This document shows, one piece after another, positions 1 through 64,000 of a stretch of 64,000 nucleotides of DNA. The stretch's first letter is position 1, and each line of letters opens with the position of its first letter. The notes under the pieces were generated by a model. The model saw only the letters and a list, made by a program, of their open reading frames with translations, did no database searches and was not told where the DNA came from. Location: assembly GCA_028753945.1 (NCBI GenBank), contig JAPNXP010000004.1:682001-746000 (forward strand), written 5' to 3'. A program made the position numbers and the translations under genes. This DNA is from Hexactinellida sp. DTS-2022. Its lineage: Eukaryota; Porifera; Hexactinellida.

Positions 1-409
1 ATCTGTTTAACGCAATACTAGTTCCCAAAGCAGAGTTGCAATTTATTCATCATACCTGATTCTATAATTTCTATTATGTTATTACATTCATCATATATTA
101 AATATTTTTCTAAATTTAGGATTTCTTTATGTCGGTCAATAGACTCAGTACCTTTTCTAAGGATATTTTCAGACACTTGCAAGTTGCAAGATCACTGTTT
201 AACATTTAAAAAATCACTTTTATGAAGCTGGTTTATATATTGAAAAGGTGTTGGCCGGTATATAAGTAAGCCCATAAATTTATGAGTAAATTATTTGAAA
301 CAGCCCTACTCAAAGACCATGGATTATACTTTAATAATAACATATGATGTAACAGAGCATTCAGTTTATCAAATAAATCTACAACTCTAACTCTATAAAC
401 TGAGCTGAG
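1..409. other. 3' flank of EMC7, no gene seen
   Basis: AT-rich sequence downstream of the EMC7 stop codon. It has no coding pattern on either strand and no terminal inverted repeat that I can recognise. An ATTAAA-like signal on the minus strand near 330 could serve EMC7 polyadenylation, but this is weak. Confidence 0.4.
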
Positions 410-1096
410 TTAATTCTTCTTCTTCTTAGCTACTTTCTTAACCTCCTTACTGGCCTGTCCACCTCCAAACCAGGAAGTGAATAGGTCGGCCAATTCAGGC
501 ATTTTATCCTTTCCGCTCTGTAGTTTCTGCATTGAGTCTTCCATGTCTTTCTGTGCGTTGGGATCCATTGAGCCCATCAGCTTCGGTAGGATTAGCATTA
601 GAGCAGCCGGCAGCACTAACATTAGCACCATAGGGTTCATTAGAATACTGGAAAGGTTCCAAGGTTGTTTCTGTTCGAAATAATCCTTGGTCCGCTCGGG
701 TGTTAGAATCAACGGATACACTAGGGATGAGTCTTGGCTAACGTGATTAGGCTTTACCAGATCTAAGCGACGGGCCCTTATATGATCGTTTTTGGGGTTT
801 ATATCGATTCTCACTAAGGGAAACTCAAATTTGGGACAATTAACTTCAAGGACAAATGATCCTGAAGGGAGATTTGATATTACAAAACTACCATCACTTC
901 TTAAAAACCCATAACGACTACCAACTGTAACCTGAGTGTTTTGGAAAAGTTCTTTTAGATCGAGTCCTTTTGGTAATGAAGAGAATACGAGTTCTCCTTT
1001 TATTTGATAAAGCTTGTTGCCTTTTATGACGTCATCTCCTTGTGTGCAGTAGAGTATGGAAAATAGGAATAATAGAATCTGATAGGTATGTGACAT
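410..1096 (-). CDS. EMC7: ER membrane protein complex subunit 7
   Basis: A 228-residue single-exon protein matching EMC7 along its whole length; the human protein is of similar size (about 240). EMC7 is a lumen-facing subunit of the ER membrane protein complex, which inserts tail-anchored and multipass proteins. Residues 1-20 form a signal peptide. Residues about 30-140 form the beta-sandwich domain (GSRYGFLRSDGSFVI, LEVNCPKFEFPLVRIDI). Residues about 145-175 hold the family-typical NPMVLMLVLPAALMLILPK membrane segment, followed by a short acidic/amphipathic cytosolic part and a lysine-rich tail. The start is the first in-frame ATG and gives the signal peptide. Nested MITEs begin only about 27 bp upstream, so the proximal promoter is either very short or transposon-derived. 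Confidence 0.93.
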   Translation of the reverse strand: MSHTYQILLFLFSILYCTQGDDVIKGNKLYQIKGELVFSSLPKGLDLKELFQNTQVTVGSRYGFLRSDGSFVISNLPSGSFVLEVNCPKFEFPLVRIDINPKNDHIRARRLDLVKPNHVSQDSSLVYPLILTPERTKDYFEQKQPWNLSSILMNPMVLMLVLPAALMLILPKLMGSMDPNAQKDMEDSMQKLQSGKDKMPELADLFTSWFGGGQASKEVKKVAKKKKN

Positions 1097-1123
1097 TATT
1101 TGCTAAAATTATTAATGGAAATA

Positions 1124-1455
1124 CAGTAGAAACTCGTTAGTACGAACACCAGGCGACCGTCAAATTGCGTTCAACTTTCCGGGTTTTGGACTAATCAATT
1201 TCATTTGTATTGAAAGCCTTTGAAAAGGGCATTGAATTACAGTGAACTCCCGTTATAACTAAGTCGGATATAACGAAATGGAGATTTTTCCCCAGAGCAC
1301 TAAATGTATTAATTATTATCCGCTTATAACGAATATCTGGATATAACGAAGGAATTTACAGGTCCCAATCACTTTGCTATAAAGAGAGTTCAATGTAGTC
1401 TTCGTACTAACCAGAATTTCGTATTTACCACGTTCATACTAACGAGGTTCTACTG
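1124..1455. mobile_element. TA-flanked MITE (pogo/Tigger-like termini)
   Basis: Begins CAGTAGAAACTCGTTAGTA and ends with the inverted counterpart ACTAACGAGGTTCTACTG, flanked on both sides by TA. It belongs to the same terminal family as 59029-59211. A second MITE is nested inside. It sits directly upstream of EMC7. Confidence 0.75.
1240..1395. mobile_element. nested MITE, GTTATAACGAA motif family
   Basis: TA-flanked insert starting CAGTGAACTCCCGTTATAAC and ending GAGAGTTCAATG. It carries repeated TATAACGAA motifs and interrupts the host MITE at 1124-1455. It is related to the elements at 33919 and 61319. Confidence 0.65.
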
Positions 1456-1630
1456 TATGCACATAAATTAAAGAGTTGTCAATTTGTTCACTAAGAAAAC
1501 GTAATTCCATCAGACAATATTCATATAGAATGTAATTAATAAGTTATGTTTTAACTGAAGGAATAAATTGTACTAATAGACAATGGATTTGTAACATGTA
1601 TTTCAGTTGACAAATATCCATGGTCTTGTA

Positions 1631-1959
1631 CAGCGATTCCCAACTTAATTCAACCGTGGACCCCCTATAGTAAATACAAATAACTTATATAGAGCTGAGC
1701 TCTAGTAGAGTTCAGTTTTTCAGTATGTGTATTCAGGCACTGAGAAAGGTCAATTTTCCCAGAGTTTGAAATTGACCTTTGAAAGTAAGCCTGGGTTTTA
1801 GTATGGGAAAAAATCTGAACTCTAACAGAGCTCAGCTCTATATAAGGATTCTCTAGTAAATAATAGACATTAGACATTATGTGGACCCCCTCCCATTGAC
1901 CGTAATACATCTTTAGGACACCCTACAGCCTTTCGTGTAACCCAGGTTGGGGACAACTG
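1631..1959. mobile_element. non-autonomous hAT element
   Basis: Termini are CAGCGATTCCCAAC at the left and GTTGGGGACAACTG at the right, the usual hAT-type imperfect inverted ends. They are flanked by 8-bp duplications gtcttgta (1623-1630) and gtctagta (1960-1967), which match at 7 of 8 positions. An inner inverted repeat (about 1683-1845, AGAGCTGAGCTCT core) looks like a second nested foldback insert. Confidence 0.75.
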
Positions 1960-2279
1960 GTCTAGTAAATACAATTGGTATTTGATTATTATAATTATAT
2001 AATACGTATGTCACGCCGTATATGGTCCCCATGACCAGCTATGGCAGTCTTCGTGCCTAGTACCAATAAGGGCGGATACCAAAGATATTCCGGCGTAGGG
2101 AAAGTGGAAATTCAAAACTTACGAACGAAAATACAGAAAAATTAGACACTCCATCCCTATATGACGCTTATTTGACCATTCTGTAATATAAAAAGGGTGG
2201 CCTGTCACACATTGGTTGACCCCCCTACCCTCTTGGTAGTGTTAAGTAACTTTTAGACTAAGATATTTTTTCCCTGTGT

Positions 2280-2590
2280 TCCTGCTTCAGAGGATATCTC
2301 AATATTACAACACTGTTGTGAGAACGTTACGACCTTCGGGAGTGCATGGCCTTGAAAGGACTGTGTGGGTGGCAGTAGGGGCACTACAAGGCTGTAGATG
2401 AGCCAGTAGTACCATGTTAAGGGATACTTGGGCAATACGGCAGTACGCATGGTGGTCGAGGGTTACCCTCTTGATGTGTCCATGAGATGGGAGATTCGAC
2501 CCACATGCATTCTATGATTGAGGTCAGCATAGCGCCAGGTCTTCATACTAGTGCGTGGCCTCATGTCATGACAAGACAATTCATTACAGA
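2280..2590 (+). mobile_element. hammerhead-bearing element, degenerate copy
   Basis: Aligns by eye with each arm of the 15078-15762 element. Shared blocks in the same order are GGCAGTACGCATGGTGGTC (2439-2457), the ribozyme region, a CTTCATACTAGTGCGTGG block and CTCATGTCATGACA near the end. The ribozyme core here has decayed. Only one arm is present, so the element is truncated or solo. Confidence 0.6.
2452..2505 (+). ncRNA. dead hammerhead ribozyme
   Basis: Stem I (GAGGG-TTA-CCCTC) is intact, but the core reads TTGATGT instead of CTGANGA and the GAAA segment is disrupted (GATTCGAC). Stem II would still pair GTCCA with TGGGA. I read this as an inactive relic of the intact ribozymes at 15276-15325, 15567-15618 and 60993-61042. 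Confidence 0.5.
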
Positions 2591-2888
2591 GGATTAAATA
2601 ATCGAGATCGGTTTATTCTTGCATCGAAATGTCGGATCGGAATAGGACAATACGCTTTTCCTCCCAGGCTAACTTGGGAATGCGGATATAATTGAAGTGT
2701 TAGAACCGCAAGGGAAGAAGTCAGGTACAGGGGGGATGGCATTGGAGGCAATTACACCAAGGGCCCACCCCCCGAGCCCCCCCCCCCAAAACATCACTGA
2801 TTGTATTCCTAGGAGCGAAAGCTAATAAAATACAAATATGTCTTCAAACATTCCAGCTATACCTATTTGTGGGTCTTGTCTGTTAGCT

Positions 2889-3207
2889 CCGGTGTAAGCG
2901 CGTTTTAGGTATCCAGCGATTTAGGGATCAATTCAGAGATATAGGGACCCCACCCAGGATAACCTATAAGCTCAAAAACGCTAGCGATATAGGGATCCCC
3001 GTCCCTATATCGCTAGCATTTTGGGACGGGGATCCCTAAATCGCTGGATACCCAAAACGCGCTTACACCGAGGTAAGGGCGCTCCCAGCGTTTTTGGGGA
3101 ACCCCGTCCCGATATCGCTAGTGTTTTAAAGCCCAGGGGGGCCAAAACGCTAGCGATTTAGGGACGGGATTCCTAAACGCTGGGATCCCATAACGCGCTT
3201 ACAACGG
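2889..3207. mobile_element. MITE with CGGTGTAAGCGCG termini, composite
   Basis: The left end CCGGTGTAAGCGCGTTTT mirrors AAAACGCGCTTACACCG, ending near 3070. A further partial copy ends CGCGCTTACAACGG at 3207. The interior repeats GCTAGCGATATAGGGA motifs in both orientations. The same family occurs at 62178-62774. No target duplication is obvious, so the superfamily is unassigned. Confidence 0.65.
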
Positions 3208-3496
3208 CATCGCTGGAGACGGGAGAACCACTATAAATCAAAATAAATTTAAAGCATCCAATTTTATCAATTCCAAATAGATATTCTTTCAATGAAACTT
3301 ATTTTCTCAATCGACTCTAAAAAGTGGTTGAAACTAACGATTAGGCCTTTTAAACATGCAAAAATTGTATAAAAAGGAGAAATAAAATAAATTATAAAAC
3401 GTAAGTTGAAATGAATTATATACATTACAGTTTTAAGACTCTGGAATTTGCCTAGTTCATATTTACCACGAAAAATCAAAATTTACAAAAAGATGG

Positions 3497-3569
3497 CGCC
3501 CGATGTGGGGCTTGAACCCACGACCCTGAGGTTAAGAGCCTCATGCTCTACCGACTGAGCTAACCGGGC
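3497..3569 (-). tRNA. tRNA-Lys (CTT)
   Basis: The minus strand folds as a 73-nt cloverleaf. The acceptor stem is GCCCGGT/ATCGGGC with discriminator G. The D arm contains TAGCTCAGTCGGTAGAGC. The anticodon stem TGAGG/CCTCA closes the loop CTCTTAA, giving anticodon CTT (Lys). The T arm is GTGGG-TTCAAGC-CCCAC. A run of five T on the minus strand (3487-3491) lies 5 nt downstream as the Pol III terminator. There is no intron and all expected invariant bases are present. Confidence 0.95.
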
Positions 3570-3612
3570 AATAAAAATATACTTATTATATTTTCTCATA
3601 ATAGTATTGCTC

Positions 3613-3870
3613 TAGTACAGCGATTCCCAACCTTTTTCAACTGTGGACCCCCTCCCATTGACCGTAATACATCCTGTGGACCTGTTTTTGTCAGAAATGG
3701 ACCCCCCTGCAGATTTGGACCGGGGGTCAATTTCTGACGAATCTTACTTTGCTTGGCAGAAATGGACCCCCCTTTCTATTAACCTGAGTTTTGAGTGACC
3801 TGAGGTCCTGAGGCAATTTTTGTTAAAGACCTTAACTGACCTGAGTTAAAAATTAGGGGCCTTTGAACAT
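3613..3870. mobile_element. hAT end fragments
   Basis: 3616-3680 repeats the CAGCGATTCCCAAC end and following block of the element at 1631. About 3795-3870 is a decayed inverted copy of the AGGTCAGGTC-type hAT seen at 34348-34445 and 30380-31348. I found no second terminus for either. Confidence 0.5.
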
Positions 3871-4195
3871 GGTGTTTTCGTCATTTAGATGAATTTCTAT
3901 TACACGTATTGGTAAATTATGTTAATTTATTGGATTCAAAACAGAACTAAGTTTAGAGCTATGGAAGTTTAATATTATACATACATGAGATGGGCCAACT
4001 CATTGTTTCATTGGATAACATTATTTAGGATTGCCCTTACTCGGTTCATGAAGAGTCGCCTCTCCCCCAGCTGCTGTAACGACCTACTTCCTATCCTCAC
4101 ACCTTATCATTCTCATTTCTCTTATAATACGTAGTAGCCTGATTACTCTGCATATTCTGTTAACATAGTGAACCAGCGAAAATGCTCACTTTCGA

Positions 4196-4238
4196 GAATC
4201 TAGACAGGGCACTTTATCAAAGTGCCCTGTCTAGATTC
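4196..4238. repeat. perfect 20-bp-arm palindrome
   Basis: Two perfect 20-bp arms (4196-4215 and 4219-4238; core TCTAGACAGGGCACTTT) are separated by only 3 nt (ATC). The flanks are not repeated. It could be a solo transposon remnant or a hairpin RNA source, but nothing shows function. Confidence 0.8.
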
Positions 4239-4886
4239 TAACTCAATTAATAACTCATCACATATTGTCCAACGTGGTCACATCAATAATTATCTGTGCA
4301 TTCACAACAAGTGTGATATCATAGCTGCCACTTAACCTCCAGAAAGTCCATCTCAAGCAGATTAAATTGCACCCCCCTTCTAAAATTCCTCTAAAAATCA
4401 TATGTTATCAGTTTGGACAATTAGGACCAGATTAGGTGTTCAAAAGTTGGAGTGTAGACACTGTAAAACAATGGGAAAATTGGGGAAAATAACCAACAAT
4501 ATAGGACATCTCTTCATAAATAAATTCAATTAATTTGATCTGTCCGTATGTAAAATCACAAGATTGAAATAGAGTGGTGTATGCCTACAAAATAAACATT
4601 AAATACTCGCTTTGGGGACTGAAAATAAATTATAGAGCCATATTGTGATGAGAACAATTGCTATTAGGCAAACACACTGTGACACCTTAGGGGTCCAAAA
4701 TAGTTGAGATTGCTTACTCTAGAGGCGGATCTAGCTTCCTGGAACAAAGGGGCGGGTCAATTCTAATTTAGCGAGCAGACTGCCATATTCATTATTCCCA
4801 AAGACTCAAAGCATTTTATTGAGAGATCTATTCTTACAACCCCTGAAGCGACACTACTCTACATTAATAATAGTGTATGTGCTACC

Positions 4887-5022
4887 CAGGCTTGTCAAAA
4901 GTTCCCTAATTATTAACTCAGGTCAGGTCAGGTCTTTAAAAAATTGTTCCGGTCAGTTCAGGTCAGGTCCTTAGAAAAGAATATTGGAATCAGGTCATTT
5001 TCAGGTCGTTTCAGGATATCTA
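4887..5022 (+). mobile_element. hAT fragment, CAGGCTTGTCAAAAG end
   Basis: Starts CAGGCTTGTCAAAAGTTCCC and continues with AGGTCAGGTC repeats, matching the left end of 30380-31348. The right terminus is missing. The flanks from 3870 to 5468 hold no gene that I can see. Confidence 0.6.
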
Positions 5023-5468
5023 GATATTAATTACAGTAATAAATTAATTAATATGAGATGTTGTTGAACGGGTAAGGGAAAGTATCGTGGTGACCATATA
5101 ATTCGAAGGAATAATATGATAATACTGTATTGTGGATATTGGTTAAAAGAATAAAACCAACAAATCACATTAGTGGTTACAAACATGTTGTATTTTGCCG
5201 ATAACTAGCCAGTAATTAACGAGTGCTTTATTCTGCGTAACACAATTCTTAATGAATTCTGTACATCAGAGCACATTAAAACCAGTTTAGGGTTTACACT
5301 AATACTTCGGCAAAAACAAAACAAGTGGTTAGGCATACACAACTAATTCAATTCAAAATTAACAAACAATTATAAAGAAATCAGGAGAGTTTCAATACAG
5401 GTAGAAGTTATGGATGAATAAGAAAGTAGAAAAAGGTAAGGAAAGGAAAGTTAAATATGTAGTTAATG

Positions 5469-6827
5469 TCAGAATTCAAATACTTGAACGCAATGTCCAG
5501 GGTTAAAAGATGCGACTATAATTCTCCCTTCGCCATCGATTGCTATTCCCCTCGGCTGTATAAATCTCTTCTCTCCTTGTCTTCCGAATTCGTGGATCAA
5601 CCCTCCTCCAAAAGAGAAGATAGAAACACAATGCCTATCAATGCAGCAATCAGAATATTGAAGGAATTGTCAAGAATGAAAGAAACAGGTCTATCAACGG
5701 GATTATCTTTACCTTTAGGAATCATCTCACGAATCAATTGGTGAGAATATGTGTAAGAGACACACGGCGATTACGATCAGACAATACTAAAATCTCATTA
5801 GAAGTTAGCTTGACATCTAAAGCTTTATCAATATCGTTAATAAAACAGTTGAAAGTTAGATTAAAATTCAAACATTGAACTCTATCATTTTTGTATTCAG
5901 CTACATATACTCGATTTTTGTCAGTGGAAATATCAAGTCCTCTTGGCCCACCAAACTATAATTCATTATTCACATTCTTTCCAACTGAGATATGTTATTT
6001 CCCTTCTGTAGAATATACATTCACTTGTTCTAATTGATACAAATAGCAGCTAGTGCATTCATATAATCACTGAATCGGAACACAAATTCAAACGATTTGT
6101 TATAAACTTGCACACGATCATTCCCTCCATCACAAATATAAATACAATTATCCACAGGATTAATAGCTAGACCCATAGGATAACAGAACACACCAGGTGA
6201 AGACCCCTCTTTCCTGGGTTTCCCAAATACCGTAACAGGATCTCCTATCTGCTGTAGTCTCGTATTTCTTCTTTCGCAGTACAGTTGATGCCGGTTATAA
6301 GCACATCGTCGGGAACTGCACTTAATGTGCTTATAACCGGCATGTTCTTATACCGACATAAATTATACAGGGTATATGGCAATTGGCAATCGTTTTCCAA
6401 CATAGTGTGCTTATATCCGATATCTACTGTATTAAGTCGCATCTCACCTGCTACACTCAGTTTCTTCTCTAGCTCTACATCCCATTCCAATGATACACTC
6501 TTATAGCTATCTTTTGATGTTCGGAGTTTGGTATATAATTCTGCAATGCGTGCATCAATAGGAGCAGCACTTTGCTCAAAGATAAGTTTGTTCTCATTTC
6601 CCTTGAGAGCGTCTCTGAGCCCCTCCTTCGAAATGGAAAGTTCATTGATTTGTTGAGTTATTTGCTTTCCCATGTACTCGTCTACCAATCTCTGTAACTC
6701 TGCTAACAGATCAGCTTCTCTAGCTTGAAGCAGCTCGTGAACTCTTATGAACTCAGTGAGTATCTTGCTACGCACTCTCCTCACGTGGGAGAGGAAGCTC
6801 TTCCCCCATACCAAAAGCACTATCCAT
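5469..6827 (-). pseudogene. coiled-coil/NHL-repeat protein pseudogene
   Basis: On the minus strand the ancestral ATG is at 6827 (MDSAFGMGEELPLPREE). A frameshift near 6775 is followed by a long coiled coil (RVHELLQAREADLLAELQR). A MITE interrupts at 6282-6429. NHL blades follow in changing frames: DPVTVFGKPRKEGSSPGVF, YPMGLAINPVDNCIYICDGG, GPRGLDISTDKNRVYVAEY, and finally IQPRGIAIDGEGRIIVASF, ending at a TGA at 5469-5471. There is an in-frame stop near 6025 and several frameshifts. It has the same architecture as the intact gene at 10625-11854 but a different coiled-coil sequence, so it is a paralogue, not a recent copy. Confidence 0.85.
6282..6429 (-). mobile_element. MITE inserted in NHL pseudogene
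   Basis: Flanked by TA at 6280-6281 and 6430-6431, with termini CAGTTGATGCCGG and CGATATCTACTG. It contains several CGGTTATAAG/CGGATATAAG motifs and aligns along its length with 30672-30854. Removing it with one TA joins the host coding sequence in frame (MRLN-TAKEEIRDYSR), so the insertion point is exact. Confidence 0.85.
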
Positions 6828-7174
6828 TGTATCGTGTTCTACAAATTAATATTAAATTCATTTAACACGAATACACAATATTGAAAAATATAATCAAATC
6901 TGTAGCTATTCTAGTTAATAACTAGTTTAAACTCAGAGAATTAAAGGTTTAGCTTTATGTGCACTCCTTTTAACACGCGCAAAAAAGTCTCATCTAGTAA
7001 GATAAAACCCAGATTGCACCCAAATATTTCAAACATCAGTATGTGGACATTTTGCTGTCCTAATATATTCTGTTCGCCTATAACTATCTGTTAGACCTAA
7101 TGTTCAACCAAATATCTCAACCAATTTACTTCTATTTGGTTGCCAAATACTATTATTTCAGCTGTACATCACTA

Positions 7175-7536
7175 CGAGCCCTTCGATCTCGCTCTTTTCA
7201 ATAGACAAAAAAGATTTATATTAAAAATTTGAAAAAATTAAATTTGTAATCAGCATAATTGTCTGCCTTTTCTAACTTTCTGAAGTTAGCCTCCAGGTTC
7301 ATTTACAATTTTGAAATAATTATTTTTCGATTTTTGTAAACAACAACAATTATAATTCATATTTAGAAATGTGTAAATGCGAAATTCGTAATCAGCATTC
7401 CTGTTTAACTATTAAGTTAACTTAGAATAACATTTGGAAGTTAATCTCTATCTCAATTATAAAAGCGGTTGCCATTCCCCATCACTTTAAAACAATCCGG
7501 ACAAACAAACAAACAAACAAGTTTGAATAATATAGA
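7175..7536 (-). mobile_element. non-autonomous Helitron
   Basis: On the minus strand it starts A^TCTATATTATTCAAAC, has a (TTTG)n tract, then the GTATGCTGA-type core repeat, and ends CGAAGGGCTCG^T. It is a short relative of 51404-52504, which shows the full structure. Confidence 0.65.
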
Positions 7537-7679
7537 TAGGGTCAGTTGTTTTGTCCTATTCGGTAAACCAAGTATATTAGGTTGTCAACCAAACATAGTA
7601 GACAGACAACCGAATATTAAATCATACGAGGCCTTGGTTTCCGTACGCGACCTCACTCCTCAGTAAACCATTGAATATG

Positions 7680-8006
7680 TAGTTACTAAGTTTGTGTAGT
7701 TATACACATCCTTAACTACCATTTTCCATACTTTTAACTTGTTTACCTATAATACCCTTTGAAAGATAGCTTTAGGTTGATTTTGAATTTCCATTAATTT
7801 GTGTACCTATTTGTGTAAACAACAACAACAACAGCAACAACAAATTTTCATATTATAAATGCGAAATTCGTGTTCAGCATACTTGTTTACCTATTATAAC
7901 GATTTGAAGTTATAAATGCGGTTTCTATTCTCCCATCACTTTAATACAATCCGATAATCACACAAACACACACACACACACAACAGTTGAGTTTTAATAA
8001 TAAAGA
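7680..8006 (-). mobile_element. Helitron-like copy, decayed ends
   Basis: Same tandem core (GTTTACCTATTTGTGTAAAC, GCGAAATTCGTGTTCAGC) and a CA-rich microsatellite next to an altered start TCTTTATTATTAAAAC. The hairpin end is not recognisable. Confidence 0.55.
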
Positions 8007-9183
8007 TTAATCTACAGTTCAACTTATTTATTCATAATACTACCATTAAATATACTACTTTAGTTTACAGTGTTAGTAATTCACCTATCGTTTGTATTAC
8101 TTTATATTTCTCAGATCCTCAATTGTGTTCTTTGTTTAGAAGTCGTTATAGTTCACTAATCAGGGGGTAAATGTGCTAATACAGAAATATTGCTATTCGG
8201 TGTACCCACTTGCAGCATAACTCATTGTAACAAGGAAAATTACCTGTAGCAACTATCAGGAATGGTCAACACCCCAGGGCCACCTTTGGTGCCCATGGAT
8301 AGAAATTTAAGGATTATTATTTCAGTAAATAAACAAATTAGTTTGAAGATTTAAGTTATCCGAACTTGTGGGACTAGTTCCAGCGATTTCGTGTTAAGAG
8401 GGAAATGTTTTAAATACAAGCAGGCTGTAAGCCCGAGTACAAATGCAAGGACCTTCAGCTTTAACCAATAAATCTCATAAATTGTTAGTATTAAAATAGT
8501 AGCGCACCCCAGTATGCGTTCAAAAAGGGAGCGAGCTCCTTAATAATAATTAGACTGACCTGAAGTTTGAAGTATGATGGAGCAAGTTGTGTAAAAGGAA
8601 TGTTTGAAAGGAAAGTCTAGAATTGAATAAGTTAACTGAGCAGAATAAGACAAGAGGATACCATTTGCTAATAATATACTCAGACTATACAACTTATTGA
8701 GTAAAAGAAATATGATATGCCACAAACTAATTATAAATATAATGAAATAAAATAGATCAGGAAAATAATAAATTGTATAGGGCTTATATATCGCTCACAC
8801 GGCCTAAATACTACGTCTATGGAAGCATCTCTCGATTTTAGCGCGCCTAGAAAAGTATCCTCCAAATTATGCGCAAGGATGAAACCATGATTATAATTAA
8901 TATGGCGTTCGGCTAATATTGCTCTTTTCAGTCCCCAAACGAGCAATTAATGCGATAAATTTCGTGCAGAATGCGACTTGCTATTCCTACTAACCAGAGT
9001 CTACTGTACATTCCATATAACCCCACTTAACAACCGCATTAGTAGTGATATCCTAATCAGTGGCAGACAAGACTAGCACCACTACACCAACATCAATACA
9101 ATCAGAAAACTCAGTGGAATATGAAACTGGAACTAACACGGGATGGTTATCATTCACATCAGATACCTAATAGGAAGCTATAT
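8007..9183. other. intergenic, mixed transposon fragments
   Basis: No gene seen. About 8786-8870 resembles the interior of the hAT at 21656-21838 (CATCTCTCGATTTT..GCGCGCCTAGAAAAG). About 8905-9005 carries the CTAATATTGCTCTTTTCAGTC motif shared with the element near 57324. Elsewhere there is plain AT-rich sequence. Confidence 0.45.
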
Positions 9184-9356
9184 AGTAGAATCTGTCTAAT
9201 TCGACACCGTGGGAAAGGGAAAAATGTCGGATTAACAAATTGTCGGATTATGCGTGCTCGAGTCTAGTGCATAGTCCGACGCTCATTGGGATAAGAAGAA
9301 AGTGTCGGTTCTGCTGAATTCCGGATTATAAAGGGTCGGATTATGCAGGTTCTACT
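9184..9356. mobile_element. MITE, GTCGGATTA motif family
   Basis: Inverted termini AGTAGAATCTGTCTAATTCG and CGGATTATGCAGGTTCTACT. The interior repeats TGTCGGATTA and related words. It is another member of the reiterated-motif MITE class. Confidence 0.65.
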
Positions 9357-9624
9357 TTTGTTAGACGAATATAAGTAAGTCAAAAAGTCAGGAAGTCAAA
9401 AAGATAAGAAAATTACAAACTTTAAAGAATTATACAGAAATGGTATAAACCAATCAATCGATAATTAAATTATCTTTATTGAGCACAATATCAGTCAGCA
9501 CCGTTCCGATTTATCATTGGAAGCAACCCATATAGTGTCCTGATAGTAAATAGCATAGCACGAAGCATTTAATGATTCTGAGATAAGGTAACACTGTTCA
9601 ACAGTGTTCCTTCTTTTGTGAATA

Positions 9625-10371
9625 CAGGTATCCCTCTTTTTACGCGGTAGATGCGTTCCTTGAAAAGCCCGCGTAAAACGAAATCGCGTAAAAAAGACGG
9701 TATATTCTCATAGTAGCTCATATTAAACCAATAGATGCGTTTCCAAATATTATCAACATCGAATAAAATTTTAAATACCTAGTGTTTAAACACTCAAACC
9801 TCCAACATCAGGACCTCTCAGATAGCCAAGGTTTTCATGTGTATGTAAATCCCTTGGGAATTCCCATGGGATTTACATTATGGGATTGGAATGGAAATTA
9901 TTTTAACCTATGGGAATCCTGATAGAAACCAACTTATGAGAATACTTGGGAATTCCCACAGAAAGGGAATTGTGTTGTGAAGGGAATTAAAATTTCCTTC
10001 ACACCGAAACCCTACACCTACGGGTACCTCCCACAACCGGATATCTTTAGTGTGTATAGTGAAGCAAATATGTATTCATTTGACTAATAATATATTTGGA
10101 TGAACTTACTATATGACAAATACATATTCCTAACTATCAACTATCTCTAATCATCATTTTTTGTTTTTTTTGTAATTGTAGAACCGCTTTGTTACCACTA
10201 AATCTAAAAGATTATCTAAAATCTCCATAAAAAAGAGAATTAATAGTATTAAAATCTTAGATAAACCGCGTAAAACGAGTTGAGGGTCGGGTAAAAAGTT
10301 TTGGTTATAAAAAATTGTTCCGCGTAAAACGAAAACGCGTAAAAAAAACCGCGTAAAACGAGGTATTACTG
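9625..10371. mobile_element. MITE, GCGTAAAACGA motif family
   Basis: TA-flanked (9623-9624, 10372-10373) with ends CAGGTATCCCTCTTTTTACG and CGTAAAACGAGGTATTACTG. CGCGTAAAACGA/TTTACGCGG is repeated near both ends. A 9836-10032 block with GGGAATTCCCATGGG palindromes may be a nested insert. Confidence 0.75.
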
Positions 10372-10624
10372 TATTAACAACAAAGTAAAATGGAAATTTG
10401 GATTCATGTAACTGAATAATTTGGGAAGGAAAGGTTAGCTAAAACACTAAGAGCAAAATTGGCTTTTAACAGCATTTCTACCATCCCTGGGTTTGTATCC
10501 CTGTTAGCACGTAGTATTTTTTAACCATATGTACAAGTATGTTTATGTAAGGTTGACTCGGCATATTACTTTTCTAATATTCTGACAGCAATAATTATTA
10601 TTCAGAGATAAATAACAATTGTCG

Positions 10625-11854
10625 TCAAAAATATATTTGCAGCGAGCAATTATGATTATTAGACACAATTATTAACTTTAGATTTTTAGTTAGAGCTATT
10701 CCTTTTGGGAGATAGAACATTCCTATTTCACGTCCTGTTTTTCCAATGGTGTGTAGGTGCGTCCCTTCTTTCGAGAATACTTTAACTTCATTAGTCATGT
10801 AATCGCTGATAAGTAAATTCCGTCTTGTGTCTAAACAGAAAAAGTCAGCTGAATTTATGTGCTTTCCGATACCATGTGTAATTAGGGTGCGCATCTTCTC
10901 TCCTGTGTGAGAAAATACGATTATGCAGTCAGAGCCGAAAAAGAGTACGTATACCTCATCTGGTGTCAATTTAACATCGAGAGGGTATTTCATAGTTTGA
11001 TCAATTAAAGATCTTTTATAGTGTAAGGAGCCATCTAGGATCTGAATTCTATTGTTACCATAATCTGCTACAAATATATCTCCGTTGGTAGAGACGGTGA
11101 CTCCACGAGGGGTATTGAATTGTCCCAAATCAAATCCCTGACTCCCTATCTTTGCAATGAAATGCATTTCAGACTCAATTTTGAATTGAAATATGGCGTG
11201 TGCTCCTATATCCGTTATGTATAGGTTGTCTTGATGGATCGCTATACCGCGTGGTTGTATCATGTCCTGATGAGTGAAATTATTTATAAATTCTCCTGTA
11301 TCCGAAAAAATTGAGACTCTACAGATATGCTCCCCTTCAACGACATAAATAAGATTTGTATTTTCATCGATAGCGACACCTTTAGGATTCCAAATATCTC
11401 CAGGAGTTTGTCCTTTCTTCCCAACAGCTACAACTGGTCTCATTTGTTCGTATTGGGGTACTCCGAACACTTCCTCCTCAACTAACTCTCCCACACTCCC
11501 AATCACTTGCTCCAGGTCTCCATAATTACCTCGGAACACCACTCGTGTCTCGAGGTGAGGTACTCTCACCTCTTCTAGCTTTTGTTCTATTACTAATAAC
11601 AGTTGCTCCTGGGTCTCTCTCAGTTCATTCAGTTGGAGACGAGCCTCGGTTTCGGATTTCAGGCCGATCAGTTCTTCTTCTTTTCTCGCGCGGATTATTG
11701 GTCTAGCAGATATTTCGTTGTGTTTGTTGCGGTATGTAGTTAAGAGGGCAACTCGTCGCCGATTGAGACACAAAATAAAATTGTCAAATAGTTCGTTTAT
11801 TTCCAACTCGACAGAGTCTACAGGATGAATCGGTTCTGGGAATCGAAAGGCCAT
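10625..11854 (-). CDS. coiled-coil/NHL-repeat propeller protein
   Basis: An intact 409-residue single-exon protein. Residues about 15-130 are charged coiled coil (RARKEEELIGLKSETEARLQ). Residues about 145-409 form six NHL blades recognisable by P-x-G-[IV]-[AT]-[IV] starts: NPKGVAIDENTNLIYVVE, QPRGIAIHQDNLYITD, TPRGVTVSTNGDIFVADYG, YPLDVKLTPDEVYVL, a degenerate fifth (FCLDTRRNLLISDY) and LPKGIALTKNLKLIIVS. There is no RING or B-box, so it resembles the C-terminal half of TRIM-NHL proteins without the ligase part. The partner (protein or RNA) is unknown. A TATAAATA box about 70 bp upstream supports this start. A dead paralogue lies at 5469-6827. Confidence 0.88.
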   Translation of the reverse strand: MAFRFPEPIHPVDSVELEINELFDNFILCLNRRRVALLTTYRNKHNEISARPIIRARKEEELIGLKSETEARLQLNELRETQEQLLLVIEQKLEEVRVPHLETRVVFRGNYGDLEQVIGSVGELVEEEVFGVPQYEQMRPVVAVGKKGQTPGDIWNPKGVAIDENTNLIYVVEGEHICRVSIFSDTGEFINNFTHQDMIQPRGIAIHQDNLYITDIGAHAIFQFKIESEMHFIAKIGSQGFDLGQFNTPRGVTVSTNGDIFVADYGNNRIQILDGSLHYKRSLIDQTMKYPLDVKLTPDEVYVLFFGSDCIIVFSHTGEKMRTLITHGIGKHINSADFFCLDTRRNLLISDYMTNEVKVFSKEGTHLHTIGKTGREIGMFYLPKGIALTKNLKLIIVSNNHNCSLQIYF

Positions 11855-11921
11855 CTTGAATTTATTTTAGCTAATTTGTTGATGCAGAAAAAAATATTGT
11901 ATGTACAGGGAACGTTTCTCT

Positions 11922-11929
11922 TATTTATA
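11922..11929 (-). promoter_or_regulatory. TATA box of the NHL-repeat gene
   Basis: TATAAATA on the minus strand, 68-75 bp upstream of the ATG at 11854. The spacing fits a 5' UTR of roughly 40 nt. The same box lies upstream of the DOMON gene A. Confidence 0.5.
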
Positions 11930-12247
11930 GCAAGCTAGGTAGTTGAACAGAGTGGAATGTAACATAAGTTGGATTGATGCCTCTTCTGATGCACATGGTT
12001 ACCCATCCAATCAGTATTGTAGTGAAAGGAAATACTTTAATTAATTTGTGAATAAATTAAAGTAATCTTCAGGATATCAGATAGCTGAAATGGAATGTGG
12101 CACAATCCTATCTATAACATACTTAAAGGGAAATATTCAGACACTTGAAAACATCTAGTATAGCACTGTCACTTGATATGCAATCAGTTAGTTTTTGAAA
12201 CTGATATTATTCCTATAGTAAACATAGGTGTTCCACACATCACAATT

Positions 12248-12462
12248 CAGGCCTTCATCTAGCCCTAAGAGCTCCGCTCACCCTAGGTAATGTTTACTCT
12301 ACAATCGCTCACCCAAATTTACCAAAAATTTTACATTTACCAAAAAAAGACCAAAATTAGTATTAAAAATACTCTGGATGCTAATTGCGTAGCCAAATTA
12401 ATTCAAATTTAACGCACCCTTCCAGCATTTTCCTTAAAATCCCGCACCCAGATGAAGGCCTG
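12248..12462. mobile_element. hAT-like MITE, CAGGCCTTCATC ends
   Basis: Inverted ends CAGGCCTTCATCTAG and CAGATGAAGGCCTG. It is related to 21656-21838 and 46603-46814 (CAGGCTTTCATCCAGG). The flanking 8 bp no longer match, so it is an older copy. Confidence 0.6.
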
Positions 12463-12770
12463 CACATGTATGGAGTGAACTCTCATCTAAGATTTTGAAA
12501 CTGGGTTAAGCTCCCTAGAAAAAAATCAAACAATTCTTCAGTTATAATTATTGCTCTCCAAAACATTGCATGTTAAGTCAGCTATTTATTAGCTTTTGCA
12601 GGAATTAGTGGAGGGGACCACAGTATCCAACTTAGACTGTCAGTAGACACCACTATTTTGCTTTAGTACTTTCCAAATATAAATTCGAATTTTCCATTTG
12701 GGTGCACAGACCAATTAAGATATTATTCAGGTTTCGATGATGTCATCCAAGGAACAAGGAATTGAATATA

Positions 12771-13224
12771 CAGTAGAACTCGGTTAAGAAGTATACCACC
12801 CTGGGAGACAAGAAAAAATTACGTACTAACCGAGGTACGTTTATCAGTATGCATAATCCACAAGTCGAAATACTAACTTGTTCAATGATATGAATACAAT
12901 GTGTAGTGTATACAAGTAAATAACATACTTAACGAAATAATTAAAGTATTTTAGTTGTCACCTTACTCACTTAAACCAAATAATAACTGACTTCTGCTGA
13001 TACTTTTCTAGAATACGTAGGTACTAACCGAATTAAAATACATACATTTTTATTTACGTACTTGAGAATAGGAATTGGTACGTATTTTCCGAGGCACGTC
13101 TGATCCGAGTACGTATTAACCGAATCATTTATAATGGATCAGATAGGAGGAAAAATCGGTTATTAGCGAACAGTACGTTAAGACTTATTAATTAAGCCGA
13201 GTACGTACTAAGCGAGTTCCACTT
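12771..13224. mobile_element. MITE, GTACGTACTAACCGA motif family
   Basis: TA-flanked, with ends CAGTAGAACTCGGTTAAG and CTAAGCGAGTTCCACTT. The interior has many variants of TACGTACTAACCGAG in both orientations. Confidence 0.7.
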
Positions 13225-13235
13225 TATCAAAAACA

Positions 13236-13560
13236 CAATTGTTATGGTTTGTTTGTGTATGTGTTTTTCCAGAATTTATAGGAAAGACCATATGCTCTAG
13301 AGATCGGTAAATTTGCATGCAGGGGTAATTTACACGCTGACAACGATATTTGGTTTTCTAAACGTAATACTTGTAACAGGATTATGACGTAATAAAGCAC
13401 ATTTGAGATTAACTCTCATCTTTTATCCGATTCGCCCACAAATTTAGACGACAAGAGAACATAAAATGAGGGATTCGTTTAACGATTTATAGGTTTTTGG
13501 CATATCGTAGAAACTAATTGGGATTCAGCTCCCACAATTCTTATTTGGTAGACACAAAAT
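13236..13560 (+). repeat. dispersed repeat, partner of 39911-40290
   Basis: Shares a GT-rich start followed by TTTACACGCTGACAACGAT, GGATTATGACGT, TTTTATCCGATTCGCCCACAA and GTAGAAACTAATTGGGATT blocks with 39911-40290 in the same order. It may be a Helitron-like family with a microsatellite head, but the ends are unclear. Confidence 0.55.
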
Positions 13561-13798
13561 TTTGATGCATAATAAAAAATTGTATTGCAATAATCTGTGA
13601 CAGGCATTAATAGAATGTGACTTTCTTCTACTGCTGCCTTACTGACAAATTGAGGTTTTGTGATTTAATCTTCACCTACATTATTTCCGAAATTGCATAC
13701 TTTAATTAATCCAGTATGACTTCCATCAGTTTACTTCTATTGATGATCTATTATTAGCTTACTTCAATCAAAGTATGGAATACATACATTTCGTGACC

Positions 13799-14096
13799 CA
13801 TACCTGCCAACCTATTTGAGTACAGGGGTCCAATTTCAACTTATACATTGGCCAAAATCCCTGGACACCCTAAAGTTTTACTCGCTCGCTTCGCTCGCTC
13901 GTTGAGGGAATCCATGTACACTTGAATAGAAACTGTTAATTTACACAAACAAAATACTACATTTTGAGGGTGTAGACATTTTTTGGTATTATTAAACGCA
14001 CAATCAGTAATTTTGTCCCAACCAAAAAATCCTGTATAGATTTAATAACTCCAGAACAGCCAAAATGGTTAAAATCCTTGTCGATTGATAGGTATG
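13799..14096. mobile_element. DNA transposon, CATACCTGCCAACC ends, 6-bp TSD
   Basis: Begins CATACCTGCCAACC and ends GATAGGTATG, flanked by perfect 6-bp duplications gtgacc (13793-13798, 14097-14102). It is the same family as 21574-22095. It includes a CTCGCTCGCTTCGCTCGCTC stretch. Confidence 0.8.
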
Positions 14097-14825
14097 GTGA
14101 CCGTACAATTCGTGACCATATATTTCAAGGTACGTACAATTCGATACCAGAATGCGTCTACGTATAGATTTACCCATAATTTACTATTTCATCTTTATTA
14201 CATCACAATGTTGTGTGTTTGTCTTTTGTTAAATAAGGACACCAATTAAAAATATATTCATATAGAACAAAATAAATGGATACACATTAAATTAATACAT
14301 TACCCACTTTGCTATATTTCTATATTATCTACATCTTGAATAAAATGAAATTTCTTCAGTAGGGCCTTACCCCAATCATAATTACGCACAATAATTAATA
14401 CATCCACAGCATCAAAACTGACTTATGCAAACTAAAGCCTCCTTAATACTTATAGTTCTAGAATAGAGTATTAAGTATATATTACAAATACCAGAGCATC
14501 TGAATCTAATTAATAAAATTTCATTAATAAGATCTGTATTTATAAACCTGCGAATTTCTCTTAGGGAACATTTTGAACTCATGGTTAAATTGATAAATAT
14601 CCTGATCAAAACAAAGCGTCCCAAAGGAAAGTTCTACCAAGGGGATTTACTTCAAATAATTTTCGTCACGAATTGTATGTATCCCATAAGTTTGCCTAAT
14701 ATTAACCAATTTAATATACAGAAACTTAGTAAATAACATTAATTAATTAGATGACATATCTTTGCTCCCAAATAGAAACATACTACGTGTAATTGACAAG
14801 TCACAGGTTTATCTTATTTATGAAT

Positions 14826-14973
14826 CAAATTATGAGTGATTTTTTGAGGTGGATAAAGCAGCGAAGCGGCCGTTAATTGTGTTGTGTAATGTCTGACACG
14901 AACGAACAAAGGTCGCAGAGCGACCTTTGTGAGAGAATGATCCGTTGCGAAGCGCCCGAGACCGAAGGGCTCA
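14826..14973 (+). mobile_element. Helitron 3' end cassette
   Basis: Plus-strand hairpin series GCAGCGAAGCGGC, AAAGGTCGCAGAGCGACCTTT-like arms and GATCCGTTGCGAAGCGC, ending CGAAGGGCTCA^T. It matches the 3' end of the Helitron family (see 42770-42894). The 5' part is not recognisable here. Confidence 0.55.
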
Positions 14974-15275
14974 TGAATTATATTAAGTCAAATAATTATG
15001 ATGTTCTAAGATCAGCAAATTGAAATTCGTTAAACATTTAGATGAATATTCAGTAGAAAACCTACGAATACAAGTATTGTGACGAGTATCACCTAGAGCC
15101 TTCAGGAGTAGTGTCCTTTGGAAAGGCACTAGGTGGAAGTAGGGAACACTACATGAGTAGTCTGTAGATAGTCCGGCAGTACGACTGGTAACCATAGTCT
15201 AGGACTATGGATACATGGGAAGTATGGTACTCGCAGGAGCCACGGGCTGGAGCGAGAGGTGCGGCAGTACGCATG

Positions 15276-15325
15276 GTGGTCGAGGGTTACCCTCCTGATG
15301 AGTCTCTGCAATGGGACGAAACCAC
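15276..15325 (+). ncRNA. hammerhead ribozyme, intact core
   Basis: Stem III GTGGT/ACCAC; cleavage site GGTC^G after 15281; stem I GAGGG-TTA-CCCTC; core CTGATGA (15295-15301); stem II GTCTC-TGCAAT-GGGAC; then GAAAC. Every invariant hammerhead base is present (C3-A9, G12-A14, C17), and stem I is closed by a 3-nt loop with stem III open (type III arrangement). Self-cleavage is expected for the family but not shown here. Confidence 0.88.
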
Positions 15326-15566
15326 ACACTTAACATCCCTATGGGATGGGGTCAGCTAGAGCGTCTAGTCTTCATACTAGTACGTGGCCTCATCTCATGA
15401 CATAATATCTCCTCCCTATTAATAGGGAAGAGATATTATGTCATGGTCGGCTATGCCGACTAGACTCGCGAGCTTAGGGCTCTGAGGTCATGTCATGAGA
15501 TGAGGCCAAGCATTAGTATGAAGACTAGGCGCTCTTGTTGGCCCCAACTCATGGGGATGTCATATC

Positions 15567-15618
15567 AGTGGTTTCGTCCTATCTCAAGGACTCATCAGGA
15601 GGGTAACCCTCGACCACT
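15567..15618 (-). ncRNA. hammerhead ribozyme, intact core (inverted partner)
   Basis: On the minus strand: stem III AGTGGT/ACCACT (6 bp), cleavage C at 15612, stem I GAGGG-TTA-CCCTC, core CTGATGA, stem II GTCCT-TGAGAT-AGGAC, GAAAC. Compared with 15276-15325 the stem II pairs changed on both sides (C-G to U-A), which is covariation. It lies in the opposite arm of the same inverted-repeat element. Confidence 0.9.
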
Positions 15619-15762
15619 CTTATTGCGCCTCGCGCCAACCTAGTGTCGCTACTAGGTTACCAGCCGTACTGCCGGACTTATGCTAGCAGAGTTACTCATG
15701 CAGCATCCCGTACTTCCACCTACTGCCTTTCCCAAGGACAGTACTCCTGAGGATCCGTCACA

Positions 15763-16763
15763 TCACCATGGGATGAATTAACGGAGATCTACATTAAATT
15801 ATCTACAATTATTTATGAATCTTCGACAAACGGTATATCCAAATGAGTGGATTTGTTTTATAGTCTCTCAAACATGCTCCTCAAATTCAAAAATTTTTGT
15901 CGACACTGATCACATCAATCCAACTCAATTCAACTCTTTACTACAGGAAAGGAGGATTTGTTCAATAGTTTATTAGGATTGGACCAAGATCCTATAACAT
16001 TCTTTCCCTATAGATATAATTGGGGAAATTGGGATGAAGTTTAATTAATACTAAAAAAAATTATTCGGATAGATTTCATGGATGAGGCATGTGTTAAATC
16101 TAATTAACTGGTGGATTTACTGTTAAATTAATTTATTTATAATTCCACTGTGTTGCATATTTTTATATAATTTTTATTCTAATCGAGTTAAATTTGTAAA
16201 AGTTATTATTAATTGCAATAAGTATTTGTAAACAAAATATAAATAAAGCTCTCAACTCACAGAAGCTGATTGAGTAAATTCATCATAAAGCAATTTACTA
16301 TACTCCAAGATTGAGTCCAAGATTGAGAATTAGGATTCAGGATCGAGGTTTCGAAACAAATCCTGGCCCTAAGCCCTAGTTGTATCCCGTCTATTCAGAA
16401 AAGTGTGGGAGAGGCACTCCCACAACATAACACCACTGGATGCGTTGCCTTTCACGCGCACGCAATAAACTTGAGATGGTTGATTGTTGGAAGTGTTACG
16501 TTGTCAGTCGACACTGGGGACATGCTATGGGCCATGGCGGACAAGTTTCAATGATGTGGGCTCACCATGATAGTAATTATCCCGAATAGGCTATAGCAGC
16601 GGTTCGATGTACTTTGCCTTTGAGTGCTTTCGACTGAATAATAATAAGAATTAGTGGAAGAGTGCAAGAGATAGAATATAGTATTGACTATTGAGTGATC
16701 CGATGAAGTGGTTACAGGTACATAGTTCGATAGTAGAATTTCTCGTGCCGTCAATTCAGGCAT
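15763..16763. other. intergenic, nothing recognised
   Basis: AT-rich sequence with no coding pattern, tRNA or paired transposon ends that I could identify. Confidence 0.4.
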
Positions 16764-17055
16764 GGGCCAAGCCCCAAAGGGCTTAAGTCCGGACTTGGAC
16801 TTAAGCCCTTTTAGTTTATAGATGAGCTTCAAGCCCTTTTTCAAGCTCTTTTCAAGGCATTTATTCAATAAAATACGATATGGATTTCTAAATAATTAGA
16901 GTAAAATACTTAAGTCCGGACTTAAGCCCTTTATTAAGGGCTTGAGCTTGGACTTAAGCCCTTTTTCAAAAAGGGCTAAGTGAAAAGGCTTGGGCTTAAG
17001 CCCTTCTGATTAGGGATGGGCTTGGACTTAAACCCTTTTGAAAGGGCTTGACCCC
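16764..17055. mobile_element. MITE built of AAGGGCTTAAGTCC motifs
   Basis: Ends GGGCCAAGCCCCAAAGGG and CCCTTTTGAAAGGGCTTGACCCC form an imperfect inverted pair. The interior repeats AAGGGCTTAAGTCC/GGACTTAAGCCCTT many times in both orientations. The short open frame across it is a by-product. Confidence 0.6.
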
Positions 17056-18170
17056 ATGTCTGGCCGTCATATTCCTAAAATTGTCCTAACGTTGGTACAT
17101 AGGATAGAATAAAAGTGGTTGTAAACGAAGGGGGAAAAGCCAGCTAGTTTATAATGCAATGTCTGTTGTTGATGACGAATTGTATAATGTTGGTCGATGT
17201 CAGATATTCATACTTGTTTGCTTAGTGGTAGAATGTGTCCAATTTCATTAGCAGTATAGATGGTTTGAAAATGCCCAGATAACCTCTCACAGATTGCATC
17301 ACTTGATTCACAGGACTTACATTTAGTTGGAATGGGTTTGAGAATTATAGAAGACTCCAGATTAGTGAATACCCTGCCAATTATTCCCAATATACTCGTG
17401 GTATTAAAAATGTTGGTGAAGTGGTGGCATTGAAGTTGGCAATGTATCTGCCATTGCATAGTTCTATTCTTATGAATTGAATGATGTTGCCTTCTGACCG
17501 AAAAAATTGTATGATTGCATCAAACATGTTGAAACATGTTGAATTTCCAGCCCGAGTTGTTTGGCAATATAATCTCGCAGTTCTTCGAATTTATTACTAG
17601 CAAACAGATGGTAGAATTTGGTACAGTTGGTGAGGTTCCGATTAATTTCAGTATTTCGAAGATGTTTGCTTTCTTAGAACTTAGGATGGCTAGGATCTTT
17701 ACTACAGAGCAAGAATTGGATCGGATGGTGTCGTTGTGCTCTCTCCCACACAGAGGGTGTTGTTGCATAGGTAATGATGCAATTTGTGTGTTGGTATTCA
17801 GATGATTATATGGTGATGGATTGGCCTCAGTGATAATCATCTCTTCTACTTGATGCTTAGGTGATTTATTAACTGAATCACAACAGGTAACAGATCTCCG
17901 AGTGGCTAATCATAGTCTTTTGATTTTGTATTGGCTTTTACGAAATTCGTTGTAACAATTAATCTCCATTTTACGTAGACTCCTATGGACCGGAGTGCGT
18001 AGGCGCTCTGGTTCATTACAGTATCACTGACTCATTTATGTTTCGTAAGAAAAAGAACATAATTAAGCAAAATACATGTTAAATCTGATAAGGAATTTCT
18101 GGAATTTCTATACTATTAGAATTACAATAGCAAGTTGAATAGTTAAATACAATTTCGGTCGTATGTATTA
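17056..18170. other. unassigned region
   Basis: Modest open frames exist on both strands (for example 17208-17459 and 17520-17840, minus), but none resembles a family I recognise. Opposite-strand frames overlap at 17536-17805. It could be an old transposon or pseudogene. Confidence 0.3.
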
Positions 18171-18362
18171 TTATGTACCTTTTTGCTTGTTCTTGATGCT
18201 TTGTCTGTCATTTTTCTTGTCCATCTTACGAGTTGCAGCTATTGTTTCTACCCATTCGTTATCGGTATTTGGTAGTTCGTAAGGATTTGTAATTTCATTA
18301 ATGTCCATTTGACTTAAATTCGGCCCATACGCCACTTCATCCTCACATGAATACAGGGGACT
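18171..18362 (-). other. open frame of about 60 codons, possible exon
   Basis: The minus strand reads open for about 60 codons to a TAA at 18171-18173, with a hydrophilic sequence (CEDEVAYGPNLSQMDINEI ... KMDKKNDRQSIKNKQKGT). Its composition looks coding, but there is only an internal Met and the upstream side is closed by a stop, so it would need a splice acceptor near 18360. It lies downstream of the MATE gene on the same strand. I do not recognise it. Confidence 0.3.
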
Positions 18363-18548
18363 ACTTTATTGTTAGGACACTAAGCCTAACAACAGCAATA
18401 TTTCTATTTAGGAGACGAATATTCCAGGGAATATGAGAACATCGGGCCAGTTGACACATATTTCACAGATATGTTCGGTTATAACTCCACTAATAACTGG
18501 GACGGCTTTCTCAGGAAAATGAAGGAGAACTGATTATTGTTATTATTG

Positions 18549-18554
18549 TTTATT
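18549..18554 (-). promoter_or_regulatory. polyadenylation signal of the MATE gene
   Basis: AATAAA on the minus strand, 23-28 nt downstream of the MATE stop codon. Confidence 0.55.
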
Positions 18555-18576
18555 TATGTTAATGGGAATAGTATAA

Positions 18577-20211
18577 TTAATACAGGATAGCTAGAGTAAA
18601 CAAAACAACACCAAATACGAGACACAATAAATATCTTATTACCAATACAACTGCTTTACAGCATTTCTTGTTATTGTTGTTGGTGTTGTTGTTATTGTTG
18701 TTGTTGTTGTTGTTTTCATCATTATCAATTGCTTTGTAACTAGACAGGTGATTGTAATTGGAACCAGCACGGTTTATAGTTCTAATTTCATTGTGTACAA
18801 TAATCTGACTTGTCCCACTTCCAACACCCAAATTCTTAATAATATTATTACCTAGTCTCTCCCAATTGGAACAGTATATAACAAACAGATTTATAACAGC
18901 TGAAACGCCCATGCCTATTCCCATCATAAGGTAACAGGCAGCTGCTCTCCATTCAAAGTAGTAACCCGCGAAACATTCCAATGTACCACCAAACAGGATA
19001 ATCGACACAAAGTTTATTACCGTGTTTATGTTCTGTTGTCCACATCCGTTCATGACACCTCTAATGGTGTAACAAATGTCACCAACCAATACGATACCAA
19101 GCACAGTAAATGCTAGAGGCAGTCGAGAAGTTAGTTCGATTTCCGATGTGAACAAGTGGCCAATCCAAGGCGACACAATTAAGATCACCAGTCCTACGGT
19201 TAGAAACAGGAGAGTGCTTACAACGAGACTAAAACTGGCCGCTCGTTTCGACATGGCAGGCTCGCCCTCCCCTAGAAGGTTCCCAATTCGCACCGTCACA
19301 GCAGTACTAAGACCAAGGGTAAGGGTGGCTAATAAGAACCAGAAGACATTCAAGATTGTATACACGGCCAATTGAATTGTGTCCCTAGCCAGAGAGCCTA
19401 TTATTAGAATGGGAATAATCCGACGCTCAATTGTGTCGACTAGGAACTGAATCATGCCAGCAATGCCATACTTAAAGAAGTGGATCCAACCATCTAACAC
19501 CTCTAAAGTCCAAAAGCTAGGTAGTTTCTTATGAACATCTGTAAACCGAATGTAACTATAGAACTGGAGAGCCACGAAATTAACACTAATGACATACGCC
19601 ATTGCGATGCCAAGAGCTTCCAATTCATACACGAATATAAACACATATTGGAGAGCTAGATTGAGAGAAGTTGATAGGATAAAGAACAGAGTTGTTACTG
19701 ACACTCTACTTTGTGCCTGTAGGTACCCATAAGCCAGGCGATAGTACATATTCGCTGGATATCCGAACGCAACTATTTTAGTGTATTGGCCTGCATACCT
19801 AGCCTCCACTGGGTCGTCGAGGAGATACAAGGAGAGAGCATCGACCTTAATCCAGAAAGCCCAGATTGGAAAACAAGTTAAACTCGCTAGGACGAACGCG
19901 CGGTAAAAATAAATACTCGCTTTATGATAGTTTTTGGCGCCAAAGGCCTGGGAACAAAGCGCGGTCATACCAGCTGTTAGTCCCTGGAGAAGAATAAGGG
20001 AGGTGATTACGTATATCGACTGTCCGACAAAGAGTCCGTTTAAGAGCTGCTTTATATTCGTAGCAGAGGTGTGACCAACCAGAACTGTACTTATTTGTAT
20101 TTGTAGAGCGTCACTGAAGAAACCAATGGCAGTAGGCCAACCAATCATATTCAGGAATTTAAATTCGCTCCAAATCCATTTATATTTGGTAGAGAGAGAC
20201 ATGGTTGGCAA
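18577..20211 (-). CDS. MATE-family (SLC47-like) multidrug/toxin extruder
   Basis: A 544-residue single-exon membrane protein with about 12 hydrophobic segments plus an extra C-terminal one (CCKAVVLVIRYLLCLVFGVV). In animals, MATE transporters exchange organic cations for protons at the plasma membrane. Diagnostic features are ALCSQAFGAKNYHKA (family CGQAFGA motif, residues about 84-98), the second-half counterpart VTVRIGNLLGEGEPAMSKRA, and RGVMNGCGQQNINTVINF (family G-x-GQQ motif, residues about 388-405). An asparagine-rich run (about 490-510, from AAC/AAT microsatellite) sits in the cytosolic linker before the last segment. The start is the only Met before the first helix. The exact substrate cannot be told. 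Confidence 0.9.
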   Translation of the reverse strand: MPTMSLSTKYKWIWSEFKFLNMIGWPTAIGFFSDALQIQISTVLVGHTSATNIKQLLNGLFVGQSIYVITSLILLQGLTAGMTALCSQAFGAKNYHKASIYFYRAFVLASLTCFPIWAFWIKVDALSLYLLDDPVEARYAGQYTKIVAFGYPANMYYRLAYGYLQAQSRVSVTTLFFILSTSLNLALQYVFIFVYELEALGIAMAYVISVNFVALQFYSYIRFTDVHKKLPSFWTLEVLDGWIHFFKYGIAGMIQFLVDTIERRIIPILIIGSLARDTIQLAVYTILNVFWFLLATLTLGLSTAVTVRIGNLLGEGEPAMSKRAASFSLVVSTLLFLTVGLVILIVSPWIGHLFTSEIELTSRLPLAFTVLGIVLVGDICYTIRGVMNGCGQQNINTVINFVSIILFGGTLECFAGYYFEWRAAACYLMMGIGMGVSAVINLFVIYCSNWERLGNNIIKNLGVGSGTSQIIVHNEIRTINRAGSNYNHLSSYKAIDNDENNNNNNNNNNTNNNNKKCCKAVVLVIRYLLCLVFGVVLFTLAILY

Positions 20212-20991
20212 TATGGAACTTACTATAAGTTTATAAAGTAAACCATTGATATATGTAAATTATATATATGTACTTCCAAAATAAAGAGAAGTAGTGTGTT
20301 ATCGTTGCAGAAAACCTGGAGTTTATTACAATATTATTTATCAATTGTATCAAATAATTATAAAGAGCATGGGACCTGTATAATCACTTAAAAGAGACGT
20401 GTTAAACTATTGTAGTAGATCAGGGATACCATAAATTTGGTAAGTAGTTATTTTGCTTGACTATGATTTTAAATAGTTTAGTCATAGGTTTTTTCACCTT
20501 TTGAGAAGGGAATATTTTCTTAGAAATTTATACTTGTTTCTTGATGTAGCTCCTACCAGTTCCTTAATATTCTGAACAACAAACAAACACAACAACTTTT
20601 AGTCCAATAAATAAATAAAGTTACGGATATAGTTCCACTTAGAACTTAATATGCCTATATTATGATATACTAGAGCCTATTCATCCTGTTAGGAATAATG
20701 GGTAACATGGCTATGTGAAGTCAAATAGGCACTAATTTCATAACTACATACAGGTGCTCTCGTTATAAGAACCGTAATTACTTAGTTCCGGTTGTAACGG
20801 ACATGATCCAATCCTCTTAAAAATGTTATATTTATTGTCGCCTGTTGATAAAATTTCGGATAAGGGAACATATTTAGATGGTCACTTGGTGTCCCTAGTG
20901 AGTAGTGATGAGATAATCGGTATTATTAAATAAAATGTACTATATCATCAGGAAACACATAGGAAACGCGCTTAGTTCCAACAATAATCCA
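20212..20991. other. intergenic upstream of the MATE gene
   Basis: No gene. About 20745-20880 shows CTCGTTATAAGAAC and CCGGTTGTAACGGAC motifs typical of the reiterated-motif MITEs, without a clear second end. Confidence 0.4.
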
Positions 20992-21180
20992 ACAATAAAC
21001 AAACAAACAAACAAACAAACAAAAAACAAACAAGCAAACAAGCAAATAAACAAACAAGCAAGCAAACAAGCAAATAAACAAACAAACAAACAAAAAACAA
21101 ACAACAAACAAGCAAATAAACAAACAAACAAATAAACAAACAAACAAACAAACAAACATACAAACAAACAAACAAACAAA
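20992..21180. repeat. (AAAC)n-type microsatellite
   Basis: About 190 bp of AAAC repeats with AAGC and AAAT interruptions. It creates long but meaningless open frames on both strands. Confidence 0.9.
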
Positions 21181-21573
21181 TGAATATACTAGTTCTGGTA
21201 TACAGAATGTGTATCGAAGTCCTACAAATAAAGTATTACCTGTGGTGATACTTATCTTCATGGCAGACGGGGTGGGGTCCCCTGGGGCATCAATGGGTCT
21301 GGGATTAATGGAACATCTGAAAGAATTATTCTGTCCGTGTTTGTTAAACCTGTTTCAAGGGCGAGGATAGTATGCACTAGGGGGTGTAAATATTGTCCGG
21401 CGCCTAAACAACAACAACAACAACAACAAATAAATATCGAATGAACAAACAAACAATAAACATTCTGTTTGGGAGAATCAGTCTGTGATCTGTATCTTTT
21501 CAGTTCCAAATAAATAGTGCCCGAAAATTCAATTGATATGCATTCGATAGAGAATTTAATTCTATACCTTTTC

Positions 21574-22095
21574 CATACCTGCCAACCTATTTGAGACATA
21601 TCCCTGTACGAGGCTCCTATTTCCCCCTGTACATTGGCCAAAATCCATGTACACCCAGGCTTTCATCCAGGCAAAATTTCCCGCGCCTAGATTAAGTTTG
21701 AGCTCGCTCACACGCGCCTAAAATGCTCAATTTGTATTACGTCTATGGGAGCATCTCTCGATTTTCGCGCGCCTAGAAAAGTTTCCTTTTGAAATTACGC
21801 GCCTGGAGGCGCGTCGCATACGCCTAGATGAAACCCTGTGTACACCCCAAAGAATCTTTCTTGTAAAGGTGAAAACATTAGTTTATATAGACTGTACAGG
21901 GAATCCCTGTATTCTCGAATAGGAACAGAGTATTTACACAAAACAAAATGCTATATTTAGATGGTGTAGACATGTTTAGGTATTAATAGACTCACAATCA
22001 ATAATTTTTCCCTAGCTAAAAATCCCTGTACAGTGAGCCAAAATGGTCAAAATTCCTGTACTGTACAGGGAATCCCTGTACGGTTGGCAGGTATG
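21574..22095. mobile_element. DNA transposon, CATACCTGCCAACC ends, 6-bp TSD
   Basis: Ends CATACCTGCCAACC and GGTTGGCAGGTATG. Perfect 6-bp duplications cttttc lie at 21568-21573 and 22096-22101. It contains a nested hAT (21656-21838) and the phrase CCCTGTACAGGGAATCCCTG near its right end. Second copy at 13799-14096. Confidence 0.85.
21656..21838. mobile_element. hAT MITE, CAGGCTTTCATCCAGG ends
   Basis: A 183-bp element with ends CAGGCTTTCATCCAGG and CCTAGATGAAACCCTG and a perfect 8-bp duplication tgtacacc on both sides. It is inserted into the element at 21574-22095. Sister copy at 46603-46814. Confidence 0.88.
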
Positions 22096-22822
22096 CTTTT
22101 CAGTGAACGAATTTCCAAAAATTGGGCTTAGTTTGTGCCACAATTGAGTTGTAAATTTCTTTTGTTTACTAACACTTCAGTTCAATTAAAAGTGTAAATC
22201 TAATTCTTTTGTTTCAACTTTGTAATAATTATATTGATTCAACATTCGAGTAGGCTTCTATTTTATAATTGAAAACTGAGATTCTACATTCCATAACAAC
22301 GACAGATTAAATGAATATATTTCATTCTGAAATACTACGCTTGTGCTATTAAAATACTGACGTAATTAATTTAAATTAACATAGTCTGTAATTAACATAT
22401 TGAGAATCCAAGTGTGTTTATAGGGGTTGTCGAATGTGCTGAATTCAAATTTGCTAGGCAAATTCAGTTAAAATTAATTTTTATAACAAATAATTAAGCT
22501 CAATAAATTTAAGTTGACATTGAAATTGGTGTTGAAATAGCGTTAATGTCGATTATTAATAATTATAATTATTATTTATACTAATTTGCTAAATAACATT
22601 ATTCTCAGAGATGATATAAGATAGAAACAAACTTCAAATAGATCAATTGATCCTTATGCCACGTAACACTTCTACAGTGGCTCTTTACACCATGAAGTGA
22701 TGATGACATCGTCAAAGAAAATGTGTTTTACAATTTTGTTAATTATTTATTTCGAATGGGTTGTTTAGGGTTGAGTGAACGACAACACGCACATAAAAAA
22801 GGCTGACTCATCACCTATTATA

Positions 22823-23102
22823 TCTATATTATTAAATCTCGATTGTTGTGTGTGTGTTTGTTTGTTTGTTTGTTTGTTTGTCCGGATTGTATTAAAGTGA
22901 TGGCGGAATAGAAACTGCATTTATATATGAGATAGAGACTAAGTTCCAAATGTTATAATTGGTAAACAAATGTTATAATAGGTAAACAAGTATGCTGAAC
23001 TCGAATCTCGCATTTATAAATTTATAATATGAATATTTGTTGTTGTTGTTTACACAAAAAGGTTAACAAATTAATGAAAATTCAAAATCAACCTAGAAGT
23101 TT
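22823..23102 (+). mobile_element. Helitron 5' part
   Basis: Starts A^TCTATATTATTAAATC, then a GT/TTTG microsatellite, TCCGGATTGTATTAAAG and the tandem core, running into unrelated DNA near 23100. The 3' hairpin end is absent. Confidence 0.65.
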
Positions 23103-23311
23103 ATTGAGTCTGAACATTAAAAGAAATTAAGTCTGAACATTTAAAATAATGTCGGTTCGCTGATGTTATGTGGGAGGATATTATTATTGCAATAAAAGAG
23201 AAAGTTATCGGGGAAAATATCCATTTCGTTAAATCCGACTTCGTCATAACGGGAGTTCATTGTATCTCTATAGGGGTATGGAGATAATGAAGGGACCTAT
23301 TTACATGACTG

Positions 23312-23865
23312 CAGTGGCGTATCTAGGATTTTGAAACTGGGGGGGCAAAGGAGGGGCAAGACCAAATCCTGGGGGGGCTTATAAGTTTGATCTAAAATGA
23401 TGAGACAACGTACACAATCATCTTTGAATTTAGTTTCTAACTAATTATATTAAAAAACGAAGTAGGAGATGTGATATTTTGAGTTAATTTGCTAAAATTA
23501 TTGATATAAGCAACAACAAACAACCATTAATGGAGATTTATCCTCCTGTTTTCGTGACGCGCGTCGAATTCATCTGTAAATAATTCTGTGTCTAAATTTG
23601 ATTTCTGAGGTTGTGGGTGTTTTTGAATTCAAATATCCTTATATGGAGGTTCAGTTAACAGTAACTGAGCTCCATATAAGTAATCCGTATAATAAAATAT
23701 GTGTAATTAAGGGAGAAAATTTCTATTTATACGAAATAGTAATTTTCAACGGTAAATTATTATTAGTCAAGTGAATCCTAAAAAAGTGGGGGGGAAAATG
23801 GGGGGGCAAGCAAAAAAACTGGGGGGGCGGTCGCCCCCCCTAGCCCCCCCCTAGAAACGCCACTG
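23312..23865. mobile_element. non-autonomous hAT element
   Basis: Ends CAGTGGCGTATCTAGGATTT and CTAGAAACGCCACTG, flanked by a perfect 8-bp duplication catgactg (23304-23311 and 23866-23873). G-rich and C-rich blocks lie just inside the ends. There is no transposase frame. Confidence 0.92.
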
Positions 23866-24433
23866 CATGACTGTACTCCAGCAGTTGTCCTGGCACATCA
23901 AGCCTCGCACCGTTATAGAACTGGACACTTACAATGGCACTCAGTCTGTACCCTATGGCTTAGCGATATAATGAGACTTATGTCCAGGACTCCAGGCCCT
24001 ATAGGATGTACACCATGGATAATGACACCTCTATGGGGGGGCGCGTCGTTTGTCCAAATTCATATGTATGTATTAGTCCAAATTTGCTATGTTGTCGTTA
24101 GTCCAAATTTTAAAGTGGCAATATTCCAAAAATGTAGGATGTTGTCGTTAGTCCAAATTTCAAAGTTGTCATTACTCCAAAAATGTAGGATGTTGTCGTT
24201 CGTCCAAAAATTATTGGGCCTAAATTCAGCTTAATTTAATATGTAAATAGTTGTTAATAAGTTTACATAGGAAAAGTATTGTGACATTTATCTGAAAAAG
24301 TTTAATTGATGCTTGTTGAAAAATAATAATGAATAAAATTGTGAAATACAAAAGTAAAATGATGAAAGTATATTTAGAAATAGAAAATAAATTAAGAAGG
24401 AAATATAAATTGAAACGATTAGATAAAATTGGT

Positions 24434-26431
24434 TTAGCTGAGGAAAATTTGAAATGTGTCCACGATTGGAGTTCTGCATGTTGGACAAGTATTTCCCATT
24501 TGTGTAATGGTTTGGGTACATAGCTCACAGAAATTTGCGTGTTTACATGGAAGGAATATCCATGTATTTTCCCGTGCACCTAGACGAACCACACATGAAT
24601 TGAGATTCTGTAACTCCTGTTCTGGCTCTTCTTCACTTACATCCGAATCATCGGAGATATAAACAATAGATGAATCATCTGAAATTGTTTTCGATAATGA
24701 TCGGCTTATGGAGTTCAAAAATTCCCATGGAGTATAGATTCCACTCATGAGTTTTTCTTTACAAGATTTCTATACTCCATGTTGACCCTGACGTGTATTT
24801 TCCTCGATCTAGTAATGTATTTTCCTTGCTCCAATCGAGAGATTTCATTGTAATAATCTGCAATTGTAATATCCGTATCCATAAATTTCAATATTTTCGG
24901 GTGACTTGTTTTGAATAAACATTTTAGACGTGCGTGGTAGCTTTCTGCCCCGTTGTTTGTAACATTTTCTAAATCGAAAATTGATAATTCATTTGATTTA
25001 ACTTGAATTAACCAAGATCTTTTAAAATATGAGAAAGTCATCAAGTTTTAACTTTTCTATCCTTGGTAGTGCTGGAATTTGAAGGAAAGTGTAGGTGGAA
25101 TGGATCAGATCACCTGGTAGGAAGGGAATTGCCATTATTTGCCGCAAGAATGATTCGAGTTCTGTCATATGTCGATGACTTGAGGCCAATCCATATTTTT
25201 GTATGTGTTTCCATATCGCTTGTGTATAGTGGAACCAGCATCCATAAAGTTTGGTTCCTGGGAATCCTGGATAAACATGCTTGAATGCATTCCGTGATCC
25301 TCTTTCCCAATCAGACATTGTGCTTGTAGGTTGTAGTTGAGGAATAAGTTCTTTTATCTTTAAGATTACTGCGGTATAAAGTTGCTCATCTTTATTTGTC
25401 ATCAAGCAGTGTATAGCTGGAATACTGTGTCTTCCAACTGTGAGGAAGATCGTAAACAACTTGTAAAATAGTTTGGAAACAACATACAACGTGCCGTAAT
25501 ATTGAATATCATGGATATTTTCCATTAACGTGAATATTTTTTCAGAGAAAAATATAACCGCTATCCGCTAGTCTAATTTGATAATAGCTTTTAAATTTAC
25601 AACAAAGTTTGTTGTTGGTATCATCTCGCAAAATTCAACTGCAGACTTAGGGAGTCTAGGTTGCGAGTCACTTCTTGCTCTATACATCAGAGGTTCACAT
25701 TCTTTGAAAGTGATTTGATGAGCTGATGGATCTGTCTTAGTAACATTGTTGAATATTTCTCGAAGATTATCCTTAGAAGAGCTTGCCCTTTTCCTGCATT
25801 TAGCTTTTAGCGCAAAAACTTCTGCCTTGTATTCTTCTACATCATGATTACCACATTATAGGAAATTAACGCGCCATGAAATTAACGCGAATTTCTCCAA
25901 ATCTCGTTAATTTCCTTCGCGTTAATTTCATGGAGAGTTAATTTTCTTGACCTTAATTTCCTGCTATTTAGCAAAATTATACAATGGATGGACAAACTTC
26001 CGAGCTACATATTTTCAGATGTGCAACTAGTTTGAAAGGATATACCATGTCTATCAAGTAGATTGGAAGCCTATTTGGGCACAATAATAGTATTAAATCA
26101 GGAGATTAATAAACCTGAAATTTTTTTATAAATTTTACGTTAATTTCATGTATTTGAAAGTTTGCAGCTCCAATTCGCGTTAATTTCATGGAGCGTTAAT
26201 TTCCTTCGCGTTAATTACATGGCGTTAATTTCCTATAATAAGGTATGTTCTGTTTTAGGAAATATTAAATTAACTTCAGGAATCAATTTAGCGGACTCTT
26301 TGCAAGCTTTCCTGAAAAGCACGCATTTTAAGTAGATGTAAGTTGATGTCGGTCGGCTGTTCAAGAAATATTTCTACCCATCAGGGGTGGAAGCAATCTT
26401 ACCTCCCTTGCGATGATATTCTTCAATCTTG
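24434..26431 (-). pseudogene. FLYWCH-MULE-RING transposase, broken
   Basis: On the minus strand from about 26431 it reads MEHKIEEYHRKGGKIASTPDG, then a FLYWCH-like zinc finger (YFLNSRPTSTYIYLKC, FRKACKESAKL). A MITE interrupts (25859-26236). Then follow the MULE N-terminal region (DNLREIFNNVTKTD, MYRARSDSQPRLPKS), a TAG stop near 25570, the MULE catalytic region (RHSIPAIHCLMTNKDEQLY, TSTMSDWERGSRNAFKHVYPG, GCWFHYTQAIWKHIQKYGL), a frameshift near 25035, NVTNNGAESYHARLKC, a second frame change at 24745-24748, and a C-terminal RING-like finger (LPCKHANFCELC, CPTCRTPI) whose second cysteine is arginine (CVVR). It is the coding part of the MULE at 24037-26701. Confidence 0.85.
25859..26236. mobile_element. 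MITE inserted in the MULE, GCGTTAATTTC motif
   Basis: Inverted ends TATAGGAAATTAACGCG and CGTTAATTTCCTATA. The interior repeats CGCGTTAATTTCATGG in both orientations. It separates the zinc finger from the catalytic part of the MULE transposase. Confidence 0.8.
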
Positions 26432-26840
26432 TGTTCCATAATAGTTACTTCTTTTAGTTATATTGTAAATTCTCATGTTTTTGTAAGAAGCATTTAGTAT
26501 TCAATAGCTACTGATATGATAAAACAGTTATATTTAAACACTCTGTGGTAATTATAAAAAGCGGCAACTTGTTACGATAAAACCACAATGGGACATACTA
26601 ATAAATCTTCAACAAGTATTGGTGAATGGTAGGATTTTTCAAAGAATTCCAATATTTTTGGACTAAGGACAACTTTGAAATTTGGACTAATGCATGCGCC
26701 TCCTCTATGGTACTATCGGAAGTGAGACAACTGGCAGGGGATTCTGTTACATTCCTAGAGGGAGACGCTAGTCAGATTGACAGTTCCTAACTATTATTGG
26801 CACCATAACTTAAAGGAGTGGTGTTAGAATTTATTACATA

Positions 26841-27010
26841 CAGTGGTCTCATTAATAGAAACACCAGGACTCCAGGAGACCGTCCATATGTTCGTATAAT
26901 CCGAAATTCGTAATAACCGGAGTCACTTGCATCAATTTGTATAGGCTAGGGAATTAAACCCCGTACACTTTAACCGATATTTCCCCTATCCGTGCTCCTA
27001 TTCTACTGTG
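26841..27010. mobile_element. MITE, CAGTGGTCTCATTAATAG end
   Basis: TA-flanked left end CAGTGGTCTCATTAATAG and right end CGTGCTCCTATTCTACTG. The interior includes TTCGTATAATCCGAAATTCG. It resembles 36725-36888. Confidence 0.5.
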
Positions 27011-27039
27011 TATATCGTCCAACACCTTTGCAATGTAAT

Positions 27040-27365
27040 TTAATGCATTTGTAAGTGAATTTTATCATCATAAATTCTACCATGTGAAGCCGGTTTTCGT
27101 AATGAAAAGGTCACTGCCGATATATGTATCCTGTAATTTGATCGATCTAATTCCCTTCTAGGATATTCCCGACACCCGTATAAGGTGCGACGAATAAACC
27201 CTAGCATCTTATTTGCCCTACTAACAACATTCATGACATGTGTTTGAAACGGTCATCAGTTGTAAATAAGACTCCAAGATCGCGTTGAGATTCCACCCTT
27301 TTTAACGTTTGATCTCTGTCTGATAGTGTAATTGAAGTGAATAGGTGTACTTTTCCTTGTCATTG
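27040..27365 (-). pseudogene. non-LTR retrotransposon reverse transcriptase remnant
   Basis: On the minus strand the frames give TLKRVESQRDLGVLFTTDDRF and, after a frameshift near 27235, MNVVSRANKMLGFIRRTLYG. The pattern (D-L-G-V then A-N-K-x-L-G-x-I-x-R) is the thumb-side end of LINE (CR1/Jockey-type) reverse transcriptases. Only this piece is present and no 3' tail is seen. Confidence 0.7.
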
Positions 27366-27977
27366 TTGTAATATTGCATTTTTTGTATATTAAAAGTTAA
27401 CTTGCAATGTTTCACTCCACTCTGTCGTCTTGTCATATTTATTGTTCTTAAATAATAAGCTGTTTTTTTATTGCATTCAGATCAGGGAACAATTTTGCTA
27501 AACAATTGTCTTGACACTGTATTTGCAAACTTCTCTAATCAATTTGCATCGTCATTCTAAATGTTAAATCTACAAAACTATTCGGCTTATAAAAGCTTAT
27601 TAAGCCACTTTTCTAAACTTGTATATTAATAATGTCAGACTTTTTTCTTTTGTTACATTCAAAGGGAGCAATTATTGAATTCATAAAGGAGAGATTTAGT
27701 GTAGTGTTATTTACTATGTAAACTATGTACTGTAATAATACGTAAATTGATTGGATATAAATATTTCTAAAATACCGCACATAGTGTTAGATTTAGTTTA
27801 TAACTAAATTGTGAATTTGACGTTATCCAATATTCCCAACTCGCATCACGAAAACTCGCAACGTCCTGAAGTGTACGTATATTTATTCCAAATAAATTAA
27901 AGAGCTATATAATATAATTATACGCAGTGATTTTAAGCATGTGATTGTATGATAAGTTGTTGGTAATAAAATAGAAG

Positions 27978-27985
27978 TATAAATA
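27978..27985 (+). promoter_or_regulatory. TATA box of DOMON gene A
   Basis: TATAAATA lies 72-79 bp upstream of the ATG, within a block conserved upstream of gene C (AGAAGCATTTG.TTTCATCTGA.TTCAAA, then TTTCAATATTGAAACAACAT). In gene C the first T is an A (56321-56328, minus). Confidence 0.55.
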
Positions 27986-28056
27986 GAAGCATTTGATTTC
28001 ATCTGAATTCAAAATGTTTCAATATTGAAACAACATCGTATTGCACACATAGAGAA

Positions 28057-31000
28057 ATGAAATTTGCACCATTCATCCTAATTCTGATAATAGCAGTGTT
28101 ACTGTTACCATTGATGGTAGAGAGTAGTCACAGTCCATTGGAATATGATTTCTCCACTTCCCTCCATCCGAGCTACAATCTATATTGGAACAATCCCACT
28201 GACGGGAAGATATGCATGGCAGTTCAAGTGGACACTCTCGGTTGGGTCGGTCTCGGATTCTCTCCAAACGGAGGAATGATCGGATCTGATATCATGATGG
28301 CTTGGGTGGATGACGGACAAGTTATCATCACAGACAGATTTGCTGAACAAGAGAGTATACCTGTTATAGATAATCAAGCAGACTTCCAGTTAATCGCGGG
28401 TTATGAAGAAGACGGAAAGACTACCATTGAGTTTTGTAGGTGAGTTGGAAATAATTATCCTTTAAAAAATATCATGTTACTTATATACACATTGTATTGA
28501 AATAGGCAACTATTGACTTGTGACGAGAGAGATGTTGAGATTGCATTTGGTGCAGTGAAGCTAATCTACAGTTGGAACGACAATGACCCTATTAATCAAA
28601 TTCCTCTGAAGCACATAACGAGAGGAGTCAAGAGTGTGAAACTGATTGGGACAAGAAAGGGATTTCCAGCAGCTCTTGAGAATTCACAAGAGATTGAATT
28701 TAGAATGGGAAATGTTACAATTCCACACACTGACACGACTGTATACTGGTGTAAGACAATCCCATTCGTTCAACCAGCTACCAAACATCACGTCATTAAG
28801 TTTGGTGAGCTATTTGTATTGCTTTCTTTATGTAGTACGTAGCTGTTGCGTCTGATTTAACTTTTGCTGTAGCTATATCATGGATACTGTTATCAGGCCC
28901 GGCCTTAGGGCAAGGCGACCTAGGCAGGGGTCTTGGGCCCCGCGGTAGTGGCCCCGCACTTCACTGTATATTTAATTGAAATGGGATCAGTACTCTAGGG
29001 TTTAGGCCCCCGAAAACTGTCTAGCTGGCCTTGTGCCTAGGGCCTCGCAAACTGTAGGGCCGGACCTGACTGTTATACCATCTGATTTTAAGTTAACTGT
29101 AGTTTAGTTTTAGAAGTAGTAAAGTTTAAGTAAGCCTTTCTTCTTAATCTATAATGGAGAAATCGTTTATTCTTACATAAGACGTGCCATTTTGGCTCAA
29201 AATATCTTAAAAAGCTTGCTGTGTACTGTCAATCTCTGCAAGATCGAAATTTCAAAGGATCGTAAATGGGTTGTGATCGTTTATCCTTTTTTTAATATAC
29301 CTTTATCAATTCTGATAAAGGTATAACAAAATGTCTAAATAGGGTATATTATCTTATTGATTTTCGTAAATTGAATTTAACAAAGATTTTGAGCTTGTGA
29401 TTCCAAACGGTCCACATAATATTAAGGCTCATACTATGGTTATGAGACAGTAGCCTCAAGGGCCCGCAACAGTTGAGGAATTGTTATAACAGGTTTAAAA
29501 CTGAAATTGTTGTACATCGCTACTAGATTGCTACTTTACATAAATTTTTCGGTTAATTGGGAACTCCGCTTAATTGGGAGAAGAGGCCTGGAAGAAACGT
29601 GGCGTAATTAAGCGATGTAGACTGTATATACTGTATAATATTTTAATATTTTTTTAACAATATTTAGGTGCATACATCGATCCAAGAAATGTGGAACATC
29701 TTCATCACATGATTATGTATCGTTGCGAATCTAGTTTTGCAGAAGTGAGTGCAGATTGTTTCGATTCTGATGGTATAATACAAACATCTGGAGCATATGA
29801 TGATTGCCAAAAATGGGTGGTGAGTGGATGGGCAGTGGGAACAAAAGATTTTGAGTTCCCAATAGAAGCAGGGTTCCCAATTGGCCCGACTGAAACATTC
29901 GACACTTTAATGCTAGAAGTGCATTATGACAATCCTCAATTGAAAGCTGGTATAGTAGATGATTCAGGACTTAAATGGTATTACACGGATTCATTGAGAA
30001 TGCATGATGCTGTAAATCTGCTTATTGGCCATGTTGTAAATACTGCAATGAAAATACCTCCTCAAACAGAATCATTTGTTGTTCATAGTTATTGTCCAGG
30101 AAGTTGCACAAGATCTATATTCACAGAACCTATTAATGTATTTGCTTCATTTCCACATTCTCATAAAGCAGGTGCTTCTATGTGGACACAAATAATACGC
30201 GACAACAAAGAAATCGGATACCTTGATTTAAACCTCAACTATGACTTTAATTTCCAGGCAAGTCAATCTGTATATATGTTAAGGTAAATTCGTGAATTCA
30301 GGGAATTCATGAATTTACTGAAATTTCAGTAAATTCATGAATTCCCTGAATTCACGAATTTACTGTAACATATATATTACAGGCTTGTCAAAAGGTCCCG
30401 CATTGTCAGATTAGGTCAGGTCAGGTCATATATAAAATATTTACATTCAGGTCAGGTCAGGTCTTGGATGGAAAAAAATTCATACAGGTCAGGTCAGGCA
30501 GGTCTTTCACATTCTCAGGTCAATTTCAGGTAATTTGAATAATTTCAGGTCATTTCATGTCAATTTCAGGTCAATTCCAAGTCAATTCCAAGTCAATTTC
30601 AGGTCAATTTCAGGTCAATTTCACGTCAATTTCAGGTACTAGTACTAGTCTTACTATATTAAATTTATATACAGTAGATGTCGGATATAAGTATACATCG
30701 GTTATAAGAACATATCGGATATAAGCACACTGTGTTGGGAAACGGTTGTCATATACTCTGTATAATTTATGTCGGTTATAAGAACATGCCGGTTATAAGC
30801 ACATCAAGTGCTGTTCCCGACGATGTGCTTATAAGTTATAACCGGTTTCCACTATACTACTAGTAAAAAGTGAAGTTTATACAATATACTACAGTAGAGC
30901 ATCAATTTATTAATTGGTGTGGCGTTGATCAGCATTTCCCACCTACTTTTTGCGATGCGCTCATAATTTGCTTGTAGAGACAGACGCTTTAGGGGCGAGA

Positions 31001-32051
31001 TATCAATACTTAAGCGCGTCATTTTATGCAAAATACACTCCATTCTGAAATCAAAACGCGTCAAATGTCATGGCGCGTTTAACGCGCTTTGTGGGAAAGA
31101 GTGGCGTTGATATATCTTAAAAATAAATCCAACCGAGTTGACCCTTTGATAGACTAGGTCCAGGTCAGGTCAAAAAAGTTCAGGTCAGGTCAGGTCAAAA
31201 TAAGTACTGGTCAGGTCAGGTTCAGGTAAAAATCATGCAAGATTAGGTTCAGGTCAAGTCAGATCAGGTCAAGACGTTCAGAAAATAGGTTCAGGTTACT
31301 CAAAGATCAGGTCAGGTCAGGTCATGACCTGACCCTTTGACAAGCCTGATATAATACCCTGATAAGATTAAGTAATAATTTTGTTTTATAATACATATTC
31401 CTATTAAATATGATTGCTTTTTGAATTTAGGGTATCATTGCACATGAAGAGCCTGTAGTTCTACTTCCAGGAGATGATCTTATTTTCAACTGTTTATATA
31501 ACACAGAAGGGAAAACTGAGTTTACATATGGAGGTCAGTCTACACATCAGGAGATGTGTCTCAATTTCCTGTATTACTATCCTAGAATGGATGTTTCATT
31601 CTGTTTGTCTACATACCAAGAAACAACTTCATTCAATGCAGCGTTAGATTCATTCCAATGCAGAAGTATAGATGTGAATGGAAGTACCACACATGAGGAG
31701 TTACAAGCAAGAGCTAGGAATATTAAATGGACAGATAAAATATCAAGGACATTAGAAATGTCATCCATTGTAGACAAAGTACAGGTATACTGTGGATTGG
31801 ATGCAGTCTATAGTGTAAAGCTGCCACTCCCTGGTGTGGACTATGAGGAATTCCCTTATCGCTATGACTCGTGTGGGAACTATAACGGGACTTACTATCC
31901 AGGGGGACACACAGCTGATTACTATTATGACTGTACTACCAACGAACCATACTACCAACCAATAGGCCCCACAGCCTCAGCTCCCTCTCTCCTATCTCTC
32001 CCTGTTATGGTGTGGCTGTTAACTGCTGCTATTCTCTCTCTACTCTACTAG
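28057..32051 (+). CDS. DOMON/copper type II monooxygenase A (DBH/MOXD1-like)
   Basis: Four exons: 28057-28439, 28506-28804, 29668-30257, 31431-32051, totalling 1893 nt (630 residues). Signal peptide 1-22, DOMON domain about 28-140, then the two-domain copper monooxygenase. CuH ligands are HHMIMYRC and EVHYDNP; CuM ligands are HSH (FPHSHKAG) and the Met of EEMCLNF. GYCPGSCTR and YYPRMD also match dopamine beta-hydroxylase. All expected copper ligands are present, so the enzyme is probably active; the substrate is unknown. A Tyr-rich stretch (ADYYYDCTTNEPYYQ) precedes a hydrophobic C-terminus that could be a GPI signal or membrane anchor. Intron phases are 2, 1 and 0. Intron 3 has a GC donor (CAG^GCAAGT). 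Confidence 0.93.
28894..29068. mobile_element. hAT MITE in intron 2 of gene A
   Basis: Ends CAGGCCCGGCCTTAGGG and GTAGGGCCGGACCTG with a perfect 8-bp duplication actgttat (28886-28893, 29069-29076). Confidence 0.9.
30284..30363. repeat. perfect palindrome, 40-bp arms, no loop
   Basis: 30284-30323 is the exact reverse complement of 30324-30363 (AATTCATGAATTTACTGAAA at the centre). Imperfect pairing continues outward to about 30271 and 30377. It lies 26 bp inside intron 3 of gene A, next to the GC donor. The corresponding intron of gene C lacks it. Confidence 0.9.
30380..31348. mobile_element. hAT element with AGGTCA repeats, intron 3 of gene A
   Basis: Ends CAGGCTTGTCAAAAGGTCCC and ACCCTTTGACAAGCCTG. 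The 8-bp duplications atatatta and atataata match at 7 of 8. The interior holds dozens of AGGTC/AGGTCA units at 5-bp and 11-bp periods near both ends, plus a nested MITE (30672-30854). Short sister copy at 34348-34445. Confidence 0.85.
30672..30854. mobile_element. MITE, CGGTTATAAG motif family
   Basis: Flanked by TA. The left end CAGTAGATGTCGG and right end CCGGTTTCCACTA enclose repeated CGGATATAAG/CGGTTATAAG words. It aligns with the element inside the NHL pseudogene (6282-6429). Confidence 0.8.
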
Positions 32052-32178
32052 TCATCATAGCAACTCCCTATTTCTATATTCATATTTACTATTAGTAATG
32101 CAGCTTTAGGCTTGCACTATAGTACTTCATAAACCGATTGTGATAGGCCACTTAAATTTGTGTTTCATTTATTGTTTA

Positions 32179-32184
32179 AATAAA
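32179..32184 (+). promoter_or_regulatory. polyadenylation signal of DOMON gene A
   Basis: AATAAA 128 nt after the stop codon. The UTR between them (TAGTACTTCATAAACCGATT) is conserved in genes B and C. Confidence 0.5.
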
Positions 32185-32257
32185 AATATTGTAGACATCT
32201 ATGTAATTCTAACTGGATTTTTGTCAATTCTCTGTATTATTTACTGTTCTGACTATC

Positions 32258-32837
32258 GAGCATTAAGCGCTCCTCATCTTTTGGATCGCACTCCCGATCC
32301 GCGCTCCTAACCATAAAAAGGAGCTGCGCTCCTGTTTTCGTTCCTCCGATAAAAAGGAGCTCGCTCCCGCTCCAGAAAAATTGGAGCTCGCTCACTTTTC
32401 GCTCCATTTCTTGTGCACCAAATTATGTTAAATAATCAAAGATGTTTATCTAGTAAATTAATTCTAAATTCGCGTTTAAAAACTGCGGAAACCTCATGGT
32501 AACTTGGTTAGGTTCATATTGTTACATTATCTCTAAATATTTAAGTACCAAATTACACGTGTCCCAGTTTATATAATGAAATTTTACTTTCTTCCTGCTC
32601 TAATTATCCAATCTATCGATGTTTCGTGATTACTCTATTTAGTCTATTATTAGGTAATTTTGTATTGGATTAGTGATATTTTCAAAAGGAGTGCGCTCCA
32701 GTTAGCGCGCTGCTATAAAAATGGAGCGACGTCCAGCAATCATTTCTCAAATTTAAAAGGAGCGCACTCCACCTTGAGCTCCTGAAAATAGAGCGCGCAC
32801 CTGGTGCGCCGCTCTTAGGAGGGATCCTTTAATGCTC
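32258..32837. mobile_element. probable hAT-like element, GAGCATTAA ends
   Basis: Ends GAGCATTAAGCGCTCC and GGATCCTTTAATGCTC. The flanks share gactat. The interior repeats GGAGCGC/GAGCTCGCTC words. The adjoining CGACTATACTATAGTATAGTGG block (about 32841-32862) recurs at about 45691-45711. Confidence 0.5.
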
Positions 32838-33071
32838 TGGCCGACTATACTATAGTATAGTGGCCCAATTCTAATCTTACTGCCTTGGAATAATATTATA
32901 TTTAGTCCGTATATTATCGAGTAGCATTCATTTAGTATAAAAGGATTTTCTATAAATTGTTTAGTGAGCATTATAGATTGCCTAACAAAGTGTGTAATTT
33001 AATTGGTCGAGAGTATATTCATGCAAACAATCAGTTATTTGTGTTCCATCAGTTATTTCAATCAGTTATTT

Positions 33072-33176
33072 TACAGCATTTTCTTTTGGAGGCACTATTA
33101 ATCAGCCAACGACCAAAATATAGTGCCTCCAAAAGACATGCTGTCGGGCCGTCGGCACAGCTGTAATTTTAGATTT
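33072..33176. repeat. hairpin family copy 1, left arm truncated
   Basis: CAGCATTTTCTTTTGGAGGC pairs with GCCTCCAAAAGACATGCTG. The right arm continues GTCGGCACAGCTGTAATTTT, without a left partner here. Confidence 0.7.
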
Positions 33177-33321
33177 TTATTAAATTTATATTAAGATAAT
33201 TAAACTTTTTAGAGTTGGAGCTTAGAATGATTAAAGTGGTTAAATTCTGGTAACCTAAAGTTCGAAGATAGTTGATTTAATATAATCTCACCCTCTCTAG
33301 TGATTCTACCAGTAAGTTATA

Positions 33322-33480
33322 GGGTTTCATTTGGGGAAGCCTCCCCAAATTTGGGGAAGTCCTCCCCTAAAATGCCCACAGTAACTCACTTTGGAATGAA
33401 GTTCCCCTATTTTTGGGAGTCCCCCTCAAATTTTTGCTTTGATTTGTGAAATTTAGGGTTGCCCAAGGCATTTAGTGTGC
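33322..33480. repeat. GGGGAAGCCTCCCC-type repeat
   Basis: Multiple TTTGGGGAAG/CTTCCCCAAA words and a TAGGGTTTCATTTGG start. A relative lies in inverse order at about 35206-35370 (CCCAAATTTGGGAGGC, AAATAAAACCCTA). Probably a MITE pair. Confidence 0.45.
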
Positions 33481-33481
33481 T

Positions 33482-33530
33482 TGTTGCAGTGTAAACGCGT
33501 ACCCGATATGAATGCGTTTACACTGCAACA
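33482..33530. repeat. palindrome, 17-bp perfect arms
   Basis: TGTTGCAGTGTAAACGC (33482-33498) pairs exactly with 33514-33530 across a 15-nt loop. Unassigned. Confidence 0.75.
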
Positions 33531-33918
33531 TTTCCCACAGTATGGGGTATAATATTCAGCACAGGCCAGTAGACATGATGTGATAGTGGGTAGGGGCTAT
33601 GAGAATTGTATGGGGGGCTGAGTCTCAAATTATTCAAATGTTAATCCAAAGGTTAAATATATTACAATAGTTAAGAAAATTACTCAGGGGGGAAATCTCT
33701 CATAGACGGGAATCACGGGATGGGAGCTTGTAAGTGTACGTAATTTTTGAATTTTGGATGTATTACCATAATCATCACATTATTATTATGACATTATATC
33801 AGTTCGATGGAGTTATCCATGCTAGAATATTTTAACAAAAATTTCTTCTATCTCTGCTGACTCGATAGTACTAATCCCCGAATATATGATGAAAAAACAG
33901 GATATAGGTCCGTAATTA

Positions 33919-34157
33919 CAGTCAACTCCCGTTATAACGAAGTGCTCGGGACCGTAGTTTCATTTCGTTATAAACGGGGTTTGTTATAACCGAGGTTCGT
34001 TATAAGCGGAGTTCGATCTTAATAGAGTTCATAATAAGTTGAATTTCGTTGCAACCGGAGTTCTGCATATACGGATTTCGTTATAACCGGAGTTCGTTAT
34101 AAGCATAATCGTTATAATAAACCGGAGTTCGTTATCAACAAGTCCGGCGAACACTAT
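33919..34157. mobile_element. MITE, GTTATAACGGAGTTC motif family
   Basis: TA then CAGTCAACTCCCGTTATAAC; about eight repeats of CGTTATAA(C/G)CGGAGTT follow. The right terminus is unclear. Related to 61319-61645. Confidence 0.6.
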
Positions 34158-34347
34158 AGGACGTGTTAACTTTGACGAGCTGTCATGGCCGTTATAGACG
34201 CTCTTTCAATTGCCTCAATCCAAAAATGTTCGCACTACATCAAAGTACATGTGTACAAATTTTGGTGCTTTTATCAAAAAAATGAACAATTGTATGGTTG
34301 TGCCGCTGAACTATTAGCATATATCGATCGTATACCAAGGTGCACAT

Positions 34348-34445
34348 CAAGCTTTGTCAAAAGATCCCCTATTGTTCAAGTCAGGTCTTTAACAAAAATT
34401 GCCTCAGGTCAGTTCAGGTCATAATCTGTTCTTTTGACAAGCATG
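34348..34445. mobile_element. 98-bp hAT MITE
   Basis: Ends CAAGCTTTGTCAAAAG and CTTTTGACAAGCATG with 8-bp duplications gtgcacat and ttgcacat (7 of 8). It contains AGGTCA words like 30380-31348. Confidence 0.8.
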
Positions 34446-34586
34446 TTGCACATTCACATATAGTATGTTCCCACCTTCAGGGAAAATTACACGACATTTT
34501 CACCTAAACACTATTCAGGACAGTGGCAGCGGCCGGACATCACGATTTTCAAACTTTTAATAGTAAAAATTGGATTTTCAATCCAA

Positions 34587-35186
34587 CGTGCCCTTCGGTC
34601 CTTTGGATAACTCAACCGCTACGAGGTCTCGAAAAGACAGTATATATTAACATAAAAATTTGAAAATTTGATGGTTCGTAAGCAGCATAGTTGTTTGGAA
34701 ACTAGCCTATTTCCTTTTGGATTTTCATTACTTTGTTTGAGTATTATTTTAATAAACAAAAACATTAAATATTCATATTATAAACTTTTAAATGTGAATT
34801 CGAATTCAGCATACTTGTTTACCTATAGTAGCATTTGGAAGTAAGTTTTACCTCGAATATAAATGCGATTTCTATTCCCCATCACTTAAAAAATCCGGAC
34901 ACAAAGAAACTGTAGTATCTGGGCCGCAGTGGCACAGACCACTGGCGGCAGGAGGCACAGTCGTGGACTGTGGCTTAAGGAAGCCGGAAGCGTGACCACC
35001 CACAAGACGTGGAGGTCATGGGGTCGAGGGTCACCCTACTGACGAGTCCCTGTAATGGGACGAAATTTCACTATCAGCGGTCAGCCGGTTAGTCTACAGT
35101 TACCCATAGTGGAACTCTACAACTTTACCACACAAAGTTACAAACAGACAAACAAACAAAATAAAAATCGAGTTTTAATAATCAAT
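34587..35186 (-). mobile_element. Helitron-like copy interrupted by a ribozyme element
   Basis: The minus-strand 3' end CGAAGGGCACG^T is at 34587, with the tandem core at 34690-34900. A hammerhead element is inserted at about 34916-35105, after which the CAAA tract and GAGTTTTAATAAT end resume (about 35140-35186). The TCTATA start is lost. Confidence 0.5.
35019..35070 (+). ncRNA. hammerhead ribozyme, slightly diverged
   Basis: Core CTGACGA (N7 is free) and GAAA are intact. Stem II GTCCC-TGTAAT-GGGAC is perfect. Stem III TGGGGT/ATTTCA pairs through three G-T wobbles. Stem I GAGGG-TCA-CCCTA has lost the pair next to the core. Probably weak or inactive. Confidence 0.62.
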
Positions 35187-35370
35187 CCAATATACGTGGG
35201 GTATAGGAAACGCACTAAAAAGCCTAGGCCCTGCCCCAAATTTCACATATCAAAAACAAATTTGAGGATCTCCCCCAAATATGGGGGGGCTTCCCCCCAA
35301 AGTGAGTTTCTGTGAATATTTTTCAGGGGACTTCCCCAAATTTGGGAGGCATCCCTAAATAAAACCCTAC

Positions 35371-36485
35371 ATAAGCCAGTATCAGAACTATTAATATACA
35401 TCATCTGGTAAAATATCAATGCTGGTGCATGAAGCTTAGGGACCTCATCAAGTTGCCACAGTTCTTGACTGTAGCGGTCCAAGTGGTGTAGCCACCATTC
35501 TAGACTTTCGGCCCTCCATAGGCCTCATCAGGAGGACGGTCCAGTCCTCTACCCTCGGTACGCTCACTGGAACATTTCTGTCCGAACTCGTCCAGATGGT
35601 ACTTCTTCCATCGTCGCGACTCACCTAGGTCTGCTCTCTCTCCCTGTCTACACAGCTCCAGCAGCGCCTAGTCCTCCTGGAGTGACTCACCTTTGTCGTG
35701 CCCTTTTCACTTCGTGAAACTCGTAAGTCGTAACCTTGTTTCTACATTGTAACATCAAGTTCATCATATCATGATCCTGAATATTTTCAGGCTTTTCATG
35801 AGTCACCGCTTCATCTGACTCAAGTCACCGAGTCATTTCACTCGTGATAAATTTCGATGACTCGAGTCACCGAATCTGACTCGATGACTCGTGGAGACTC
35901 GCGAGTCATCGAGTCATTCAATGACTCGTGAAAAGCCCTGAATATCTTGGCCACTCGTTGAAGGAATGGAGTTATGGTGTTTGCATAGAATTGATTTGAA
36001 TAATTGGAATTTTCTTCTCAATTGTTTGAAGTTTTGCACTTATTTTGTTAAACTAATGCTACTGTAAACTAATCTCCCATATAATGATGAAACTCACTAG
36101 AGTAAAATGAAGTCATTTGTTGAATTGGAATTTATTCAAATCTATTTCTCTGACTCGGGATTGTTATCTCTATGTGAAGGCCTCATCACCATTCTTCTAT
36201 TAATAGGAGTCTAGAAGTACGAAGAAGTGGTCTAACTCTCTATCCTGTGAGCCTCTTGCTTATCTAATTCCTACTGTCTCAAAGCTGGGACACTAATAAC
36301 CATTGGATTATCTAAACCGGATGAAAGATGAAAAAAAAACCATCACTTATTATATTCCGCTGAAATTAGAATCTCTCTGAAATATAGTCAGCTAAAACGA
36401 AACTTCCAACTCACTAAGGGTCGTTACCTTCCGAGACACCTTTCTGAAATGGTTCAACACCTTCATAGTGATGATGACATGGCGA
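35371..36485. other. intergenic with a GACTCG-rich tract
   Basis: No gene. About 35800-35935 is a run of GACTCG/GAGTCA words (GACTCGAGTCACCGA). It also contains the minus-strand ribozyme candidate at 35501-35557. Confidence 0.45.
35501..35557 (-). ncRNA. hammerhead-like motif, divergent
   Basis: Minus strand: GGGTA^GAGGAC-TGGACC-GTCCTC (6-bp stem I), core CTGATGA, stem II GGCCT-ATGGA-GGGCC, GAAAG. Core and stems I and II are convincing, and GUA is a permitted cleavage triplet. Stem III has a G-G mismatch beside the core. The loop sequences differ from the other copies, so it is a distant relative or independent. Confidence 0.5.
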
Positions 36486-36623
36486 AAAAAATTCAAATTG
36501 CAGCTGTGCCGACAGCATGTTCCTTCGGAGGCACTATCAATTAATAAGTTATCCCTCCAGTAGCCACCAAAAGATAGTGCCTCCAAAGGAACATGTGTCG
36601 GCACAGCTGGAATTTTGGATTTT
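36486..36623. repeat. hairpin family copy 2
   Basis: Near-perfect inverted repeat: AAATTGCAGCTGTGCCGAC, then CATGTTCCTTCGGAGGCACT, a loop of about 35 nt, and the complementary arm through TGTCGGCACAGCTGGAATTT. Confidence 0.8.
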
Positions 36624-36724
36624 ATTATATAATAATTTATGTTTGTTTTATTGGCTTGAATTAAACTGCATTGTTACTTTAATTTAGTCTTTATGGTACA
36701 TTACGGGATCCTATTTTAAATAAA

Positions 36725-36888
36725 GTAGCCTCTAGTAAATATGAGCACCAGGGTACCGTCGGAATTAATTCGTCTTATTCGGAATTCGCTTGATCCCAGT
36801 TTTGCATGCATTTATATGGGCTAGGCCCGCTAGGGAACTAAACCGTGTTCGCCTTTCGTAGTAACGACAGACTGTAATTATGTGTATC
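36725..36888. mobile_element. MITE fragment near gene B 3' end
   Basis: GTAGCCTCTAGTAAATATGAG left side, interior CGTCTTATTCGGAATTCGC, and right end GTAACGACAGACTG followed by TA. Similar to 26841-27010. Confidence 0.45.
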
Positions 36889-36929
36889 ATAATTACAGTG
36901 AGGAAATATCTAATTGATTTCAAAATGAG

Positions 36930-36935
36930 TTTATT
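36930..36935 (-). promoter_or_regulatory. polyadenylation signal of DOMON gene B
   Basis: AATAAA on the minus strand, about 130 nt after the gene B stop codon, matching the spacing in gene A. Confidence 0.5.
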
Positions 36936-37062
36936 TCATACAAATGGAATGGAATTAAGTGGCCTATCACAATTGGTTTGTGAAGTACTATAGTGCAAGC
37001 CTAAAGCTGCATATATACTAATACTAAATATGAATATTAGAAATAGGGAGTTGCTATGATAA

Positions 37063-40000
37063 CTAGTAGAGTAGAGAGAGAATAGCAGCAGTTAACAGCC
37101 ACACCATAACAGGGAGAGATAGGAGAGAGGGAGCTGAGGCTGTAGGGCCTATTGGTTGGTAGTATGGTTCGTTGGTAGTACAGTCATAATAGTAATCAGC
37201 TGTGTGTCCCCCTGGATAGTAGGTACCGTTATAGTTCCCACACGAGTCATAGCGATAAGGGAATTCCTCATAGTCCACACCAGGGAGTGGTAGCTTTACA
37301 TCATAGTCATTAGAAGATCCACAGTATACGCTTATCTGGTCTATGATGGATGATATTTCCAATGTCCTTGATATCTTATCTGTCCATTCAATGTTCTTAG
37401 CTCTTGCGACTAGTTCCTCATGTGTGGTACTCCCATTCACACTAACGTTGTTGCATTGGAATGAATCTAATGCTGCATTGAATGAAGTTGTTGCTTGGTA
37501 TGTAGAGTAGCAGTAATCAATATCCATTCTAGGATAGTAATGAATGAAGTTTAAACACATCTCATCTTGAGTAGACAGACCTCCATATGTAAACTTAGTT
37601 CTTCCTTTTGTGTCATACAAACAGTTAGTAATAAGATCGTCACCCGGTTCTATAACTACAGGCTCTTCATTCAGAATATAACCCTGGAGAGTAAAATTAA
37701 GAGAATAAAGTTATAGAGCACATTAGTAGTAGGAGTTAGACTTACTTGACCAAAGATCAATTTTTAAATTAACAAAAATACCTTTATCATTGCCTGAATT
37801 AAATACTAAAAACAAAGCTCTATATAAGTAAATTCTGAAATAAATACTGTACTGCAATAATAACAACTAGCCAAGTGACCCGTCGCCTTGCGACGAATTA
37901 GTCGGCATAAATAGTTAATATCCCAGTTAGCAGTAACCAATAGGATTAGACCTTTAACAATAGGCATATACGTACACTACCCGGACAAAAGTATTCGACC
38001 ACCCAACATTTTCCCATTGAAAATAGTACTATAGTAGGTTGAACAATGGAAGATTGTGTTTTCAAATTACATGAGATATTGATATTTCGATTACAAATTC
38101 GTATTCTGCGCATTCGAATTAACACTTGTAGAAGCTTTCAATTCATTCCCTTTTTGATTTGGTTAAAAATTATCATCCTGTGCCACTATATACCACTTTT
38201 CCCAAATTGCCACTATGGGAGAGATGGGAACTGGTGGCACTTGTTGCCACTTGATGATAATTTCAACCCAATTAATATGTAACAAAATTGAAAGCATCTA
38301 AAATGGGTAATTCGAATGCGTAGAATACGAATCTGAAATCAAAATAGCAGTATGTCATAAGGTTTTATTACTTTGAACAATATTATTAGACCTACTATAG
38401 TACTATTTTCAATGGGAAATGTTGGGTGGTCGAATACTTTTGTCCGGGTACAGTATATGCATATTAGTACAAAAAACAAAATGCTGTATAATTATGGAAC
38501 TAACACCTTTTTGTGGAACCCATTATATTTCCCGAGGTCTCCCTTGCAAGAGCTTTCGATTGATATTTATTTCGTCAGGATCGGGTAATGTAGCAAAGAG
38601 TTACAGGGGCGGACGGACGGACGGACGGACCAAGCTTTCTTAATAATATAGATAATAAATCAATATTTATTTACCTGAAAATTGAAGTCATAGTTGAGGT
38701 CTAAATCGAGGTATCCTATCTCTTTGTTGTCACGTATTATTTGTGTCCACATAGAAGCACCTGCTGTATGAGAATGGGGAAATGTAGCTATTACATTAAT
38801 AGGCTCTGTGAATTTAGATCTTGTGCAACTTCCTGGACAATAACCATTAATTACGAATGATTCTGTTTGAGGAGGTATCCTCATTGCAGAATTTACCAAA
38901 TGACCGATTATCAGGACTCCTATATCATGAGTTCTCAATGAATCTGTGTAGTACCATTTAAATCCCGAATCATCCACTATACCAGTTTTCAATAGAGGAT
39001 TATCATAGTGCACTTCTAGCAAGATAGTATCGAATGCTTCACTGGGACCAATTGGGAAACCTGCGTCTAATGGATACTCGAGATCTCTTGTCCCAACAGC
39101 CCATCCACCGACTATCCCATCGCTGCAATAATACAACGCACCAGATGTCCTTATTATGCTATCAGCACTGTAACATTCTCCATCCATCACTGGAAAAGTA
39201 GTAATACATCGATGCATAATTATGTGATGAACAAATTCAACGTTTCTTGGATCGATGTATGCTCCTAGAATATTTAATATTTTGATATTTTTGAGCTAAA
39301 TTGCTATATTATTGGTAGTAAACGAAAACTATGCAGACTAATGAGTATTCTTACATTTTGTAACAAGTGGTTAAATAATATTTGTTTAGAATACCTTTGA
39401 TATTCTTATATAGTGATGGAAAATTTCCGAATTTCAGAAAATTTCCATCATCTAAAAATATAAAATAAATAGTTTTAAATAATATATCTAATATCTGGAG
39501 TTGTAACTGTGCTCTTGTGATTTAATAAAGGAATTAATCATAAAATTAATATTAGTACAATATCTGAGAAATAACTCACCAAACTTAATGACGTGATGTT
39601 TGGTAGCTGGTTGAACGAATGGGATTGTCTTACACCAGTATACAGTAGTGTCAGTGTGTGGAATTGTAACATTTCCCATTCTAAATTCAATCTCTCGTGA
39701 ATTCTCAAGAGCTGCTGGAAATCCCTTTCTTGTCCCAATCAGTTTCACACTCTTGACTCCTCTCGTTACGTGCTTCAGAGGAATTTGATTAATAGGGTCA
39801 TTGTCGTTCCAACTGTAGATTAGCTTCACTGCACCAAATACGATATCAACATCTCTCTCGTCACAAGTCAATAGTTGCCTATTACAATGCAGTATTATCT
39901 ATCTATCTACCTCTATATTAAAAGTACAATTGTTGTATTTTGTGTGTGCTTGTGTGTGTTTGTCTAGAATAATAGGAAATACCAGTATACTCTAGAAACC

Positions 40001-43000
40001 TGAAAAATTGCATATAGGGGTAATTAAACACGCTGACAACGATTTATTGGTATTCTAAACGAAATAACGGGATTATGACGTCATAAAAGTACATGTATTG
40101 GAATAACTCTTCAGTTTTTATTCGATTTGCCCACAATTTTATATGACAAGACAATATAAAATGACACACGCCTAAAACGATTTACGGGTTTATGACATTA
40201 CGTAGGAACTAATTGCAATTCAGCTCGTACAATTTTAATTCACTCATTACAAAATTTTGTCACAGTAAAAACTATATTTCATTGCATGTCTCTTGTATAA
40301 TTTCCAGATTTAATCTGTGCAAGCACTAACAAAATCTAAAATTACAGCTGTGCTGTCTGCATATTCATTTGGAGGCACTATATTTGGTGGTTCAATGACA
40401 ACAGTGCCTCCACCAGAATGTGTTGTCTGGTTGGAATGAATATAAATGTAACGATCCCTTTGTTCTCGTCAGCTTCGCGATGGATCACTTAACCACTACG
40501 CATTTAGATATATTCGCTAAAATATCTGTATTAAATTTTTTCAACGTCACCACTACACGCAATAATTATTAATCAATTCCCAGTTGAGAAAGTCTTCAGT
40601 ATACGCATTTATCTGTAAGACCCTTTGCCCTCCCTCCATGTACATATAAATTTTCCTCCATTTAACTTTACTAACAACAACAATATATATTCACATCGTA
40701 TATCCGTGCACACTAAATTTGTTATCAATATACGTGTTTACCCATTATAACAATCGTAAGATAGTAAATACTATGTTCAACTTCATTCTGAATCATATTA
40801 ATTTGTTTACCTATTTGTTAACGTCAACAATATGTAAACATAATATAGTTTCGTATATTCGAAATCAGCATACTTGTTTACTTAGAATGACAAAAGGGAT
40901 TAAGTTTATATTTCCAATATAAATGCGACTAAACCCCCTATCACTCTAATACAATTCGGGCACCAAACAGACATGTACAAATATTTCTATAAATAGATAT
41001 TCCATCTCGTTAATCCATTCTTTGAATATCAGAAATCGTTCTGAAATCGAATAACTGTTGAGTGCATTTGAATTTTCATATTATATTATAAATTAATTTA
41101 TAGTAGCAGTTATTGAATCAAATTGAAGTATTCATTTACAATAGTATACTTCATTTTAACTGTGATATCAGAAATCGATTTGTATAGTAATTTCTATCGA
41201 ATGTAAAGTAATTATTCTTCTATACTAGAATTCTTTATTGTAATTATTGATATCAGCAATAACTTTGAAGATAATAACAATGATTCCATTTGAATTATTC
41301 ATATACAGTGAATCTTCCTCATCGAAGCCACGAAATGATTACATACCGTATTTGAATATTAATCATTTTACGATTTTTGCAAAATTGGCATAATGAGTTG
41401 GTACATACTATATTATACGGCTAGATAAGTCAAGTATTTGCCATTTTATTTCCAGGCCAGTGTTTACTTTCTAATTGTTCTTAAAATAAATTACCTATTG
41501 TCATGGAATAAACTAAACTTAGGTTTTCAAATACACTGGAAACATCTAAATACTTTTGAGAATGATTTCTCATCGGATTTAACCACAATGACGTAATCAA
41601 ATATACATACCCATATATTCTGATTGCACTTCCCGAATGTTTAATTTAACTAGAATTTCAATATTCAAATTACATTTAATGTAATTGAATTTAATGTAAT
41701 TGAATTTAATTAATGTTTGAATTGTGAAGACTTAAAATGTCTAAATTAATTAAAGATTAACTATTACAAATAGAAATAGGAATACGTGTAGTATTACGTT
41801 ACTATTGTGAATAATAGAATTGACATCATCATCAACTGTAAAATGATCCAAGTGTTTTCATCGTACTTGTATAAACACATATTCACTTACAACCAATCAA
41901 ATAACAGTCATGCCAGTATTTATGTAATATGTTCTACAGTATCAGTATACTATAGCGTAATTACAATATGGAGAAGATGGCTGATTTATGTAAAAACCGT
42001 TAATAAAACGTAGAATTGATTAGCGACCTATTCATTTTAATTGATACAGTCAACTCCGCTTAATAGAGACACCGATTAATCGGTTTCTCCGCTTAATCGG
42101 GTCAAAATTTCACAGGATTTATAGGACAGAATTACAATTTGGCTTACAATATTTTCGGTTAATAGATTTCTCCGCTTAATCGGGTCAAAACAACCTGGTC
42201 CCGAGGTAGCTCTATTAAGCGGAGTTGACTGTATATAGAAAGAAAATTATTAGGAGAATACAACCTCCATATTTTAAATTGCTAATTAGAATTATCGAAG
42301 AGTAACTAGACCAGTACACAATTTTCGATATAACTGACGAACAAAGACAAAGTTGAGAATTCGGGCTTCGAGGTGATCATCTCCAGGAAATTATCTATTC
42401 CCAGTCTAAATTTAAAATCTCTACCACCAATGGTCTAGTCAGGCGATCGCGTACGGTCGGACGGACGGAACTCTATCAGAACGAATTCAATACTGTGCAC
42501 TTATAGTATAAAACTATAGTAGGGCCCTACAATAACGTTTTTACTAGAAGAAGCACACTAAAAATGAATGAGTTGAATGAGTTGGTACATTTATTTTGAA
42601 TGAGTTGATAGGGAGAAAATGAGGTTTTTTGCCAACTCTAAAAGTCTAAATGAGTTGATACAGCCCTGGGCCAACTTGACATACTTGGCTCCCAAATAGC
42701 AACATTGAATTGAGTAAGTGTAATTTCAAAGTCACAGGTCTAACATATTTATTAAGAGTGATATTTTGAGGAGGGGAAGACGGCGAAGCGGCCGTTAATT
42801 GTGTGTTTAGTGTCTAACACGAACAAACAAAGGTCGTGAAGCGACCTTTGTGAGAGAGTGATCCGTCGCGAAGCGATCGAGACCCAAGGGCTAGTAATTT
42901 AAAAAGAATAATTATTTCCAACTCACCTACAAAACTCAATGGTCGTCTTTCCGTCTTCTTCATATCCCGCGATTAACTGGAAGTCTGCATGATTATCTAT

Positions 43001-43303
43001 AACAGGTATACTCTCTTGTTCAGCAAATCTGTCTGTGATGATAGCTTGTCCGTCATCCACCCAAGCCATCATGATATCAGATCCGATCATTCCTCCGTTT
43101 GGAGAGAATCCGAGACCGACCCAACCGAGAGTGTCCACTTGAACTGCCATGCATATCTTCCCGTCAGTGGGATTGTTCCAATATAGATTGTAGCTCGGAT
43201 GGAGGGAAGTAGAGAAATCATATTCCAATGGACTGTGACTACTCTCTACCACCAATAATAGCACAGCTATTAGCAGAATTAGGACGAAAGGTACAAATTT
43301 CAT
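37063..43303 (-). CDS. DOMON/copper type II monooxygenase B (DBH/MOXD1-like)
   Basis: Minus-strand exons: 43303-42927, 39878-39580, 39264-38675, 37683-37063 (1887 nt, 628 residues). The exon structure and phases equal those of gene A. It has a signal peptide, a DOMON domain, copper sites HHIIMHRC, EVHYDNP, FPHSHTAG and DEMCLNF, and the same Tyr-rich hydrophobic tail. HHI replaces HHM, but that residue is not a copper ligand, so activity is plausible. Intron 1 is 3048 bp (62-66 bp in A and C) and intron 3 is 991 bp (55 bp in C), through Helitron and other insertions. All donors are GT. Exon 1 sits between two long inverted repeats (41760-42465, 43855-44400). Confidence 0.92.
37867..38652 (-). 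mobile_element. complete non-autonomous Helitron, intron 3 of gene B
   Basis: Minus strand: A^TCTATATTATTAAGAAAG, (GTCC)n tract, ..., hairpin CGTCGCAAGGCGACG, then GGTCACTTGGCTAG^T. The TC start, terminal hairpin, CTAG end and A/T insertion site all fit a canonical Helitron. A Tc1-type MITE is nested in it. Confidence 0.85.
37973..38455. mobile_element. Tc1/mariner-type MITE, 65-bp inverted ends
   Basis: Starts TACACTACCCGGACAAAAG and ends CTTTTGTCCGGGTACAGTA, with inverted repeats of about 65 bp (GTATTCGACCACCCAACATT inside). The ends and the TA fit Tc1. The interior has shorter inverted blocks (CATTCGAATTA). A related single end lies at about 50591. Confidence 0.82.
39911..40290 (+). repeat. 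dispersed repeat, partner of 13236-13560
   Basis: CTCTATATTAAAAGTACAAT start, a GTGTGT tract, then the same ordered blocks as 13236-13560. In intron 1 of gene B. Confidence 0.55.
40331..40430. repeat. hairpin family copy 3
   Basis: AAAATCTAAAATTACAGCTG start and GGAGGCACTATATTTGGTGG centre, pairing with CAGTGCCTCC. The outer right arm has decayed. Intron 1 of gene B. Confidence 0.7.
40452..40980 (-). mobile_element. Helitron-like copy, decayed
   Basis: Head CGATCCCTTTGTTCTCGTCA resembles the family 3' end. The core repeats (TATACGTGTTTACCCATTAT, CAGCATACTTGTTTAC) and CACCAAACAGAC tail match the copies at 60300-60760. Confidence 0.5.
41760..42465 (+). repeat. left arm of a long inverted repeat around gene B exon 1
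   Basis: From TTACAAATAGAAATAGGAAT to CCACCAATGGTCTAGTCAGG it is the reverse complement, at roughly 85-90 percent by eye, of 43855-44400. A MITE (42047-42231) is present only in this arm. Confidence 0.75.
42047..42231. mobile_element. MITE, CCGCTTAATCGGG motif family
   Basis: TA-flanked and highly symmetrical: CAGTCAACTCCGCTTAATAG and CTATTAAGCGGAGTTGACTG, with CCGCTTAATCGGGTCAAAA twice inside. Absent from the partner repeat arm, so it inserted after the inverted duplication. Confidence 0.9.
42770..42894 (+). mobile_element. Helitron 3' end with CTAG terminus
   Basis: GGCGAAGCGGCCG hairpin, AAAGGTCGTGAAGCGACCTTT-type hairpin and ATCCGTCGCGAAGCGAT, ending AAGGGCTAG^T. The CTAG end and A/T site support Helitron. 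The 5' side is undefined. Confidence 0.6.
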
Positions 43304-43335
43304 TAGCGAGTAAGAAGATATTGTATTAGCACTGT

Positions 43336-43343
43336 TATTTATA
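43336..43343 (-). promoter_or_regulatory. TATA-like box of gene B
   Basis: TATAAATA on the minus strand 33-40 bp before the ATG. It is closer than in gene A and in sequence unlike the A/C promoter, so it is uncertain. Confidence 0.35.
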
Positions 43344-43854
43344 GTAAAGTGATATCAATACATTTTAAATTTTTAATGCATATATCTATTGACTGTTTAT
43401 TCTAAATACTAGTGTCATTACGTCATGATATAAATTCATATAATATCTGGGCTTACTCATTAAACTAATTGGAATTTGAACAAGTAAAGCTAAGTATATT
43501 TCTTAATACTGAGCAAAAATAATGTGGAAATTCAAAATCAAGACAAAATAAATGCTAATTTTAATAAGGCCCCAGAGATTTATTATTGAATATTCTGAGT
43601 TACACACATATAACATATAATGAAGGATATTTCACCTCATTTCCATCGAAAAGTATATTTGGACCTAATGTTAAATTCGCGAAAAGGCATGAGCTTGAGG
43701 TAGACACGAACGAATATTGCCCACAATGGAGATAATATACATAGACTTATATTTCAAAAAAATTGGCTCATGGTATGGCCGCGCAACAGCTTTGAGTAAT
43801 AATTAATATTTAAGGATATTATATAATTAACGTTAGAAGAATGAAAAACGCAAC

Positions 43855-44400
43855 AACTCCTAACTATTGGTGTTGTCGTGTTCTTCCACGAAGCGAAGCG
43901 ATCGCCTGACTAGACCATTGGTGGTAGAGATTTGAAAATTAGACAGGAGATAGAAAATTTCCTGGAGATGATCACCTCGAAGACCGAATTCTCAATTTTG
44001 TCTTTAGTCGTCAGTTATATCGAAAATTGTATTCTGGTCTAGTGACTCTTTGATAATTCGAATTAGCAATTGAAAATATAGAGGTTATATTCTCCTAAGG
44101 ATATTCTTCCTATATATCAATTAAAATGGAAAGGTTACTAACCAATTCTATGTTTTATTAACGTTTTTTATCTTCTCCATATTGTAATTACTCTATAGTA
44201 AACTGATATTAATATAGAATATATTACAATACTGCTTTGATAATGACTGTTTATTATGATGCTGCTAGTTGTTGTAAGTGAATATGTGCTTCATACAAGT
44301 GCAATGATCACACTCGGAACATTTTACAGTTGATGATGATGTCAATTCTATTATTCAAAATAGTAACGTAATATACTACACTTATTCCTATTTCTATTTG
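43855..44400 (-). repeat. right arm of the long inverted repeat
   Basis: Inverse of 41760-42465. It runs from CGATCGCCTGACTAGACCATTG to ATTCCTATTTCTATTTGTAAT and lacks the MITE found in the left arm. Confidence 0.75.
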
Positions 44401-44406
44401 TAATAA

Positions 44407-44540
44407 CGAGCCCTTCGATCTCGGTCGCTTCGCTACGGATCACTCTCTCTCACTAAAGTCGCTTCGCGACTTTTGTTCGTTCGTGTTAGGCACTACGCGA
44501 TACAATTAACGGCCGCTTCGCAGCCTTTCCCTCCCAAAAA
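44407..44540 (-). mobile_element. Helitron 3' end cassette (minus)
   Basis: Mirror of 42770-42894: CGAGCCCTTCGATCTCGGTC, AAAGTCGCTTCGCGACTTTT and ACGGCCGCTTCGCAGCC hairpins. Confidence 0.55.
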
Positions 44541-46602
44541 ACAATAATATTAATAATGAGTTCTGGCTAGTGAATTACACACTATGACTTAACAACCCGT
44601 GACTAAAAGTCATTTTGGGTTGTGATTATTTACTGTAATTTATTTGGGAAATTATGTTCTCATTGCTCAATAGTTATTAATTATTAGTTAATTAATAGCT
44701 CAATAATTCTTAAGGGTAGCTCGTTATGCTATAACAAAAGGTTAGCTTGTTAGCTCAAATAAATTGAAACCTGTGGTTGGTAATTTATACGCAATTAATT
44801 ATTTCAGTAAATTGTATTGCAAAGTAATTTCTATCTCAGGATTTAATCTCGGTATAATAATGGTTTAAAGGTGAAAATAAGACCACTTCGCGGTCTTATT
44901 CTCACCATAAACCATTATAATGCAGAGGTAAATCCAGGGTTGCAAAATATTTAATTTAATTGATAGTAGTAAAAACATTTATACATCTCACCATAAACAA
45001 TTCATTTTTCAGGAGCTGGGTTAGTGAATTATTTAATTTAATTGGTACTGCAAGGTTGAAATCAAATACAGTACTGATATATTTGGTTGTACGAATATTA
45101 TTTGCCGAATAGTTGATTTTTGGTTTCCAACCTGATATCAGTCAAGCGTATAGGGATTCTCTGTATATAATTCAAAATTTTCTGCGTTCCTAAGTGATAA
45201 TTTTAATGTATGTGAAACTAAATAAGACTAAATAACATGATCGTTTGTATATCTTGACAAACATAATACAAAGATTTGTTTAGTGTAATTCATTTCAGTA
45301 TAAGTGTAGATTTCAACTTAGACGAACGAGCGGAGCGAGCGAGAAAAATATTTTGGTGTCCAGGGATCTTGGCCAATGTACAGGGGAAAATTGGAGCCTC
45401 GTACAGGGATGGATCAGAGGAATGAAATAGTTACAAAATGTTTTACCAGGGGGGCATTGCCCCCTTATGTTACCCCGTGGCGACGTCTCTGTTTGGTGGG
45501 CACAAATTTTTGGGTGCGGCCTGTGCCGTATTTGATTATAGTTAATATTTGAATTAAGTATGAGTAGCTATCCTATGCGCAAAGTTGTATAGAGTGAGCT
45601 TTAGCAGAATCTACTAACAACGTACTTGTATAATATGTAGCATGTAACAGTGAGGGAATGCAGGGTAGCAATCATTTTTAATGTGCCGACTATACTATAG
45701 TATAGTGGGCCAGTTTTAATCTTACTGCATTGGTTATTGGACCGTATCCTTTCCACAGAACCAAGTTTTATTACCTAAGAGCACAAATTTTCATGACAGG
45801 GGTATCTCATGGGTAACAGGTGTGGACCTGGAGTTACGATTTGTTACGCTTCTGCCGCGAAGCGACCTAGCAAGCTAAGCGCATTAGTATTATTTGAATT
45901 CCATTCTAAAATCATTTCCACCTATTTGGTAAACAATTATTATTCGTATTCGGTCAATTTTCTAGCTCAATTTTCCAAAATTATCGAAATTTTTTCCTGA
46001 GGCACCGAGGCGAATGTCAAAATTTTTTAGTTTGCAAGTTTACAAACTAATACAGTCAGGTCTGCTTATTGAAACTGTTTGGGTCTGCTTAATATTAAAA
46101 ACCTTTTATTTAGTAGGGTCAAAATCTAAGATTCCGTGACAAACCTCGGCAAGTTAAGTTTTATGCCTGATTCTGATATTTTAAAGGTATATCTCGTGAA
46201 TCGTGATTTAAGCTCCCATGTCGGTACCGAAAATTTGGGCAAACTTTTTTATAGCGACAAACTCAAAGGGCCTCCGGCAATCATTTTTAAAATTAAGGCC
46301 CCTATCTGAACATTTCATAAATTGAGATTATAGTGTTTTTGAACAGTATACAATAAGTACTAGCACTTAAAATTTCAACTCAATCGGGACTATACATTTA
46401 ATGTAATAGTCTTTTGAAGATAATAAAGTTCAAATGCATCAAGGTGTACTTTCAGAAATTACAAGCATCTCACGAGCCCCTAGAAATTGTTCCACGCCCC
46501 CAGTTTGAGAAACACTGCTATAGAATATAGATTCTGAAAGGGGCTGTTCAAACGCTGCGTACGCTTCCAATGTAGGAGAGTGGCGAGCACAGTGTGTGAC
46601 AT
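44541..46602. other. intergenic, transposon scraps
   Basis: No gene. A hairpin AAAATAAGACCACTTCG/CGGTCTTATTCTCACC lies at about 44875-44905. 45320-45420 is an inverted fragment of the CATACCTGCC family. 46055-46110 is a MITE end (CAGTCAGGTCTGCTTATTG). About 46485-46515 is an hAT-like end (CAGTTTGAGAAACACTG). Confidence 0.45.
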
Positions 46603-46814
46603 CAGGCTTTCATCCAGGAAAAATTACCCCGCTCCTAGATTTTGTTAGAGCTCGTTCAGTTTTAATTTTGTACGCCTAGATTAGTCATCTTGTATTCAGT
46701 CTATGGGAGCAACTCTCGATATTGTAGGCCTAGAATCGATTTTTGTACGCCTAGATTAAAATCCTGTCAATTACGCTCCTTTAGGCGCGCCCGGAACGCC
46801 TGGATAACACCCTG
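46603..46814. mobile_element. hAT MITE, CAGGCTTTCATCCAGG ends
   Basis: Ends CAGGCTTTCATCCAGG and CCTGGATAACACCCTG with a perfect 8-bp duplication tgtgacat (46595-46602, 46815-46822). Sister of 21656-21838. Confidence 0.9.
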
Positions 46815-47258
46815 TGTGACATATTGCGTGACATAAGGGGGGGGGGGGGGTATGTCCCTATGTTATATAACGTGTCAGGTTTTGCTCATTTTCTGTCAAG
46901 GGCCCTAAATTTATAATTCGAGTTGCATGGTATAACAGTATCTTTTAGTTAATACCAAATGTTGGTGTAGTTTGAGAATTATACAAAATATTTCAGCTTA
47001 GATAAAGCGCAGTTACGTAATGTTAAAGGGGAGGGGAGGGTAATATATTTCCATAAGGAGATAGGGTGTCTCATTTGGGGAAATTTGTGTTATGTAACAT
47101 TTGAACGCCCCAAAGAGGCAAATGACCTGTTAATAGGCTGTTATTATGAATTTAACAATATTTTTCAAAACTAATTTTCTTATATTAAGATTTTAATTTT
47201 TATGATTTTCTATTAACATTTTTTCTATTACATACTATTAACAATTAAATATCAGCAA

Positions 47259-48810
47259 ATGGCATTAACTGAAAATCAAATTAAAACGGGAGTCTTGTAT
47301 CGAAAATGTGTTTATGATTTTATTACTTCTGCTTCATTTATTACTTGCTTCGTTGAACTGAAAAAGATCACGAAGAGTGTGCTAATTGATAAATGGGTAA
47401 AGGGAAACATCTAAGAACTTTTGAAAATTATTCAAATGCGTTCGAATACTTCGATAGTTTGGAGGATTCACTACAATTTGACGAAACGAATTGGATCAAC
47501 ATTGTCAATGTTTTGAATGAGTTTTTCAGAGAGGTAATGGAAATATTTGTGATTTATTCCAAGGTATCAAAAAAAAACACAAACTTTTCTTCCAATCTTT
47601 GGAGAATAATGGTCTCTTTCATGGAAATATCATAGTTCCACCCATCAAATCTAGCCCTGCTCTGTACAGTTCAGACAGTTTTGGTATAAAAGATGAAGCT
47701 AGCGGAACTAAATCATGTGTACCTCGTATGAAACATCATTCTGGAGCAACTGCTTCTACTGCCTCTGCTGATAAAGTTCCTTCAAGCCTTTAGATCTTAA
47801 CAGATGTTATCATATTAATCTAACAGGAAAAACGTGGTATTTGCCTGTTAGTTAATATTTACCGGAAAAATTCAGTATTTGATGTACCTCCAGCAAAAAA
47901 ATATTCGAAGACTTGAACTATTTTGATAATGTTACTTCGCATGACTACATTGAATCTTTGACGGAAATCCGTAAACAAACTAAACTCTGATTCTTTCATT
48001 TTTATATTTTCTTCTCATGGCGACCAAAACAATGTTATCTTCGCTGATGGTGCTCAACAATGCTGACCTCATCAAATAATTTGAAGGAGACTTTTTTCCG
48101 ACCTTAATTAATAAACCTAAGGCCAGGTAAAATAATTAATTGTTTATCATCCGGATTTTTTCAGAAAATACGGACGACGGAAGGGATTTTATTTTTATTT
48201 ATTATTTTCATTAATATGCAAATAACATCATCCTATGCCAAACAATAAATATTAAGATTTAAATAATTAGAAAATCACATGACAATGCACAAATAATGCT
48301 CTAAAATACAATACTAATTAAAAATTGATACATTAGGAGTACTTTACACAAGATTTTAGCTAAAATTTGTACGATTATGTTCATAAGATAATAATAAAAT
48401 TTATCCGGACGGGGTGTAAAATTTGGGACGGAAGGGGATGATAAACAGTTATTTATTTTATATGGCCTAAGCTATTCTTCTACCAAAATTGTCGTGGGTA
48501 TGAAGGTCATATTAAAGATACATACATCAGAAATTGAGCAATTTATGAAAGATGCCGATTCTTCTGATGCCGCCACCCCCAGAGATGAAACCAACTTAAC
48601 CAAGTGCCACAATTCCATCTGATATTTACGTCTCTATGCTACAACTGATGGTACATACAGTTGCTTATCGCGATGAAACAGGCTCTATTTTCCTTCAGGC
48701 TTTGTATGATATACTTAGGAACACTTAACTCAGGCGTTTGCCTATATCTGAACTTGAGGTGGAGTTACCTCGTCAAGTATTGTGTTGTGAACAATCTTGC
48801 TTGATTCCCT
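47259..48810 (+). pseudogene. caspase pseudogene
   Basis: From an ATG at 47259, frames change repeatedly (first stop TAA at about 47412). The N-terminal region (KCVYDFITSASFITCF, RTFENYSNAFEYFDSLED) is a possible prodomain that I cannot place. The protease part is clear: HDYIESLTEIRKQTKLNSDS in shifted frames, SFIFIFSSHGDQNNVIFADG with the catalytic His (SHG), INKPK at 48105-48120, a 347-bp MITE, then LFFYQNCRGYEGHI with the catalytic Cys (family QACRG), and a small-subunit stretch YRDETGSIFLQALYDILRN. Stops and frameshifts (TGA after IRN, TAA after ILRNT) make it non-functional. Last stop at 48808-48810. Confidence 0.85.
48121..48467. mobile_element. PIF/Harbinger-type MITE inside the caspase pseudogene
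   Basis: Flanked by TAA on both sides (48118-48120, 48468-48470). Inverted ends GGCCAGGTAAAATAA and TTATTTTATATGGCC, with TTTATCATCC/GGATGATAAA just inside. A 3-bp TAA duplication with GGCC termini is typical of Harbinger. Confidence 0.88.
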
Positions 48811-49318
48811 GACTAAGTTTTCTTTGATAAATGATTGAATACTTTGTATATTTTGTATATTAGGTTTGTTCAAAAAATACATTATCTAATTTGAACTTAA
48901 TGGTAATGCGGAAATGGTTCGACTATGGGAGTAGAGTCAGTAGACCTTATTGTGTTATTTTTCTCAAATCTTGTGTGTTTATTTGTCCAGATTGTATTTT
49001 AATTGATACTAGGTGTAATAGATAGAATACGTTTTATAATTGAAATAGAGACTTACTTCGAAAGGAAATAATAGATAAATAAGTAGGCTAACGAAATGAT
49101 ACCAAAAATTATACACACCCTTCTTAAGTAATATTTTGCCATTTTGTAATTAAAAAATGAAGGTTTATTATATTGATAATCTTACAACCCCTGGGAAGCG
49201 TCATTACTTTTGAAGATTCCATAAACATGTTGATTACATTACGGGAGTATAGAAATATTTTAACCGGCCGCTCGCTATGTACAAATGATCGTTGTATAAA
49301 GTGACCTTTTGCAGATTA
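48811..49318. other. intergenic, nothing recognised
   Basis: AT-rich; a TTTATTTGTCCAGATTGTATTTTAA stretch near 48990 hints at an old Helitron 5' part. No gene. Confidence 0.35.
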
Positions 49319-49502
49319 CAGGTAAACCTCCCAAAGCGGCACCTCCGAGTAGCGGCAACCTCCGAGAAGCGGCACAAAATCATTCTCCCGATGGGTGCCG
49401 CTTTGGGAGTTTTACCTTACGAGCAACCTCCCAAAGCGGCAACCTCCGAGAAGCGGCACAAAATCATTCTCCCGATGGGTGCCGCTTTGGGAGGTTTACC
49501 TG
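49319..49502. mobile_element. 184-bp MITE copy 1 (CTCCCAAAGCGGC family)
   Basis: TA-flanked; ends CAGGTAAACCTCCCAAAG and CTTTGGGAGGTTTACCTG. The interior is two near-identical halves with CCTCCGAGAAGCGGCA and CCGATGGGTGCCGC. By eye it is identical to 59770-59953. The open frames across it are by-products. Confidence 0.92.
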
Positions 49503-49547
49503 TATATTGTACTGCATATAGATAGGCAGCACGTAACATTAAAACTA

Positions 49548-50282
49548 CTACCCATTCGATCTCGGTCGCTTCGCGACGGATAACTTAACGCTACGCGGTC
49601 CCGTTTTTTCAATATACAATATATATTTACATATACAATTTTGAAAAAAATCATTCGAAATCAGCTACTTGTTTAGATATACAGGTAAACCTCCCAAAGC
49701 GGCACCTCCGAGTAGCGGCAACCTCCGAGAAGCGGCACAAAATCATTCTCCCGATGAGTGCCGCTTTGGGAGTTTTACCTTACGAGCAACCTCCCAAAGC
49801 GGCAACCTCCGAGAAGCGGCACAAAATTATTCTCCCGATGGGTGCCGCTTTGGGAGGTTTACCTGTAATACCCGTTGGAACCTAGTCTATATGTTAATTT
49901 GAATTTTCATTATTTAGTTACCTATTTTTGGTAACTAATTTTAATAGTAGAAATGTCTAAATTCAAATTCGAAATCAGCATATTGTTTACCTATAATTCC
50001 CGTTGGAATCTAGCATCTAGGTTCCTTTTGAATTTTCATTATTTATTTTACCTATTTTTATAAACAACACCAATAAATATTCATATTAAAATTTATAAAT
50101 GCGAAATTTGTAATCAGCATACTTGTTTTCTTATTATAACATTTGGAAGCTAGTCTATATCTCAGTTATATATGCGGTTTCTATTCTCCCATCAATTTAA
50201 TACATTCCGGATAACAAACAAACAAATAAACAAATAAACAAATAAACACCCACACACAACAAGCAAGTTTCAATAATATAGA
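49548..50282 (-). mobile_element. Helitron with a MITE inside
   Basis: Minus strand: TCTATATTATTGAAACTTG start, GTGTGTGGG/TTTG tract, tandem core repeats and a head with TCGCTTCGCGACGGAT complement. The 184-bp MITE copy 2 lies inside at 49682-49865. Confidence 0.65.
49682..49865. mobile_element. 184-bp MITE copy 2
   Basis: TA-flanked; differs from copies 1 and 3 by two substitutions (GATGAGTGCC, AAAATTATTC). Confidence 0.92.
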
Positions 50283-50385
50283 TTTTTGTAGAGAGGAGCG
50301 GTGGCCCTAAGCGGTCTTATATATCCATGGATTCTAGCTTGAAGTTTATAAAGACAAAGTAAATAAATTGGAGACTAATAATAAT

Positions 50386-50991
50386 CAGGATTGCCAATCC
50401 AATCCAATCAAATCGATTATTTATCGAATATTTAAGATTATTTGTCAATTTTCTATCGATTATTTATCAATTTTATATCCATTATTTATCGATTATTCAT
50501 CGATTGTGTATAATTTATTTAACTTATAGAATATGTATTTAGGGTTCTTTATTTTGTCTCCAACTCTCTCCATGATTCAGAAATATGTATACTACCCGGT
50601 CAAAAGTATTTGAACAACAATATTAGGAATTTATACATTCAAGCATAGCTTAGATTCAAGCTTATAAGCAGCATAATAACATCTGTAGATGCTTCAACAT
50701 GGCTATTTGCATAAAACGATACCATATGTATCATACCATGTATAATAAAATAGCAAATAAATTGAATTACATTTTATGGAGGTGTTTAATTCATTAGCTA
50801 TAATTTTTTTAACTTTTCTTTTCCATACTTATTCGATCATACATACAAATACGTATATTAATACTATTCACCTTTATACGTAAAATCGAGAAAATAAAAA
50901 AAAATCGATAATCTATAAAAATCCAATCGATACAAAATTCAGCAATCGATAGTCGATAAGTTCTTTCGATTGGATTGGATTGGCAACCCTG
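50386..50991. mobile_element. MITE with ATTGCCAATCCAATCC ends
   Basis: Ends CAGGATTGCCAATCCAATCC and GGATTGGATTGGCAACCCTG. The interior repeats ATCGATTATTTATCGA. A Tc1-type end (ACTACCCGGTCAAAAG) is nested near 50591. Flanking 8-mers do not match. Confidence 0.65.
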
Positions 50992-51403
50992 AAACTATTC
51001 CAGTAAGTTCTGGTATTTTTAAATTTTTAAGCTTAATTTGAACAGACAATTATCTATATACGTATAGAGCTTGTCCATGTGTAGTAAAGCGACTCAAAAT
51101 ATGGGAAATTAACCATCAGTAAGGAATTGTACAATTCTGTGGACCCCTGACTTTGGACTGTGGATGTGGATCCAGAGGGGTACAATTATAGATTGCTTAG
51201 TAAATATGGGATATCAAATAGACAATAGAAAGCTTGAAATGACCTAATGTAATTATGTCGATGATAGTAATATTGACGTGCATAGAAATACTAAACATAT
51301 TTGAGATAAAAAAGTAGCTTTGTGGTAGATACGTGTACGTATAGAGTTTGCATATAAGGAGTACTTTGGATAAGCTACTTATAGTTCAATGTTTTATTGC
51401 ATA

Positions 51404-52504
51404 CGAGCCCTTCGGTCTCGGTCGCTTTGCGACAGATCGGTGCTACGCATCTCAAGTTAACGGCCGCTGTGCGGCCTTACTCCTCACACTTTCTACCATG
51501 GAAATGGTAGAAAGGGACGTTATGATTTTGAATTTTTATTAATTTGTTTACCTATTTGTGTAAACAACAACAACAACAACTAATACTCATATTATAATTT
51601 ATAAATGCGAAATTCATGTTCAGCATACTTGTTTACCTATAATACACGTTGAAAGCTAACTTCTAGGTTGATTTTGAATTTTCATTAATTTGTTTACCTA
51701 TTTTGTGCAAACAACAACAACAAATATTCATATTAGAAAATTTTTAACGCAAAAATCGTGTTCATCATCTTGTTTACCTATAATACCCGTTGAAAGCTAA
51801 CTTCTAGGTTGATTTTGAATTTTCATTAATTTGTTTACTTATTTGTGTCAACAACAACAACAACTAATACTCATATTAGAATTTATAAATGCGGAATTCG
51901 TGTTCAGCACACTTGTTTACTTATAATACCCGTTGGAAGCTAACTTCTAGGTTGATTATGAATTTTCATTAATTTGTTTACCTATTTTGTGTAAACAACA
52001 ACAACAAATATTAATATGAGAAATTTATAAATGCGAAATTCGTGTTCAGCATACTTGTTTACCTATAATACCCGTTGAAAGCTAACTTCTTGGTTGATTT
52101 TGAATTTTAATTAATTTGTTTACCTATTTTGTGTAAACAACAACAACAAATATTAATATGAGAAATTTATAAACGCGAAATTCGTGTTCAGCATACTTGT
52201 TTACCTATAATATCCGTTGGAAGCTAACTTCTAGGTTGATTTTGAATTTTCATTAATTTGTTTACCTTTTTGTGTCAACAACAACAACAAATATGAATAT
52301 TATAAATTTATAAACGCGAAATTCGTGAACAGCATACTTGTTTACCTATTATAACATTTGTTACCAATTATAACATTTGACAGTTAGTTTATAACCCATA
52401 TATTAATGCGGTTTCTATCCCCCCGTCACTTTTAACACAATCCGGACAAACACACACACAAACACACAAACACACACACAACAATCGAGATTTAATAATA
52501 TAGA
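51404..52504 (-). mobile_element. Helitron with about six tandem core repeats
   Basis: Minus strand: A^TCTATATTATTAAATCTCG, GTGTTTGTGTG microsatellite, TCCGGATTGTG, then about six units of roughly 125-150 bp (each with GGTAAACAAGTATGCTGA, CGAATTTCGC, TTGTTGTTGTTTACAC), a hairpin GTCGCAAAGCGAC, and the end CCGAAGGGCTCG^T. The layout matches Helitron/HINE elements with internal minisatellites. No Rep/helicase is encoded. Confidence 0.8.
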
Positions 52505-52825
52505 TTTAGTAAGCTCTATAAGTTTAGAGTATTCACTGAAAATTTCATTCAAGAGTTCCAAATACTTTAAGAAATATGGCACCGAAAGTACATTCTTTCA
52601 ATAAAATGTCCTAATTGTGTATAGATTTAATTTTGAAATCAATGACTTGCCAACTTGCGCCACCATCCGAACAAATCCTATGAAGTATTTGATATTTTGG
52701 ATTTAGAAAGAGAAAGTACAACGTTTCTGATACATCAGAAGAATTGTGAAAGGTTCGATATTTCGAAAGTATTTGTTAGAATATAGTGATCACTCAAAAT
52801 GTACTGGAAAATGTTGACTCATCGG

Positions 52826-52992
52826 CAGGGCCGGCGGAAGCTCGTGAGAGGTGGGGCGGCCTTGTGAGAGGTGGGGCGGCCTTGTATAACTGTATCGCAA
52901 ACCACGCCCGCGAAATTTCAAAGTACCAAAATAATCACAGAAAAAGTGGGGCGACCCAGGCCGCCCCAACCGCCCCTCTTCCGCCGACCCTG
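52826..52992. mobile_element. 167-bp hAT MITE
   Basis: Ends CAGGGCCGGCGGAAG and CTTCCGCCGACCCTG with a perfect 8-bp duplication ctcatcgg (52818-52825, 52993-53000). A 20-bp GTGAGAGGTGGGGCGGCCTT unit is tandemly duplicated inside. Confidence 0.93.
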
Positions 52993-53125
52993 CTCATCGG
53001 TATTATATTAAAATGCAAACTAAAATAACTATGAAATGAAGTGATCTAGAGGAAACTTCCAACGCATTAAGGTCGTTGCCTTCCTTTCTGAAATGGTTTA
53101 ACTCTATAAAAAAGATGAAATTATA

Positions 53126-53250
53126 AAATACCTAAAATTACAGCTTTTCCGATAGTATGTTCTTTTGGAGGCACTATCAAACAACCACACACCAAAAGAT
53201 GGTGCCTTCAAAGGAAAATGCTGTCGGCACAGCTGTAATTTTAGATTTTA
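53126..53250. repeat. hairpin family copy 4
   Basis: CTAAAATTACAGC...GTTCTTTTGGAGGCACTATC pairs with GGTGCCTTCAAAGGAAAATG...GCTGTAATTTTAG around a loop of about 30 nt. Confidence 0.82.
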
Positions 53251-53770
53251 GCTCTGCTGTATATTTTGGTTTATATAAGACAAAATAAATTATTCGAAAA
53301 ATATTTACAAATGATAGAGAAAGTTAAACCAATTTATACTAATTGAATGCTAGCTGTTAGTAGGACAAGCTAGTGGGTAAAGGTTTAAACCTTTTGGTAG
53401 GGAAGTCGAGAACACTTTTCTAAGATATACTATATACTACAATACACTAGAGAATTTTCAGATGCCAGAATCAATTTTGAAAAAGTGAAATTCAAACATA
53501 AATTAAGCGATGATGCACGTACGTATAGAAATTTTAAATTACATTTTCAGGCAAGACGGTAGAAGGTTTATCTCAAAATAAGGTTACAGATAAGCATTAA
53601 AAATTCCCCCACCATATATCTTAATTATTTCAAATTATTAGAGACAATATGAAATATAGTAAAAGTGACTTACGTATCGCAATCGGTTTGTGAAGTACTA
53701 TAGTGCAAGCCTAAAGCTGCATATAAACTAATACTAAATATGAATATAGAATAGGGAGTTGCTATGATAA

Positions 53771-55125
53771 CTAGTAGAGTAGAGAGAGAATAGCAGCAGT
53801 TAACAGCCACACCATAACAGGGAGAGATAGGAGAGAGGGAGCTGAGGCTGTAGGGCCTATTGGTTGGTAGTATGGTTCGTTGGTAGTACAGTCATAATAG
53901 TAATCAGCTGTGTGCCCTCCTGGATAGTAGGTACCGTTATAGTTCGCACACGAGTCATAGCGATAAGGGAATTCCTCATAGTCAACACCAGGGAGTGGCA
54001 GTGTTACATCAAATGGTTGATCTATTCCACAATGAATTTTCATCTTGTTTGAATTTAAAACCGATGATATTTCCAATGTCCTTGATATTTTATCTGTCCA
54101 TTCAATATTATTAGCTCTTGCGACTAGTTCCTCATGTGTGGTACTACCATTCACATCTATATTGTTGCATTTGAATGAATCTAATGCTGCATTGAATGAA
54201 GTTGCTGCGTTATAAGTAGACCCACAGTTAGGGATATCCATTCTAGGATAGTAATAAATGAAGTTGAGACACATCTCTTCTTGGATAGACTGACCACCAT
54301 GAGTAAACTCAGTTCGACTTTTTGTGTTATATAGACAGTTGAAAATAAGCTCGTCTCCTGGTAGTAGAACTACGGGATCTTCATGCAAAATGTAATCCTG
54401 AAACATAAATATATCAATAATATTCAATAGAAAGTATCACATATTATCTTACCTGAAAGTTAAAGTCATAGTTGAGATTTAAATCGAGGTATCCTATCTC
54501 TTTGTTGTCACGTATTATTTGTGTCCACATAGAAGCACCTGCTGTATGGGAATGTGGTAATGAAGCTATTACATTAATAGGCTCTGTGAATTTAGATCTT
54601 GTGCAACTTCCTGGGCAATAACCATTAATTACGAATGATTCTGTTTGAGGAGGTATCCTCATTGCCGAATTTACCAAATGACCGATTATCATAATTCCTG
54701 TGTCATGAGTTCTCAATGAATCTGTGTAGTACCATTTCAACCCTGAATCATCCACTATACCAGCTTTCAATTGAGGATTGTCATAGTGAACTTCTATTAA
54801 TATCGTGTCAAAAGTTTCACTCGGACCAATCGGGAAACCTGCGTCTAATGGAAACTCGAGATCTCTTGCTCCAACAGCCCATGCACCAATTATCCAACTT
54901 TGGCAATCATCAAATGCTCCAGAAGTTCGCATTATGCCATCATAATCGTTACAATTTCCATCCATTGCGGGATATGTAGAAGTACATCGATACATAATAA
55001 TGTGATGAGCAAGTTCGTTTCTTGGATCGATGTATGCTCCTAGAATATTTGTTATTTAATATATTTAGAAATTGGGCTCATTTCCCTGCACACATTTCTA
55101 GAGGGCCACTCGCTACACTCGCTCG

Positions 55126-55156
<31 letters not shown>

Positions 55157-56257
55157 ATTAGTGCAGGGTAATAAAAGTACAGACAGTAATGTGTTCTGCC
55201 TAATAAAAGGCCTAAAGCACGTCAAGAATCAGTTCAATCTAGTTTAAAAGTTAAGTTAAATGAATAGGCAAGTATTTCATGAGTTCACAATAGATAGATT
55301 TCAAGTGATAACAGAGCCCATTCAATTATCCAACAAACTCTTAAAATATGTTGATTCTAAGTTTTAGTTATACTATGTACCATACGTATATATGTAAACA
55401 ATTAGCGAAAAGAAGTACACAAAATTTAGTTATAATTTATTGGAGGAATTATATTCGCATGAAAACCGGGATATATAGCATAAGGGTTGGATACACACAA
55501 TCAGAGAGAAATAGCTCACCAAACTTAATGACGTGATGTTTGGTAGCTGGTTGAACGAATGGGATTGTCTTACACCAGTATATAGTAGTGTCAGTGTGTG
55601 GAATTGTAATATTTCCCATTCTAAAATCAATCTCTTGTGAATTCTCAAGAGCTGCTGGAAATCCCTTTCTTGTCCCAATCAGTTTCACACTCTTGACTCC
55701 TCTCGTTATGTGCTTCAGAGGAATTTGATTAATAGGATCATTGTCGTTCCAACTGTAGATTAGCTTCACTGCACCAAATACGATATCAACATCTCTCTCG
55801 TCACAAGTCAATAGTTGCCTATTTCAATACAATGTATAAATAACATAATATTTTTGAAAAGATAATTGTTACCAACTCACCTACAAAACTCGATGGTAGT
55901 CTTTCCGTCTTCTTCATAACCCGCGATTAACTGGAAGTCTGCATGATTATCTATAACAGGTATACTCTCTTGTTCAGCAAATCTGTCTGTGATGATAGCT
56001 TGTCCGTCATCCACCCAAGCCATCATGATATCAGATCCGATCATTCCTCCGTTTGGAGAGAATCCGAGACCGACCCAACCGAGAGTGTCCACTTGAACTG
56101 CTATGCATATCTTCCCATCAGTGGGATTGTTCCAATATAGATTGTAGCTCGGATGGAGGGAAGTGGAGAAATCATATTCCAATGGACTGTGACTACTCTC
56201 TACCATCAATAATAGCACAGCTACTAGCAGAATTAGTAGGAAGAATACGCAGTTCAT
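53771..56257 (-). CDS. DOMON/copper type II monooxygenase C (DBH/MOXD1-like)
   Basis: Minus-strand exons: 56257-55881, 55818-55520, 55039-54453, 54397-53771 (1890 nt, 629 residues), with the same phases as A and B. It has a signal peptide (LLILLVAVLLLMVESS), DOMON, copper motifs HHIIMYRC, EVHYDNP, LPHSHTAG and EEMCLNF, and a tail identical to A and B. It is the most compact copy (introns 62, 480 and 55 bp) and so likely closest to the ancestral structure. Its upstream region aligns with that of gene A, with an AATAAATA in place of TATAAATA. It is probably active; the substrate is unknown. Confidence 0.93.
55127..55160. repeat. (AAT)n microsatellite in intron 2 of gene C
   Basis: About ten AAT units. 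Confidence 0.85.
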
Positions 56258-56499
56258 TTCTATATATGATGTTGTTTCAATATTGAAATATATTTGAACT
56301 CAGATGAAAACAAATGCTTCTATTTATTCTACTATTTTATTACCAAAAAGCATTTTATCATATCATCACATAATTGAAATCACTGTGCATAATTAGTTAT
56401 CTGTTGTTATTTGTATTTTGTAAGGCAAGATATAACTTCATTACTAATTACAAACTAAATCTAACACTATGTGCGGTATTTTAGAATGGTTTATATATA

Positions 56500-58320
56500 T
56501 TAATACTATTTGCTTATACTATAGTATAATAGTATAGATAGTAAATAATACTACACTACACCATTACATTGAACTCAATAATTGCTCGTTTGGGGGGTTG
56601 CAAGTTGCAACCCTCCCTTTGATTTAAATGACCTTTGATTTTCACTAGACTCTGTCATAATTAGTGTGCAGTTGTGTCAGATGCTATAATACCTCAATTA
56701 CTGACCCTAACCTCTAGGCCTCTAATATTATTTGATTATTTTCGAAATTACTAATATAAAACTGCATTAAATTTTATTTATACATGTATTTTCTAATAGT
56801 ATAGTATGGACCTTTATAGTCTTTTAATTATTAAATCCCTCCTCGACGCAAATGTGGGGGATCTAAAATCGTCCTCCAGAACCCTTGCTGGGAATGTGGG
56901 CCATCCTAAGAAACATTGTCCACTCCTTGAGGCACAGTGTGGCATATGGTCTCGTAATTTTCGAAATGTCCAGAATAATCCGCTAAGTATCGCATTTGTT
57001 AGGTATTGAAAGTTGGGTAAATAGCATTATATCGTGTCTTGTTTCCAGGAGCTTCGCCCCTGGAATCCCGCTGAGGGACTTACAGCGACCCCAGACCTCC
57101 AGCTGGCGATGTGTTATTTTTTATAAATAACAACCCCCCTTTGAATAAATCCTGGACCTGTTTGCAAATTTAGTATAAAGACAATTGTTTGGTAAATAGT
57201 TCCCTAGCTGAATGCAATAGAAATCAAGCTTATTATTTGAGTATACACGTACAAGTAATTATAAACTGCCAATGCATTATGGTGTAGAGTATGGAGGTTG
57301 TAAACCACAGGAATCTTACTACAGTGGTGTTCGCCTAATAGCAATAATGCTCTATTAGCAAGTTATTTTCAGTCCCCAAGAGAGCATTTAATATTTATTC
57401 TGTTCCTCTAATAACAAGTTCGCCTATTAGCAAGCAAAGTTCGTGCAAAATCCGACTTACTACGTAAATATCATTATAAGTATTGATATAAATGTACTTA
57501 GTGAATATGTATAATAAACTGTATCCCCTGTTCCTAAAAATAATATTTCTCTTGATAAAACTTTTTCTTATATGACTTTTTTATCAAAACACTTCACAAG
57601 TACCATATCCAGGGGCGTAGGGCCCCAAGCCAAGGCGGGAGCTCCACAACTTCAGCTCCGACGAGTTTATATCAATCCAAACCTAACTAATGATTTCTAA
57701 AAAACATAATCATTAATAAAGGTTACATAATTGAGTTTTACTAACCAAAACTACTCAAAATATATGTGTTATATAAATGTTTAATAAATTAACATATTTC
57801 TACGATTTTTATGATGCGAAATGAGTTGATGAGGTCATCTATTCGCTTTTCAATGATGAATTCAGTAATATTCTTTTCCTGGGAGGGGAGGAACCATCAC
57901 TCCCTCCCACACAGCGCTGCTGCTGCTGCTGCTTCTGTAATGGATAGGATTATGTATTCCACTCTCCAATGGAGGTATTTAAAAAAATTCTACTTGGTAA
58001 TTCGTTACACCCAGAATTTGGAATTAAGTGGAGTTTCTATATTAGCAACTCGAGTTTTGTTGCATAAATAGTTGCTATTAGGCGAAGTTGTTCATAGGGG
58101 AATTTTGTTTAAAAGAGTAAAACATGATCTTACGTAGTTATTCGTCATCCTCATTCTCTTAATTAATATAATAAGTACTAGAAATGATGATGAAAATAGT
58201 TCAAAATACACATTATCATCCTCCTCACGGTATTTCTTGAGCCTCAACTGGTTTCATAAGAGCATATAGTTTCCCTGGAAAATGCTGAAAGGGGGTATAT
58301 AACAGAGGTATATAACTAAC
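56500..58320. other. intergenic, transposon scraps
   Basis: No intact gene. About 56829-56960 gives short zinc-knuckle-like words (CWECG, HPKKHCP) in different frames, possibly an old retroelement. About 57324-57455 and 58025-58100 hold TTCGCCTAATAGC/GCTATTAGGCGAA MITE motifs. Confidence 0.4.
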
Positions 58321-58748
58321 TAGTGGCGTAACGAAAGAGCCGGGCCCCCCTCGGCGACCTAAAGGATAGGACCTTTACGTGAGAATTGCGAAACGCAAGA
58401 CAGATTTCAATTCTTATATACCGTAATCATATTTCACACTTGTCAAAGCCATGCGGACAAAATCAATTTATTTTACCTAACGTTCTACTTTGTGTTTACT
58501 TTGAAATTTTTACGTACAATTAGTTGCGTTTTACGTAACTATTTGTGACATATACAGCGTTAAATAGTGGGATTAGTATTGAAGTAATTATATTGGTAAT
58601 GGCAATACTATTCCCATAGAAATGTGCTTACTTTAACCAATTTTCGTAAGTAGTATTATCATAGTTCAAGGGGCCCGAAGACCCCGAGGAGTGGGGCCCC
58701 CTCGCTCTGCCGAGTGCCGAGTCTCAGCGCATAGGTGTTACGCCACTA
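58321..58748. mobile_element. hAT element, TAGTGGCGTAACG ends
   Basis: Ends TAGTGGCGTAACGAAAG and GGTGTTACGCCACTA. Flanking 8-mers taactaac and tatataac match at 6 of 8. GGGCCCCCCTCG and CCCCGAGGAGTGGGG blocks lie inside. Confidence 0.75.
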
Positions 58749-59028
58749 TATATAACAGAGACACCACTTTGGATAGTAAACATTTGGAAAATGAAAATAT
58801 AAATACGGTATCATAAAAATATTTTAAGTATTGAAATCATGAGAAAATTACGTATTTATTGAGGAAATCCTACTTGGAAAATTTATCAAGTCATATGACA
58901 ACATAATTATGTCGACACAATACGTATGTGCACGGGCTAATATTTATAGTAATAATTATTAGAATTTATGCGACTAATGTATTTGTTGTTCGTCTATTAG
59001 TAACTTTAAGTTGCTTGAAAGTGAACTA

Positions 59029-59211
59029 CAGTATAACCTCGTTAGTACGAACACGGTTAATGCGAATTTCTGGATATGACGAACAAACAGTTTCACTAAA
59101 TCAGGTCCCTATAATGGCTATTCAATGGGTATTACTCCGGTTAATACGAACTCCGAATAAAGCGAACAAATTTTACCGTCAGTTGGTGTTCGTACTAACG
59201 AGGTTCTACTG
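59029..59211. mobile_element. MITE, GTTAGTACGAAC motif family
   Basis: TA-flanked; CAGTATAACCTCGTTAGTAC and GTACTAACGAGGTTCTACTG ends. GGTTAATACGAACTCCG and related words are inside. The same terminal family lies at 1124-1455. A further CTATTAGC-type fragment follows to about 59435. Confidence 0.88.
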
Positions 59212-59467
59212 TATATTGTTTGTCTATTGGTATTTTGAGTTGCTTACAGGGGAGCATATCTACACTTGGGACCAGAAAATAGGTTGCTAATAAACGAATG
59301 TAATATTGCTATTAAGCGAGTTTCTAATATTGTAGGGGAACTTGAGTCAATGACTGTATAGAATTCCCAATTAATTTGTTCGAGACCTGAAAATTGGTTG
59401 CTAATAGGGGAGTTGGTAATAAAGCAATGCCACTGTAGTTTATTTTATTAACATATAATATTATATA

Positions 59468-60083
59468 CGAGCCCTCCGGTCTCGGTCGCTTTGCGAAGGA
59501 TCGGTACTACGCACCTCAAGTTAACAGCCGTTGTGCGGCCTTACTCCTCACCCTTTCTGACATGGAAAATGGTAGAAAGGTACGTCATGTACATCCCTTT
59601 ACAAGATTTCCATAGTTTTAACTTGTTTTTCATATTCTAGATTTCTAAATGCGAAATTCGTGTTCAGCATACTTGTTTACCTAAAATATCCGTTGAAACC
59701 TTATTTCTAGGTTGATTTTGTATATTGATTATTTTGTTTACTGATTTTTGTAAACAACAACAACAAATACAGGTAAACCTCCCAAAGCGGCACCTCCGAG
59801 TAGCGGCAACCTCCGAGAAGCGGCACAAAATCATTCTCCCGATGGGTGCCGCTTTGGGAGTTTTACCTTACGAGCAACCTCCCAAAGCGGCAACCTCCGA
59901 GAAGCGGCACAAAATCATTCTCCCGATGGGTGCCGCTTTGGGAGGTTTACCTGTATTCATATTATAAATTTGTAAATGCGAAATTCGTGTTCGCCACACT
60001 TGTTTACCTATAATACCCGTTCAAAGCTAACTTCTAGGTTGATTTTGAATTTTCATTAATTTGTTTATCTATTTTTGTAAAAA
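59468..60083 (-). mobile_element. Helitron 3' half with a MITE inside
   Basis: Minus-strand end GGAGGGCTCG^T at 59468, hairpin TCGCAAAGCGA-like, tandem core repeats, and 184-bp MITE copy 3 inside. It is cut at the hairpin element 60084-60209, beyond which related core repeats (60300-60760) continue. Confidence 0.6.
59770..59953. mobile_element. 184-bp MITE copy 3
   Basis: TA-flanked; by eye identical over 184 bp to copy 1, 10.4 kb away. Confidence 0.92.
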
Positions 60084-60209
60084 CAAAAATCCAAAATTGC
60101 AGCCTGTGCCGACGCATTTCCCTTTGGAGGCACTACATTTAGTAGTTGGGTGACTAGTATTGCCTCCAAAGGAAAATACTTTCGGTACAGGCTGCAATTT
60201 GGATTTTTT
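60084..60209. repeat. hairpin family copy 5
   Basis: AAAAATCCAAAATTGCAGCC ... TTTCCCTTTGGAGGCACTAC, loop, TATTGCCTCCAAAGGAAAAT ... CAGGCTGCAATTTGGATTTT. This is the best preserved copy, with arms of about 50 bp. Confidence 0.88.
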
Positions 60210-60801
60210 CGACATGTCATGAACGCCTCAAGTGTATACACCCATTTATCAAGTTTTTAGGGACAAAGGAACGTTTGATAAATTTCATGCTTCTTTCTAT
60301 CTTAAACCATCTTGAGTTTAAGTTTATATTTCCATTATAAATGCGTTTTAGACCCCCCCTATCACTCTAATTAAATTCGGGCACCAAACAAGCACACAAA
60401 CGAATAGTCATAAACTAGAAATTCCATCTCAATAATCCATTGTTTATATATCAGTTATCGTTTTGAAATTGAATTAGCATACTCGATATACTTAGAATGA
60501 CATATGGGATTAAGTTTATATTTCCATTATAAATGCGTTATAAACACCCTTATCATTCTAATACATTTCTGGCACCAAACAAACCAACAGACGAATATTC
60601 ATACAATAGATATTCCACATCATTAATCCATTGTTTGTAAATCAGTTATATTTGAATATAAATCAGCATACTTGTTACTTAAAATGACAAAAAGGATTTA
60701 GTATTTCTTCCCATTATAAATGTAGTATAAACCCTCCTATCACTAAAACATTTCTTTCACAAAACATTGACAGGCTTGCCGTGGAGATGAAAATCGCATC
60801 C

Positions 60802-61200
60802 ATATTGTGACGATACAGACAGTATCTAGAGCTGTGGGCTGCTAGTACTGATATCGTCTACTCTACAGGAGTGCACACTGGGGTATGTGTGTACATGTGC
60901 CGGAGTCATTATATTGTAAGATAGGAGCTTAGCCTCCGGACCCTACGTCCATGAGCCAGCCCCCACCTTACAGGATATAACATATTGTATGTGTGGTTTC
61001 GTCCTATCACAAGGACTCTTCAGGAGGGTAACCCTCGACCACGCCTATTGGTTGGCTTCCACCGTACTGCCGTGCCACAGTGTCTTCCTAACACTACACC
61101 GTACTGCCGCTACACACATACCCCAGTGTGACCCCTGTAGAGTAGACGATATCAGTACTAGCAGCCACAGCTCCAGATACTGTCTGTATCGTCACAATAT
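60802..61200. mobile_element. ribozyme element with about 90-bp inverted ends
   Basis: Left arm 60802-60893 (ATATTGTGACGATACAGACA ... GGGGTATGTGTGTA) is mirrored by 61111-61200. The centre carries one intact hammerhead (60993-61042, minus) and two CCGTACTGCC words like those in 15078-15762. There is no open frame of note and no clear target duplication. Confidence 0.8.
60993..61042 (-). ncRNA. hammerhead ribozyme, intact core
   Basis: Minus strand: GTGGTC^GAGGG-TTA-CCCTC, core CTGAAGA (the variable N7 is A), stem II GTCCT-TGTGAT-AGGAC, GAAACCAC. All invariant bases are present and stem III is 5 bp. Confidence 0.88.
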
Positions 61201-61318
61201 CCATAACCAGACAATTTTTTGTAGATATCCATTGATTGGATGTTGGTAGATTTCTAACACCTAATATCAACAAAATATCCAGAACATTTAGGTTCTATAA
61301 TTTATATACAGTCAACTC

Positions 61319-61645
61319 CCGTTATAACCAAGTCGGATATAACGAAGTACCTGCTGCCTATAACGAAGTCATTCAATGGTTCGGAAATTTTTCTATCTTA
61401 TTACATTATTAAAACTTCGGTTCCCACGAAATGGATATAACGAAACTCCGCTTATAACGAAGTGATTTAAATCCCATATAGCCTCTAAGGTCTAAGCTAT
61501 TGATTTTGCTCCGGTTATAACGAACTCCGGTTATAACGAATTCTGCTTATAACGAACTCCGGTTACAACGAAATTAAACTTGTAATGAACTCTTTTTAGA
61601 TCGAACTCCGCTTATAACGAAATGAGAAAAATTCGTTTCGGTTAC
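61319..61645. mobile_element. MITE, GTTATAACGAACTCCG motif family
   Basis: TA then CAGTCAACTCCCGTTATAAC. About ten TATAACGAA words follow, several as CGGTTATAACGAACTC. The right end is unclear. Confidence 0.65.
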
Positions 61646-62177
61646 TTTGTATTTTGACCTTTTTGACGTCACTAAAGGTCAAAATCAACTTCTTTTAGAA
61701 TAATAAGGCTAGTAAATAATTTTATCAGATGAAATAAATTAGGCGTGTAAAAGATTAAGTCTAGTAAAATAGAGGCAAGTAAACCAATTGGGGGAGGACA
61801 AAAAAAGCTAAGGCTTCTTAATTTTCACACCCATTTTTTAGAACCCTGGTTTCAAATGGATATCCAGTATTATCCACAATATCCATGGATTTGACAAAAA
61901 CTTGATATCCATCCATGGATATCTCCATGGATATTAATATCCACGGCAAGCCTGATAAGCGCCCTGGCGCTTATATTTTTCTTGTGGAGCATACCTAATT
62001 TCTGGAACAGAACGGCATGGAACGTTTCCATTCCGGGAAAATTAAGTACTAAATTACGGAACGGGATAGCCACCCAAGGTATTGGTTATTCTATATTTTA
62101 ACGACATTTGGTCTTACATCCTGAAATACAGTTTTTGCAGCTAAAGGTGTTCAATTGTGAAGATATATTGAAACAAA
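61646..62177. other. intergenic with ATCCATGGATAT repeats
   Basis: No gene; 61856-61945 has repeated ATCCATGGATAT/GGATATTAATATCC palindromes. Confidence 0.4.
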
Positions 62178-62774
62178 CCGGTGTAAGTGCGTTTTAGGTA
62201 CCCAGAGGCCGAAATCTCTAACCTTTTGCATTCTTGTGGATCTGCTAACCTTTTGTATTCTCGGGGTCCCTAAATCGCTAGCGATTTACGGACCCCGCGT
62301 TTTGCATAGAGTGAATATATTGTTATAAGGTCTGTCACGGAGATTATGGTCCCTTTGGAAAATTGGTCCTACCGTCCTGGGGACCAAATTTTGATGGAAA
62401 TTTGGTCTTTCTGTGGAAAATTTGTCACTCTGAGGTTTGTGTTTATTTAGCTACTAGCCTACTAGTAGGCGATTTTTCGCCATATTGGAATTTGGGACAC
62501 TCACTTATACTACATACTTAGTGTTTAGGAACTTGATACATTTTTTATTATTCCTCATATAATATGCAGTATTATGCACATTGTATCACTGCCTTCTTCC
62601 TAGTTTGACACTTAGCTAGTTTGACTTGCTCCGATAATATTATAATATTTTTAAGGGGTCTCAATATCACTGGATTGAGCCCTAGATTTAATTAACGATT
62701 TCGGACTAAGTGGCCCTAAACACTAGTGATTTAGGACCGGGATACCCAATTGGCCCAAAAAGCGCTTACATCGG
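62178..62774. mobile_element. element with CCGGTGTAAGTGCG ends
   Basis: Ends CCGGTGTAAGTGCGTTTT and AAAAAGCGCTTACATCGG. Subterminal GTCCCTAAATCGCTAGCG words match 2889-3207. It ends only 51 bp before the TOP3B start codon. Confidence 0.6.
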
Positions 62775-62825
62775 AAAAATAATGATATTTCGCTAATTTA
62801 CTCTTAATTAGAGAAACTATTATTT

Positions 62826-64000
62826 ATGAGAAGAAAATCAGCACTAATGGTAGCAGAGAAACCGTCTCTAGCCGCCTCGTTAGCTTCAATTCTCTCTAAC
62901 AACCAAGCACACAAGAGAATAAACAAAATATGTCCTAGCTGTCCAGTGTACGAATTCCAACAGGTCTTCCCTGTAACCCAGGAGTCAGTTCACTTCAAGA
63001 TGACGTCAGTGTGTGGTCACGTTATGGGAATAGACTTCAATTCTAAGTACAACAACTGGGACGCCACTGATCCCAGAGACTTATTCACAGCTCCGCTACA
63101 GAAGAAGGAAACCACGCCACGCATGAGAATGGTAGATTTTCTCAACACAGAAGGCAGAGACGTAGACTTTCTAGTGCTTTGGTTGGATTGCGATAAGGAA
63201 GGAGAGAATATATGTTTTGAGGTTATTGAGGCTACTGGGATAGCGTACACTAACAGTAAGTCTGCACAGTACATGCAAGCAGTGTACAGAGCTAAATTCA
63301 GTGCTATTACGCCGAAAGACATAAAACATTCCTTTGCGAACTTAGTGCAACCAAACGCGGACGAGGCGCGTAGTGTTGACGCTCGCATGGAGCTGGACCT
63401 GCGTATTGGCTGTGCGTTTACGCGTCTACAGACTCGATACTTCCACCAGAAGTACGGGAACCTGGAGAGTGCGCTTATTTCCTACGGGCCCTGTCAGACC
63501 CCGACCCTTAGCTTCTGCGTGGAGAGACTGGACGACATCCTCTCGTTCTCTCCGCGCAGCTACTGGCTGCTCAGACTTAAGGTGAGCATTGGAGGCGCAC
63601 AGCTGATCGCCAGCTGGTCCCGCGGGAGAATGTTCGACAAGCATCCGGTGGAGGAGCTATTCAAGAAGGCCAGGTCGAATCCTAAGGCGGTAGTGCGTTC
63701 TGTTTCCCACAAAGAGTCGGTGCGAACTCGTCCTCTCGCGCTGAACTCTGTAGAGATGCTGCGCAGAGCGTCCGACAGACTCAAGATGAGTCCGCACCAG
63801 ACCATGCAGGTGGCGGAGCGGCTCTACACGCAGGGCTACGTCAGCTACCCGCGCACAGAGACCACTCACTATCCGTGCAACTTCGCTATCGATGACGTCA
63901 TCAGGGAGCACGTGGCGTCTCCCCACTGGGGGGAGGTGGCGCGCGGGCTGCTGGCCGGGGCGAGAGAGGCGCCGAGGGAGGGACACGACGCAGGGGACCA
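62826..64000 (+). CDS. TOP3B: DNA topoisomerase III beta, 5' part
   Basis: Open from the ATG at 62826 to the window edge (391 codons, no intron), continuing beyond. TOP3B is a type IA topoisomerase acting on DNA and, with TDRD3, on RNA. The Toprim domain begins LMVAEKPSLAASLASIL (acidic catalytic Glu) and includes WLDCDKEGENICFEV (DxDxE metal site). The gate region has DLRIGCAFTRLQT and SYGPCQTPTLSFCVER. The active-site region ERLYTQGYVSYPRTETTHYP carries the catalytic tyrosine. The last residues, GHDAGD, match the family. The start MRRKSALMVAEKPS aligns with the usual short N-terminus. GC content rises sharply in the second half of this exon. Confidence 0.95.
   Translation, partial: MRRKSALMVAEKPSLAASLASILSNNQAHKRINKICPSCPVYEFQQVFPVTQESVHFKMTSVCGHVMGIDFNSKYNNWDATDPRDLFTAPLQKKETTPRMRMVDFLNTEGRDVDFLVLWLDCDKEGENICFEVIEATGIAYTNSKSAQYMQAVYRAKFSAITPKDIKHSFANLVQPNADEARSVDARMELDLRIGCAFTRLQTRYFHQKYGNLESALISYGPCQTPTLSFCVERLDDILSFSPRSYWLLRLKVSIGGAQLIASWSRGRMFDKHPVEELFKKARSNPKAVVRSVSHKESVRTRPLALNSVEMLRRASDRLKMSPHQTMQVAERLYTQGYVSYPRTETTHYPCNFAIDDVIREHVASPHWGEVARGLLAGAREAPREGHDAGD

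Follow-up and report, generated by a model that had tools for sequence, protein, structure and literature searches.

We analyzed a 64,000-nucleotide stretch of the genome of Hexactinellida sp. DTS-2022 (contig JAPNXP010000004.1; "the window" below means this whole stretch) and compared all 4227 Rfam families with it using Infernal. Three matches to RF00008 (Hammerhead_3) exceeded the gathering score of 48.5, all with type III topology and the catalytic core, and a relic was recovered at a looser threshold (Table 1). For the ribozyme of the finding, reading of the sequence placed the cleavage C at 15281, CTGATGA at 15295-15301 and GAAA at 15318-15321, exactly as a preliminary description had it, and its three stems are also as stated there: stem III pairs 15276-15280 with 15321-15325, stem I is GAGGG/CCCTC closed by a TTA loop, and stem II is GTCTC/GGGAC with one G-U pair. 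The covariance-model hit that the description had named as one check was obtained above the gathering score, and its reading of an intact hammerhead motif within a short dispersed non-coding element is supported by this match and by the anatomy of the carrier, which, as had been proposed, contains no coding region (15078-15762 is overlapped by no stop-to-stop frame of at least 90 aa). Beyond that description, we observed that the carrier is an element of LTR-retrozyme type bearing type III ribozymes and that it is an inverted LTR pair with a second ribozyme on the opposite strand, the latter scoring higher than the first (63.9 vs 53.7 bits, Infernal). The third ribozyme has the core CTGAAGA, in which the changed base is N7, a free position. 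Folded in isolation, 15274-15327 has the hammerhead as its minimum-energy structure, at an ordinary energy (z -0.8; equaled by 43 of 200 shuffles), and cleavage would be expected after C15281.

Table 1. Retrozyme-related features of the window (coordinates count from its first base)
Feature	Positions	Strand	Remarks
Decayed 3' half of an LTR, hammerhead broken	2438-2573	+	blast of LTRs
Whole element: subfamily A LTR, first internal part, inverted subfamily B LTR	15078-15762	.	ends TGTGACG / CGTCACA
LTR 1, 325 bp, subfamily A	15078-15402	+	316/325 identical to L027 LTR
Type III hammerhead of the finding	15274-15327	+	RF00008, 53.7 bits, E 4.4e-9 (whole window)
Post-LTR hairpin	15396-15445	+	15396-15411 pairs with 15430-15445, last 7 nt of LTR included
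First part of internal region	15403-15490	+	compared with L062 and L052 by eye
Short stem-loop GAGC-loop-GCTC	15470-15482	+	by eye; GGAC/GTCC version in L065
Inverted LTR 2, 272 bp, subfamily B	15491-15762	-	257/272 identical to L003
Second intact type III hammerhead	15566-15619	-	RF00008, 63.9 bits, E 5.7e-12
Hammerhead relic, under gathering score	35018-35071	+	RF00008, 43.1 bits, looser threshold
Second element: inverted U3 ends of ~90 bp, one ribozyme	60806-61196	-	duplication ATAT, 60802-60805 and 61197-61200
Third type III hammerhead, CTGAAGA core	60991-61044	-	RF00008, 56.6 bits

The host is marked as an animal by its proteins: the genome encodes a fibrillar collagen C-terminal domain (COLFI, E 1.7e-28), which we take to be an animal domain, and integrin beta (ten matches, best E 3.7e-60), and the window itself contains exons for DOMON and copper monooxygenase domains. 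No chlorophyll-binding protein was found in the genome; a search of it for wnt gave no match, which does not show absence. The frames for DOMON and copper type II monooxygenase (DBH/MOXD-like) lie on both strands at 27997-32051, 37063-39898, 42923-43354 and 53771-56299, two of them scanned with Pfam and the others alike by eye, and apparently form a local gene cluster.

The element at 15078-15762 lacks the rest of the internal region as well as a polypurine tract, and it shows no target-site duplication, since its flanks (GTAT and TCAC) differ. An origin from two separate insertions was checked by inspecting the flanks, which revealed no duplication around either LTR individually. Alignment of the two LTRs gives 208 identities over 268 aligned positions and 61 gap columns, so that they represent two subfamilies. 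An extended rod is the predicted fold of a transcript of the element (z -30 relative to 20 shuffles), as expected because the element is palindromic. With one ribozyme per strand, a single cut would be possible in each transcript, so that no circle could be released. The second element, at 60806-61196, is overlapped by one stop-to-stop frame of 109 aa.

Comparison of copies from elsewhere in the genome revealed that the hammerheads of the window lie within LTRs with TG...CA ends, which belong to small LTR elements devoid of coding sequence. The aligned copies share a sharply bounded unit, TGTGACG, hammerhead and CATCTCATAACA, which is 325 bp long in one subfamily, and the other reference LTRs measure 231-330 bp (two of them cut one or two bases off the true ends). 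The family has LTRs of about 230-330 bp, each with one type III hammerhead, and an internal region of about 150-200 nt. An exact 4-bp target-site duplication flanks 16 of the 23 complete single LTR units, counted as those that align to a reference LTR from end to end, give or take 2 nt, and excluding L067, L072, L019 and shorter matches. Among the remaining units, four match at three of four bases and three at two of four, and one of the latter (L016) gains an exact duplication once both ends are shifted by 1 bp. Direct two-LTR copies are also present: L066 (834 bp; LTRs identical at 329 of 330 positions; duplication AGTA), L052 (684 bp; 5' LTR truncated; duplication GTAG) and the first 811 nt of L032, which have the order LTR-internal-LTR with LTRs identical at 324 of 325 positions. 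Both direct LTRs carry a type III hammerhead over the cut-off in L066 and L032, and in L052 one LTR ribozyme is over the cut-off and the other was recognized by pattern only. Two direct ribozyme-bearing LTRs therefore occur in the family, and both window copies are inverted. A polypurine tract lies just before the 3' LTR, reading AAAGGGAAGGTGA in L032 and L066 and AAGGGGGGTGA in L052. Ribozymes on the same strand are spaced by 486 nt in L032 and 504 nt in L066, and the 486-nt RNA of L032 has a better predicted fold than all of 100 shuffles (z -7.7). By eye, a stem-loop of the form GAGC-loop-GCTC or GGAC-loop-GTCC, seemingly conserved with covarying stems, recurs in the internal regions of L062, L052, L066 and L065, at 15470-15482 of the window and near 60933.

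We further searched the genome (112.4 Mb, 18 contigs) for ribozyme copies and obtained 68 matches to RF00008 at E <= 0.001, 64 of them above the cut-off; the count is a lower bound, because it contains the 15566 copy and misses the two other ribozymes of the window. The copy set comprised the stretches around all 68 matches and 12 further places from a DNA search, in which 40 of 382 candidates were scored and at least 65 matches emerged. A relaxed pattern identified 90 ribozyme copies in the fetched stretches and the window, 60 of them distinct, and GUC, CUGANGA and GAAA were all kept in 86 of the 90, a fraction biased upward because the copies were chosen by their core. Across all stems, 893 of 960 cells are paired (shuffle mean 859, maximum 873; 1000 shuffles); stem II shows paired changes from C-G to U-A, and stem III pairs more weakly at its outer end. 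When 18 retrozyme loci were scanned with Infernal, L064 and L072 had no match above the cut-off, and LTRs that have lost the ribozyme are under-counted because copies were picked by ribozyme or LTR similarity. An exact scan of IMG/VR with a 25-nt ribozyme stretch returned 0 matches.

The position at which an LTR element would be expected to have its primer binding site is occupied by a hairpin, formed by the end of the LTR together with the bases that open the internal region. It was found with internal sequence following it in six loci (L032, L038, L062, L065, L066 and 15078-15762), in which the terminal LTR bases are paired over a 12-19-nt loop. Over 15 pairs and six loci, 98.9% of 87 cells are paired, compared with 24-60% in slid controls. 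Six of the 15 pairs are altered on both sides (0-1 in the slid controls), although the arms of the six hairpins come in just three sequences and one of the five measures taken, the count of further pair types, is ordinary (141 of 500 shuffles). When the retrozyme internal regions were compared with the 3' ends of 40 tRNA genes, out of 45 found, no tRNA primer site exceeded the level of shuffles. With a hairpin in place of a tRNA primer site, the family is thus a variant of the LTR retrozyme and not a plain member, and the hairpin probably serves self-priming.

A link to Ty3/gypsy elements emerged from the junction of polypurine tract and LTR start, AARGGGAAGGTGATGTKA, which has six exact matches genome-wide: three in L032, one in L066 and one each in L074 and L075. 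At up to two mismatches the pattern gave 53 matches vs 37 when read backwards, and therefore only the six exact matches were used. In L074 and L075 the matches mark the start of an LTR, so that a polypurine-tract/LTR junction of 18 nt is shared exactly with the retrozymes. L075, an element of the Ty3/gypsy type, has LTRs identical at 186 of 187 positions, a duplication ATGT and, in separate frames, matches over the cut-off to protease, reverse transcriptase, RNase H and the integrase zinc-binding domain, with a weak match to the integrase core under the cut-off. Its reverse transcriptase precedes its integrase, as in Ty3/gypsy, and its first frame matched nothing in Pfam. L074 is related but diverged, with 80-93% identity in pieces. 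Neither carries a hammerhead over the Infernal threshold. The 16 nt after the L075 LTR include an exact 14-nt complement to a stretch inside its own LTR, and L075 therefore looks self-priming. The primer arrangements of the retrozymes and the gypsy element differ, and no sequence common to the two was found beyond the polypurine tract with LTR start and a short LTR 3' end noticed by eye. L075 may nevertheless act as a helper of the retrozymes.

Eight inverted pairs of whole or partial LTRs were identified (L017, L032, L039, L040, L062, L063, 15078-15762 and 60806-61196), leaving out L060, L064 and L013, whose inverted structure is partial. An exact 4-bp duplication surrounds the whole inverted unit in six of the eight. 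Those of L032 (CTAT) and 60806-61196 (ATAT) are exact at the ends first set; that of L017 (CGTA) appears after the ends are shifted to TG..CA, that of L040 (TGAA) with ends read by eye, that of L063 (ATAC) around the inverted unit, and that of L062 (ATAC) requires a mutated first dinucleotide. L039, like 15078-15762, has no duplication around its inverted unit. The post-LTR hairpin is the turn-around point in L017, L032, L040, L063 and L064. Given the duplications in six of eight inverted pairs, these elements were probably palindromic before insertion.

Taken on its sequence, the locus is an animal variant of the LTR retrozyme with a real hammerhead motif, one that appears to insert also as inverted pairs. 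We consider it likely, with a probability of about 0.82, that the hammerhead belongs to an animal family of LTR retrozymes, that is, small non-coding LTR retroelements moved by Ty3/gypsy enzymes. In the scheme that we propose, an LTR-internal-LTR copy would be transcribed, and its two same-sense ribozymes would excise an RNA of one LTR plus the internal region, about 490-500 nt, which may then be circularized. A Ty3/gypsy reverse transcriptase would copy this RNA, and an integrase would insert the product with a 4-bp duplication. Since the two arms of the hairpin, which lies at the position of the tRNA primer site, repeat the LTR end in opposite orientations, a growing LTR strand could snap back or anneal to another copy and be extended into an inverted LTR. 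Such a molecule would have two U3 ends that integrase accepts, so that palindromic elements could insert like normal ones. The LTRs of two subfamilies in 15078-15762 would be expected from a switch between two templates or from later recombination, and its sequence fits the one as well as the other. A bolder extension, which we offer as a tentative idea, is that palindromic cDNA is a regular, integration-competent product, with the hairpin itself priming reverse transcription; the family would then spread in a normal and in a two-headed form, the latter in some cases bearing hammerheads on both strands, through a built-in snap-back route, as an animal counterpart that arose or was gained apart from the plant LTR retrozymes.

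The inverted pairs could instead have formed after insertion, by chromosomal recombination or by insertion of a second LTR next to the first, unrelated to reverse transcription. The unmatched flanks of 15078-15762 (GTAT/TCAC) and its LTRs of two subfamilies, identical at 208 of 268 positions, are what recombined old insertions would leave, and L039 is also without a duplication. Such an origin is nevertheless rather unlikely, because exact 4-bp duplications enclose the entire unit in six of the eight inverted elements, the sequence of five loci (L017, L032, L040, L063 and L064) reverses at the post-LTR hairpin, and neither LTR of 15078-15762 has a duplication of its own. The palindromes might also be assembly artefacts of fold-back long reads. 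The near-perfect ones, L017 with arms identical at 231 of 231 positions and L032 with repeats 98-99.8% identical, could be products of assembly, but arms are diverged elsewhere (241/265 in L063, 208/268 in 15078-15762) and duplications lie at both outer ends in six of the eight pairs, which makes this an improbable account.

Both window elements have inverted ends and no recognized coding region, as would a foldback or MITE-like DNA transposon that carries a hammerhead by chance. Against this stand the polypurine tract and TG..CA ends, and the reading is largely refuted by the 23 complete single units without an inverted second LTR, the direct LTR-internal-LTR copies and the junction that matches a gypsy element, leaving it very improbable. 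Least credible is a non-LTR retrozyme or a Penelope-like element, although this is the usual setting of animal hammerheads in the accessible portions of two reports (PMC7229834, PMC7761336): the ribozyme is of type III instead of type I, and the LTRs, polypurine tract and 4-bp duplications refute such an identity.

Type III hammerheads are associated with LTRs in plants, and type I hammerheads without LTRs are found in animals, according to the available parts of the literature (PMC4918200, PMC7229834, PMC7761336, PMC11722881). In animal settings, excerpts describe type III hammerheads in HDV-like circular RNAs (PMC7761336) and in the discontinuous Clec2 ribozyme (PMC6155905). No animal LTR retrozyme was found among the titles and abstract starts listed from the open-licence PMC literature, nor was a joint mention of hammerhead ribozymes and Porifera found in open-licence PMC literature. 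As far as the accessible text of the plant study extends (Cervera 2016, PMC4918200), the present family resembles plant LTR retrozymes in being non-coding and in having one type III hammerhead per LTR, 4-bp duplications, a polypurine tract, solo LTRs and Ty3/gypsy-like ends, the plant retrozyme ends likewise matching Ty3/gypsy. The plant LTRs are given there as 300-400 bp. The differences from that account are the animal host, the inverted-LTR forms, the hairpin with no tRNA site found where the plant elements have a tRNA-Met primer site, and the smaller unit, with ribozymes 486 nt (L032) and 504 nt (L066) apart as against 697-776 bp in Jatropha. With the animal non-LTR retrozymes, as portrayed in the accessible part of PMC7229834, the family has in common an animal host, a hammerhead, the absence of coding sequence and a structured RNA. 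Those elements are described there as having type I ribozymes in tandem repeats, RNAs of 170-400 nt and longer duplications, with no LTR, polypurine tract or primer site; our family, with type III ribozymes, LTRs and a polypurine tract, does not share this definition. The bivalve TRIMs (PMC6934838) are, in the portion available, similarly miniature LTR elements of animals with no clear tRNA primer site and with internal inverted repeats, and the main text of that paper never uses the word ribozyme. The self-priming Tf1/Tj1 elements, in the excerpted account (PMC4600332), have a primer site complementary to their own RNA, as proposed here for L075; they are autonomous elements of fission yeast for which that excerpt mentions no ribozyme, whereas the retrozymes have a local hairpin instead.

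An animal family with a plant-like layout breaks the division drawn in those accounts between LTRs with type III hammerheads in plants and non-LTR elements with type I hammerheads in animals, and shows that type III hammerheads are not joined to LTRs in plants alone. The hairpin at the primer site and the duplication-flanked inverted pairs make self-priming and palindromic cDNA directly testable. Moreover, the genome contains DNA from which structured RNAs bearing ribozymes on both strands could arise, an arrangement otherwise familiar from viroid-like RNAs.

Several further observations concern the surroundings of these elements. Ribozyme copies at L046-L050 and L056-L059 lie within longer duplicated segments that are 88-99.9% identical over 0.6-1.7 kb, and segmental duplication may thus have spread some of them. 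By eye, the 60806 element may sit in another repeat, 60776-61960, with inverted ends GGCTTGCCGTGG... and ...CCACGGCAAGCC, and repeats of the type TATAACGAAGT occupy 61330-61640. A frame with a MULE transposase domain was found at 24434-25855, with a RING finger frame nearby on the minus strand. Finally, two microRNA precursor families were matched at 30267-30383, far below the cut-off and in one case on both strands; this stretch is probably a hairpin repeat.
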